Shown here one piece after another: positions 1 through 43,799 of a stretch of 43,799 nucleotides of DNA. The notes under the pieces are model-generated. The model saw nothing but the letters and a program-made list of their open reading frames with translations, had not been told where the DNA came from and searched no databases. Where the stretch lies: contig JAITRO010000137.1 in assembly GCA_031288335.1 (NCBI GenBank), positions 1-43,799 on the forward strand, given 5' to 3'. Each line of letters opens with the position of its first letter. Position 1 is the first letter of the stretch. A program made the position numbers and the translations under genes. Source of the DNA: Synergistaceae bacterium. Lineage in GTDB: Bacteria; Synergistota; Synergistia; Synergistales; Synergistaceae.

Positions 1-3000
1 GAGGCCACTTCCAGCGACGCGAAAAGGAGCGCTATCGCGGAGAGCGACTGTTCGCCGCCGGAAAGCTGGTTTATGCTGGCGGGGTGTTTCCCGGGCGGGC
101 GCGCTATCACGTCCACGCCGCTGTCCCAGAGGGACTCTCCCTCTATCATATCGAGCCTCGCGTCGCCGCCGACAAAGAGCCGCTGAAACAAATCGTTGAA
201 TTTTTTGTCGATCTCGCCTAATGCGTTGGTGAAAATAGCCCTCGCCTCCTGGTCGGCGTCGGATATCAGGCGTTCCAGTTCCCTCATGCTGCCGCCGACG
301 TCGTCGAGCTGCTCGCCCAGGAACGCCAGGCGGTCTTTGAGGCTGCGCTCCTCCGATAGCGCGCCCATGTCGACATCACCCATGGCCTTGAGGCTCCGCT
401 CGCATTCCCTGATGCCGCGCCGGATCTCATCGGGATTTTCAGGCGTCGCCGTTTCCGGGCCGGGATAAGGGTATTGTTCCTCCCATGTCTGGATTATCTC
501 CTCCCGCTCCCTCGACAGCTCGACCGCCCTCATGTTCGCGCCCGACAGTACTTCAGCAGCGGCATGGGCTGCGGTGCGGGCGGTCTCCATGCGGGCGGTG
601 CGCCTCTCGCGGCGTCTGGTTATCGCGTCGTACCGCTCTTTGAAATTCTCCATGCCTTCCGCGGCGCGGCGCCGTGCGCGCGCCGCCTCGGCATAACGCC
701 TGCTGAGCGAGGAGAGTGCGCTTCGCGCGTTCACCATTTCTCTGTCGCACGAGGCGCGCTCCGACTCCATCTCGGACAGCGATTTCATCACAGAACGTGT
801 TTCGGCGGCCACACGCTCGGACAGCACGAACCCGGAGCGCAGTTTTTCCTCCGCTATGGCCGCCTTGCCCTTGAGTTGTTCTATCTCTTTGATCAGCCCC
901 ATGTCGGCCTCTGTGTGGGACACGGCCGCCGTCCGCTCCGCCAGCGACTTCTTCCGCTCGACCAGGGCGCGGTAAGCCTCACCGCACTCGCGGAGGGATT
1001 TGAGGGTTGATTCGCGCTCATTTTTCGCGCGCGCGCGCTCCCTGGTTATCGCCTCCCTGCGTTCATCGCAGGCGCTGCGGCGCGCGGACAGCTCCCTTAT
1101 CTCGGCCGATACGGTGTCCTTAGCGGCGGAAGCCGCGGCCTCTTCCTCTTCCAATCCCGCATAGCCGGCGGAGAGGGATTCAACCAGATGCCGGGCGGCT
1201 TCGACCTCTTTTTCGAGGCTCGTTATGGCGCTCATCATCTCCATTGATTTGCCCGATTTCGCTGCCCGCCCGCCCGATACCGTCCCACCGGGCTGGAACA
1301 CGTCGCCGTCGAGCGTGGTGACGGGCAGCCTGAAACCGTTGCGGACGAGTTCCGTGCCGGTTTGGTAGTCCTCGACGATCAGCAGATCCCCCATTATATG
1401 TTCCAGCGCCGGACGCCAGTGTTCCTCGGATTTGACCAGATCCATGACCCATCCCACCGTTTTTTTCGAGGAGACGCCGCCGTGAGCGCGCGTTCGGGGC
1501 CTGCTGCGCTCCAGTGGGAGGAACGTGGCGCGTCCCATCTGACTCTTCTTGAGGATGTCGATGCAGATTCCGGCCTCGTCCATCGAGTCGGTCAGTATCA
1601 TGAACTGACGTCCGCCGAGAAACGCCTCCATCGCGACGGCGAGTTCCGGCGGACAGGAAAACGCGTCGATCACGACCCTCAAATGGGCCTTGATCCTTCC
1701 GAGTTTAGCGGCGGACAGTATGTGCTGCACGGGGCGGGGGTAGATTTCCGCGGCGGCCCGTTCTTGAAGTTCTTCGAGGCGGTTCGTCATCTTCGACAGC
1801 TCGCGCCTGTTTCGTTGGAGGTCGGCAGACGCGCCCTGCAGCTTGGCGAAGAGGTCGCGATGGCGTGACGCCGCTTCGTCCTGGGCAAGCAGCAATTCCG
1901 CGTGTTTTTTTTCGAGGTCTTCCAACTCGGCCTTTACTTTCTTGAGCGGGTCGCCGGATGCCGATTCTTTTCCGCGCGAAACCGCCTCTGCGAGGGAGGC
2001 GCCAAGCGATTTCATGCGCCCCGAGAGCGCGGCCAGCTTGCCTTCGATCTCTCCCCGTTCGCGGTTCAACTGTTCGGTGTGCTCGCGTTCGGCGTGCAGG
2101 CGGTTTTCCAGAAGCGTGTGTTTCCCCTCCGCTTCGGCGAGCGATTTTTTGACCGCTTCGAGTTCCTCGCGTATGACATGTTCCGAATCTCTGTGCCGGG
2201 CGGACTCGCGTTTCAGCCCGTCCAGTTTCTCCGCGAGCGACGACAGTTCCTCGCTCAGCTGCGCGTTCCTCCGCGCGGCGGACGCGAGCGACGTCCCGTA
2301 TCCATAAGCGGTGCGCGTGAAACCGGCCATGGTATCCTTCGCGGCGTCCAGTTCCCTTATCTGAATTTGGCGCGAGTTCGACAGCTCGGCGACGTCGCGC
2401 TCAATTTTTTCTAAACTGCGTATCCAGGCGGCGAGCCAGGCTTCGCGCGTTTTCGAGCGCTCCTCCAGAAGGGCGCGCTCCGTCTCGTTGGCGGTTGCGG
2501 CGGCATTATTGGCGGCCCTGCGCGTCCAGTAATAGAGACGCCTGTATTCATCGAGCGCGTCGAGCAGCTCGCGTGCGGCCTGCGCGCGTGCTGCCTCCGG
2601 AGCTATCTCGTCGAACCTCGCTTTCAGTTCAGACGAAAACGTCCTGAGTCTCAGATATTCCCCGTTCGCCTCCGCCAGGCGCGACGACGCCTCCTCTCTG
2701 CGTTTGCGGTAAGAGTCTATGCCAAAGAGCGATTCCAACAGCATCCGCCTTGCCTGCGGGCGCTGCTGGATGACCTCTGCCACCTCGCCCTGGCCGATGA
2801 AGGCGAACTTATCCCCACCCAACTGCCACATCCGCTTCGTCTCGTCCAGCTCCGCCAGCGTCACACGGTTCCCGTTGACCGTGACGACAGATCCGGCCTC
2901 CAGGGACACCTTGCGCCGAATCGCGCAGACGCGCGTTCCATCGCGAAGCTGGACGGAGACCGAGGCTTCCGCGCCCTTGGGACACGACGCCGAGCCGTTG

Positions 3001-3197
3001 AATATCAGCCCGTCCTGTCTCGTCACCCGCAATTTCGAGGAATGAGAGTCGCCGAGGACCCATCTCAGGGAATCGAGTATGTTGCTCTTGCCGCTGCCGT
3101 TGGGGCCGACGATGGCGGTCATTCCGGCGTTCAGGGGCAGTTCGTGCGAGCCGCCGAAGCTCTTGAAGTCTTTAAGCTGAAGTCGTGCTATGTACAA
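1..3197 (-). CDS. smc: Chromosome segregation protein SMC (3' end cut by window)
   Basis: Forms the ATPase dimer that compacts and segregates the chromosome together with ScpA and ScpB. The reverse-strand frame opens with the Walker A region (GPNGSGKSN, about residues 30-40), continues through long charged coiled coil and hinge sequence, and reaches the ABC signature LSGGEQSLSAIALL at positions 20-60. The window ends just before Walker B, so about 1065 codons are seen of a protein usually near 1180 residues. The start is taken as TTG at 3197: it directly follows an in-frame TAG and has GGGAGG nine bases upstream. This start lies inside the 3' end of rng (26-base overlap), implying coupled translation as the last visible gene of the mre-smc operon. 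Confidence 0.95.
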   Translation of the reverse strand, partial: MYIARLQLKDFKSFGGSHELPLNAGMTAIVGPNGSGKSNILDSLRWVLGDSHSSKLRVTRQDGLIFNGSASCPKGAEASVSVQLRDGTRVCAIRRKVSLEAGSVVTVNGNRVTLAELDETKRMWQLGGDKFAFIGQGEVAEVIQQRPQARRMLLESLFGIDSYRKRREEASSRLAEANGEYLRLRTFSSELKARFDEIAPEAARAQAARELLDALDEYRRLYYWTRRAANNAAATANETERALLEERSKTREAWLAAWIRSLEKIERDVAELSNSRQIQIRELDAAKDTMAGFTRTAYGYGTSLASAARRNAQLSEELSSLAEKLDGLKRESARHRDSEHVIREELEAVKKSLAEAEGKHTLLENRLHAEREHTEQLNRERGEIEGKLAALSGRMKSLGASLAEAVSRGKESASGDPLKKVKAELEDLEKKHAELLLAQDEAASRHRDLFAKLQGASADLQRNRRELSKMTNRLEELQERAAAEIYPRPVQHILSAAKLGRIKAHLRVVIDAFSCPPELAVAMEAFLGGRQFMILTDSMDEAGICIDILKKSQMGRATFLPLERSRPRTRAHGGVSSKKTVGWVMDLVKSEEHWRPALEHIMGDLLIVEDYQTGTELVRNGFRLPVTTLDGDVFQPGGTVSGGRAAKSGKSMEMMSAITSLEKEVEAARHLVESLSAGYAGLEEEEAAASAAKDTVSAEIRELSARRSACDERREAITRERARAKNERESTLKSLRECGEAYRALVERKKSLAERTAAVSHTEADMGLIKEIEQLKGKAAIAEEKLRSGFVLSERVAAETRSVMKSLSEMESERASCDREMVNARSALSSLSRRYAEAARARRRAAEGMENFKERYDAITRRRERRTARMETARTAAHAAAEVLSGANMRAVELSREREEIIQTWEEQYPYPGPETATPENPDEIRRGIRECERSLKAMGDVDMGALSEERSLKDRLAFLGEQLDDVGGSMRELERLISDADQEARAIFTNALGEIDKKFNDLFQRLFVGGDARLDMIEGESLWDSGVDVIARPPGKHPASINQLSGGEQSLSAIALLFASLEVA

Positions 3198-4695
3198 CTA
3201 CGACGGCCTCCCGGCGCTCCATGACCTCAACTCGATGAACAACGCGGGAAACCGTGCCCTGAAAATCCATCTTGAATTTGTCCCACGCGTATTCGGGATA
3301 TTCGGCCAGGTAAAACCTGCGTCCGAACTCTTCCTCCCACATGGAGAGATATGTCTCGGCTATATATCGCGCTATGGCCGGATGCATCTCCACAAGAAAC
3401 GCCTCGGAAGCCGATCCGTTGACGGAGCGCCGCAGAAACCGCTTCACCTTCATGGCCACGGTTTCCTCCTTGTCGACCCAGCCGAGGCCGCCGCAGAAGG
3501 GGCATCCCCTGCTGATTATCGAGCGCATATCGAGGCGCGCGCGCTTGCGGGTGATCTCTACCAGGCCAAGGGCAGTCACGCCATAAATCCTCGCTTTGCA
3601 CCTGTCGTTCTTGAACAGCTCTTGAAGGGATTCCACCAATTTATTTCTGTCTGACAGTCTATCCATATCTATGAAATCTATTACGACGATGCCCCCGATG
3701 GCCCTCAGGCGAAGCTGGCGCGCTATTTCCTCCGCGGCCTCGAAGTTGGTGTGATAGACCGTGTCCTGCAGATCCTTGGAACCTGTGTATTTGCCGGTGT
3801 TCACGTCTATCACCGTAAGGGCTTCCGTCTGGTCGATCACGAGGTACGCGCCGCTCGGCAGCCACACCTTGCGCTCGTGCATCTCATCTATCGCGCGCTC
3901 GATGCCGTAGACGTCGAATATCGGAAGTCCTCCTCTGTAGAGCGACACTTCCGGCCTGGCGTCGGGCGCGAAGCGATCCATGAAGGCTGATATCTCCTCG
4001 AATTCGTCGGGCGAATCGACCACTATCTCTCCAATGCTCTCGGTCAGTTCGTCGCGCAGTATCCTCTCGACCAGGCCGATGTCCTTGTGCAGAAGGCATG
4101 GGGCTGCTATTTTTTTGGCCTTGCGTTCGACCTCCAGCCATTCTTCCGTGAGTTCGCCCACGTCACGCGCCAGACTTTCATAGTCGCAGCCCTCTGCCAT
4201 GGTGCGGACAATCAGGCCGCATCCTTCGGGACGCAGCTTTCGGGCGATGGCACGCAGGCGCGCCCGCTCGCCGGCGTCATCTATGCGCTTCGACACGCCC
4301 ACGTCCCTGCTCGACGGAACGAGGACGAGGTACCTGCCGGCGAGCGACACCCTTGGGGAGACGCGGGCGCCCTTGCCCCTGTTTGGGGTTTTGAGAACCT
4401 GCACGAGCATGTCCATGCTCGGTTTGACCACCATGCCCACAACGTCGTTCAGGTACAGAAACCCGTTTCTGCCGTCGCCCAGACTGAGGAAAGCGGCATT
4501 CATCCCCGGAAGCACGCTGTCGACCCTCGCCTTGTATATTTCTCCCGCCCGCTGACGCTCCAGCATCCGCTCGATATAAAGGTTGTCCAGCCTGCCCCGT
4601 TTGTCGAGTATTGCCACGCGCATCTCCTCGGGATCTATCACATTTACTATCAGTTTCATCTCGCGATTTTTCAAATACTGATCATCATAGTTCAT
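3172..4695 (-). CDS. rng: Ribonuclease G/E family endoribonuclease
   Basis: Single-strand-specific endoribonuclease for rRNA maturation and mRNA turnover. The protein has 507 residues, the size of RNase G rather than full RNase E. An S1-like RNA-binding region occupies the N-terminus (about residues 35-120, AGEIYKARVDSVLPGMNAAF). The catalytic metal ligands are visible as D297 (VIDVNTG) and D340 (VIDFIDM), 43 residues apart as in the Escherichia coli enzyme (D303 and D346). The zinc-link motif CPFCGG is at C398 and C401. There is no long C-terminal degradosome scaffold. The ATG overlaps the stop of the DUF2344 gene upstream (ATGA), with AAGGAA before it. Its 3' end carries the start of smc. 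Confidence 0.95.
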   Translation of the reverse strand: MNYDDQYLKNREMKLIVNVIDPEEMRVAILDKRGRLDNLYIERMLERQRAGEIYKARVDSVLPGMNAAFLSLGDGRNGFLYLNDVVGMVVKPSMDMLVQVLKTPNRGKGARVSPRVSLAGRYLVLVPSSRDVGVSKRIDDAGERARLRAIARKLRPEGCGLIVRTMAEGCDYESLARDVGELTEEWLEVERKAKKIAAPCLLHKDIGLVERILRDELTESIGEIVVDSPDEFEEISAFMDRFAPDARPEVSLYRGGLPIFDVYGIERAIDEMHERKVWLPSGAYLVIDQTEALTVIDVNTGKYTGSKDLQDTVYHTNFEAAEEIARQLRLRAIGGIVVIDFIDMDRLSDRNKLVESLQELFKNDRCKARIYGVTALGLVEITRKRARLDMRSIISRGCPFCGGLGWVDKEETVAMKVKRFLRRSVNGSASEAFLVEMHPAIARYIAETYLSMWEEEFGRRFYLAEYPEYAWDKFKMDFQGTVSRVVHRVEVMERREAVVVVHSTTSA

Positions 4696-5309
4696 TGTGA
4701 TTCCTTTTCCTTGAGAGAGATAACGTGCCCGCCAGCTTCATCCATCCGCCCGACCGCCGTGCGCTGTATGACCACGTCGGGCCAGCCAGACGCCAATCCC
4801 GCCGCGGTCAGCGCCTTCACCATCTTCGAGGCCCCCGACCGCTCCAAATCCGTGACGGATATGTTCACCGCGTCTCCGTCCGTGCCGATCGACATCAAAC
4901 TGCCAAGCGACGCGAACTCCCTTTCGAGAATCGGCGCGGCGGCGCAAGGCGAAGTTCCGTTGCGAAAGCGGATCGCGTACGACGCGTCGCGGCAGAGTTT
5001 GCTGAGCGATCGTCCCGACACCTCGCGCGCGCAGATCATAGCGAATCCGTCCGGCATGACGCCGGCCCACCGTCCTAGCAGCTCCCCGCGCCATTCGGTC
5101 AGCCAGAACTCGGCGGGTTCGTTCGCGCCCGCCACGCCCACCGGCAGGGGAGGGCCGAACTCGGTCTTTGGATGCGGCGAAAAACCCTGCGTGTACTCCA
5201 TGCCCAGGCCGGCCCTTCTTGCGGCCCTCGCGAACAGGATAGGAAGATCGACGTGAGGGATAAACAGGGCGCGCCCGCCCTTTGAGAAAAATATCCTGAC
5301 GCGTGGCAT
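4692..5309 (-). CDS. TIGR03936-type radical-SAM-linked protein (DUF2344)
   Basis: Member of the DUF2344/TIGR03936 family, about 205 residues, biochemical role unknown. The N-terminal block MPRVRIFFSKGGRALFIPHVD and the motif TQGFSPHPK followed by FGPPLPVG are typical. The family is known to sit beside, or be fused to, a TIGR03960 radical SAM protein and often next to rng, exactly the arrangement here. An open frame extends 52 codons upstream, but that stretch is Arg/Ala-rich and overlaps the radical SAM gene. The ATG at 5309 has GGAG about ten bases upstream and lies just after the preceding stop, so it is preferred. The adjacency suggests action with its neighbours on an RNA or ribosome-linked substrate, which is inference. 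Confidence 0.88.
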   Translation of the reverse strand: MPRVRIFFSKGGRALFIPHVDLPILFARAARRAGLGMEYTQGFSPHPKTEFGPPLPVGVAGANEPAEFWLTEWRGELLGRWAGVMPDGFAMICAREVSGRSLSKLCRDASYAIRFRNGTSPCAAAPILEREFASLGSLMSIGTDGDAVNISVTDLERSGASKMVKALTAAGLASGWPDVVIQRTAVGRMDEAGGHVISLKEKESQ

Positions 5310-5310
5310 T

Positions 5311-7104
5311 CTATGCCGCTCCGGCCCGGCGAGCGCCGGCGCAGTCCGCGAAACGGTTCCATCCGCAGGCGTTGCACGTTCCCCCGTTACAGTCGCCGGT
5401 CGGCGTGCCCGCGAAGGCGCGCGTGCGCTCCGACGCGAGAAATTCCTTCGTGACGCCCGCGTCAATCATGTCCCACGGCAGCGCCTCGTCCAGGGCGCGC
5501 CCGCCTGTGGAGATCGCCTCGGCGTCGATGCCGAGGCCGCGAAACACTTCCTCCCAGCGATTTATGTCGAAATATTCCGTCCAGCCGTCGAAACGCGCCC
5601 CTCTGCGCCACGCCTCCAGAATGGCGCGTCCGAGCGAGGTGCCGCCGCGCGCGAAAACGCCTTCGAGAAAGGTCTGATCCGGTTCGTGGTACGACAGGGA
5701 AATCTTGCCGCCCTTAACGCGGCTTTTGATATAACGCCCCCGTTCTCGCAGCGCGGCTCGCGAGGCCTGGGGTTCCCACTGGAATGGCGTGTGCGGTTTG
5801 GGGACGAATCCCGCGACGGAGACCGAAATTTCGCCGTGCCTTTTGTGCAGCCGCGCATAGTGGACGGCCCTGCCGGCTATGTCGGCCACGCCGTCCAGGT
5901 CGTCCGTTGTCTCCGTCGGCAGCCCCATCATGAAGTAGAGTTTCACGCGATCCCAGCCGTACCGGAATGCGGCGTCGAGCGCGGCGTCCACGCTGTCGTC
6001 GGCGAGCCCTTTGTTTATCACTTTTCTGAGCCTTTCGCTCCCAGCCTCGGGCGCGAAGGTGAGACCGCCTTGCCTCATGCCCTCAAGACGCGAAGCGAGT
6101 TCCACCGAGAACGAGTCCATCCGGAGGCTCGGCAGGCTCAGCCTTATGCGGTTTTTCGCCAGTGTCTCCGACAAACCCGTCACCGCATCGCCCAGGCCGC
6201 TCCAGTCGCAAGTAGCGAGGGACAGCAGTCCGACTTCGTCCCAGCCCGTATATTCGAGCAGGCTTTCGACCTGTGAGACGATCGACGAGGCGCTTCTCTC
6301 GCGTCGGGGACGCCCGATCATACCAGCCTGGCAAAACCTGCATCCGCGGGTACATCCTCTGAACACCTGAACGGTTACGCGATCGTGAATGACGCTTATA
6401 TTTGGGACTATCATGCCGCGGTTTATAAATCCGCGGTCGAGGTCGGCGACTATCGCCGTCCTCACGGGGCGCGCCGCGCCCGGCACGTAGACGCCGCCGA
6501 GATTTGCCAGCGCGTCGAGTTTTTCTTCCCTGGGACGCCCTTTGAGTTCGCTCAGGACGAAGAGCACGGCGGGAAGCGTCTCCTCACCATCGCCGACGCA
6601 GAAGGCGTCGAAGAACATCTCGAACGGCGCGGGAGCGCACGCCCCCGGGCCGCCGCCTATGACCAGGGGGTCCTCGTCCGAACGTTCCGCGCTCAGCATC
6701 GGTATTCCGCCCAGGTCGAGCATGGTCAGGATGTTGGTACCGCACAATTCGTATTGCAGCGTGAAGCCCACCGCGTCGAAATCGCGCATCGGACGCCCGC
6801 TCTCCAGCGACGCGAGAGGAAGCCCCGCCCGGCGCAAACCTTCCTCCATATCCGGCCACGGACAGCAGACACGCTCGGCATCCGCGTAGTCCAGCGTCTT
6901 GACGAGCGAGTACAATATCTGATATCCGAGGTAACTCATGCCCACCTCGTAAACGTCGGGAAACGCGAGGCATATCCTCGCCGCGCGTGCGCCTTTGCCG
7001 GCGCGGCGCGAAACGGAACCCCATTCTCCTCCCGCGTAGCGCCCTGGCCGCTTAACGGAGGCCAGCAGAGCGAAATACGCGTCAGCTATCTCTTCTCGAA
7101 GCAT
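5311..7104 (-). CDS. TIGR03960-family radical SAM protein
   Basis: Radical SAM protein of the uncharacterised TIGR03960 family, about 597 residues. The N-terminal third resembles a cobalamin-binding-like domain (FPDVYEVGMSYLG, then FTLQYELCGTNIL). The radical SAM cluster motif CTRGCRFCQ follows in the centre, and the C-terminus carries a Cys-rich end (DCNGGTCNACGW) that may bind another cluster. The start is placed at ATG 7104 because AAGGGAG lies eleven bases upstream and the resulting N-terminus (MLREEIADAYFALLASVKRPGRY) fits the family. A GTG at 7128 would add eight residues but has a poor ribosome binding site. Its DUF2344 partner begins two bases after its stop. Substrate unknown. Confidence 0.9.
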   Translation of the reverse strand: MLREEIADAYFALLASVKRPGRYAGGEWGSVSRRAGKGARAARICLAFPDVYEVGMSYLGYQILYSLVKTLDYADAERVCCPWPDMEEGLRRAGLPLASLESGRPMRDFDAVGFTLQYELCGTNILTMLDLGGIPMLSAERSDEDPLVIGGGPGACAPAPFEMFFDAFCVGDGEETLPAVLFVLSELKGRPREEKLDALANLGGVYVPGAARPVRTAIVADLDRGFINRGMIVPNISVIHDRVTVQVFRGCTRGCRFCQAGMIGRPRRERSASSIVSQVESLLEYTGWDEVGLLSLATCDWSGLGDAVTGLSETLAKNRIRLSLPSLRMDSFSVELASRLEGMRQGGLTFAPEAGSERLRKVINKGLADDSVDAALDAAFRYGWDRVKLYFMMGLPTETTDDLDGVADIAGRAVHYARLHKRHGEISVSVAGFVPKPHTPFQWEPQASRAALRERGRYIKSRVKGGKISLSYHEPDQTFLEGVFARGGTSLGRAILEAWRRGARFDGWTEYFDINRWEEVFRGLGIDAEAISTGGRALDEALPWDMIDAGVTKEFLASERTRAFAGTPTGDCNGGTCNACGWNRFADCAGARRAGAA

Positions 7105-7159
7105 CTGTTCAAAAACTCCCTTGCTCACATATTTCGCCCGGAGCGAGAAAATTCGGGCT

Positions 7160-8284
7160 TCAAAAGTGAGCGAAATTTTCTTTCACTGGAGAAACAGCCA
7201 CGCTCTGCACCAGTGCGAGCGCGATCGCGACCATCAGCAAAGAACTGCCTCCGTAGCTGAAAAGCGGCATCGGGAGGCCCGTTATGGGGGCGAGCCCCAT
7301 GCTCATGGCTATGCTCTCCATCACCTGAAACCAGAGCCACGCCACCACGCCGATACACAACAGTTTCGCCCTGATGTCCTTGACGCGGAACGCGCCGCGC
7401 AGCATCCGCCAGAACAGGCACGCGAACAGGGCAATAACGATGATACCGCCTATGAAACCGAACTCCTCCGCAAACACGCTGAAGATGAAGTCGGTATGAG
7501 GTTCGGGCAGAAAGTGAAGCTTGCCCTGCGTGCCCTGCAGGAATCCCTTTCCCCATAATCCCCCCGATCCCACGGCTATTCTGGATTGAATGACGTTGTA
7601 TCCCGCGCCCTGAGGGTCGATGTAGGGGTCGAGAAATACGAAGAGCCGCAGTTTCTGATATGCTCTCATGCTTTTCCACAAGATCGGCGTGGCGCACAAC
7701 CCCGTGATCACGAGCCAGGTCAGATATTTTACCGGTGTGCCGGCGACGGCCAGGATCGCGAAAATTATCGCGATGTACACGAGCGCGCTCCCCAGGTCGG
7801 GTTGGAGCAGTATCATGATCACGCTGGACCCGCACATCGCGAGAGTGAGAATCAGATTTTTTATGTTTTCGGGAGGTCTCCGCGCGCAAAAGCGCGACAT
7901 GAACAAAATGAGCGACACTTTGCCCAATTCGGCCGGCTGAAAGCTGATGACACCGAACCGAAACCACCGTACGGCCCCCTTGGAGGCCACGCCCTTGAAG
8001 AAAAGGACGACGAGGCAGAAGAACGTGAACGCGTACAGCCAGAAACCCAATCTGATGAAATTGCGGTATCCCACGCGCAGGATGACGATGTAAACCGCCG
8101 CGCTCGCGCCGCCCCAAATCAATTGCCTCACGACGAATACCACAGTTGATGAGCGAACTCCCTTGCCAGCGCTGTAAATCGAGACGACCCCCAGCGCGAA
8201 AAGCGCGCATGTCAGGACTGCCATTATCTTGTCGAGACCTGCGCGAATTTCGCTCCAATTGTAACTTACCTCTGGAAGGAACAT
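7160..8284 (-). CDS. rodA: Rod-shape-determining glycosyltransferase RodA
   Basis: SEDS-family peptidoglycan glycosyltransferase that polymerises lipid II during side-wall growth together with PBP2, whose gene lies in the same operon. The 374 residues form about ten membrane helices. Conserved SEDS sequence is visible in the second half: GYNVIQSRIAVGSGGLWGKG, then LPEPHTDFIFSVFAEEFGFIGG and the GLPMPLFSYGGSS end motif. RodA rather than FtsW is favoured by the mre/mrd context and the absence of murG or ftsZ nearby. The ATG overlaps the end of minE by 19 bases. Confidence 0.94.
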   Translation of the reverse strand: MFLPEVSYNWSEIRAGLDKIMAVLTCALFALGVVSIYSAGKGVRSSTVVFVVRQLIWGGASAAVYIVILRVGYRNFIRLGFWLYAFTFFCLVVLFFKGVASKGAVRWFRFGVISFQPAELGKVSLILFMSRFCARRPPENIKNLILTLAMCGSSVIMILLQPDLGSALVYIAIIFAILAVAGTPVKYLTWLVITGLCATPILWKSMRAYQKLRLFVFLDPYIDPQGAGYNVIQSRIAVGSGGLWGKGFLQGTQGKLHFLPEPHTDFIFSVFAEEFGFIGGIIVIALFACLFWRMLRGAFRVKDIRAKLLCIGVVAWLWFQVMESIAMSMGLAPITGLPMPLFSYGGSSLLMVAIALALVQSVAVSPVKENFAHF

Positions 8285-8589
8285 CCCGAACGCGCCGTCT
8301 TGTCGTTTTTATCCAAAACCGAGTTGATGGGGATGGTCGCGAGAAGCGCCATAGATCCCTCTTCGCTCTCCAGTCTCAGTTCCATTTGGCTCTCGTTGAT
8401 CTCAAAATATTTTTTGAGAACCTCTATTATATCCCGTCTCATCAGATCCATCTTGCCGGGGCCGATATCGATCCGGTCGTGGACTATTATAAAAGCGAGC
8501 CTTTCCTTCGCCGTTTGTCTCGATGAAACGTCCTTTGCCTGTGCTCCTTCCGCCCCGAAAAGGCCGGAAACGATCGATTTGATGCTCAT
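8266..8589 (-). CDS. minE: Cell division topological specificity factor MinE
   Basis: Small regulator (107 residues) that stimulates MinD ATPase and drives Min oscillation, keeping MinCD away from midcell. The anti-MinCD helix region is visible as TAKERLAFIIVHDR, followed by the dimerisation half LMRRDIIEVLKKYFEINESQMEL. The C-terminal tail (LDKNDKTARSGCSFQR) is longer than in Escherichia coli MinE (88 residues). minE begins six bases after the minD stop and its end overlaps rodA. Its presence shows that the cell uses an oscillating Min system rather than DivIVA-only positioning. Confidence 0.95.
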   Translation of the reverse strand: MSIKSIVSGLFGAEGAQAKDVSSRQTAKERLAFIIVHDRIDIGPGKMDLMRRDIIEVLKKYFEINESQMELRLESEEGSMALLATIPINSVLDKNDKTARSGCSFQR

Positions 8590-8595
8590 TGGCTA

Positions 8596-9399
8596 TTACC
8601 TCCCGCCGGCGAAGGCGTCCTTGATACGCGCTAAAAGGCCCTTTCTGGGAATGTCGAGGTTCATGAACGGAATATCCCCGCCGGTCATGCGGGCGGCGAT
8701 ATTTCTAAACGCGACCCCCGCCTGCGAATCGTCGCTCAACGTCAAGGGCCTGCCCTCGTTCGCGCTCTTGACGACGTTCTCGTCATCCGGGACCATGCCT
8801 ATGAGGGCTATCTGCAGGATGTCGAGCACGTCAGCGACGTCCAGCATATCGCCTTTTTTCACCATATGCGGGCGTATCCTGTTCACGATCAGGAATATGG
8901 GAGATTTCTCCATGGACTCCAGCAGTCCTATTATCCTGTCCGCGTCGCGCACGGCGGATACCTCCGGCGTCGTTATCACCAGGGCTTCGTCCACTCCGGC
9001 GGCCGCATTCCTGAAGCCGGCCTCTATCCCGGCGGGGCTGTCTATCAGCACGAAGTCGAATTCCTTCCTGAGTTCGGAACACACGTGCACCATCTGGTCG
9101 TATGTCACGGCGTCCTTGGTCTTGCTCTGTGCTGTCGGTATCATGAAAAGGTTCTCGACCCGCTTGTCTTTGATGAGCGCCTGGTTCAGGCGGCAGTGCC
9201 CCTCCAGCGCGTCCACCAGCGTGTAAACTATGCGATTTTCGAGTCCCATTACCACGTCGAGGTTTCGAAGGCCCACGTCTCCGTCTATTGCGACCACCTT
9301 GTTGCCTAATATCGCGAGGGCCGCGGCAATGTTAGCCGTGGCCGTCGTCTTGCCAACTCCTCCCTTCCCGGAGGTCACTACTATAACTCGCGGCGCCAT
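8596..9399 (-). CDS. minD: Septum site-determining ATPase MinD
   Basis: Deviant Walker A ATPase (267 residues) that binds the membrane as an ATP dimer and recruits MinC and MinE. The deviant Walker A GKGGVGKTTATANIAAAL is near residues 11-28, and the switch sequence DGDVGLRNLD and the Walker B stretch FDFVLIDSPAGIE follow. The C-terminal basic amphipathic segment (GLLARIKDAFAGGR) is the expected membrane-targeting helix. It sits between minC and minE in the mre operon. Confidence 0.97.
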   Translation of the reverse strand: MAPRVIVVTSGKGGVGKTTATANIAAALAILGNKVVAIDGDVGLRNLDVVMGLENRIVYTLVDALEGHCRLNQALIKDKRVENLFMIPTAQSKTKDAVTYDQMVHVCSELRKEFDFVLIDSPAGIEAGFRNAAAGVDEALVITTPEVSAVRDADRIIGLLESMEKSPIFLIVNRIRPHMVKKGDMLDVADVLDILQIALIGMVPDDENVVKSANEGRPLTLSDDSQAGVAFRNIAARMTGGDIPFMNLDIPRKGLLARIKDAFAGGR

Positions 9400-9474
9400 A
9401 TGGCATTCCTCCTCAAAAACAGGGAACGGCGGCGGACTGTTCGTATGTCCGGCCGGCGGTTCCCTAAAATCCCG

Positions 9475-10185
9475 TCAAGCCGTTTCCTCTTTCGCGGCTC
9501 CGGCGGCGGCTGAATTTTCGCCCTTCACTAAAGGCCAGTACTCTATCAGCACGCCGCCGTCCCTGACGCTCACTATGACGCGTCTGCCCCACCATTCCGC
9601 GTCGCGCCCCAGGGAGCCTATTTTACTTCCTATCCTGACTTGCAGGGCCTCCATGCATCTCGCTACCACTATCGCGTCCGTGTTGTCGCCTTTGCCCTCG
9701 CAGCCGGCGTGAACCAGCCCGTTGAGACGCCCGAGGATGGTGATGTTGCCCGATGCCAAGACTTCCGCGCCGTCGTTGACGTGACCCGTGATAATGACGT
9801 CGCCGCGGTGTTCGACGCGCTGTCCGGAACGAAGGGATTGGTGGAGCACGAGTGTGCCGCAAGGGCTTTCCTCCGCCGGGGCGGGTTCGGATGTATATAA
9901 TCCGGCCCGTTTAAGGAGCTTCTGCGAGACGGCGTCATAGGTTATCCAGGCTGCCACCGAAGCTCCGGAGGGCCAGACGAACTCCTCGATCAATGCCGGA
10001 ACGGTCGCCTCGGATATAGCGCGTGCGCCGAAATCGAGCACTATGCGCGCGCCGTTGAGAATTGGTCCGCCATGCTTTCTCACCTTGTCGAACTCGGACT
10101 TGAAATCCGCCGCCGGCATATCCTCGGGGATTATGCACCTCACAATAGAGCCCGGCATGCCTTTCAGCTTTATCAACGTTATCAC
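9475..10185 (-). CDS. minC: Septum site-determining protein MinC
   Basis: Inhibitor of FtsZ polymerisation, positioned by MinD. The N-terminal FtsZ-interacting domain spans about residues 1-115 (GGPILNGARIVLDF, then a strand-rich stretch). The C-terminal beta-helix that binds MinD contains the typical VEHRGDVIITGHVNDGAEV and GNITILGRLNGLVHAG blocks. About 236 residues, a normal length. The frame is open far upstream into mrdA, but the domain begins at about ITLIKLKG. The start is therefore placed at GTG 10185, two bases after the mrdA TGA, implying translational coupling. A TTG nine bases downstream is the alternative. Confidence 0.9.
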   Translation of the reverse strand: MITLIKLKGMPGSIVRCIIPEDMPAADFKSEFDKVRKHGGPILNGARIVLDFGARAISEATVPALIEEFVWPSGASVAAWITYDAVSQKLLKRAGLYTSEPAPAEESPCGTLVLHQSLRSGQRVEHRGDVIITGHVNDGAEVLASGNITILGRLNGLVHAGCEGKGDNTDAIVVARCMEALQVRIGSKIGSLGRDAEWWGRRVIVSVRDGGVLIEYWPLVKGENSAAAGAAKEETA

Positions 10186-10186
10186 C

Positions 10187-11941
10187 TCATTTATCGTGCT
10201 CCAGGAGATACGAGAGCATCTGGGCCACCACCGGGCTCGCCACGGACGAACCGGAACCGCCGCCCTCGACCAGCGCCGCCGCGACGTACTTGGGGTTGTC
10301 GGCCGGGGCGTATCCCACGAACCACGCGTGGTCTTCTCCGTGAGAATTCTGTGCCGTGCCCGTTTTTCCCGCCACCTCCACCCCATAATCGCCGGCCACC
10401 CTGGCCGTTCCGCTCGCCACGACGGCACGAATCCCTCTTCGGATTATATCCATGTTTGCTTTTGAAACCTTTACATCTCTCCATTCCGGCTTTTTGACGC
10501 TGTTGAATCGGGGTGTCAGCAGTCTGCCTCCGTTCGCGAACGCAGCGTACACTCTGACGAGCTGCATCGGGGTCATCAGCAGATATCCCTGCCCGATCGA
10601 GTAGTTGACCGTGTCGCCCTGGTACCACGATTCGCTCCAACGTCTTCGCTTCCAATCGCGTCCCGCTATGTTTCCGCTCACCTCGCCAGGTATATCGACG
10701 CCGGTCGGCTCTCCAACTCCGAAATCATGCCCCCATTCTATCAGTTTATCTATGCCCAGTTTCACTCCGTTCTGATAAAAGAACACATCGCACGAATCGC
10801 GCAGCGCGCCCAGGATATTTTCGCTGCCGTGTCCCGAACGTCTCCAGCAGCGAAACGTCCGGGGCGGTTCGCCCAGGCGGAAGTACCCCGGGCAGTATAC
10901 GGTCGTCTTGCCCGGATCGACCGTCTTTTCCATTAAAAGGGCCGCCGCCGTCACCACCTTAAAAATGGAGCCCGGAGGATACGCTCCGCCCGTCACGCGG
11001 TTCATCATGGGTTTGTCAGGATCACCCGAGAGGGCCGACCATTCCCTGGCCGATATCCCCCAGGTGAGGGGATTCGGGTCGAAGGCGGGGAGCGACATGA
11101 GAACCTTTACCGCGCCGTCGTTTACGTCCATGGCGACGAGAGCGCCTTTCCTTCCCTCCATGAGGCGCAGCGCCTCTCTCTGTGCCGCGAGGTCGAGCGT
11201 CAGGTTCAAGTCGGTTCCCTTCTGAGGGTCGTTGTAATTCACATTCCGCAGCCGCCTTCCTCGGGAGTCGACTTCGACGACCTGTTCTCCCACCGTCCCG
11301 CGCAGTTCTCCCTCGTACATCAGCTCAACGCCGTTTTTGCCTATGATATCCCCGGCCTGATAATACAGGTCGCGCTGGTCTTCGAGTTCCTCCCGCGTTA
11401 TCTCGCCCACATTGCCCACCACGTGAGCCGCCAGGGCGCCGGCGGGATATATCCTGCGCCATACCGGGGACGGAAAGAGCCTCCGCGAGAACTCGTCGTC
11501 CATCACGAGGTCGGAAACCTGCGCCAGCGTGAGGTTGCCGACCACCGATATCGCGCGGTAAGGCGCGACATATTGTCTCTCAACGCGTTCCCTCAAATCC
11601 TCCGACGTCATCGGTATCCCGTGACGCGCGAAGAGGTTCGCCGTGCTCTCGTAATCCTCGTCCAGCCTGATGTCCATCGGATACGCCCTTATCTCGAACG
11701 TCCTCACGTTCACCGCGAGCGGCACTCCGTTCGCATCGTATATGTTCCCGCGCGGGGACGGAAGGCGGATCATCCGCAGCCTGTTGCGGGAGGCGAGATC
11801 CACGTATTCGTCGGCCTTCACCAGCTGAAAGTACACCAGCCCGGCGACGAGAAACAGCAGCGAGAATATGAAGATGTTCCGCACATACATGAGCCTGTGG
11901 TCGAAGTCGAAATGATCGAGCGCCTTATACATTCGAGCCAT
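10187..11941 (-). CDS. mrdA: Penicillin-binding protein 2 (elongasome transpeptidase)
   Basis: Class B penicillin-binding protein that cross-links peptidoglycan during side-wall elongation, the partner of RodA. An N-terminal membrane anchor (FIFSLLFLVAGLVYFQLV, about residues 24-41) is followed by the PBP dimer domain (PSPRGNIYDANGVPLA). The transpeptidase domain has the SxxK active site at S325-K328 (GSIFK), SCD in the SxN position, and KTG at K526 (GKTGTAQNS). The length of 584 residues is normal for PBP2. Its start overlaps the end of mreD by 17 bases. Confidence 0.96.
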   Translation of the reverse strand: MARMYKALDHFDFDHRLMYVRNIFIFSLLFLVAGLVYFQLVKADEYVDLASRNRLRMIRLPSPRGNIYDANGVPLAVNVRTFEIRAYPMDIRLDEDYESTANLFARHGIPMTSEDLRERVERQYVAPYRAISVVGNLTLAQVSDLVMDDEFSRRLFPSPVWRRIYPAGALAAHVVGNVGEITREELEDQRDLYYQAGDIIGKNGVELMYEGELRGTVGEQVVEVDSRGRRLRNVNYNDPQKGTDLNLTLDLAAQREALRLMEGRKGALVAMDVNDGAVKVLMSLPAFDPNPLTWGISAREWSALSGDPDKPMMNRVTGGAYPPGSIFKVVTAAALLMEKTVDPGKTTVYCPGYFRLGEPPRTFRCWRRSGHGSENILGALRDSCDVFFYQNGVKLGIDKLIEWGHDFGVGEPTGVDIPGEVSGNIAGRDWKRRRWSESWYQGDTVNYSIGQGYLLMTPMQLVRVYAAFANGGRLLTPRFNSVKKPEWRDVKVSKANMDIIRRGIRAVVASGTARVAGDYGVEVAGKTGTAQNSHGEDHAWFVGYAPADNPKYVAAALVEGGGSGSSVASPVVAQMLSYLLEHDK

Positions 11942-12395
11942 TTAACCTCAGCAAATAGACCGCGCAAGCCACGGCGAGGGCCGGGATACCCAGAAGCTGC
12001 TGCACGAAGAACATCCTCACCGCGGCCTGACTCGCGGCGGCCCACGTTATATAGTGCGCCATCCCGGAGAAGAGATGCGCCATGCCGGCGAGAAGGGCGA
12101 AGAGCCAGACGCCGCGTCCCGACACTGGCGTTCCGGCCCAGGCCGTGTATACGGCGAACACGGATAGAGAATTGACAAGCCCGCTTATGCCGGGCGTCAC
12201 TGCCCAGCGGAAGTCCCACAGAATTCCGCCCGCGAAAGCGAGCCATATCCATAATGATATGCGTTCCTTTCCCAACGGGCCGGATACGATGCCATAAGCC
12301 ACAGTGAGCAGGAAAAAATCGGGCACCAGCAAGACGCCCATCGAGAGCACCTGCGCCAGATCCTGCAGCAACCATATGACGGCGAGAGAGATCAT
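11925..12395 (-). CDS. mreD: Rod-shape-determining membrane protein MreD
   Basis: Small integral membrane protein (156 residues) of the elongasome. The sequence is hydrophobic almost throughout, with four to five predicted helices (VLLVPDFFLLTVAYGIVSG and WLFALLAGMAHLFSG among them). MreD is poorly conserved, so the call rests on size, hydrophobicity and the invariant position between mreC and mrdA. The ATG overlaps the mreC stop by four bases. Confidence 0.87.
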   Translation of the reverse strand: MISLAVIWLLQDLAQVLSMGVLLVPDFFLLTVAYGIVSGPLGKERISLWIWLAFAGGILWDFRWAVTPGISGLVNSLSVFAVYTAWAGTPVSGRGVWLFALLAGMAHLFSGMAHYITWAAASQAAVRMFFVQQLLGIPALAVACAVYLLRLNGSNV

Positions 12396-13189
12396 GACGA
12401 ATTGCCCTCCTCATTGGAAGATAGGAGTATCTGCACGTTGTAAAGCTGGGTCAGCCTGGCGCCTGACGCGACCCTGAACGGAGTGAGGCCGTCCTTCGTT
12501 TCTCCGGGGCCGGCTATCAGCCCAAGCGGTATCCCCGGAGGAAGATAATCGCCGACGAGGGCGGTGGAGACAAGCATATCATTGCTGAATTCCTTCCCCG
12601 GCGGCATATACATCAGCCAGATGTTGCCGATATCGTCGCCGTTTATCACGCCGAGGTCCCACGTGTCAACTACCACGGCCGCGAGAAGAAATGTGGAGGA
12701 CGTCACCAGCTCTATCCAGGCGTAATTCTCGCCGATCCGCGACACCCGGCCTATCATGAATCCATCTGACAGGACGGGCGCCCCGGTCATCACGCCCTGC
12801 AATGAACCCTTGTCGACCCTGATTTCCTTCCACCACGCGTCGGGATATCTGAGCGTGACGCTGGCGCCGAGGAGGCCGGGAACGGATTGCGGAGGGCTTA
12901 CGCCCGAACGCTGAAGCGCCGTCCTAAGCGCTATATTTTCCTGTTCCAACATGCGCGCCCTTTCTTGAAGGCTTTTTCGCTCGGCCATCCAATGATCGGC
13001 GGCCTGAACGAGGAACCTGAGTTCTCTTGCGGGAAGTTCGGGATAATAAAGCATGGAATTGATTTTATCGGCTGCGGCCCGTGCGGGATATTGAAAAGCG
13101 TAGGAGAACCACATCAGCATAAGTCCGCAGAAAGCGGCCACGAGAGAATTGACCAGAATCGGATTGAGTTTGCCAGCCATTGGGGGCAT
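12392..13189 (-). CDS. mreC: Rod-shape-determining protein MreC
   Basis: Bitopic elongasome scaffold linking MreB and MreD to the periplasmic PBPs. One N-terminal membrane helix (SLVAAFCGLMLMWFSYAFQ, about residues 14-32) is followed by a coiled coil (about 60-95, MAERKSLQERARMLEQENIA). A two-barrel periplasmic domain comes next, with the family-like stretches DKGSLQGVMTGAPVLSDGFM and GVINGDDIGNI. The length of 265 residues is typical. It lies 21 bases downstream of mreB. Confidence 0.93.
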   Translation of the reverse strand: MPPMAGKLNPILVNSLVAAFCGLMLMWFSYAFQYPARAAADKINSMLYYPELPARELRFLVQAADHWMAERKSLQERARMLEQENIALRTALQRSGVSPPQSVPGLLGASVTLRYPDAWWKEIRVDKGSLQGVMTGAPVLSDGFMIGRVSRIGENYAWIELVTSSTFLLAAVVVDTWDLGVINGDDIGNIWLMYMPPGKEFSNDMLVSTALVGDYLPPGIPLGLIAGPGETKDGLTPFRVASGARLTQLYNVQILLSSNEEGNSS

Positions 13190-13210
13190 GCCACCCCTGA
13201 AAAAATCGAC

Positions 13211-14266
13211 TTATACGGCCGAATGATCTACCGTGACGGCTATTTTCTCGCCTCTGTCCACCGTCTCCAGCAGGCGTCCCAGCCCGAAAGCGACGGAATG
13301 GAGCGGAGCTTCGGCCATGTGAACGGGGACGTTTATCGCGTCGGAGAAGCGGGCGCCGAGTCCCCGCAGTTGAGAAGTGCCCCCGGTGAGGACGAATCCG
13401 TAATCGACTATATCCTTGACCAGTTCGGGAGGGGTCTGTTCGACCGCGTACCGCAGCATTTCCTCGATTCGGACTATTATGGGTTCTATGGAATCGCGCA
13501 CTTCGGCCGATGTGACGTTGACTACCTTGGGCAGCCCGTCCATCAGGTCGCGTCCCTTGACTTCGATCTCGAGTTCCTCATCGAGCGGCATGACGGAGCC
13601 CACCGCGCATTTGACTTCCTCCGCGGTGCTCTCGCCGATGGAGAGGGTGTAATTCTGCCGCATCATGGATATTATGGCGGCGTCGAGATCGTCGCCGGCC
13701 GCGCGCAGCGAATTGCTGAGCACTATGCCGCCGAGGGAGAGCACGGCTATTTCGCTGGTACCTCCGCCGAGGTCGACCACCATGTTGCCCTTCGCCTCGT
13801 TTATTGGAAGGCCGGTACCCAAAGCCGCCGCGAGAGGCTCTTCCACGACGAAAGCCTCGCGTGCGCCAGCGCCGAGCGTCACGTCGACCACAGCGCGTTT
13901 TTCGACCTCGGTGACCCCGGCGGGCACGCATATAGCCACTCTGGGATGGGCCATCAGTCTGCGCCCCTGATTTGCCTCGTTCATGTAATGACCGACCATC
14001 TGCTCCGTCATGTCGAAGTCGGCGATGACTCCGTGTTGCATGGGCCGGATGGTCTCTATGCCTATGGGAACCTTACCGATCATTTTTTTTGCGGGGCCGC
14101 CGAAAGCTATAACGTCTTTTTTGCCTTTGAACCCGACCTTGCGGATCGCAATGACGGAAGGTTCGTCTATCACTATGCCGCGTCCCTTGGCGTAGACCAC
14201 CATGTTGGTGCTACCCAAATCTATTCCTATATCCCGGCTGAAAAGTCCGGATAAAAATTTGAACAT
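13211..14266 (-). CDS. mreB: Actin-like cytoskeletal protein MreB
   Basis: Actin homologue that forms membrane-bound filaments steering side-wall synthesis, 351 residues. Nucleotide-binding blocks are visible: phosphate 1 as DIGIDLGSTNMVVYAKGRG, phosphate 2 as MVVDLGGGTSEIAV and the adenosine motif as FVLTGGTSQLRG. The start MFKFLSGLFSRDIG at 14266 has GAGAGGGG seven bases upstream and the usual N-terminal amphipathic helix. An open frame extends 29 codons further but is Cys-rich and unrelated to the family. It is the first gene of the operon running to smc. Confidence 0.97.
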   Translation of the reverse strand: MFKFLSGLFSRDIGIDLGSTNMVVYAKGRGIVIDEPSVIAIRKVGFKGKKDVIAFGGPAKKMIGKVPIGIETIRPMQHGVIADFDMTEQMVGHYMNEANQGRRLMAHPRVAICVPAGVTEVEKRAVVDVTLGAGAREAFVVEEPLAAALGTGLPINEAKGNMVVDLGGGTSEIAVLSLGGIVLSNSLRAAGDDLDAAIISMMRQNYTLSIGESTAEEVKCAVGSVMPLDEELEIEVKGRDLMDGLPKVVNVTSAEVRDSIEPIIVRIEEMLRYAVEQTPPELVKDIVDYGFVLTGGTSQLRGLGARFSDAINVPVHMAEAPLHSVAFGLGRLLETVDRGEKIAVTVDHSAV

Positions 14267-14353
14267 GAAAAAACCCCTCTCACGGCCCGATAAACACGTG
14301 CAAGTCAACTGTTCCGCGCAAAATAACAGCAGAGATTTCGCGCCCCCGCACAT

Positions 14354-14381
14354 TATTTATAGTACCACATTTTTATATCAA
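14354..14381 (-). promoter_or_regulatory. Candidate promoter of the mreB-smc operon
   Basis: Read on the minus strand, TTGATA (14376-14381) and TAAATA (14354-14359) are separated by 16 bases, about 90 bases before the mreB start. The fit to the sigma-70 consensus is moderate. The rest of the 417-bp mreB-helicase interval holds no gene that I can support: it contains this site, the helicase promoter and the helicase leader. Confidence 0.4.
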
Positions 14382-14495
14382 CGACGTAATTTGAGAAAGC
14401 GCCGTTCTGACATATGTGCGAAAAATGAAAAATTCGCGTTTTCACGCGTCCGTCCTTTTTCAGCCCCGCCCGGCCGTTGTGCTGTTGTTTAATCC

Positions 14496-14523
14496 TTGAC
14501 TTAAAGGATTAATATGATAATAT
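14496..14523 (+). promoter_or_regulatory. Candidate promoter of the helicase gene, followed by a long leader
   Basis: TTGACT (14496-14501) and TAATAT (14518-14523) are 16 bases apart. Transcription from here would give a 5' leader of about 150 bases before the helicase ATG. Long leaders are known for cold-inducible DEAD-box helicase mRNAs such as csdA, so post-transcriptional control is possible. The promoter call rests on consensus similarity only. Confidence 0.4.
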
Positions 14524-14683
14524 ACAAAACTGGCCTGAACGGATAAAATCCGGAAATAAAAAGCAGGCCGGAACCCGTAAACCGAATGCGACTATCCTTT
14601 TCGCGGAAACAGCATGTACTGGCCCGGCCATTCGCGTTCCGAACCGAGGATTTTCCGCGGCGCGCGGGTACAGGGAGGTACTT

Positions 14684-16498
14684 ATGACAGTAGAAACGGA
14701 ACAAAACGAAGTCTCCGCGCGGTTTGAGGATTACAACATACGCCCGGAGATACTCAGGGCTATTGCACGTAAAGGCTTTGCGGCTCCTATGCCGGTGCAA
14801 TCGCGCATCCTGGAGGATGAGACGCTCGTCGAGGGCGATCTTATAGTTCAGGCGCGTACCGGTTCGGGAAAAACTCTTGCTTTCGCTATTCCCATATTAA
14901 ACGATATGGAAAAGAAATCGTCCGCTCCACAGGTGTTGGTACTGTCGCCCACCCGCGAACTCGCGCAGCAGACGGCGCGCGAATTTGCGTGGCTGGGCAT
15001 CGAGATGGGCCATGCCGTCGCCACGCTCGTCGGCGGGCTCGACATGGAGCGGCAGATTCGCTCTCTCAAAGACGGAGCTTCCGTGGTGGTCGGCACTCCG
15101 GGCCGGGTGTTGGACCACATCAGAAGGGGCTCTTTCGTCACCACGGACGTGCGCGTACTTGTGCTCGACGAGGGCGACCACATGCTCGACATGGGATTCC
15201 GCGACGAGCTGGAAGCCATCTTGAGCGGCATGGAGAATTTGGATAAAACCTGGCTGTTTTCGGCCACCATGCCGCCGGAAGTGGCGTCCCTCGCCCGCAG
15301 ATACCTCGACACGCCCAGAAAGATATCCCTCGTCGCCGACATCGCCTGCCACGACGACATATCTCAGAAGACATACGTGATACCGGCGCGCAAACGTTTC
15401 GAGGGTCTGGCAAATGTCTTGCTGTGGGAAAATCCCGCACGGACGCTCATGTTCTGTGCCACGAAAATCGAGACGCAGGAAATAGCCGACAAGCTGTGCG
15501 ACGAGGGCTTCAAAGCCTGCGCAATACACGGCGACATGAGCCAGCGGGAGCGTAATAATGCCCTCGCCTCGCTTCGCGGCGGCAGGGTTGACATACTTGT
15601 CGCCACGGACGTTGCCGCCCGCGGACTCGACATCGACGGAATCAGCCACGTGATCCAGTTCGGCCTTCCGGGCAATCTGGAGACGTTCGTCCACCGCAGC
15701 GGCAGGACCGGCAGGGCGGGTCACGAGGGAGCGAATCTCGCTCTCCTGACGGGCAGGGAGCTTCGCTCGTTCAAGCAGATGGTGCAGGGGTCAAATTTCC
15801 AGGTGCAGGTGATTCCCGCGCCCGACGCGGCGGAGATAGAGGGCACTCAGAAATCCCGCTTCGAAAACGCGCTGGTCGAGCGCTCGGTCGAGAGTGACGA
15901 ATATCGGAAATGGGCGGCGGAAGTGCTCGAACGCGACGACGCCGAACTCATGGTGGCCGGTCTGTTAGCGTGTGCCTACGGCGAACAGCCACGCGGATAC
16001 TCGATTCATGCCGACGTGCAGTCGGAGATGAGCCGCGACAGGCATAGTCCCGCCGCACGCGACGGCTCGCAAATGCGCGAACGCCGCGGACGCGTTCAGG
16101 GAAGCTCCGTTCGCCAGAGCATGGCGGGCGGCGTGCAGGTGCGCATAGCGGCGGGCCGCGACGACGGATGGGAGGTCGGCGCGCTGTTGGGCGCGTTTTG
16201 CCGCTCGATGGGCATTTCCCGCGAGGATGTGGGAAACATAAAGCTGCGTGAGACCTCCGCGTCGATCGAGCTTTCCCAGCGTGCCGCGGATATGCTGGAA
16301 TCGAGAAAATCCCGCATGGCAAAAGAAGGACTCGTGATTGCGTCGGCCAAGCCTCTGGAAGAAGAGAGGGAATCGGCGGAACGCCCCAGACCCGCATATC
16401 GCGAAAGGCCGGAACGCCCGGCCGAACACCGGGACCGCGATCGCTCGCCGCGCCGCCGTAAAACAGGCTTCGAGTATTCCCGCTCGCGAAGGGATTAA
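14684..16498 (+). CDS. DEAD-box-type RNA helicase with DbpA RNA-binding domain
   Basis: ATP-dependent RNA helicase, 604 residues, probably acting on structured RNA in ribosome assembly or at low temperature. Visible motifs are the Q motif (APMPVQ), motif I ARTGSGKT (about residue 58), Ia PTRELAQQ, Ib TPGRVLDH, III SAT, V ATDVAARGLDI and VI HRSGRTGRAG. Motif II reads D162-E-G-D instead of DEAD. The C-terminus has a DbpA-type RNA-binding domain (VQVRIAAGRDDGWEVGALLGAF, about residues 485-560) and an Arg-rich tail. The ATG is preceded by GGGAGG. A CsdA/DeaD-like role fits better than DbpA because of the tail, but the exact orthology is open. Confidence 0.93.
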   Translation: MTVETEQNEVSARFEDYNIRPEILRAIARKGFAAPMPVQSRILEDETLVEGDLIVQARTGSGKTLAFAIPILNDMEKKSSAPQVLVLSPTRELAQQTAREFAWLGIEMGHAVATLVGGLDMERQIRSLKDGASVVVGTPGRVLDHIRRGSFVTTDVRVLVLDEGDHMLDMGFRDELEAILSGMENLDKTWLFSATMPPEVASLARRYLDTPRKISLVADIACHDDISQKTYVIPARKRFEGLANVLLWENPARTLMFCATKIETQEIADKLCDEGFKACAIHGDMSQRERNNALASLRGGRVDILVATDVAARGLDIDGISHVIQFGLPGNLETFVHRSGRTGRAGHEGANLALLTGRELRSFKQMVQGSNFQVQVIPAPDAAEIEGTQKSRFENALVERSVESDEYRKWAAEVLERDDAELMVAGLLACAYGEQPRGYSIHADVQSEMSRDRHSPAARDGSQMRERRGRVQGSSVRQSMAGGVQVRIAAGRDDGWEVGALLGAFCRSMGISREDVGNIKLRETSASIELSQRAADMLESRKSRMAKEGLVIASAKPLEEERESAERPRPAYRERPERPAEHRDRDRSPRRRKTGFEYSRSRRD

Positions 16499-16554
16499 GT
16501 ATCAAACCAAAATATCGGGGCTCCGCCTCCCGACACGAAAACACAAAAACCTCG

Positions 16555-16574
16555 GCAGGGAGCTTGCTCCCTGC
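16555..16574 (+). repeat. Intergenic palindrome repeat, copy 1 (terminator-like)
   Basis: A 9-bp perfect stem (GCAGGGAGC / GCTCCCTGC) with a two-base loop lies 56 bases after the helicase stop, and CTTCTTTTT follows shortly. It could end helicase transcription. The same stem and flanking sequence recur at 34518 and, degenerate, at 38232, so it belongs to a small intergenic repeat family. Confidence 0.6.
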
Positions 16575-16702
16575 ACTTCTTTTTAAAGGGGATTATTTTT
16601 GTGCGGGAGTGGGGTCGGCTTAAGGTTTACAGGTATAAAAAATTTGACGCCGGCAGGAAATAATGCCGGTTCCGCGATAACCTGAAACGGGGAGGAAACG
16701 AC

Positions 16703-17569
16703 ATGAAATTCGGAACATATTTCGCTTATTGGGAACAGGAATGGAACGCCGATTACCCTCGCTATTGCGACAAAGCGGCCAGGCTGGGTTTCGACATACT
16801 TGAACTGGGAGCCGGCGCGCTGGTCGACCTGAGCGACTCCGAACTTTCGCGCGTCAAATCGGCGGCGAAGAACGCCGGAATATCCCTCACGGGATGTATC
16901 GGGCTGCCCGCCGCGTACGACGTTTCGTCGGCCGACAAAAGCGTGAGGGATAATGGCCTGAACTTGCTGAGACGGATACTTGCGGCCATGAGCAAGGTCG
17001 ACGCTGCGGTGCTTGGCGGCATCATATACGCGTATTGGCCGGTAGATTACGGCAAGCCTGTTGACAAACCCGGCGTGCGCGCCCGCGCGATCGAGAGCCT
17101 TCTCAGCATAGCCGACTTCGCCAAGGATAATGGGGTGTTGCTGGTTCTTGAGACGGTGAACCGTTTCGAACACTTTCTCATCAATACCAGCGAGGAGGCC
17201 GTGCGGCTCGTCAAAGACATCGGCCATCCAAACGTAAAAGTGATGCTCGATTGTTTTCACATGAATATTGAAGAGGATTTCCTCGGCGAAGCTATACGAA
17301 CGGCCGGCAAAGACCTCGGACATTTTCATATTGGCGAATGCAACAGGAAAGTTCCCGGCAAGGGCCACATGCCCTGGGATGAAATGGGCAATGCCCTCCG
17401 CGGCATCGGCTATGACGGCGGGGTTGTCATGGAGCCCTTTGTGAAAATGGGCGGCACTGTGGGAAGCGATATAAAGGTATGGCGCGATCTCTCCGGCGGC
17501 GCGGACGAAAAAAAGATGGACGAGGACATAGCGGAAGCGCTCAGGTTCGTGAAGTCGAAATTTGCCTGA
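16703..17569 (+). CDS. Ketose 3-epimerase (D-psicose/D-tagatose 3-epimerase family)
   Basis: TIM-barrel sugar epimerase of 288 residues that likely interconverts ketohexoses at C3 (for example D-fructose and D-psicose). The N-terminus MKFGTYFAYWEQEW and the block HIGECNRKVPGKG closely resemble characterised clostridial D-psicose 3-epimerases. The four metal ligands are visible as E150 (LVLETVNRFE), D183 (VMLDCFHMN), H209 (LGHFHIGE) and E244 (VVMEPFVKMGG). The ATG has GGGGAGG upstream. It stands alone, with no sugar transporter or kinase beside it. The sugar specificity cannot be told from sequence reading. Confidence 0.88.
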   Translation: MKFGTYFAYWEQEWNADYPRYCDKAARLGFDILELGAGALVDLSDSELSRVKSAAKNAGISLTGCIGLPAAYDVSSADKSVRDNGLNLLRRILAAMSKVDAAVLGGIIYAYWPVDYGKPVDKPGVRARAIESLLSIADFAKDNGVLLVLETVNRFEHFLINTSEEAVRLVKDIGHPNVKVMLDCFHMNIEEDFLGEAIRTAGKDLGHFHIGECNRKVPGKGHMPWDEMGNALRGIGYDGGVVMEPFVKMGGTVGSDIKVWRDLSGGADEKKMDEDIAEALRFVKSKFA

Positions 17570-17614
17570 ATCTTAACCGCGGGATCAATACTTTGCGGCA
17601 TATGGTGCATCTGT

Positions 17615-17706
17615 TCCACTATTATGAAACTATTTTGGGGCCTCTCCGTCACACCAGTTTCGTTCCGTTTGGTGATGATTTGCCATCATGAATGGCTGTA
17701 CTGTAA
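17615..17706 (+). repeat. 92-bp direct repeat, copy 1 (left edge of the island)
   Basis: The stretch from TCCACTATTATGAAACTATT to CTGTACTGTAA recurs in the same orientation at 31214-31305. By hand alignment there are about nine mismatches and no gaps (about 90% identity), most of them in the last third. The two copies enclose the nitrogenase-like and copper genes. Each copy lies after a plus-strand gene and just before a sigma-70-like promoter. It may be a non-autonomous element, an IS end remnant or a recombination scar. No transposase gene is recognisable near either copy. Confidence 0.85.
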
Positions 17707-17747
17707 CCATTCTGATGCGTTTGCTCTGCGCGTTACCGAAAAAAGTA

Positions 17748-17776
17748 TTGACAAACACGGATCGTCTCGTTAAAAT
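17748..17776 (+). promoter_or_regulatory. Sigma-70-type promoter of the leader peptide / DUF2292 unit
   Basis: TTGACA (17748-17753) and TAAAAT (17771-17776) are separated by exactly 17 bases, a near-consensus vegetative promoter. Transcription would run through the leader peptide and the DUF2292 gene to the terminator at 18355. The upstream open frame from ATG 17855 (GGGAGGG before it) is in frame with the 16-codon leader peptide and could extend it to 54 codons. Confidence 0.7.
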
Positions 17777-17968
17777 ATAAAATACATATGAAAAGTATGA
17801 ATTAACGTCGACGAAGCATCTGCATTTTCGCGTTATTTAGGGAGGGATTGAGATATGCCGAAAATTGCGTTGAACAAGCTCACTACTCTGTCACGCGGCG
17901 CCGGTAAAAGATATTCGCCTGTCCGCTGTTCTGTCCCAGCGGAAATGGAATATATGCAAGGAGGTGAT

Positions 17969-18019
17969 ATGGTGAAAGAGGCTTCGAATATCTTGGGGAA
18001 AGAGGATTGTCTTTGTTGA
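17969..18019 (+). CDS. Leader peptide of 16 residues ending Cys-Leu-Cys
   Basis: ATG 17969 follows a near-perfect ribosome binding site (AAGGAGGTGAT). It encodes MVKEASNILGKEDCLC and stops at TGA 18017-18019, five bases before the TTG of the DUF2292 gene. Two of the last three codons are cysteine (TGT CTT TGT). A short, strongly initiated ORF ending in Cys codons upstream of a sulfur-associated gene suggests a cysteine-sensing leader. An in-frame ATG at 17855 with its own GGGAGGG would give a 54-residue form. A real frameshift joining this peptide to the next gene is the main alternative. The function is inference. Confidence 0.5.
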   Translation: MVKEASNILGKEDCLC

Positions 18020-18023
18020 CGTA

Positions 18024-18311
18024 TTGAGAAAATGTCTGACCAGGATCAATGACGGTTCAATAACAATAACGAAACAGGACGGAAAAATTATGCACTTGAC
18101 CATAGGCGAGACGCACATTGACCTTAAATCGTGTATGGACTCCGCGAGCGACTCAGTCGGCGAAGAGGAAAGAACGCCTGTTTCTGACGGCGAACTCAGA
18201 ATGTTCGTGGAATATATCGACCGAGTTCAATTTGGAACGGTTACACTGCATATCAAATCCTTGAGGATCGTTGGAGTGGAGAAGAACGAGAAGATAAAAT
18301 TCAGAGAGTAA
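18024..18311 (+). CDS. Tandem DUF2292 (YezD-like) small protein
   Basis: Small protein of 95 residues containing two copies of the DUF2292/YezD fold pattern. The first is about residues 1-35 (LTRINDGSITITKQDGKIMHLTIGE) and the second about 55-95 (FVEYIDRVQFGTVTLHIKS, ending VEKNEKIKF). Family members are usually single-domain proteins of about 55-60 residues, of unknown biochemistry; I recall them near sulfur assimilation genes. The only start in frame is TTG 18024, which cuts into the expected first helix and lacks its own ribosome binding site. The frame is open back to 17976 without any start codon. Translation is therefore probably coupled to, or frameshifted from, the leader peptide. Confidence 0.65.
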   Translation: MRKCLTRINDGSITITKQDGKIMHLTIGETHIDLKSCMDSASDSVGEEERTPVSDGELRMFVEYIDRVQFGTVTLHIKSLRIVGVEKNEKIKFRE

Positions 18312-18354
18312 GCAAGAACGTCTTATTTTTATACAAAATCGGGTTATTGACCGG

Positions 18355-18407
18355 AAAACCGGAGATAAACTAGAGGATTCCCTTAGTTTGTCTCCGGTTT
18401 TGTTTTT
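18355..18407 (+). terminator. Strong intrinsic terminator after the DUF2292 gene
   Basis: An 18-bp stem (18355-18372 with 18384-18401, one T-G wobble) beginning AAAACCGGAGA and closing TCTCCGGTTTT has an 11-base loop and is followed by TTTTGTTTTT. It should separate the DUF2292 unit from the nifH-like operon unless antitermination occurs. Confidence 0.85.
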
Positions 18408-18409
18408 AC

Positions 18410-18469
18410 GGCATAATTATTCAGTTGTGGAAATAATATGCCGCCGTCGTCGATGTTATTTCCGCGGCA
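18410..18469 (+). other. Mutually exclusive hairpins upstream of the nifH-like gene
   Basis: Hairpin A pairs GGCATAATTATT (18410-18421) with AAATAATATGCC (18431-18442, one bulge). The same right arm can instead take part in downstream pairings: GGAAATAA (18429-18436) with TTATTTCC (18456-18463), and TGCCGC (18439-18444) with GCGGCA (18464-18469). The last two interleave like a pseudoknot. Alternative pairings are typical of RNA switches, but it is not known whether this segment is transcribed. The remainder of the 18312-18756 interval holds the terminator and two dyads; I found no convincing sigma-70 promoter for the nifH-like gene. Confidence 0.35.
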
Positions 18470-18507
18470 GCGCGGGTACGTTGTTTCTGCCCTGAAATTG
18501 CACCAAC

Positions 18508-18526
18508 ACCTTTTGTACTAACAGGT
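18508..18526 (+). promoter_or_regulatory. Operator-like dyad 1 (ACCT-N11-AGGT)
   Basis: A 19-bp dyad, extended by AC/GT on the outside, lying 231 bases before the nifH-like ATG. It shares the 15-base word TGTACTAACAGGTGT (18514-18528) with dyad 2, where the word occurs on the opposite strand. The pairing of two matching sites suggests binding by one dimeric regulator. I do not recognise the regulator, and no candidate regulator gene lies in the island. Confidence 0.55.
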
Positions 18527-18662
18527 GTCTTGCCGATATATCCTACATTTCACTAACCGCCCATATTTCCAGCAAAGACTCGCCATTACGTTTTCATAAC
18601 AGTTAAATTTCCTCATCGATGTATTTCAAGCTGATACGCCGCTTAACATCAATCCTTTGAAC

Positions 18663-18681
18663 ACCTGTTAGTACAGCAGGT
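18663..18681 (+). promoter_or_regulatory. Operator-like dyad 2 (ACCTG-N9-CAGGT)
   Basis: Second 19-bp dyad, centred 155 bases after dyad 1 and ending 76 bases before the nifH-like ATG. The word ACACCTGTTAGTACA (18661-18675) is the exact reverse complement of a word in dyad 1. A weak TTGAAC (18657-18662) at its left edge could be a -35 element, which would place the dyad in the promoter spacer, but no good -10 is visible. Confidence 0.55.
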
Positions 18682-18756
18682 ACCTTGTGTAACCGTAACA
18701 CTTTTACCGCGACTGAATAGTTACTTTACGGCTAAAATTTACGGAGAGAGGAAGAA

Positions 18757-19632
18757 ATGGCAAAAAAAATCAAACAAATCGCAATCTACGGCAAAGGGGG
18801 CATCGGCAAGTCCACGACTACATCAAACCTCAGCGCGGCGCTGTCGATCTCCGGCTACAGGGTCATGCAGTTCGGCTGCGATCCGAAAAGTGATTCCACT
18901 AACACGCTCAGGAATGGACAGTACATACCAACTGTTTTGGACACGCTTCGTGAGAAGAACATCGTCAAAACGTCCGAGGTGGTTTTCGAGGGGTTCAACG
19001 GCGTCTACTGCGTGGAGGCCGGTGGGCCGGCTCCGGGAGTGGGCTGCGCCGGGCGGGGGATCATCACGGCGGTGCAGCTCTTCAAGCAGCAGAATACTTT
19101 TGAGGAGCTCGAACTGGATTATGTGATTTATGACGTCCTCGGCGATGTCGTCTGCGGGGGGTTCGCGGTTCCGATTCGTGAGGGGATAGCGGAGCACGTG
19201 TTTACCGTTTCATCGGCTGACTTTATGGCGATATACGCAGCCAATAATCTCTTCAAGGGCATACATAAGTATGCCAATAACGGTGGCGCGCTGCTGGGAG
19301 GAGTTATAGCCAACTCCATCAATCAGCCGTATTCGAGGAATATCATAGACGACTTCGTGAGAGTGACTAAAACACAGGTTGTGGAGTACGTTCCCCGTTC
19401 CGTGACGGTCACGCAGAGCGAGCTTCAGGGGAAAACTGCCATAGAGGCGGCGCCGAACTCGGTACAGGCTAGTGTTTACATGTCACTCGCGGCAAGAATA
19501 GCTGAACATACCGAGTCCAAGGTCCCGTCGCCGCTGGAGACAGCAGAACTCAGAGACTGGGCTGCAAGATGGGGCGAACAGCTCCTCGCTTTGGAGGCCG
19601 GAGAGGTTCAGGGGATCGCGGAGAGAATTTAA
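18757..19632 (+). CDS. Nitrogenase iron-protein-like reductase (NifH-like)
   Basis: Homodimeric [4Fe-4S] ATPase that should pass electrons to the NifDK-like complex encoded next. The 291 residues contain the P-loop GKGGIGKST (12-20), the switch sequence CDPKSDST (41-48), and the bridging-cluster ligands C97 ([12 protein letters not shown]) and C133 ([11 protein letters not shown]). The arginine that is ADP-ribosylated in NifH is also kept (R100). The motif [12 protein letters not shown] is, to my recollection, typical of group IV nitrogenase-like proteins rather than classical NifH. The ATG has GGAGAGAGGAAG just upstream. It leads the operon-like series with the NifD-like gene 63 bases later. 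BchL is less likely because no pigment genes are present. Confidence 0.93.
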
Positions 19633-19695
19633 GAAGGCAGAGCGCATACGGCAAAAAACGACTGAAAACTCGGAAAAAACTAAGGAGGTGCCATC

Positions 19696-21210
19696 ATGGC
19701 AGCAAAGACACCGTTCGAATCATTCAAGATCAATCTCGAGAATGACACGAGCCCAAAGCGCGAGGACAGCCTCGGTACGATCAAGGCCTACTCTGGGAAA
19801 ATCAGCAAGTTGGCGGAGGATTTCAAGGCAGACAAAAAATTGAAGTGGTATGACCGCAAATTCGAGCAGGCGAGCCAGTGTCTCTTGACTCAGGTCGTCA
19901 ACAGGATCTTGAGCATCAGGGATTCTGCCCTGATAATACATGGCCCTGTCGGTTGCGCTCAGGCGTCATACGGCTATCGCGAGTTTTACCGCAATCTGCC
20001 GCCGCAGCTGCAAAGACCCGATTTCGAGCTGCATATACTCAGCAGCAATCTGACAGAACAGGACATCGTTTTCGGCGGAGAGAGAAAACTGCGCCTCGCC
20101 ATAGAGAGCTGCGTTGAGCGCTACAACCCAAAGAGTATAGTCATTGCCACATCATGTGCGTCCGGAATCATGGGTGACGACATCGAAGGCATAACGGACT
20201 CGATTCAGCCATCCATCGAGGCGAGGATTGTGCCTATACACTGCGAAGGCTTCCGCTCGGAGATATCGCAGTCCGCGTTCGACGCGAGTGCCCACGCGAT
20301 AGTCAAGTATCTCGTAAGAGAGCCCAAAAAGAAACAGCCTGACCTGGTCAATATCATCGCGCCTTTCAGCGTGACATGGGCCGACCGCGTGGAGCTGACC
20401 CGCCTTTTCAATAAGGTCGGACTGCGCCCGAGGTTCATACCGGATTTTGCCACGACTGGCGAACTGGCCGAAATATCAGAGGCTGCCGTCACAGCCCCAA
20501 CTTGCGCGTCGTACGGTTTTTATCTGCAAAACGCGCTTTACGAGAAATATGGCGTGCCATATTTCAGGGAGCCGGCGCCGCTCGGCATCGAATATTCGGA
20601 GATGTGGTTCCGCAGCATAGCAAAATACACCGGCAGGGAAAAGGAGATAGAAGCGCTTATAGAAGAGGAAAAAGCATTTGTTCTGCCGAAGCTCGAGGAG
20701 TTCAAGAAGCGGTTCAAAGGGAAGGAGTCCAGCATTTTCGTGGCGGCAGGTCAGGCCAGGGCCATTTTCATCCCCAAATTCGCGGCAGAACTTGGCATGA
20801 ACGTGGCGGCTGTGAACACGCTCGAACTCGACCCATTCGTGGTGGATGAGCTGCAAAAGGTCTACGAGAAAGTCGGGGATGATTTCGAAGTGCATGTGTC
20901 AGACGTGCAGCCATTCGAGCAGAGTCACCTCATGAACAAGCTGAAACCCGATCTTTACACCGGATGTCCATTCATGGGATTGTACAAGCGGGAGGGCAGC
21001 CATGTGCGAAATCACTCTTTCAGGTCCGATTTTTCGGTGCAGTCGAATCAGTTTGCCTTCAGAGGGCTGTTGAACTATGCCTATATTATCCAGCGCGCGC
21101 TGAATAACCCCTCCCTGAATCGGACGCTGCACGACAGGCGGCCATCGCCGTACAAGAAATGGTGGTATGAGCAGGAAAATATTATGGCTTACGCTGCCAA
21201 CGACGAATAA
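19696..21210 (+). CDS. Nitrogenase-like alpha subunit (NifD-like)
   Basis: Catalytic subunit homologue, 504 residues. The three P-cluster cysteines are present as C62 (QASQCLL), C87 (GPVGCAQ) and C154 (ATSCASGIMGDDIE). C270 (APTCASYGF) and H440 (RNHSFRSDF) align with the FeMo-cofactor ligands C275 and H442 of Azotobacter NifD. R95 matches the active-site Arg96. The segment EGFRSEISQSAFD places D196 where NifD has the proton-donating His195, so dinitrogen reduction is unlikely. AAGGAGGTG precedes the ATG. The pattern fits a reductase carrying a NifB-type cluster, as in methylthioalkane reductases; the substrate is unknown. It is encoded between the NifH-like and NifK-like genes. Confidence 0.92.
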   Translation: MAAKTPFESFKINLENDTSPKREDSLGTIKAYSGKISKLAEDFKADKKLKWYDRKFEQASQCLLTQVVNRILSIRDSALIIHGPVGCAQASYGYREFYRNLPPQLQRPDFELHILSSNLTEQDIVFGGERKLRLAIESCVERYNPKSIVIATSCASGIMGDDIEGITDSIQPSIEARIVPIHCEGFRSEISQSAFDASAHAIVKYLVREPKKKQPDLVNIIAPFSVTWADRVELTRLFNKVGLRPRFIPDFATTGELAEISEAAVTAPTCASYGFYLQNALYEKYGVPYFREPAPLGIEYSEMWFRSIAKYTGREKEIEALIEEEKAFVLPKLEEFKKRFKGKESSIFVAAGQARAIFIPKFAAELGMNVAAVNTLELDPFVVDELQKVYEKVGDDFEVHVSDVQPFEQSHLMNKLKPDLYTGCPFMGLYKREGSHVRNHSFRSDFSVQSNQFAFRGLLNYAYIIQRALNNPSLNRTLHDRRPSPYKKWWYEQENIMAYAANDE

Positions 21211-21225
21211 AGGGAGGAGAGCGGC

Positions 21226-22578
21226 TTGACAGTCCAATCCATTGAAACTAAAAATTCGACGCTCGAAAGAGAAAGCAACCAGAAATGCCTGGAGTCGCCC
21301 AAGTACAGCTGTGCACTCGGAGGAGCTCTTGGCGTCATCTCCAACATCGACAGGGTCATACCTATTCTGCACACTGGGCAGGGATGCGGCTCAAATCAGC
21401 TCCTCAGCTTCAGGCAGGGAGGCGGCAATCAGGGGGCGGGGTACATGAGCGGTTTGATGACGCCGTCCTCAAACCTCGCCGAAAAAGAAGTTGTGTTCGG
21501 TGGGGAGAAACGGCTGGAGGATGAAATAAGGGCGGCTATCGAACTCATAGACGGCGACGCCTACGTCGTGGCAAACGGCTGCATCGCCGGAATGATCGGA
21601 GACGACATCGCGGCGGTGGTCGGGAAGTTCGCGAACGAAAAAACGCCGGTCGGGTATGTGAATTCCAGTGGTTTTGCCGGCAACACATGGTATGGGTACG
21701 AGGAAACTTTTATCTCGCTCATCAACCAATTTACGGAAGCTCAGCCCTTAATCAAAAATAGAGTGAACATTCTCGGGTTCGTTCCCTACCAGGACGTATT
21801 CTGGAGAGGAAACCTGACGGCTCTAGGGGATTCCCTGTGTGCGGCGGGGCTGGACGTAACTCAGGTGATAGGTGATTTCAGCGGATTGGACGGCATTAAA
21901 AGGCTCTCTTCGGCTGAGCTTACCATAGTCGTTTCGCCGTGGGTAGGACTAAGAACAGCACAAGAGCTGGAAAAGAAATACGGCATTCCGTACATATCTT
22001 TTCCCAATATTCCAGTGGGGCCGCGCGACACAACCGAATTCATCCTGACCGTCGCAAGGACTTTGAAACTGCCGAAAGAGGGCGTGACTAATTACGTCGA
22101 CGAGCAGGAAAAGCGCGCTTATTACGAACTTGATATAGCGGGGGACATCTGCGCACAGTTTGCCTCCGCCCTCCCGTTTGCCATAACGGCCAACGCGGCG
22201 ACTTCAGTCGGGATAACGCGATTTTTAGTGAATGAGGCAGGCTTCACTCCGATAGTCGTAGTTGTGAATGATGATCCGCCTCTTGAAGTTCGCGACGTTA
22301 TTTTGGACAGACTGAATACGCTCGACAACGACGTAAGAACGAATATCTTTTTCGAGTCAGATTCTTACGCGATCAGAAAGATACTGGACAACTTTTACTT
22401 CAGGGTGATATTGGCCAGTTCCCAGGAGAGATTTTCGGCGCAAGAGGCGAATCAAATTCATTTGAGCGTGACGTTTCCATCTTTCGAACGTCTCGTCGTC
22501 AATCGTACCTACGCCGGATACGGAGGCGGGATCGCTATCTTGGAAGATTTCTTGAGCAAATTCATAATGCCTTATTAG
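21226..22578 (+). CDS. Nitrogenase-like beta subunit (NifK-like)
   Basis: Partner of the NifD-like protein, 450 residues. The beta-side P-cluster cysteines are C29 (KYSCALGGALG), C54 (TGQGCGSNQ) and C119 (VANGCIAGMIGDD). The conserved stretch VVFGGEKRLEDEI follows the second one. It lacks the long N-terminal extension of Azotobacter NifK, as is usual for nitrogenase-like proteins. The start is TTG 21226 with AGGGAGGAG seven bases upstream, 15 bases after the nifD-like stop. It is clearly beta-like rather than a second alpha subunit, so the enzyme should be a heterotetramer, unlike the CfbD homodimer of F430 synthesis. Confidence 0.9.
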   Translation: MTVQSIETKNSTLERESNQKCLESPKYSCALGGALGVISNIDRVIPILHTGQGCGSNQLLSFRQGGGNQGAGYMSGLMTPSSNLAEKEVVFGGEKRLEDEIRAAIELIDGDAYVVANGCIAGMIGDDIAAVVGKFANEKTPVGYVNSSGFAGNTWYGYEETFISLINQFTEAQPLIKNRVNILGFVPYQDVFWRGNLTALGDSLCAAGLDVTQVIGDFSGLDGIKRLSSAELTIVVSPWVGLRTAQELEKKYGIPYISFPNIPVGPRDTTEFILTVARTLKLPKEGVTNYVDEQEKRAYYELDIAGDICAQFASALPFAITANAATSVGITRFLVNEAGFTPIVVVVNDDPPLEVRDVILDRLNTLDNDVRTNIFFESDSYAIRKILDNFYFRVILASSQERFSAQEANQIHLSVTFPSFERLVVNRTYAGYGGGIAILEDFLSKFIMPY

Positions 22579-22676
22579 TCAAATTCATTTTAAGCGATTG
22601 GTTGCGCCTTTTCAATTGTACAGCATTTTGGGGTTGAGGGCGCAGCCTGCTTTAGGAACAAAAGGATGTGAGATTT

Positions 22677-23441
22677 ATGACAGCGAAATTAAAATCCTTG
22701 TACACCAAGAGCATTGCGGTGGTTTTATTCTTTGTCCTCTGGGATTCCTTGGCACGGTTCGGCCTTGTCGACACCTTTTTGCTTCCCACAGTAACTTCGA
22801 TGGCGGAGGCGGCGTGGGAAATGATGAAGACCGGCGAGCTTTTCATCCATATCGCCTTGAGCCTTAAGCGTACCGGGCTGGGTTTCCTTGTCGCTATTTG
22901 CGTGTCCGTGCCATTGGGTATATTGATGGGATGGTTCCAAAAACTGGAAGAATATCTGGATCCACTGCTGCAAATATTCCGTAATACATCGGTGCTGGCG
23001 TTGTTTCCGGTATTCATCTTGGTATTCGGCCTTGGAGAGGTGTCAAAATCGGCCATAGTCTTCTGGGGCTGCATGTGGCCGTCTTTGCTCAACACTATCA
23101 GCGGAGTCAAGGGAGTGGACCCGTTGCTGATAAAGTCCGCGCGATCGATGGGCATATCGGTGCCCATACTGTTTCAAAAAGTGATACTGCCGGCGGCGCT
23201 GCCCGAAATCATGACCGGAATACGGCTCTCCGCCGGCGTTGCCGTAATAATTTTAGTGGCCGCCGAAATGCTGGGAGCTACCAGAGGGCTGGGTTATTTC
23301 ATCTTTTATGCCCAACAGAAATACGCGATACCGGATATGTACGCCGGCATAGTCACTATATCGATTTTGGGCGTTCTTATAAACTTCCTGCTGGTAAAAC
23401 TGGAAAATCACATCGCGGCTTGGAAGAGATATCAGGTTTAG
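22677..23441 (+). CDS. ABC transporter permease, nitrate/sulfonate/taurine type
   Basis: Membrane subunit of an SsuC/TauC-like importer, about 254 residues with around six helices. The EAA-type loop that contacts the ATPase is visible as ARSMGISVPILFQKVILPAALPEIMTG (about residues 155-182). The ATG at 22677 has AAAGGA ten bases upstream; a GTG at 22668 would add three residues and overlaps that site. It lies 98 bases after the NifK-like gene in the same direction, followed by two binding proteins and the ATPase. This ties import of a small, probably anionic or sulfur-containing organic compound to the reductase; the ligand is not known. Confidence 0.9.
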   Translation: MTAKLKSLYTKSIAVVLFFVLWDSLARFGLVDTFLLPTVTSMAEAAWEMMKTGELFIHIALSLKRTGLGFLVAICVSVPLGILMGWFQKLEEYLDPLLQIFRNTSVLALFPVFILVFGLGEVSKSAIVFWGCMWPSLLNTISGVKGVDPLLIKSARSMGISVPILFQKVILPAALPEIMTGIRLSAGVAVIILVAAEMLGATRGLGYFIFYAQQKYAIPDMYAGIVTISILGVLINFLLVKLENHIAAWKRYQV

Positions 23442-23475
23442 TTTAAAACTTTAAAATCAGAGGAATGATCGCGAA

Positions 23476-24480
23476 ATGATGAAGAAATTTTTAAGCTTTT
23501 TCACAGATATAATAATTCTACTACTGATAGTTGCGGCGGCTGCGGATTTTTCAGCCGAAGGCGCCTCGGAGCCCAAATTACAAAAAATCCGCATCCCGGA
23601 TATGTACGACCCGACCTGTTTATATCTGCCTTATATTGCCGACTCTCTAGGCTACTTCGAGGAAGAAGGCACAAAAGCCGTGTTCACCGGTGTCATCCCT
23701 GCCGGCCAGCATGTCGCGGCTGTTGTTGCCGGCACCAATGACGTCGGAGCGATGCACATAAACAGAACTATTGTTGGCATCGCCGGCGGCGCGAAGCTGA
23801 AGGTTGTGGTAGCTGAAGCGGAGACCACGAAGGAATTCCCTCACATGGAGTATATTGCCCTGGAGACGTCCGATATAAAGGATCCGAATGATCTGTCCGG
23901 CAAAAGGGTGGGTGTGACTTCCGTCGGTGGATGTAATGAATACACACCTTACGAGTGGCTGAAAAAAGCGGTCGCTATCGACGATCCTCGCGGAAAATTC
24001 GAGTTTGTGATCGTTCCTCCCGGCAATCTGGAGGTTGCCCTGCGCACCCGTGAAGTCGACGTAATTGGAGTTCACGGTCACCCATACGACATATTCGAGC
24101 GCGGAGGCGTTAAAGTGGTGTTCGATGATTATGACGTCTGGGCCAATGTCGGCGGCGCGGCTCCATACTATTTCAGGGAGGATTTCATCAAGAAAAACCC
24201 TGACGCCGTCAAAGCTTTCGTAAACGCGATATCCAGAGCAGCGGAGTGGACCAACGAGCATCAGCAGGAAGCGAGGGTGTTTCAGGCAAAACGTCTGAAC
24301 TTGGAGCCAAAACAGGTCGCGGTGCTCTACTACGTTGCCGACGGAATAATAAAACCGGAGACTGTTCAGATGTGGGCCGATCTGCTGCTCAAGTACGGCG
24401 AGATTAAAAAACCGGTGGATATCAGCAGAGTCTATACCAACGAGTTCAATAAGAACGCCAGGGATAAAGCTCAAAAATAG
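23476..24480 (+). CDS. ABC substrate-binding protein, NMT1/SsuA-like (paralogue 1)
   Basis: Exported solute receptor of 334 residues for the adjacent importer. A signal peptide is visible (MMKKFLSFFTDIIILLLIVAAAADFSAEG, hydrophobic core about residues 10-24). The mature part has the periplasmic-binding fold of the NMT1/THI5-like group, with IADSLGYFEEEGTKAVFTG and a central DVIGVHGHPYDIFERGG. It is a tandem paralogue of the next gene, sharing long blocks such as AGTNDVGAMHINRTIVGIAGGAK. The ligand cannot be deduced; the family takes sulfonates, taurine, nitrate and pyrimidine precursors. Confidence 0.9.
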   Translation: MMKKFLSFFTDIIILLLIVAAAADFSAEGASEPKLQKIRIPDMYDPTCLYLPYIADSLGYFEEEGTKAVFTGVIPAGQHVAAVVAGTNDVGAMHINRTIVGIAGGAKLKVVVAEAETTKEFPHMEYIALETSDIKDPNDLSGKRVGVTSVGGCNEYTPYEWLKKAVAIDDPRGKFEFVIVPPGNLEVALRTREVDVIGVHGHPYDIFERGGVKVVFDDYDVWANVGGAAPYYFREDFIKKNPDAVKAFVNAISRAAEWTNEHQQEARVFQAKRLNLEPKQVAVLYYVADGIIKPETVQMWADLLLKYGEIKKPVDISRVYTNEFNKNARDKAQK

Positions 24481-24530
24481 CGCAGAGACCGGAAGAGATA
24501 TGAAGGGATATTTGGAAAGGGTGAGAAGAT

Positions 24531-25532
24531 GTGAAAAAGATCTCGGGTTTTAATTTTCTTCTCGTTATCATAGCAATGACGCTGCCGTTGGTTACGGACA
24601 CAGCGGGGCTGGCGGCGAAAAGCGCGGAGGAGCGCGAGTTATATGAGATCCGCATACCTGATACTTACGATCCAACAGGAGTTTACACACCATATCTCGC
24701 CGATGAATTGGGTTATTTCAAAGAGGCGGGAATCAAGCCCATATTCACCGGCGTCATTCCGCCTGGTCAGCATGTGGCCGCAGTTACCGCCGGCACCAAC
24801 GATGTCGGTGGAATGCATATCAACAGAACCATCGTGGGCATAGCCGGAGGGGCAAAGATCAAGTGTGTGGTCGCGCAGTCCGAGACAACGGCGGATTTTC
24901 CGCACATGGAATTTATAGTCCTCGAAAAAAGCGGGATCAAGGAACCTCAAGACCTTTTCGGCAAAAAAGTGGGAGTGACTTCTGTCGGTGGGTGTCATGA
25001 ATTTACGCCATACGAATGGCTCAGGAAATACACTGGAGTCAACGATCCACGAGGAAAATTCGAGTTTGTATTGGTTCCGACCGGCAATGAGGAAACCGCG
25101 CTCCGCACTGGCGAAGTCGACGTCGTAGGTTTTCACGGACATCCAATCGACATATTTGAGCGCGGAGGAGTCAGAGTGCTGTTCGACGATTATGTCGTGT
25201 GGGGCAGTGTTGGAGGGGCGACGCCATTTTTTTGCCGAGAGGACTTCATAAAAAGGAACCCCGAGGCTGTTCGGCGTTTTGTGGCGGCCATGACAAAAAC
25301 CGGCAATTGGCTCAACAATCACCAGGAAGAGGCTAAGCTGGTATACGCAAAACGCATGGGACTTAATCCAAATCAAATCACATTGATGTACGAGGCTCCC
25401 GACGGAATCATCGAGCCCGAATCAGTGCAAATGTGGATGGATCTGACACTCAAATACGGCGAGATCAAAAAGGCGATACCGCTCGATCAGGTTTACACAA
25501 ACGAGTTCAACGAGTACGCCAAAGGCAATTGA
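24531..25532 (+). CDS. ABC substrate-binding protein, NMT1/SsuA-like (paralogue 2)
   Basis: Second receptor, 333 residues, a tandem duplicate of the preceding gene: both share IFERGGV and R(A/T)GEV-type blocks, and a conserved SVGGC(H/N)E(F/Y)TPYEWL segment. A signal peptide is present (FNFLLVIIAMTLPLVTDTAGLAAKS). The start is GTG 24531; the only nearby ATG is followed directly by a stop. Two diverged receptors feeding one permease could widen the substrate range. One pairing to note is His-rich versus Tyr-rich substitutions in the putative ligand pocket (VGFHGHPID against VGVHGHPYD). Confidence 0.9.
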   Translation: MKKISGFNFLLVIIAMTLPLVTDTAGLAAKSAEERELYEIRIPDTYDPTGVYTPYLADELGYFKEAGIKPIFTGVIPPGQHVAAVTAGTNDVGGMHINRTIVGIAGGAKIKCVVAQSETTADFPHMEFIVLEKSGIKEPQDLFGKKVGVTSVGGCHEFTPYEWLRKYTGVNDPRGKFEFVLVPTGNEETALRTGEVDVVGFHGHPIDIFERGGVRVLFDDYVVWGSVGGATPFFCREDFIKRNPEAVRRFVAAMTKTGNWLNNHQEEAKLVYAKRMGLNPNQITLMYEAPDGIIEPESVQMWMDLTLKYGEIKKAIPLDQVYTNEFNEYAKGN

Positions 25533-25650
25533 CATACTCCCATGACTAAAGTCGTGGGAGTCAATAAAGATTGCCGGCTAGAGAACGTTTTATATAACAG
25601 GGGTAGGCGGCTCCAGCTGGACCGAAAACCCCTAAGCGAGGAGGATTTAT
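25533..25650 (-). mobile_element. Remnant of an IS200/IS605-type element end
   Basis: Directly after the stop of the second binding protein lies a 12-bp stem (ACTCCCATGACT, 25536-25547, with AGTCGTGGGAGT, 25550-25561; one wobble, two-base loop). This closely resembles subterminal hairpins of IS200/IS605 elements. A second structured segment follows, with AGGGGT (about 25588) pairing ACCCCT (about 25632) around the palindrome TCCAGCTGGA. No tnpA or tnpB is present. Read on the minus strand it resembles the right end of a tnpB element, where guide (omega) RNAs are encoded. It could be a short non-autonomous element inserted between importer genes. Confidence 0.55.
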
Positions 25651-25654
25651 TGTC

Positions 25655-26581
25655 ATGGCTGAAGCATTGGTTATAGGAAAAATAGGAATTGACGGTGCCG
25701 GCACTAAACCTTTGCCGTCGGATACGACACTTGAAAGGCTGAACAAAAATATAGTTATGGAAAATATCAGCCGGGTCTATAACATCAAGCACGGCAGAAA
25801 AAACGAGCGTTTCACCGCAATAGAAAATTTCAACCTTGAGGTCAGGGACGGAGAGTTTCTCTCTATCGTGGGGCCAAGCGGCTGCGGCAAATCGACACTC
25901 CTCGATCTGCTCGCCGGCCTCAGCCAGCCGGATACCGGGAGCATATTCATAGATGGGAAGAGAGTCACAGGGCCTGCGCTCAACAGAGGGTTTGTAATGC
26001 AGGGTTACGCGCTTTATCCGTGGAGAACGGTCATCAAAAACATACAATTCGGCCTCGAGCTTCAAAAAATGAAAAAGAAAGAGCGTAATCGCGTAGCCTT
26101 GGAATATCTGGGGCTTGTCGGCTTATCCGGCTTCGAAAACAGGTATCCGTACGAGCTGTCTGGAGGCATGAAACAAAGGGTAGCTATAGCTCGCGCTCTT
26201 GCTTATGACCCCAAAGTTCTTCTAATGGACGAGCCATTTGCCGCCGTGGACGCTCAAACGCGCGAACTCCTGCAGGAGGAATTGCTTCGTATATGGGAAA
26301 AAACGCACAAAACCGTTATTTTCATAACTCATAGCATAGAAGAAGCGGTTTTCCTCGGGCAGCGCGTCGCCGTAATGACATCCAGTCCAGGTTCTATAAA
26401 AGAAATCATAGACGTTGACCTCCTTGTTCCCAGGAGATCCGGAGACGCCAAAGAATCCCTGCATTTTAATCGGATGGTGCATAAAGTGTGGAACTTACTT
26501 CACAACTACAGCGGGAAGGAAGATAAATCGCTAAGACATGAGAGCGCCTGGGGTTGCCGGAATATCGAAAAAATAGGCTAA
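25655..26581 (+). CDS. ABC transporter ATPase, SsuB/TauB-like
   Basis: Energy-coupling subunit of the importer, 308 residues. Walker A GPSGCGKST starts at about residue 73, the signature LSGGMKQR is near 169, Walker B is VLLMDEP near 190, and the switch histidine is ITHSIEEA. The N-terminal 34 residues before VMENISRVYN are unusual for the family, so ATG 25757 is an alternative start. The 25655 ATG is favoured by GAGGAGG upstream. It is separated from the receptors by the IS-like remnant and followed 34 bases later by the NifX-like gene, which keeps the cofactor gene in the transporter operon. Confidence 0.92.
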   Translation: MAEALVIGKIGIDGAGTKPLPSDTTLERLNKNIVMENISRVYNIKHGRKNERFTAIENFNLEVRDGEFLSIVGPSGCGKSTLLDLLAGLSQPDTGSIFIDGKRVTGPALNRGFVMQGYALYPWRTVIKNIQFGLELQKMKKKERNRVALEYLGLVGLSGFENRYPYELSGGMKQRVAIARALAYDPKVLLMDEPFAAVDAQTRELLQEELLRIWEKTHKTVIFITHSIEEAVFLGQRVAVMTSSPGSIKEIIDVDLLVPRRSGDAKESLHFNRMVHKVWNLLHNYSGKEDKSLRHESAWGCRNIEKIG

Positions 26582-26615
26582 AACACGATTTTATTATTTT
26601 ACGGAGGTTTGACGA

Positions 26616-27032
26616 ATGTCAAGGAGAATAGCTGTTGGAAGCACTGACGGCGTCAATATCGACACTCATTTTGGGAAAACGGAGATTTTCCACATTTATG
26701 AAATACCCGACAACGGAGAGCCGTCTCTGGTCGAAAAACGCGTTGTGCAAAGTCTGGTGAATGACGAATGCTCCCACACTGGCCTTGATGGTATCATCAA
26801 AAAACTAAGTGACGTCGAGACCGTTTTGGTGAGACAAATAGGGGAACATGCAGCTGATTTGCTCGCAACTGAGGGGATAACGTCGGTGAGTATTGCTTGT
26901 CCGGTGGAGCGGGCTGTCAAACGTTACGTCCAGCGGGGAAAACTTTTGACGCCGCCGGTATTGGAAAGTCACAGACATGACAAAGAATATTCGAGAGAAG
27001 ATTGCCCAATGCGCGCCATGAAGAAAATATAG
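26616..27032 (+). CDS. NifX/NafY-like iron-sulfur cofactor carrier
   Basis: Dinitrogenase iron-molybdenum cofactor biosynthesis-type protein, 138 residues. In nitrogenase systems this fold binds NifB-co or FeMo-co during transfer to the apo-enzyme. The N-terminus RRIAVGSTDGVNIDTHFGKTEIFHIYE and the segment HAADLLATEGITSV are typical. A His/Cys-containing tail (SHRHDKEYSREDCPM) is unusual. It follows the importer ATPase by 34 bases. With no nifB, nifE or nifN in the window, it supports a complex cofactor in the NifDK-like protein, assembled with proteins encoded elsewhere. Confidence 0.88.
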   Translation: MSRRIAVGSTDGVNIDTHFGKTEIFHIYEIPDNGEPSLVEKRVVQSLVNDECSHTGLDGIIKKLSDVETVLVRQIGEHAADLLATEGITSVSIACPVERAVKRYVQRGKLLTPPVLESHRHDKEYSREDCPMRAMKKI

Positions 27033-27072
27033 CCTGGCTTGATGCTGTAAGTAAATGAAAGGAGAATTTTCG

Positions 27073-27708
27073 ATGATGTCGTTTATTCAAAAAAAAGCTT
27101 TGCGAAAATATGTTTTGGTGATTTTTATGCTTTTATCAGGCACGGTGTTGGCGGCGAACCTGGCTTTCACCCACGAGGAGTCGGCGCTGACTGGTTTTTT
27201 GATAGACGAGCACTGCTTTACGACGAAACGCGAGGATCCAGGCGCGGATACCAGAGGCTGCAAGCTCATGGAGGAATGCCTCACGAGCGGGTATGGCGTT
27301 GCCGTTTTGCTGCATGACGGCACGTATAAATTTTATTTTTGCGACGGCAATTTCTTCACCAACTCGAAAGTCCGCGACGGCACAGGCGGCCAGAAGATCG
27401 CTTACGATTTCATCAAGGCTTCCACTAAAGAGAACTACCAGGCTGTGACGCTGAGGGGAAAACTGACGAATAAAAAGAAACTATCCAGCTCGGATTCGTC
27501 AGTTTTATATGAGGTGTTCGAGGTGAGATCCATTACTGAGGCCACCGCTCACGAAGCGGCAGGACTGCCCAAGGGCGTGCCCGAGGGACAGGAACATTCC
27601 GGGGCGGAGTCCAGCAGAGCAAAACCTCACGAAGCTAAGCCTCACGAGGTAAAGCCGCACGAGGCTAAGTCTCACGAAGAAGCCGATAAAGCGCCGCAGT
27701 ACGAGTGA
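27073..27708 (+). CDS. Secreted protein with conserved cysteines and His-rich tail
   Basis: Family not recognised. About 211 residues with a signal peptide (MMSFIQKKALRKYVLVIFMLLSGTVLAANLAF). The mature domain has paired cysteines (FLIDEHCF, RGCKLMEEC, YKFYFCDGNF) that could bind metal or form disulfides. The C-terminal tail is a four-fold KPHE-type repeat rich in His, Glu and Lys. The ATG 27073 is chosen because AAAGGAGA lies eight bases upstream; ATG 27055 would overlap that site. It comes directly before a copper ATPase, so an extracytoplasmic metal-binding or chaperone role is plausible. Function unknown. Confidence 0.75.
   Translation: MMSFIQKKALRKYVLVIFMLLSGTVLAANLAFTHEESALTGFLIDEHCFTTKREDPGADTRGCKLMEECLTSGYGVAVLLHDGTYKFYFCDGNFFTNSKVRDGTGGQKIAYDFIKASTKENYQAVTLRGKLTNKKKLSSSDSSVLYEVFEVRSITEATAHEAAGLPKGVPEGQEHSGAESSRAKPHEAKPHEVKPHEAKSHEEADKAPQYE
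27619..27678 (+). repeat. Four 15-bp tandem repeats coding for (A/V)K(P/S)HE
   Basis: Units at 27619, 27634, 27649 and 27664 encode AKPHE, AKPHE, VKPHE and AKSHE. They place one histidine and one glutamate every five residues in the tail of the secreted protein, a likely metal-binding array. Units differ by only a few bases, suggesting recent expansion. Confidence 0.85.
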
Positions 27709-27736
27709 CTGTATGTAGTGTAGGAGAAAATGGCAG

Positions 27737-30124
27737 ATGCGAGAGACAGCCTCGCTGAAAATATACGGAATGACCTGCACCCTTTGCTCAGTGGCGATCG
27801 AGGCCGGCGTCGAGAGGCTGGCGGGAGTTGATAAAGCGGAGGTGAGCTACGCCGCCGAGAAGGTGTTGGTGGAGTTCGATGCCGATCTCGTGACGCTTTC
27901 GGACATTCAGCGGGCGGTGAAGGGCCTCGGTTTTTCAGTGGACAAAGTTGAAGCTGACGAATTTTTCGCCAGCTCGAGCCGTGCCATGGCGGAACAGCGA
28001 AAACAGTTCATGTGGCTGATTGCTTCAGCCTTGTTGAGCCTGCCGATTTTTATATGCATGTTTTCCGAGGCGGCGGGGTTTTGCCATGCTTATTTCGACC
28101 CCGCCAGTCTGACGGCATGGGGCAAGTTTGCCGCCAGGGTCTCCTGGGAGCTGAGTTTCCTCCGCGACTGGCGGCTGCAGTTGTCGCTGGCGACGCCTGT
28201 GCAGTTCATCATCGGCGCGCATTTCTACCGCGGCGCCTACCACTCTTTGCGGGCGCGCGTCCTGACCATGGATGTCCTCGTCACCCTGGGATCGAGCGCC
28301 GCGTATTTCTACAGCCTCTACATTTGCCTGTCGCCGTACCAGGCCGTTCTCTACAAACTCGGCATGAAAAACCTGTATTTCGAAACTTCCACGACCATCA
28401 TCACTCTTGTCCTGCTGGGCAAATACCTCGAAAGCCTCGCGAAAGGGCGCATGTCCGAGGCCATCCGTGAATTGGTGGAGCTGCGCCCCAAAACGGCCAG
28501 GGTTATGAGAGAGGGCGCGGAGGCCTATATTCCCATTGAACAGGTGATCCAGGGTGATGTGCTGATTGTGAAGCCGGGCGAGAAGATCCCGGCGGACGGC
28601 GTGGTTTTGGACGGGCACTCCATGGTGGACGAGTCCATGCTCACTGGGGAGAGCCTGCCCGTTGAAAAACAGGAGGGGGATTTCGTTACCGGCGCTTCCG
28701 TCAATCAGTTCGGCACGTTCCGTTTCTCCGCCACGAAGGTGGGAAACGACACGAGGCTTGCGGAGATCATTCGCCGTGTGGAGGATGCCCAGAGCAGTAA
28801 AGCCCCCATCCAAAAGATTGTCGACAGCGTCTCGGCTCTGTTCATTCCCCTAGTGCTCGCGATCGCCGCACTGACGTTCGTGGTTTGGTTTTTCGTGATC
28901 TACAATGGGAGCCTGTTTGTGATCGACCGGGCCATTATATGTGCGGTGTCGGTGCTGGTGGTGTCCTGCCCCTGCGCGCTGGGGCTCGCGACGCCGGTTG
29001 CCATCATGGCTGGGCTCAGCTGGGGAGCCAAGAACGGCATACTGATCAAAAACGGAGAGGTTCTCGAAACCCTTCACAAGGTAAAGGCCGTGGTGCTGGA
29101 CAAAACGGGAACGATCACCAGGGGTGTCCCGGCTGTGTCCGACATTCTGCTGACGAAAGAAGGGGCCTCGCTCTACGGAGAAAACGAGGCACTGCGCCTC
29201 GCCGGCTTGGCCGAGAGCGCCTCCGAACACCCATTGGGCAAGGCTATTCACGCCAAAGCCAGAGAATTGGGCCTTTTGAGAGACGACGAGGACACCCTTT
29301 CGGACTTCGAGGCCGTTCCGGGGAAAGGCATCCTCTGCTCCATAACCGGGAAACGCGTCGCAGCCGGCAATCTGAGCTTCGTCTCCCAGCTCCTTGGCAT
29401 GGCGGCAATGACGGAAACTTTTGAGGACGTCGACTTTCAAAAAATCCACGCACGGGGACAGACGGCGGTGTTTGTCGGGATAGACGGGCTGCCCGTTGCT
29501 GCCATCGCCTTGGCCGATCAAGTGAAAGACCATTCCGCTCAGGCTGTGGCTGAGTTGGAGGCTCTTGGAGCGGAGGTCTTCATGCTGACCGGCGACAACC
29601 GGTGCGCGGCTGAGTCGGTGGCCCGACAGGTGGGCATACGCAACGTGCTTGCGGAAGTTCTGCCCGAGCGCAAGGCGGAGGAGATTGAGCATCTAAAGGG
29701 CTGGCGGGAGCCGCAAGCGCGGAACGCAAAAAAACGGGACGCGGAAGGACACAGCGTCGTCGCTATGGTGGGGGACGGCATCAATGACGCTCCAGCCCTC
29801 GTCGCCGCAGACATCGGCATCGCGGTAGGCGGCGGCACGGACGTCGCCATCGAGGCGGCCGATGTGGTGCTGCCCGGCAACGATCTGCTAGCTTTGCCTT
29901 CCGCCATACGGCTCTCCAAAAGGACTATCACAAAAATCCGGCAAAACTTGTTTTGGGCGTTTATTTACAACATCATCGCCATTCCAGTGGCTTTCACCGG
30001 GTATCTTAACCCTACAGTGGGGGCCGCCGTCATGGCACTCAGCTCCGTCTCAGTATTGCTCAACTCTCTGAGCCTGAGGCGCGCTGAGCCGCGCGAAGCG
30101 GAATCCGCGCTAAAGGGGCGTTGA
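27737..30124 (+). CDS. copA: Copper-transporting P1B-type ATPase
   Basis: Membrane pump of 795 residues that exports Cu(I) using ATP. It has one N-terminal heavy-metal domain (GMTCTLC, C14 and C17), the actuator TGES at about 303, the transmembrane CPC at 411-413, D455KTGT phosphorylation site, the SEHPLG histidine motif and GDGINDAP near 679. TM helices after the ATP domain carry FIYNIIAIP and MALSSVS, the YN and MxxSS patterns of Cu(I) pumps. An insertion ([17 protein letters not shown]) lies before GDGIND. It is followed by a SafE-like protein with a 4-base overlap. Whether it exports copper for detoxification or supplies a secreted cuproprotein is not clear. Confidence 0.93.
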
Positions 30125-31176
30125 AACACTTGAAAAGCCTTTATTATATGGAATTTCTCTCCTCCCTGGAGCGGGGCGCCGGTTATGGAATTTTGCTATT
30201 GTTCGGGCTTCTCGCCTCCATTCACTGCGTGGGCATGTGCGGAGGGCTTATATTGACGCAGACCCTGCGCGCGGACGACGGCAGGAAAATTAAAAATCTC
30301 CTGTTCGGCGCGAGTCTGTACAACGCCGGCCGCGTTTTTTCCTATACTTTGACGGGAGTTCTGACTGGCGGCGCGGGACAAGTCCTGAATTTTTCCGGCG
30401 CTTTCAAGGGGATTATTCCCATGGCGGGGGGAGCGTTCATGCTACTGATGGCCGTGAATCTGCTGGGGGATTTTTCGATGTTGCGGAAACTTCTTTTACC
30501 GATGCCCAAGAACCTCGCTAAATGCCTGTACAAAGGAGCCGGAGAGAGGGGAAAGAGTTATGGAAGGGAAAGTCGCTCCCTCTGGGTCGGCCTGCTGACG
30601 GGATTAATGCCCTGCGGGCCTCTGCAAATCGCCCAGGTTTACGCGTTTTCCTCCAGAAGCGCCTTTATCGGCGCCTTGTCCATGTTCGTGTTCGCAATAG
30701 GGACGACGCCAGCGCTGTTTTTGTTCGGCGTGTTCGGTGGAATGCTGGGCACGCGGTTCTCCAGGGGAATGACAAAAGTGAGTGCCGTCGTGGTGGGGCT
30801 CATGGGCTTGCTCATGCTCGAACGGGGGCTTGCCCTCTCCGGGGTCGCGTTGCCCGTCTCCGCGAAAAATTCCGGGGGTTTTGCCGCGGCGATCATGGAC
30901 AATAATATACAGCGCCTGAGAACAGAAATCTCCGCGTATGCCTATCCGTCCATTCAGGTCACAGCCGGCATCCCGGTGGAGTGGACGATCGTGCTGGCCG
31001 AGGAAAACTGCAACACTTGCAACAACGCCATCGAACTGCCTGCCTATAACCAAAGTGTGAAGCTGTCTGTGGGAGAAAACCTGGTGAAATTCACTCCTCT
31101 CGAAGAAGGCGAGTTTCTCTACACCTGCTGGATGGGCATGATTAAAAGTAAAATCTTCGTCCTTCCAGATCCGTAA
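30121..31176 (+). CDS. SafE-like membrane protein with cupredoxin-like tail
   Basis: Membrane protein of 351 residues in the sulfite-exporter/DsbD-like group, linked in many genomes to copper handling. The motif HCVGMCGG is in the first helix (about residue 37) and [16 protein letters not shown] in the fourth. After five to six helices the C-terminal 95 residues form a cupredoxin-like domain with [12 protein letters not shown] and the copper-site-like CWMGM motif. The start TTG 30121 overlaps the ATPase stop; ATG 30148 is an alternative. It may move or receive copper at the membrane together with the ATPase and the secreted protein. Confidence 0.82.
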
Positions 31177-31213
31177 ACCTGAGGCGATGTTTTTGCCCAA
31201 ACTCAAACTCCTC

Positions 31214-31305
31214 TCCACTATTATGAAACTATTTCGGGGCCTCTCCGTCACACCAGTTTCGTTCCGTTTGGCGATGATTTGCAGGCGTGGGTAGCTGTAC
31301 TGTAA
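31214..31305 (+). repeat. 92-bp direct repeat, copy 2 (right edge of the island)
   Basis: Same orientation as the copy at 17615-17706, gap-free, with about nine mismatches clustered near the 3' end. It begins 38 bases after the SafE-like gene and ends 18 bases before the TRAP promoter. It marks the right border of the nitrogenase-like/copper segment. The rest of the 31177-31488 interval carries only the promoter and the leader of the TRAP operon. Confidence 0.85.
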
Positions 31306-31322
31306 TAGGAAAATTTTGCTTA

Positions 31323-31350
31323 TTGCATGCTCATCATTTGTGGGTATAAT
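31323..31350 (+). promoter_or_regulatory. Promoter of the TRAP transporter operon
   Basis: TTGCAT (31323-31328) and a perfect TATAAT (31345-31350) are 16 bases apart. This gives an RNA leader of about 130 bases before the dctP ATG. No operator like the ATTGYATACAAT site of the tctC/gntR locus is visible here. Confidence 0.6.
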
Positions 31351-31488
31351 ATATAAAGTGAACAAAATTTCAGATTAACGCAAGAAAAAGCAGCGCAATA
31401 CTCCAATAGAATGGGAGGGTTCAAACGGGTAATCGCTTTAAAGTGGGGCAAGATTTGGGAATTCATCATACTGGGAGGTAGAATCGAA

Positions 31489-32493
31489 ATGAAATTGTCC
31501 TGTAAAACCGCAATTTATCTTATATTGACGATTATTGTGTCGTGTTTTTCCGGCGCCGCGTTTGCCAAGACGACGCTGACGGCTTTGACCGTGTGGAATG
31601 AGGAGAACTATCAGACGCGAGGGCTCCAATTGATGGCAAAACGTGTCTCCGAATTGACCGGCGGCGAATTGGAGCTGCGCGTCGAGTTCGGCGGAACGCT
31701 GGGCTATAAAGGGCCGGAATTGCTCCGGGCGGTTGGAGACGGTCAGCTCGACATAGCGGAGATGGTCGCGACCAACGTGGCGGGCGACGCGCCTGTTCTT
31801 GGACTTCGCACTCTCCCCATGATGATGGCGGATTGGGAGGAGGTGGCTCTGTTCGACAAGCTGGCGAAGCCGTATTACGACGCTGTGTGCGAGAAGAGAA
31901 ACCAGCATCTCCTGGTCATATCCCCGTGGCCGTTCGGAGGGCTCTGGGCCAACAAGGAAGTCAAGGCATTGGCCGATATGAAAGGGTTGAAATTGCGTGC
32001 GTATGACCGCAACGGCGCCCTTTTCGCGACGGCCGTCGGAGCACAGGGCCTGAACGTCCCGTACGCGGAGGCGTATACCGGACTTGCCACCGGCCTGATA
32101 GATTCAGTGATAACGTCGTCCATATCGGTGCGCGAGGGCAGGTTTTACGAGGTCTGCAAATTTCACATGCCCATAGCTTTCGCCACGGCGACGAGCATAA
32201 CTACGATAAACAAGGCGTCATGGGAAAAGCTGACCGCGGAACAGCAGGAGGCGCTCGAAACGGCATCCGCCGAGGCTCAGGAGTTTTTGTGGGAAGAGGT
32301 CAAGAAAGTGGTCGCGGAAAACGACCAGTTTTGTTACGACAACGGGGTCACCTTGGTTCCGGTTTCTACTGAGTTCCACGATGAACTTGTAAAAGCGTCG
32401 GAGTCGGTCGCGAAAGATTGGCTGGAAAGTAACAAGGATGCGAAAGACGCGATAGCACTTTACAACGAATTTATGGATTCCAAAAAAAAGTAA
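31489..32493 (+). CDS. dctP: TRAP transporter substrate-binding protein
   Basis: Exported receptor (334 residues) of a tripartite ATP-independent periplasmic transporter that captures organic acids. The signal peptide is MKLSCKTAIYLILTIIVSCFSGAAFA. The DctP domain shows ELRVEFGGTLGYKGPELLRAVGDGQLDIAE and LKLRAYDRNGALFATAVGAQ, the latter with the arginine that usually binds a ligand carboxylate. The ATG 31489 is chosen for GGGAGG upstream and a clean signal peptide; the frame is open 26 codons further up. The family usually takes C4-dicarboxylates, keto acids or sugar acids. Confidence 0.92.
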   Translation: MKLSCKTAIYLILTIIVSCFSGAAFAKTTLTALTVWNEENYQTRGLQLMAKRVSELTGGELELRVEFGGTLGYKGPELLRAVGDGQLDIAEMVATNVAGDAPVLGLRTLPMMMADWEEVALFDKLAKPYYDAVCEKRNQHLLVISPWPFGGLWANKEVKALADMKGLKLRAYDRNGALFATAVGAQGLNVPYAEAYTGLATGLIDSVITSSISVREGRFYEVCKFHMPIAFATATSITTINKASWEKLTAEQQEALETASAEAQEFLWEEVKKVVAENDQFCYDNGVTLVPVSTEFHDELVKASESVAKDWLESNKDAKDAIALYNEFMDSKKK

Positions 32494-32630
32494 GAGGGCG
32501 GATTGAGCCCGGGTTCACGCATTGTAAATTTGAGGCGGAACGTTGGGCGTCTGTGCGGGGCTGGGTTGTCTTAACGGCTCCGCGCTTTTAATTTTTACGC
32601 GCGACGGGCGCGATTTACGGGTTTGCCGCG

Positions 32631-33164
32631 ATGATTCAAACCGATCGTTTGGAGATGATCGTTAGGATGCGAAGGATAATCGCTTTTATCGGAAAATTAA
32701 ATTCGTTTCTAGGTTTTCTGTCGGGTCTTTGTGTGGCGGCAGCCTGCATATTGATAATCTCCGAGATAGCCAGCAGGGTAATACTGCAAAAAAGTTTTCA
32801 AATAACGGACGAGTTCACCGGTTATCTCATGGCGGTGAGCAGCTTTCTCGGCCTTGGCTATGTGGAGTTGAAGAACGGGCACATAAGGATGGACCTCATT
32901 GATCTCCTTCGCCCGAGGTTTCCCGGGGCAATAAGAGCGCTCAGGATCGTCACCTACATTTTCGCCGCCGTATTCGCGTTTTATCTGACTTATGTGGGAT
33001 TCAAACTCTTTTATCAGTCTTACGAGTACGGTTCCAAATCCATGCAAATATCCGCGACCCCTCTCACTATTCCGCAGGTATTCATTCCGATAGGGGCAGC
33101 CGTCCTTTTCCTGCAATATCTTTGCAATCTTTGCGCATATTGTATGGGCGAAACGCGGAAATGA
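32631..33164 (+). CDS. dctQ: TRAP transporter small permease
   Basis: Small membrane subunit of the TRAP carrier, 177 residues with four predicted helices (SGLCVAAACILIISEI, FLGLGYVELK, FAAVFAFYLTYVGF, FIPIGAAVLFLQYLCNL). The conserved GYVELKNGHIRMDL block after helix two is typical of DctQ. It lies between dctP and dctM. The start is uncertain: ATG 32631 is used, and ATG 32667 is possible. Confidence 0.9.
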   Translation: MIQTDRLEMIVRMRRIIAFIGKLNSFLGFLSGLCVAAACILIISEIASRVILQKSFQITDEFTGYLMAVSSFLGLGYVELKNGHIRMDLIDLLRPRFPGAIRALRIVTYIFAAVFAFYLTYVGFKLFYQSYEYGSKSMQISATPLTIPQVFIPIGAAVLFLQYLCNLCAYCMGETRK

Positions 33165-33174
33165 GGCGCCCCGC

Positions 33175-34467
33175 ATGGAATTGAATGCCCTTTTAACGAT
33201 AATCGCGCTTCTGGCTGTTTTCCTGGTCTCCGGTTTCTGGATAGGACCGGCGTTGTTCGCGACAAGCTGGATAGCCTTTTCGCTTTTCACGGATCTTCCG
33301 GTTATGCGGATACTGGGCGTAGTTGTCTGGAACAACGTCAACAGCAGCGGCCTCATGGCCCTGCCCCTCTTCATAATGATGGGAGAACTGCTGGCGCGGA
33401 CGCGCATATCTGACGACTTATTCGACGGACTGACGCCGTGGGTGTCAGGGCTTCCCGGCGGATTACTGCACGTCAATGTGATAGCGAGCGCTTTTTTTGC
33501 CGCGATCACGGGATCGGTAAATGCCACGACCGCCACGGTGGGTAAGATAACTATTCCTGAATTCAGAAGGAGAGGTTACGACGAAAAACTCTCCATAGGC
33601 AGCCTCACGAGTTCGGGAACTTTGGGAATCCTGATACCGCCGAGCGTCCCAATGCTCATATATGGCGTCGCCGCGAACGTCAGCATCGGCAAACTGTTCA
33701 TCGCGGGCATATTGCCCGGATTGCTGCTGATGGTATGCTTCTGCCTGTACATAGGAATAGTGGCGCGCAAGCCGGATAGCAACGGCATGGAACGCCGATA
33801 TTCGGCCGCCGAAAAGATAAAGAGCCTGCTCAAAATAGTGCCAGTGTTGGTATTGATATCATTCGTCCTGGGCAGCATTTACGCGGGATGGGCCACTCCG
33901 ACCGAGGCTGCGGCGATAGGAGTTTTGGGCGCCGTCCTGCTTGGGTTGATGACAAAGTGTCTCAGCTTGAAACTGCTTATCGATTGTCTCGTAGGGGCTG
34001 TTCGGACAAACTGCATGGTGATGCTTATACTGATAGGCGCGTCGTTTTTCTCCGTCACGCTCGGATTTCTCGGCCTGCCCAGGTGGATAAGCGCGACCAT
34101 TGTCTCCTTTGGCGCCGGCAAGTTTGCCGTGATATCGTTGATTGTAGTAGTGTATCTGATACTTGGCTGTCTTATAGATGGTTACTCCATGATAGTGATG
34201 ACTGTTCCGATGTTTCTGCCGCTCGTGCAGGCATACGGAATGGATCCGCTGTGGTATGGCATTTTCGTTGTGCTGCTCGTTCAAATAGCCAATATCACGC
34301 CGCCAATAGGATTCAACCTGTTTCTGGTCACGGGACTCGCCGAAAAAAGCATCGGCTTCGTATCGAGATCGGTTTTGCCGTTCATAGGCATAATGATAGT
34401 TTTTATAATGCTCATAACGGTATTTCCGCAGGTGGTAATGTTCATGCCTGATATGATGGGACGGTAG
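33175..34467 (+). CDS. dctM: TRAP transporter large permease
   Basis: Sodium-coupled transporter core, 430 residues with about eleven to twelve helices. Typical DctM sequence is visible in LPLFIMMGELLARTRIS, AITGSVNATTATVGKITIPEFRRRGYDEKLSIGSLTSSGTLGILIPPSV and LVQIANITPPIGFNLFLVTGL. It is the third gene of the dctPQM operon. The downstream thiamine-diphosphate enzyme could metabolise the imported acid, but a 156-bp gap with a repeat hairpin separates them. Confidence 0.94.
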   Translation: MELNALLTIIALLAVFLVSGFWIGPALFATSWIAFSLFTDLPVMRILGVVVWNNVNSSGLMALPLFIMMGELLARTRISDDLFDGLTPWVSGLPGGLLHVNVIASAFFAAITGSVNATTATVGKITIPEFRRRGYDEKLSIGSLTSSGTLGILIPPSVPMLIYGVAANVSIGKLFIAGILPGLLLMVCFCLYIGIVARKPDSNGMERRYSAAEKIKSLLKIVPVLVLISFVLGSIYAGWATPTEAAAIGVLGAVLLGLMTKCLSLKLLIDCLVGAVRTNCMVMLILIGASFFSVTLGFLGLPRWISATIVSFGAGKFAVISLIVVVYLILGCLIDGYSMIVMTVPMFLPLVQAYGMDPLWYGIFVVLLVQIANITPPIGFNLFLVTGLAEKSIGFVSRSVLPFIGIMIVFIMLITVFPQVVMFMPDMMGR

Positions 34468-34517
34468 AGCATATCCGTAAAACGCGGGATCAAAACCGCG
34501 GGCGCCGCCCGCACCCG

Positions 34518-34537
34518 GCAGGGAGCAAGCTCCCCGC
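34518..34537 (+). repeat. Intergenic palindrome repeat, copy 2
   Basis: GCAGGGAGC and GCTCCCCGC surround a two-base loop, matching the hairpin at 16555 with one stem change. The following 18 bases also resemble copy 1. It lies 50 bases after dctM and may act as a terminator or RNA-stabilising hairpin. Confidence 0.5.
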
Positions 34538-34623
34538 ACCCTCTGCAAAAGGGCTCCGGGAACTGCTTCCCCGGCGAGGCGGAGCCTTGAGGTTTTGAAT
34601 ATATTCGGTGAGGGGGATTCATT

Positions 34624-36369
34624 ATGAACGCCGCAAAAACCTTGCTCGAGATGTTGAGCCGTTACGGGGTGACGGATGTTTTCGGGCTGCCGGGCGAGAC
34701 TACGCTTGCTCTGTATAGAGAATGGGACGCCTATCCGGGCGTCGCTTATCACATGTGCCGGGATGAGAGAAGCTCCGTCTTCATGGTGGACGCTTACGCG
34801 AAAGCGACGGGCAGGGTGGGAATATGCGAAGGGCCGAGTGTCGGAGCCACTCACATGATTCCCGGGGTCACGGAGGCGTTCGCCGCCTGCGTTCCCATAC
34901 TGGTCTTCACTTCGGACGTCGCGCTCGACACAACCAAGAAAAATATGCTGACAGGTTTTGACCAGACGGCTATTTTCCGTGGCGTCACAAAGGAAACCTA
35001 TACCGTCACAAAGGGAGCCGAAATACCATTTTTAATCCGCCGGGCGTTTAGAAGCGCTGCCGGCGGACGCCCCGGGCCGGTGCATATAAGGATACCGCAT
35101 GATATCTTCGGCCATGAGGTCGATGAAAGCGAAATTTTCGCGCAGGAACGGTTCGCCTCTTTTCCCGGTGTGCGCTCTTCCGCCGCCGAGGAAGATATGA
35201 GGGCTGCGGCTGAGGAGATAACTTCAGCATCGCGCCCGGTGATGATATGCGGCCAGGGCTGCATACATTCCGGCGCTTGGGAAGCGGTTCTGGAACTGGC
35301 GGAACGTGTGGGGATGCCGGTTGGTTCGACGATAAACGCCAAAGGCATATTTCCGGAGACGCACGAACTGTCGCTCGGCGTGGTAGGAGCGCGCGGAGGG
35401 CTCGAGTGGTCGAACGGCATGGCGGCTTCGTCCGACCTCGTCCTCTTCGTGGGAACCAGCACTGACTCGGCGCTGACGGACGGCTGGAAGCTGCCCGATC
35501 CTAAAAGTTCGCTCAAAATTATACAGATAGACATCTCTGAGCTGGAACTTGGCAATAACTACCGGGTACTGCCCTTGATGGGAGACGCCAGGGAGACCAT
35601 CAACGGAATTTTGAAATTCATTCCGGCCGATTTGCGCGACGGCACGCGTGAGTGGATGAAAAGAGCGAAGCGGGAACGGGGCGAATATGAGAAACGTTTG
35701 AACGAGTTCGAGAGATCGCTCGGCGATGCGCCGCATCCGCTCGCCATAGTCCGCATTCTGGAACGTGCCGCGCCGGACGACGCGTTTTTCGTGTTCGACC
35801 CGGGCATATCGGCGGTATATCCGGCCTCATTCCTTCGCCTCGGCCGGTCGGGACGCAGGACCGCGTTCAATTTTGCCATGGGCGCGCTCGGCTATGGGAT
35901 ACCCGCCGCGATAGGCGCCAAGATCGGATTGCCGGACAGAAAAGTGATAGGGCTCATCGGAGACGGCAGTTTCGGATTTGCCGCCGGAGAACTCGAAACG
36001 GCGGTGAGGCTGGGCCTCGACATAATGTACATACTGTTCGACAATAGGTCATATGGCTGGATAAGAGGCACGGAATTCGTGACGGGGAAGTCCCCCCTGT
36101 CACCCGATTTCGGGAGGTTCACGAACTTTGCCGAAGTCGATTACGTCAAAATCGCCGAGGGTTTCGGCATGAAGGGTTTCAGCACCGGCTCGGCGAAAGA
36201 GTTTGAGGAAATTCTGAGACGCTGCCTTGCCGAATCGGGCGCGAAACTGATAGCTATAACGTCGCGTCCGGAGGACAAGCTGCTCCCCCCTGTCCCCGGC
36301 TGGTATCGCTACGCTAAATCGGTAGGGCTGGAAAATCTGTACGGCAGTGCTTGTATGACGGTGCGGTAA
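34624..36369 (+). CDS. Thiamine-diphosphate enzyme, acetolactate synthase family
   Basis: ThDP-dependent enzyme of 581 residues with the three-domain layout of acetolactate synthase, sulfopyruvate decarboxylase and related lyases. The N-terminal Pyr domain contains VTDVFGLPGETTLALY and the catalytic-glutamate region CRDERSSVFMVDAYAK. The central domain and the C-terminal PP domain follow, with the ThDP motif starting G446DGSFGFAAGEL and ending ILFDN. It lacks a nearby regulatory small subunit, arguing against branched-chain amino acid synthesis. GAGGGGG precedes the ATG. It probably acts on a keto acid brought in by the TRAP carrier, which is inference. Confidence 0.85.
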   Translation: MNAAKTLLEMLSRYGVTDVFGLPGETTLALYREWDAYPGVAYHMCRDERSSVFMVDAYAKATGRVGICEGPSVGATHMIPGVTEAFAACVPILVFTSDVALDTTKKNMLTGFDQTAIFRGVTKETYTVTKGAEIPFLIRRAFRSAAGGRPGPVHIRIPHDIFGHEVDESEIFAQERFASFPGVRSSAAEEDMRAAAEEITSASRPVMICGQGCIHSGAWEAVLELAERVGMPVGSTINAKGIFPETHELSLGVVGARGGLEWSNGMAASSDLVLFVGTSTDSALTDGWKLPDPKSSLKIIQIDISELELGNNYRVLPLMGDARETINGILKFIPADLRDGTREWMKRAKRERGEYEKRLNEFERSLGDAPHPLAIVRILERAAPDDAFFVFDPGISAVYPASFLRLGRSGRRTAFNFAMGALGYGIPAAIGAKIGLPDRKVIGLIGDGSFGFAAGELETAVRLGLDIMYILFDNRSYGWIRGTEFVTGKSPLSPDFGRFTNFAEVDYVKIAEGFGMKGFSTGSAKEFEEILRRCLAESGAKLIAITSRPEDKLLPPVPGWYRYAKSVGLENLYGSACMTVR

Positions 36370-36388
36370 AACAACAGGAGGTATACTC

Positions 36389-36565
36389 GTGAGCGATAGA
36401 ATTTGCGGTGCTCCGGCTTACGGGAATATGTGGCAGCTTGCTTTGTGCCTCACGGAAGATTTATGCCGCCGTTTCCGGCGGCATAAATCTTCCCGATGGA
36501 CGCCGCGCCGCAATATTTCCGTACAGGCAATGCAATGTCCGCGGCGGCGGCAAATCTCCTTTTGA
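36389..36565 (+). other. Orphan short ORF with a strong ribosome binding site
   Basis: GTG 36389 follows AGGAGG closely and opens a 58-codon frame (MSDRICGAPAYGNMWQLALC at its start) that soon becomes Arg-rich and runs through the 18-bp hairpin. The initial residues look protein-like and the rest does not, so this may be the start of a gene truncated by a rearrangement. No homologue is recognised, and it converges on the GNAT gene 7 bases away. Confidence 0.3.
36454..36493 (+). repeat. Perfect 18-bp inverted repeat (hairpin)
   Basis: GGAAGATTTATGCCGCCG (36454-36471) pairs exactly with 36476-36493 around a TTTC loop. No T-run follows on either strand, so it is not a standard intrinsic terminator. 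It lies between converging transcripts and may act as a bidirectional terminator, an RNA-stabilising stem or a mobile-element footprint. Confidence 0.8.
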
Positions 36566-36571
36566 ATGTAT

Positions 36572-37114
36572 TTATTGTTCTTTCCACTCTCTTTTGAGGA
36601 GGGAAAAACAGTTTTGGTCGATTAAACCTTTGGGGGAAGGCGCATATTCGCGAAGCGTTCCCTCCAGAGCGAAACCCAGTTTTTTTAAAAGTCCGGCTGA
36701 ACGGTCGTTATCGACGTTCACGAACACCTCGACCCGCTCGAACCTCATGATATTAAATCCATAATCAAGCACGGGCCTCAAGGCTTTTCTCATATAACCG
36801 CGCCCCCAACATCCGTAATCCAGTTCATACGCCACCTCTCCCCGGCGCGCGGCCCTGTTGAGGTTTTGAAAGCCGCAGGTGCCTATGAGGACGCCCTCGC
36901 GTTCGACGCCCCACCTTATGCCGGCGTCGTTTTCCCACAGAGACCGGAGCACGTAGAGCATCTGCACCGATTCTTCGGGAGTGAGAGGGCCGTTCGTCAT
37001 CTTCTCGGTGACGTTGGGACTCCCCCATATACGGCTGATGGCCTCGATATCGTCGTCCGCGAGTTCTCGCAGGACGAAATCATCAATCTTCAAAACAGGG
37101 AAAAAACCGGCCAT
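36572..37114 (-). CDS. GNAT-family N-acetyltransferase (RimJ/RimL-like)
   Basis: Acetyl-CoA-dependent acetyltransferase of about 180 residues. The fold is indicated by LRELADDDIEAISRIWG at the N-terminus, IGTCGFQNLNRAARRGEVAYELDYGCWGRGY (acetyl-CoA binding region with GRGYMRKAL) and NDRSAGLLKKLGFALEGTLRE near the C-terminus. This is the pattern of RimJ/RimL-type enzymes that acetylate protein N-termini or small amines. The start is ATG 37114 with GGAGG eight bases upstream; the frame extends five codons further. It stands alone and the substrate is unknown. Confidence 0.9.
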   Translation of the reverse strand: MAGFFPVLKIDDFVLRELADDDIEAISRIWGSPNVTEKMTNGPLTPEESVQMLYVLRSLWENDAGIRWGVEREGVLIGTCGFQNLNRAARRGEVAYELDYGCWGRGYMRKALRPVLDYGFNIMRFERVEVFVNVDNDRSAGLLKKLGFALEGTLREYAPSPKGLIDQNCFSLLKREWKEQ

Positions 37115-37271
37115 AGCCACCGCCTCCACAAATCACGCGAAATGCGCGAATATTTAAATACGTTATCAATTATACGCTTTTTGCGCCATATTGAAACCGA
37201 CGGAACGCGACGCGACGCGTTCTCTTCGAACGCCTATATGCTCCGGGAAACTCCGGACGGCCGCCGCTTTC

Positions 37272-38093
37272 TCAGGAAGCGCCGCCGCCGGAATTTTGAA
37301 GATCCTGTTTGTTGAAAACCGCCGGGCGTTTTTCGAGGAAAGCATTCACACCCTCTGTGAAGTTCTCGGAACGCGACAGCAAATCCTGATATTTTATCTC
37401 TCTGTCAAGGCACTGGTCGAAGCCTTGAAATACAGTTTGATTTATCAGAGTCTTTGTCAGCGCGACCGCGTCGTGCGGAAGGGCGACGAGCTTTTTGGCC
37501 AGGGCCATCGTCTCATTCTCGAGATTTTCTTTTGTAGTGACCACGTTGACGAGGCCCATTTCGTATGCTTTATCCACGGTGAGGAGCTTGCTCAGCATGA
37601 GATATTCCGTGAGACGACCAAAACCTATATATCTTCCTAACGTATAGGTATATCCCATGTCGGGAATGAGGCCTATATTCAAAAACGCCTCTATGAACAA
37701 AACGTCGTCCGCGGCGACCTTGAAATCGCAGAGCAGTACGATGCCGCATCCCGTGGCTGCCACCGCGCCGTGCAGCGAAGCGATCACCGGTTTACGGATG
37801 GAACGAATCTTGCGGCCGACATTGCTCGCGGCTCGAACTATCCTGAGCAGTTTTTGGCTGTCCTTGTCATCCATGCCCTTTTTGAGCGAACGGATATCGG
37901 CTCCCGAGCAAAAAACACGCCCTTCACCGCGGATCACTATGACCTGAACGCTTTCGTCGTCCGCACAGTGATCGAGAACATTTCCAAGCTCCATCAAAAG
38001 TTCTTCCGAAATGGCGTTGAAATTTTGGGGAGAATTGAGCGTTATAGTTGCAATTTTGTCGCGAGCCCTGAATACAACATTCTCAAAATCCAT
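37272..38093 (-). CDS. Enoyl-CoA hydratase/isomerase family protein
   Basis: Crotonase-fold enzyme of 273 residues acting on an acyl-CoA. Visible motifs are RVFCSGADIRSL (oxyanion hole strand), SLHGAVAATGCGIVLLCDF (second oxyanion region) and LIPDMGYTYTLGRYIG. The catalytic position normally held by Glu in PExG is Asp here, as in PaaG-type isomerases, so hydration of a simple enoyl-CoA is not certain. It is divergent from the tctC locus and not in an operon. Its position beside a catabolic locus is suggestive only. Confidence 0.87.
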   Translation of the reverse strand: MDFENVVFRARDKIATITLNSPQNFNAISEELLMELGNVLDHCADDESVQVIVIRGEGRVFCSGADIRSLKKGMDDKDSQKLLRIVRAASNVGRKIRSIRKPVIASLHGAVAATGCGIVLLCDFKVAADDVLFIEAFLNIGLIPDMGYTYTLGRYIGFGRLTEYLMLSKLLTVDKAYEMGLVNVVTTKENLENETMALAKKLVALPHDAVALTKTLINQTVFQGFDQCLDREIKYQDLLSRSENFTEGVNAFLEKRPAVFNKQDLQNSGGGAS

Positions 38094-38231
38094 ACGCTTA
38101 TCCCCCTGAAAAATCGAATTTCCACCATGACGCTGCCTACCATTTCAAGCTAAATTATCGTACTTTTTATGTCGTTTGTCAAAATCAAAACAAAAATCCG
38201 CCGACAAAACCCCGAGTTCTGCCCGAACCCA

Positions 38232-38252
38232 GCAGGAAGCTTGTTTCCTTGC
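38232..38252 (+). repeat. Intergenic palindrome repeat, copy 3 (degenerate)
   Basis: GCAGGAAGC and TTTCCTTGC form an imperfect version of the stem at 16555 and 34518. It sits in the 316-bp gap between the enoyl-CoA hydratase gene and tctC. The gap otherwise holds the tctC promoter and operator. Confidence 0.4.
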
Positions 38253-38310
38253 GCTCGCTTTGATAATTTGCCGGGGATTAAAACTCTCTGGGGTCAAATT
38301 TCAAAGCCTA

Positions 38311-38338
38311 TTGACAAGATATGTTTATAGGGTATAAT
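38311..38338 (+). promoter_or_regulatory. Promoter of the tctC-type gene
   Basis: Perfect TTGACA (38311-38316) and TATAAT (38333-38338) are separated by 16 bases. The promoter is nearly identical to that of the regulator gene at 39495, including TTGACAAGAT and the bases before the -10, which implies joint control. Confidence 0.8.
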
Positions 38339-38354
38339 AGTCGCATTGAGTATT

Positions 38355-38366
38355 ATTGCATACAAT
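38355..38366 (+). promoter_or_regulatory. GntR-type operator before tctC (ATTGCATACAAT)
   Basis: Near-palindrome that begins 17 bases after the -10 box. It matches, with one base changed, the perfect palindrome before the gntR gene at 39539. The flanks (TATTATTG before, CATA after) are also alike. Sites of the TTGTATACAA type are known for FCD-domain GntR regulators, so the neighbouring regulator probably binds here. Confidence 0.7.
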
Positions 38367-38409
38367 CATATAAATAAGGAGTTCCGGCGATTAAAGAGGA
38401 GAAAAGAAA

Positions 38410-39354
38410 ATGAAAAAATTTGCCGCACTGTCTATCCTTGCAATAGCGTTGTCCGCGTCAATGGGTTTCGGAATGTCGGAGGCTGCCGCGTGGCCGTCGG
38501 CCAGGACGACGTTCGTCTGGCACTCGACCGCTGGTTCCAGCGGCGACATAATGCTCCGCGCTCTCGTTAAATTCATCGAGACCAAGACGAGTTTTCCCAT
38601 AATAGTCGAAAACGTCACCGGAGCTTCGGGAGCGAACGCATGGAGCCGTGCCGCACGTTCAAAACCTGACGGAACAACGCTGCTGGGCGTCACCCCGACG
38701 CTCATAGCCTCTCCGCTTCAGAACAACATACCGGTAAACTATACCAATTTCGACCCGGTCGCCCGCCTTTTCATAGACCCTGTTTGTATTTATGTAGGAA
38801 GAGATTCTCCATACAAAACTCTGGGAGAGTTTTTGGAAGACGCAAAAAAGCGCCCCGGCGAGCTTACGTTAACGGGAGGCACCGCCGGTAACGTCGAATT
38901 CGTCGCGGCCCGGGGGTTGCTGCGCGAGGCCGGAGTGGACGTCCCGATAGTCCCGTTCGAGGGAGGCAGCGAAGGAGTCGTGGCGGTGATAGGCGGCCAC
39001 GTGACGACCGGAATAGGAGAGTACTCCGAAATGGCGTCATCGGTCAAAGGCGGGAAAGTGCGAATTCTGGCCGTGTTCAATAAAATATCTAATTTGGACA
39101 TCCCGACAGTAGAAGAACTCGGTTATAAGGCAAAAGTGGAAAAGTTCCGCGGAATCGTAGTGCCGAAGGGCACTCCCCAAGATATAAAAAACGCGATATC
39201 CGACGTGCTGAAAGAGGCCATGGAAAATCCGGACTTCAAGACGTATTACACTAACAATCACATGATTCCCGCATTTGCGGACGGTGACGAATTCTACAAG
39301 GCGATGGAGAAACAGAACGAGGAAATCAAAGTGTCTCTGGCGGGCAATCCGTAG
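38410..39354 (+). CDS. TctC-type periplasmic carboxylate-binding protein
   Basis: Receptor of the tripartite tricarboxylate transporter family (Bug/TctC), 314 residues. The signal peptide is MKKFAALSILAIALSASMGFGMSEAAAW. The mature domain has VENVTGASGANAWSRAARSKPDGTTLLGVTP and the closing block KGTPQDIKNAISDVLKEAM typical of the family. No tctA or tctB lies in the window, so it must work with a carrier encoded elsewhere or act as a sensor. It shares promoter and operator with the gntR gene. The ligand is probably a carboxylate. Confidence 0.92.
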   Translation: MKKFAALSILAIALSASMGFGMSEAAAWPSARTTFVWHSTAGSSGDIMLRALVKFIETKTSFPIIVENVTGASGANAWSRAARSKPDGTTLLGVTPTLIASPLQNNIPVNYTNFDPVARLFIDPVCIYVGRDSPYKTLGEFLEDAKKRPGELTLTGGTAGNVEFVAARGLLREAGVDVPIVPFEGGSEGVVAVIGGHVTTGIGEYSEMASSVKGGKVRILAVFNKISNLDIPTVEELGYKAKVEKFRGIVVPKGTPQDIKNAISDVLKEAMENPDFKTYYTNNHMIPAFADGDEFYKAMEKQNEEIKVSLAGNP

Positions 39355-39382
39355 ATAAACAAACAGCTTCGTTCAATCTTCA

Positions 39383-39422
39383 CACGGCGCGGGAGCTTGT
39401 CTGCCAAGGCTCCCGCGCCGTG
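39383..39422 (+). terminator. Strong hairpin after the tctC-type gene
   Basis: A perfect 14-bp GC-rich stem (CACGGCGCGGGAGC with GCTCCCGCGCCGTG) encloses a 12-base loop, 29 bases after the stop. Only a weak run (GTAAAA) follows, so it may terminate poorly or protect the mRNA 3' end. Confidence 0.55.
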
Positions 39423-39494
39423 GCGTGTAAAACGAATCCGCTGGGAAGAACTTCGATATCTTGATCCTGCGATTTTAAGAATTTCCAAAAACTA

Positions 39495-39550
39495 TTGACA
39501 AGATGGGTTTGTGGGATATAATAACCGCATCAAATATTATTGTATACAAT
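39495..39550 (+). promoter_or_regulatory. Promoter and palindromic operator of the gntR operon
   Basis: TTGACA (39495-39500) and TATAAT (39517-39522) are 16 bases apart. The perfect palindrome ATTGTATACAAT (39539-39550) begins 17 bases after the -10 and precedes the gntR ATG by 25 bases. The same promoter-operator layout lies before tctC, pointing to autoregulation and co-regulation by the GntR protein. Confidence 0.78.
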
Positions 39551-39575
39551 CATACAAAAGGGAGTTTGTTCAATA

Positions 39576-40256
39576 ATGAAAATTCGTGCTACTCCTGGCC
39601 ATCTGCATAAGAGCCTCGTTAGGACAATTGTCGAAGATATAGAGGATCGCATTATAAGGGGCGAATTGAAGCCCGGCGAACGCCTGGTGGAACTCGCTAT
39701 GTGCGATATGCTGGACGTCAGCCGTTCGCCGCTCCGTGAAGCGTTTCGCATTCTCGAGGATCAGGGCTTTCTGGTGAACAAAGCCCGCAAAGGCGTATTT
39801 GTCGCTGCTCTCACGAGAAGGGAAGCCGTCAATATTTACACGATACGGGCGTCGCTCGAAAGCCTGGCTGCTTTCCTCGCCGTCCGGGCAAAAGGCGCGG
39901 AACTTGCCGCGGTGCTCCGCGTCACGCACGAAAAGATGAAAAAAGCTGTCGAACGCGGAGATCTGTCCGCTTATTCAGAATATAATTCCCAATTTCACGA
40001 AGATATCATCTCGGCCTGCGGCAATGATCTCTTAATAGAAATGCTGAGACGGTTCAACCGTCAGACGGCGCGTTACAGGGCAAAAATTCGTTCCACCGCC
40101 GGCAGGCCTGAGGAGTCGATCAGAAAACACGAGGAACTCATCAAGTATATAGAGAGCGGTGACGCGGCGCTTGCCGAGATGGTCAGCAGGGAGTCCATAT
40201 TGGACAACATCAGGCTTGTGGAGAAGATTTTCAAAGACGAGGAGGAAGCGGAGTGA
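39576..40256 (+). CDS. GntR-family transcriptional regulator, FCD subfamily
   Basis: Ligand-responsive DNA-binding protein, 226 residues. The winged helix is about residues 10-75 (DRIIRGELKPGERLVELAMCDMLDVSRSPLREAFRILEDQGF). The alpha-helical FCD effector domain follows (EAVNIYTIRASLESLAAFLA, NSQFHEDIISACGN, HEELIKYIESGD), with the metal-binding Asp/His pattern of the group. The ATG 39576 is used rather than the TTG inside the operator, with GGGAG upstream. It overlaps the next gene by four bases. It probably senses an intermediate of the pathway encoded downstream. Confidence 0.92.
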   Translation: MKIRATPGHLHKSLVRTIVEDIEDRIIRGELKPGERLVELAMCDMLDVSRSPLREAFRILEDQGFLVNKARKGVFVAALTRREAVNIYTIRASLESLAAFLAVRAKGAELAAVLRVTHEKMKKAVERGDLSAYSEYNSQFHEDIISACGNDLLIEMLRRFNRQTARYRAKIRSTAGRPEESIRKHEELIKYIESGDAALAEMVSRESILDNIRLVEKIFKDEEEAE

Positions 40257-40975
40257 GGATAAGGGAGGACAAATGTGTCGGGTGCGGGGCTTGTATCCCG
40301 TACTGTCCGGTATCGAGCATAGTCCGCGATGGCGGGAAAGCCGCCGTCGACGAGGACGAATGCGTCGATTGCGGGGTATGTCTGAGAGCCGATATCTGTC
40401 CTGCCGAAGCCATCTTCATGCCGGACGAATGTTTCGAGTATCCGCGGGCGATCAGGATGCAGTTCAGCGATCCGGGGGTTCAGCATCCGAATTTTAAATC
40501 CTGGGGCAGGGGTACCGAAGAAGCGAAGACCAACGATGTCACAGGCAAGTTCGGACGGGGCGAATACGGCCTGCTTCTCGAGTTTGGCCGTCCCGGCACG
40601 GGAACGAGGCTGTCCGAGATAGAAAAAGTCACGACGGTTATCCGAAACATGGGGCTGGACATACTCAAGGACAATCCTCTCTACGGATTGCTGGAGGAGG
40701 ACCTTTCCGGCCGTTTCAAACCGGAATATCTCAACGAGAAGATACTGTCGGGCATTCTGGAATTTCGCTTCGGCGAGGACGAACTGGAGGAGGCTCTCGG
40801 CAAGTTGATACCTCTTCTGAAGGATCTCGACACTGTAGTTTCCGTGGGATTGGTGACCCGTTTCGCTGACGACGCAAGCATACCCGTCATCGGGAAACTC
40901 GCGAAAATGGGGCTCGCCGTGCGCCCAAACGCGAAGATCAACGTCGGGCTCGGGCGTCCGTTGGTCGACAGATAG
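40253..40975 (+). CDS. Protein with two [4Fe-4S] motifs and unknown C-terminal domain
   Basis: 240 residues. The first 60 form a two-cluster ferredoxin domain (CVGCGACIPYCPVSSI and CVDCGVCLRADICPAEAI). The remaining 180 residues (LEFGRPGTGTRLSEIEKVTTVIRNMGLDI, then LGKLIPLLKDL) do not match a fold that I recognise. The GTG start overlaps the gntR stop. As the second gene of the operon, it may pass electrons to the enoate-reductase-like protein or accept a ligand with the next protein. The fused domain makes a plain ferredoxin unlikely. Confidence 0.75.
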   Translation: MRIREDKCVGCGACIPYCPVSSIVRDGGKAAVDEDECVDCGVCLRADICPAEAIFMPDECFEYPRAIRMQFSDPGVQHPNFKSWGRGTEEAKTNDVTGKFGRGEYGLLLEFGRPGTGTRLSEIEKVTTVIRNMGLDILKDNPLYGLLEEDLSGRFKPEYLNEKILSGILEFRFGEDELEEALGKLIPLLKDLDTVVSVGLVTRFADDASIPVIGKLAKMGLAVRPNAKINVGLGRPLVDR

Positions 40976-41000
40976 CACAATAACAGGGGGGGATCGAGAG

Positions 41001-41651
41001 ATGAGCCATTCGCTGCATCGTTACGGGCCGGTCGAAAGCCTCAGGGGAGATTACTGCATATACGCGAGAGCGGCAAAGGGAGTCAACCGGGGAGAGGGCG
41101 TCGGGGACAAGCTGCGCAAGATATTGGCAATATACACGTCCTCCGGCGTAGTCAACTTCGGATCGAGCCACGGAGGAAAGAGCTTTTCCAACGGGCTCGA
41201 AGCGGAGGAATACGCCAAAACTTTGGACGACTCGTACGGGATTATTGCAACGTTCGACGACAGGGAATCGGTGAAGAAGGTACTGACAAAGGCCGGGGAG
41301 GCCAATACCGGCATATCGATAGTGGTGAGCGGTCTCATAGACGAAGTTGTCAAAGTAGCTCACGAATGCGGATTGAAACCCCACACCGCTACCCTGTCAC
41401 TGGGAATTTTCGGTCATACCGAAAAACTGCCGGAAGATGACGTGTTGGAGATGGTGACCATGTGCGGACATTCTCTCGTCTCCACGGGGCTCATAAAAGA
41501 CGTTATAGCCAAAGTGAAGGCCGGGAAGCTCTCCCCTGAGGATGCGGCCCTGATAGCGTCGAAACCGTGTACGTGCGGGATATTCAATACTTCCAGATGC
41601 GCGAAAAAATTCAGGGAAATTCTGGAGCGCGAATCGGAGAGGGCGGACTGA
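41001..41651 (+). CDS. Conserved protein of unknown function with C-terminal cysteines
   Basis: 216 residues, no family named with confidence. The C-terminal half reads HTATLSLGIFGHTEKLP, then MCGHSLVSTGLIKDVIAKVKAGKLSPEDAA and KPCTCGIFNTSRC. The MCGH and CxCxxFN-x3-C pattern could bind an iron-sulfur cluster or other metal. I have seen this segment type next to enoate reductases. No signal peptide or membrane helix is present. Its stop overlaps the ATG of the flavoprotein by one base (TGATG), so a common function or complex is likely. Confidence 0.65.
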   Translation: MSHSLHRYGPVESLRGDYCIYARAAKGVNRGEGVGDKLRKILAIYTSSGVVNFGSSHGGKSFSNGLEAEEYAKTLDDSYGIIATFDDRESVKKVLTKAGEANTGISIVVSGLIDEVVKVAHECGLKPHTATLSLGIFGHTEKLPEDDVLEMVTMCGHSLVSTGLIKDVIAKVKAGKLSPEDAALIASKPCTCGIFNTSRCAKKFREILERESERAD

Positions 41652-43531
41652 TGGGCGAAAAACCTCTGCTGCTTTCGCCTGCCCGCATAGGTTCGGTCGA
41701 GATAAAAAACAGGGTTTTCGTCTCGTCCATGTGTCTTTACTTCTCCGGACGAAACGGCGAGGTCACCGACAAGATGACCGCGTTTTTCGGAAACAGGGCG
41801 AAGAGCGGAACCGGCGCTTTCATAATCCCCGCCAATCCTCACGGCGCCGACAAACGGGCGCGGGGGTCTCTGGCCGGCGACGGCAGGATCGCCCAGTGGA
41901 AACCTCTGATGGACGCGATACATTCGCCCGGTGCCAGGGCTTTTTGCCAGATTCACCCGTCGGGCATACAGTTCGGCAGAAGCGGCTTTGCCGAGTCTCC
42001 TTTCGACCTGTCCACCGACGAGATAAAAGCTCTGATCGAATCGTACGCGCAGGGAGCGCTGAGGGCGAAGAAAGCCGGTTTCGACGGCGTGGAGATACAC
42101 GGAGCCCATGGACACGAAGTGGCGCTGCTTCTGTCGGAGCGTCTCAACACCAGAACCGACAAATACGGAGGCGGCACGGAAAACTGCGCGCGCTCTGTTA
42201 CCGAGATGATAGCGCGCATGAAAGAGCTTTGCGGAAAAGATTTTCCGGTGATACTGCGAATCAGCGGCGAGGAACGCGTCCCGGGAGGCCGTGAACTGCC
42301 CGGAACGCTCGATATATGCCGGCTGGCCCGGGCCGCCGGAGCGGACGCCATCCACGTGTCGGCGGGTATGCCCGAGAGCGAGGAGTGGGAATGCCCGCCG
42401 TCGGAGATAGAACAGGGCGTGCACGCTGAAATGGGCAGATATCTGAAAGCCGGACTGGATATTCCCGTGATTGTGGTCGGACGAATCGTCGACTGGCGGG
42501 TCGCCGAACGCATGATAAAGTCCGGCGACGCCGATTTCGTGGCGATGGCCCGCACCGCGCTGGCCGAGGCAAATTGGGCGCAGGCCATAGGGCGTGATGA
42601 CGTCATAATTCGGATGTGCATTGGCTGCAACCAGGGCTGCCGCACACGCAGGGAACAGAACAAAGCTATGGCGGCCTGCCTTCAGAACCCGCTGCTGGGC
42701 AGGGAAGAAATTATAAACATAGTAAAGGACAACCACCCGAAGAAGATATGCGTGATCGGAGCGGGAGTGTCCGGCCTGGAGGCGGCCAACGTCTTCTCGC
42801 AGCGGGGACATGACGTGACCATATTCGAGCGCGAACGCGAGATCGGCGGCATGTTCCGATGGGCAAGCACAACCCCGGGCAAGAAATCCTACATGAACGT
42901 CGTCGAATATTACGGCAAGATACTTCCCCGTCAGGGGGTCGAGATAAAGTTGAACTCTCTTGTCTCCGGTGTGCCGGACGGAGAATGGGATCTCGTGGTC
43001 GCCGCCATAGGCGGAACGCCGATACGTCCGCCGATAAAGACGGAAAACGTAACGCCTCAGACGGCAGTAGAATTTCTGGCCGGGGGGAAATTGGAGCCTG
43101 TAAGCTACGTGGTCATCGGAGACGGCCTGGTCGGGTACGAGATAGCGGACTGCATAATCGAGCGCGGAGGGCGCGCCATACTGGTCGGCAACGACCCCCG
43201 CGACCCGGTCGCGACTCAGGGCGTGGCGCGGTGGCATTTCATGAAAAGCAGGTTTGACAGGGCGGGACTTGAAATAATACGCCACAGCACTGTCAGGCGT
43301 ATAACTCCGGAAGGTTTCGCCGTAAAGAACGACGACGGGGAAACCCGCGAAATCGAAGGTTCTTTCGGATACGTCATAGCGTGCGGTTTCAAAACTGCCG
43401 CAGAGGATGAACTGCGTTCCTTCGCGGGACGCGCCCCGGTACTCACGGTGGGAAACGCCGACGCTCCCGGCGACGCCATGGACGCCATCCATGACGCGTT
43501 CGACAAGAGCGTGACTTATTCGTTCGCTTGA
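41651..43531 (+). CDS. Enoate-reductase-like NADH:flavin oxidoreductase
   Basis: Flavin and iron-sulfur enzyme of 626 residues in the 2,4-dienoyl-CoA reductase/enoate reductase group. An FMN barrel covers about residues 8-320 (VEIHGAHGHEVALLLSERLNTRTDKYGG). Then come the [4Fe-4S] ligands C323, C326, C330 and C343 (CIGCNQGC), and the FAD/NAD(P) region opens at about 366 (ICVIGAGVSGLEAANVFSQRGHDV), with a second Rossmann motif VIGDGLVGYE. The usual active-site Tyr in the GAHGY-type motif is His154 (GAHGHEVA). It likely reduces an activated C=C bond of an unsaturated acid. The start is the ATG overlapping the preceding stop. Confidence 0.9.
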   Translation: MGEKPLLLSPARIGSVEIKNRVFVSSMCLYFSGRNGEVTDKMTAFFGNRAKSGTGAFIIPANPHGADKRARGSLAGDGRIAQWKPLMDAIHSPGARAFCQIHPSGIQFGRSGFAESPFDLSTDEIKALIESYAQGALRAKKAGFDGVEIHGAHGHEVALLLSERLNTRTDKYGGGTENCARSVTEMIARMKELCGKDFPVILRISGEERVPGGRELPGTLDICRLARAAGADAIHVSAGMPESEEWECPPSEIEQGVHAEMGRYLKAGLDIPVIVVGRIVDWRVAERMIKSGDADFVAMARTALAEANWAQAIGRDDVIIRMCIGCNQGCRTRREQNKAMAACLQNPLLGREEIINIVKDNHPKKICVIGAGVSGLEAANVFSQRGHDVTIFEREREIGGMFRWASTTPGKKSYMNVVEYYGKILPRQGVEIKLNSLVSGVPDGEWDLVVAAIGGTPIRPPIKTENVTPQTAVEFLAGGKLEPVSYVVIGDGLVGYEIADCIIERGGRAILVGNDPRDPVATQGVARWHFMKSRFDRAGLEIIRHSTVRRITPEGFAVKNDDGETREIEGSFGYVIACGFKTAAEDELRSFAGRAPVLTVGNADAPGDAMDAIHDAFDKSVTYSFA

Positions 43532-43569
43532 TATAAATCATGGACGCTCAATCGAGGAGTGCGGCAGGC

Positions 43570-43799
43570 ATGACCATAACCGAAAGGATACTGGCGAGAG
43601 CCGGAGGACTCGTCTCGGCACGCCCCGGCGACATCGTGAACGCGTCGGTGGATCGCGCCATGATACACGACAACAATGCAGCCCTGGTCATGGATAATTT
43701 TGAAAAAATAATCGACCCTGTGGTATGGGCGCCCGAAAAGGTCGCGATATTCATAGACCACCACAGCCCCTCGACTTCCGTCAAGGCCTCCGGGCATCA
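43570..43799 (+). CDS. Aconitase-family (LeuC/DmdA-like) dehydratase large subunit, partial
   Basis: Only the first 76 codons are in the window. MTITERILARAGGLVSARPGDIVNASVDRAMIHD and the DHHSPSTS region match the N-terminus of the isopropylmalate/homoaconitate/dimethylmalate dehydratase large subunits. These enzymes use an [4Fe-4S] cluster to move a hydroxyl group on a carboxylic acid. The start ATG 43570 follows GAGGAG by ten bases; ATG 43540 is an alternative. Following an enoate-reductase-like gene, it recalls the dimethylmalate branch of nicotinate fermentation, but the product family cannot be fixed from this fragment. Confidence 0.8.
   Translation, partial: MTITERILARAGGLVSARPGDIVNASVDRAMIHDNNAALVMDNFEKIIDPVVWAPEKVAIFIDHHSPSTSVKASGH

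Follow-up and report, generated by a model that had tools for sequence, protein, structure and literature searches.

A nitrogenase-like operon of a Synergistaceae bacterium with a D subunit from a sister clade of MAR: a putative [Fe8S9C] reductase for C-S cleavage of imported organosulfur anions

The open reading frame at 19696-21210 of the window, i.e. the whole stretch of 43,799 nt of Synergistaceae DNA that was analysed, is intact over 504 codons and encodes a protein of the NifD family, exactly where the original prediction had placed it. We tentatively (probability about 0.45) regard it as part of a group IV nitrogenase-like reductase from a sister clade of MAR, a putative [Fe8S9C] enzyme for the reductive C-S cleavage of an imported organosulfur anion. 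Slightly more tentative is the extension to an entire family found across phyla. Its members would hold [Fe8S9C] via a His at the nitrogenase position, combined with a conserved Cys in the ligand loop of MAR, and use this cluster to break C-S bonds in imported organosulfur anions, e.g. sulfonates.

The NifD-like protein matches Pfam Oxidored_nitro with 233.6 bits. Its curated scores stay far below the respective cut-offs for nifD (157.9 vs. 653.55 bits), VNFD (107.1 vs. 823.1 bits) and ANFD (71.2 vs. 873.8 bits). The best solved chain in the PDB is MarD (9fmg, E=1.1e-65). MarD is likewise the top fold match of the AlphaFold model (mean pLDDT 80, pTM 0.85; TM 0.80/0.86), and NifD chains rank behind.

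The gene is part of one operon on the forward strand with the order H-D-K, a SsuABC/TauABC-type transporter and a NifX-like gene. The NifH-like Fe protein (18757..19632, 291 aa), the putative electron donor, reaches 401.1 bits with TIGR01287 nifH (cut-off 394.35) and 327 bits with Fer4_NifH. Its translation contains the P-loop GKGGIGKST and both cluster cysteine motifs. Downstream of the D gene the NifK-like partner subunit (21226..22578, 450 aa) matches Oxidored_nitro with 215.9 bits and, as best hit in the PDB, MarK (9d9u_C, E=1.9e-81). Its P-cluster cysteines sit in YSCALGG, GQGCGSN and ANGCIAGMIGDD. The transporter genes comprise a permease of the SaoP/TauC/SsuC family (22668..23441; NCBIfam SaoP 145, TauC 136 and SsuC 124 bits, each below cut-off), two substrate-binding proteins of the SsuA/NMT1 family (23476..24480, TIGR01728 SsuA_fam 89 and NMT1 73 bits; 24531..25532, 82 bits with either model; both below the SsuA_fam cut-off) and an ATPase of the SaoA/TauB/SsuB family (25655..26581; NCBIfam SaoA 253 and taurine ATPase 247 bits, below cut-off). 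The operon is completed by a NifX-like (Nitro_FeMo-Co) cluster-binding protein of 138 aa (26616..27032; Pfam PF02579 55.7 bits, NifX 36.5 bits), for which a PDB search returned no match.

Two inverted repeats are located upstream of the Fe protein gene, one of 23 nt with 87% complementarity and a 1 nt spacer (18355-18401) and one of 21 nt whose arms are 132 nt apart (18508-18681). An Rfam scan of the window and four homologous loci for sulfur or metal riboswitches yielded none at the operon. Downstream on the same strand, 27055-31173 encodes a putative exported protein containing cysteine, a P-type metal ATPase with an HMA domain and a membrane protein of the DsbD_2 family.

Residue equivalences were determined using hhalign, comparing a family profile (40 alignment rows, 34 distinct sequences, the others being 37-80% identical to the window protein) with four NifD sequences in local and global mode, and by MAFFT alignments with MarD. 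As a control, MarD was aligned to NifD with hhalign. This reproduced the cryo-EM-based assignments Trp195=Gln191, Phe199=His195 and Cys270=Cys275 and left MarD His429 off NifD His442, in agreement with the published structure (PMC12552129). The original prediction had assigned C270 to Cys275, H440 to His442, R95 to Arg96 and D196 to His195 of nitrogenase, and the first three assignments stand. C270 falls on Cys275 in the profile-profile alignment and on Cys270 of MarD in the MAFFT alignment, R95 is borne out as Arg96, and H440, placed by alignment only, coincides with His442 in local as well as global mode. D196, in contrast, is off by one, an error the prediction had itself foreseen: both modes place F195 on His195 and D196 on His196. 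The profile alignments of the family with NifD contain no gap between C183 and this site, and the shift probably arose from anchoring on a chance SQS/SQS match. Moreover D196 is not peculiar to this protein, as MarD (Asp200) and every group IV D protein aligned carry an Asp there as well. S191 is aligned with Gln191 and F426 with Lys426, the homocitrate anchor of NifD (PMC3464626), while C62, C87 and C154 fall on the P-cluster cysteines of NifD. Chemistry other than N2 reduction, which had been deduced from an Asp in place of His195, hence loses its stated reason but is nonetheless likely, since Gln191 and His195 are both lost.

In the phylogenetic tree the window protein and its relatives fall outside the MarD clade and form a separate clade sister to MAR (support 99/96; 99/99 for the MAR side). 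The MAR clade itself takes in one further protein from the window's genome. The relatives, whose group labels rest in some cases on the taxon at the centre of each search, are a Syntrophomonadaceae MAG (81% identity), a deltaproteobacterial MAG (76%; about 40% for others of the same class), a plasmid of Candidatus Chlorohelix allophototropha (67%), Bacillota (48-66%) as well as Methanoperedenaceae and other archaea of that class (40-45%). Altogether the clade is present in about five phyla. C270, H440, D196 and the P-cluster cysteines C62, C87 and C154 are each found in all 34 members, R95 in 32. The hallmark Arg428-His429 of MAR (Loop I) is replaced by Cys424-Pro425, each residue being kept in 32/34. 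About 15 residues past this Cys-Pro a clade-specific HxxRxD loop is located, in which the His (H440) and the Asp are invariant (34/34) and the Arg is present in 33. The position of Lys426 is occupied by F in 32/34, that of Gln191 by V, I or S and that of His195 by Y or F. At further active-site positions of MarD the clade has mostly T/S/N (Cys73), I/L/V (His194), mostly V/I/S (Trp195) and D/E (His375). R70, conserved in 34/34, stands where MarD has Gln74 and would, at the wall of the active site, suit an anionic substrate.

Several carriers hold additional nitrogenase-like genes. One Bacillota contig (L041:5050-7977) encodes a member of the new clade and, back to back with it, a probable true MarDK pair whose D subunit shares 67-69% identity with MarD. 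The NifE model finds 37 matches in G190 (the source of L041; 3.0 Mb) and 27 in G510 (L098; 3.8 Mb), two genomes of Bacillota type with an extreme expansion of nitrogenase-like proteins. The window's genome itself has five nitrogenase-like D/K pairs, on the window and on contigs C54, C184, C63 and C6 (L025-L028), none of them above a curated nitrogenase cut-off. Near most of these pairs there is an ABC transporter gene. On C54 the order is H, a cysK-like gene, K, D, a NifX-like gene and a SsuB-type ATPase.

The equivalents of Cys275 and His442, six P-cluster cysteines, the NifX-like neighbour and NifB in the genome make it likely that the NifD-like subunit carries a large nitrogenase-type cluster. 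The NifB-type gene is located on another contig of the window's genome (L029 3547-4437, 282.5 bits), and NifB was found in 6/6 other carriers checked. The M-cluster-like cofactor originally predicted is therefore retained in this general sense, but not as a strict M-cluster. No NifE above cut-off was found in 12/32 carriers, namely the window's genome (78% complete) and 11 of 31 others, and homocitrate synthase gave just partial matches below cut-off in the window's genome. Moreover MAR, the closest structure, holds [Fe8S9C] without Mo and without homocitrate. Since Lys426 is replaced by Phe, such an Fe-only cluster appears more likely than FeMo-co here, too.

The most likely candidate for the ligand at the far end of the cluster is H440, as it is invariant, aligned with His442 and kept in a Methanoperedens homologue that lost C424. 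In the AlphaFold model the loop that holds it has pLDDT values <50 (residues 425-441 and 443-448). Alternatively C424 could be the second ligand, with the role of MAR Loop I being kept and His exchanged for Cys, which would be compatible with C-S cleavage as well. Cys424-Pro425 indeed take the place of Arg428-His429, and several other group IV proteins have a His in the MAR-type ligand loop. However, the Methanoperedens homologue has an Ala at this position and retains the H440 motif, and the 32/34 conservation of C424 compares to 34/34 for H440 with its placement on His442 in both alignment modes. We thus consider C424 doubtful as the ligand. With H440 as the candidate ligand, the clade apparently anchors its cluster in another way than MAR.

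Evidence on the function comes from the neighbouring genes. Of the 18 loci read with enough flank, 12 have SsuABC-like genes within the cluster, covering about five phylum-level groups, a count made by hand from locus listings that are not independent of each other. A frequent gene order among the relatives is SsuB-SsuA-H-D-K-NifB-NifX-SsuC. SsuABC is absent from the archaeal loci L102-L105 and the Bacillota locus L041. A cysK gene adjoins the 81% homologue (L039), and metY is found near family members in the Chlorohelix locus (L054) and two archaeal loci (L102, L103); within the window no sulfur gene adjoins the operon. Cys275-bearing nitrogenase-like proteins were previously tied to O-acetylhomoserine sulfhydrylase and cysteine synthase, and among them none with His442 was reported (Dos Santos et al. 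2012, PMC3464626). Furthermore both MAR (PMC12552129) and isethionate reductase (PMC11423573) are nitrogenase-like and release sulfur by C-S cleavage, the latter along with a SsuCAB transporter. The transporter, the cysK/metY neighbours and these two precedents point to the import of an anionic organosulfur compound whose C-S bond would be cleaved reductively. No binding-protein model reaches its cut-off, and the cargo is a guess, with a sulfonate as the first candidate. Binding proteins of the SsuA/NMT1 type also transport thiamine precursors, nitrate and other compounds. In the PDB the two binding proteins matched only an unnamed exported protein (3qsl) and THI5, which gives no clue to the substrate. 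At L098:7759-8304 a gene for a ThiW-type thiamine-precursor transporter lies between binding protein and D subunit, another possible hint to the substrate.

A different function would be N2 reduction if the protein belonged to the group IV-A enzyme NfaDK of Endomicrobium proavitum and Heliophilum fasciatum, using a simplified cofactor made without NifEN. The termite-gut isolate E. proavitum, whose sole nif-like genes are NfaDK and which has no NifEN, takes up 15N2, and NfaDK is described as having all required ligands (PMC9147875). By description only, this resembles the clade with its equivalents of Cys275 and His442. The nflDK1 genes of H. fasciatum are located with nifB, nifH and nifX, like several loci of the clade, and the closest homologues stem from MAGs resembling termite-gut assemblies (gut origin read from isolate codes). 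The loss of both Gln191 and His195 makes N2 reduction less probable, though only to a degree, as 15N2 uptake has been reported with NfaDK (PMC9147875). Moreover 20 of the 32 carriers have nifE above cut-off, so they probably possess a conventional nitrogenase too, and sulfonate-type transporters with cysK/metY are odd neighbours for N2 fixation. Hence we consider this function unlikely, and the NifD-like enzyme probably does not fix nitrogen.

Two further explanations are weaker. One of the best-scoring curated models for the D subunit is NifE (163.9 bits), and a NifX-like gene adjoins, as might be expected for a scaffold for cofactor assembly like NifEN instead of an enzyme. Yet the NifE model has a cut-off of 505 bits, far above this score, aligned NifE has no counterpart of H440, and the operon contains its own NifH and a transporter but no second DK pair as recipient of the cofactor. 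As the clade is also sister to MAR, an enzyme, a scaffold function appears quite improbable. Even less probable, to the point of being negligible, is isethionate reductase itself, in spite of the similar set of nitrogenase-like HDK and SsuABC (PMC11423573). IsrD has only one of the three P-cluster cysteines and no equivalents of Cys275 and His442, all of which are present in the NifD-like protein; compared with that published description, this pattern rules out membership in the IsrD family. Isethionate is nevertheless a possible substrate of the system.

In the C-S cleavage mechanism we propose, the Fe protein (18757) would hand electrons under ATP hydrolysis to a D2K2 component whose D/K interface holds a P-cluster. 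The cluster of the D subunit would be a NifB-derived [Fe8S9C], probably free of Mo and homocitrate, anchored at one end by C270 and at the other most likely by H440, or alternatively by C424. The SsuABC-type transporter would import a small organosulfur anion, whose C-S bond would be cleaved reductively at this cluster, and the sulfur set free may enter cysteine or methionine synthesis.

MAR and nitrogenase use different loops, and the authors of the MAR structure were therefore unable to infer which His was the cluster ligand in the ancestor of the two enzymes (PMC12552129). This question becomes directly testable with a sister clade of MAR in which the His at the nitrogenase position is invariant. 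The clade is also relevant to whether NfaDK and other group IV enzymes truly fix nitrogen. If the proposed reaction is true, the chemistry of large clusters reaches a further class of substrates.

Compared to known systems, the window system is closest to MarHDK of Rhodospirillum rubrum (group IV-C, PDB 9fmg/9d9u), with which it shares the fold, the H-D-K set, the P-cluster cysteines and Cys270. MarD also has Phe at the His195 position and Asp200 at that of D196 and belongs to the sister clade, whereas identity of the D subunits is about 31-33%. Unlike MarHDK, the window system has the extra HxxRxD loop and a SsuABC transporter of its own, and Cys-Pro stand where MarD has Arg428-His429. NfaDK of E. 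proavitum and H. fasciatum, compared by description, is similar in being a group IV system with ligands reported complete, no NifEN, and nifB and nifX nearby. IsrBHDK with SsuCAB of Rhodobacter capsulatus likewise combines a nitrogenase-like HDK with a sulfonate-type ABC transporter, but in IsrD two of the P-cluster cysteines are missing along with both cofactor ligands, and IsrB differs from NifB. Mo-nitrogenase NifDK shares Cys275, His442, Arg96 and the P-cluster positions with the NifD-like protein; Gln191, His195 and Lys426, in contrast, are not kept in the latter, and identity is about 26% over the aligned profile. Taken together the comparison suggests that the clade is a variant within the known nitrogenase-like kind, apparently set apart by a testable difference in cluster anchoring.
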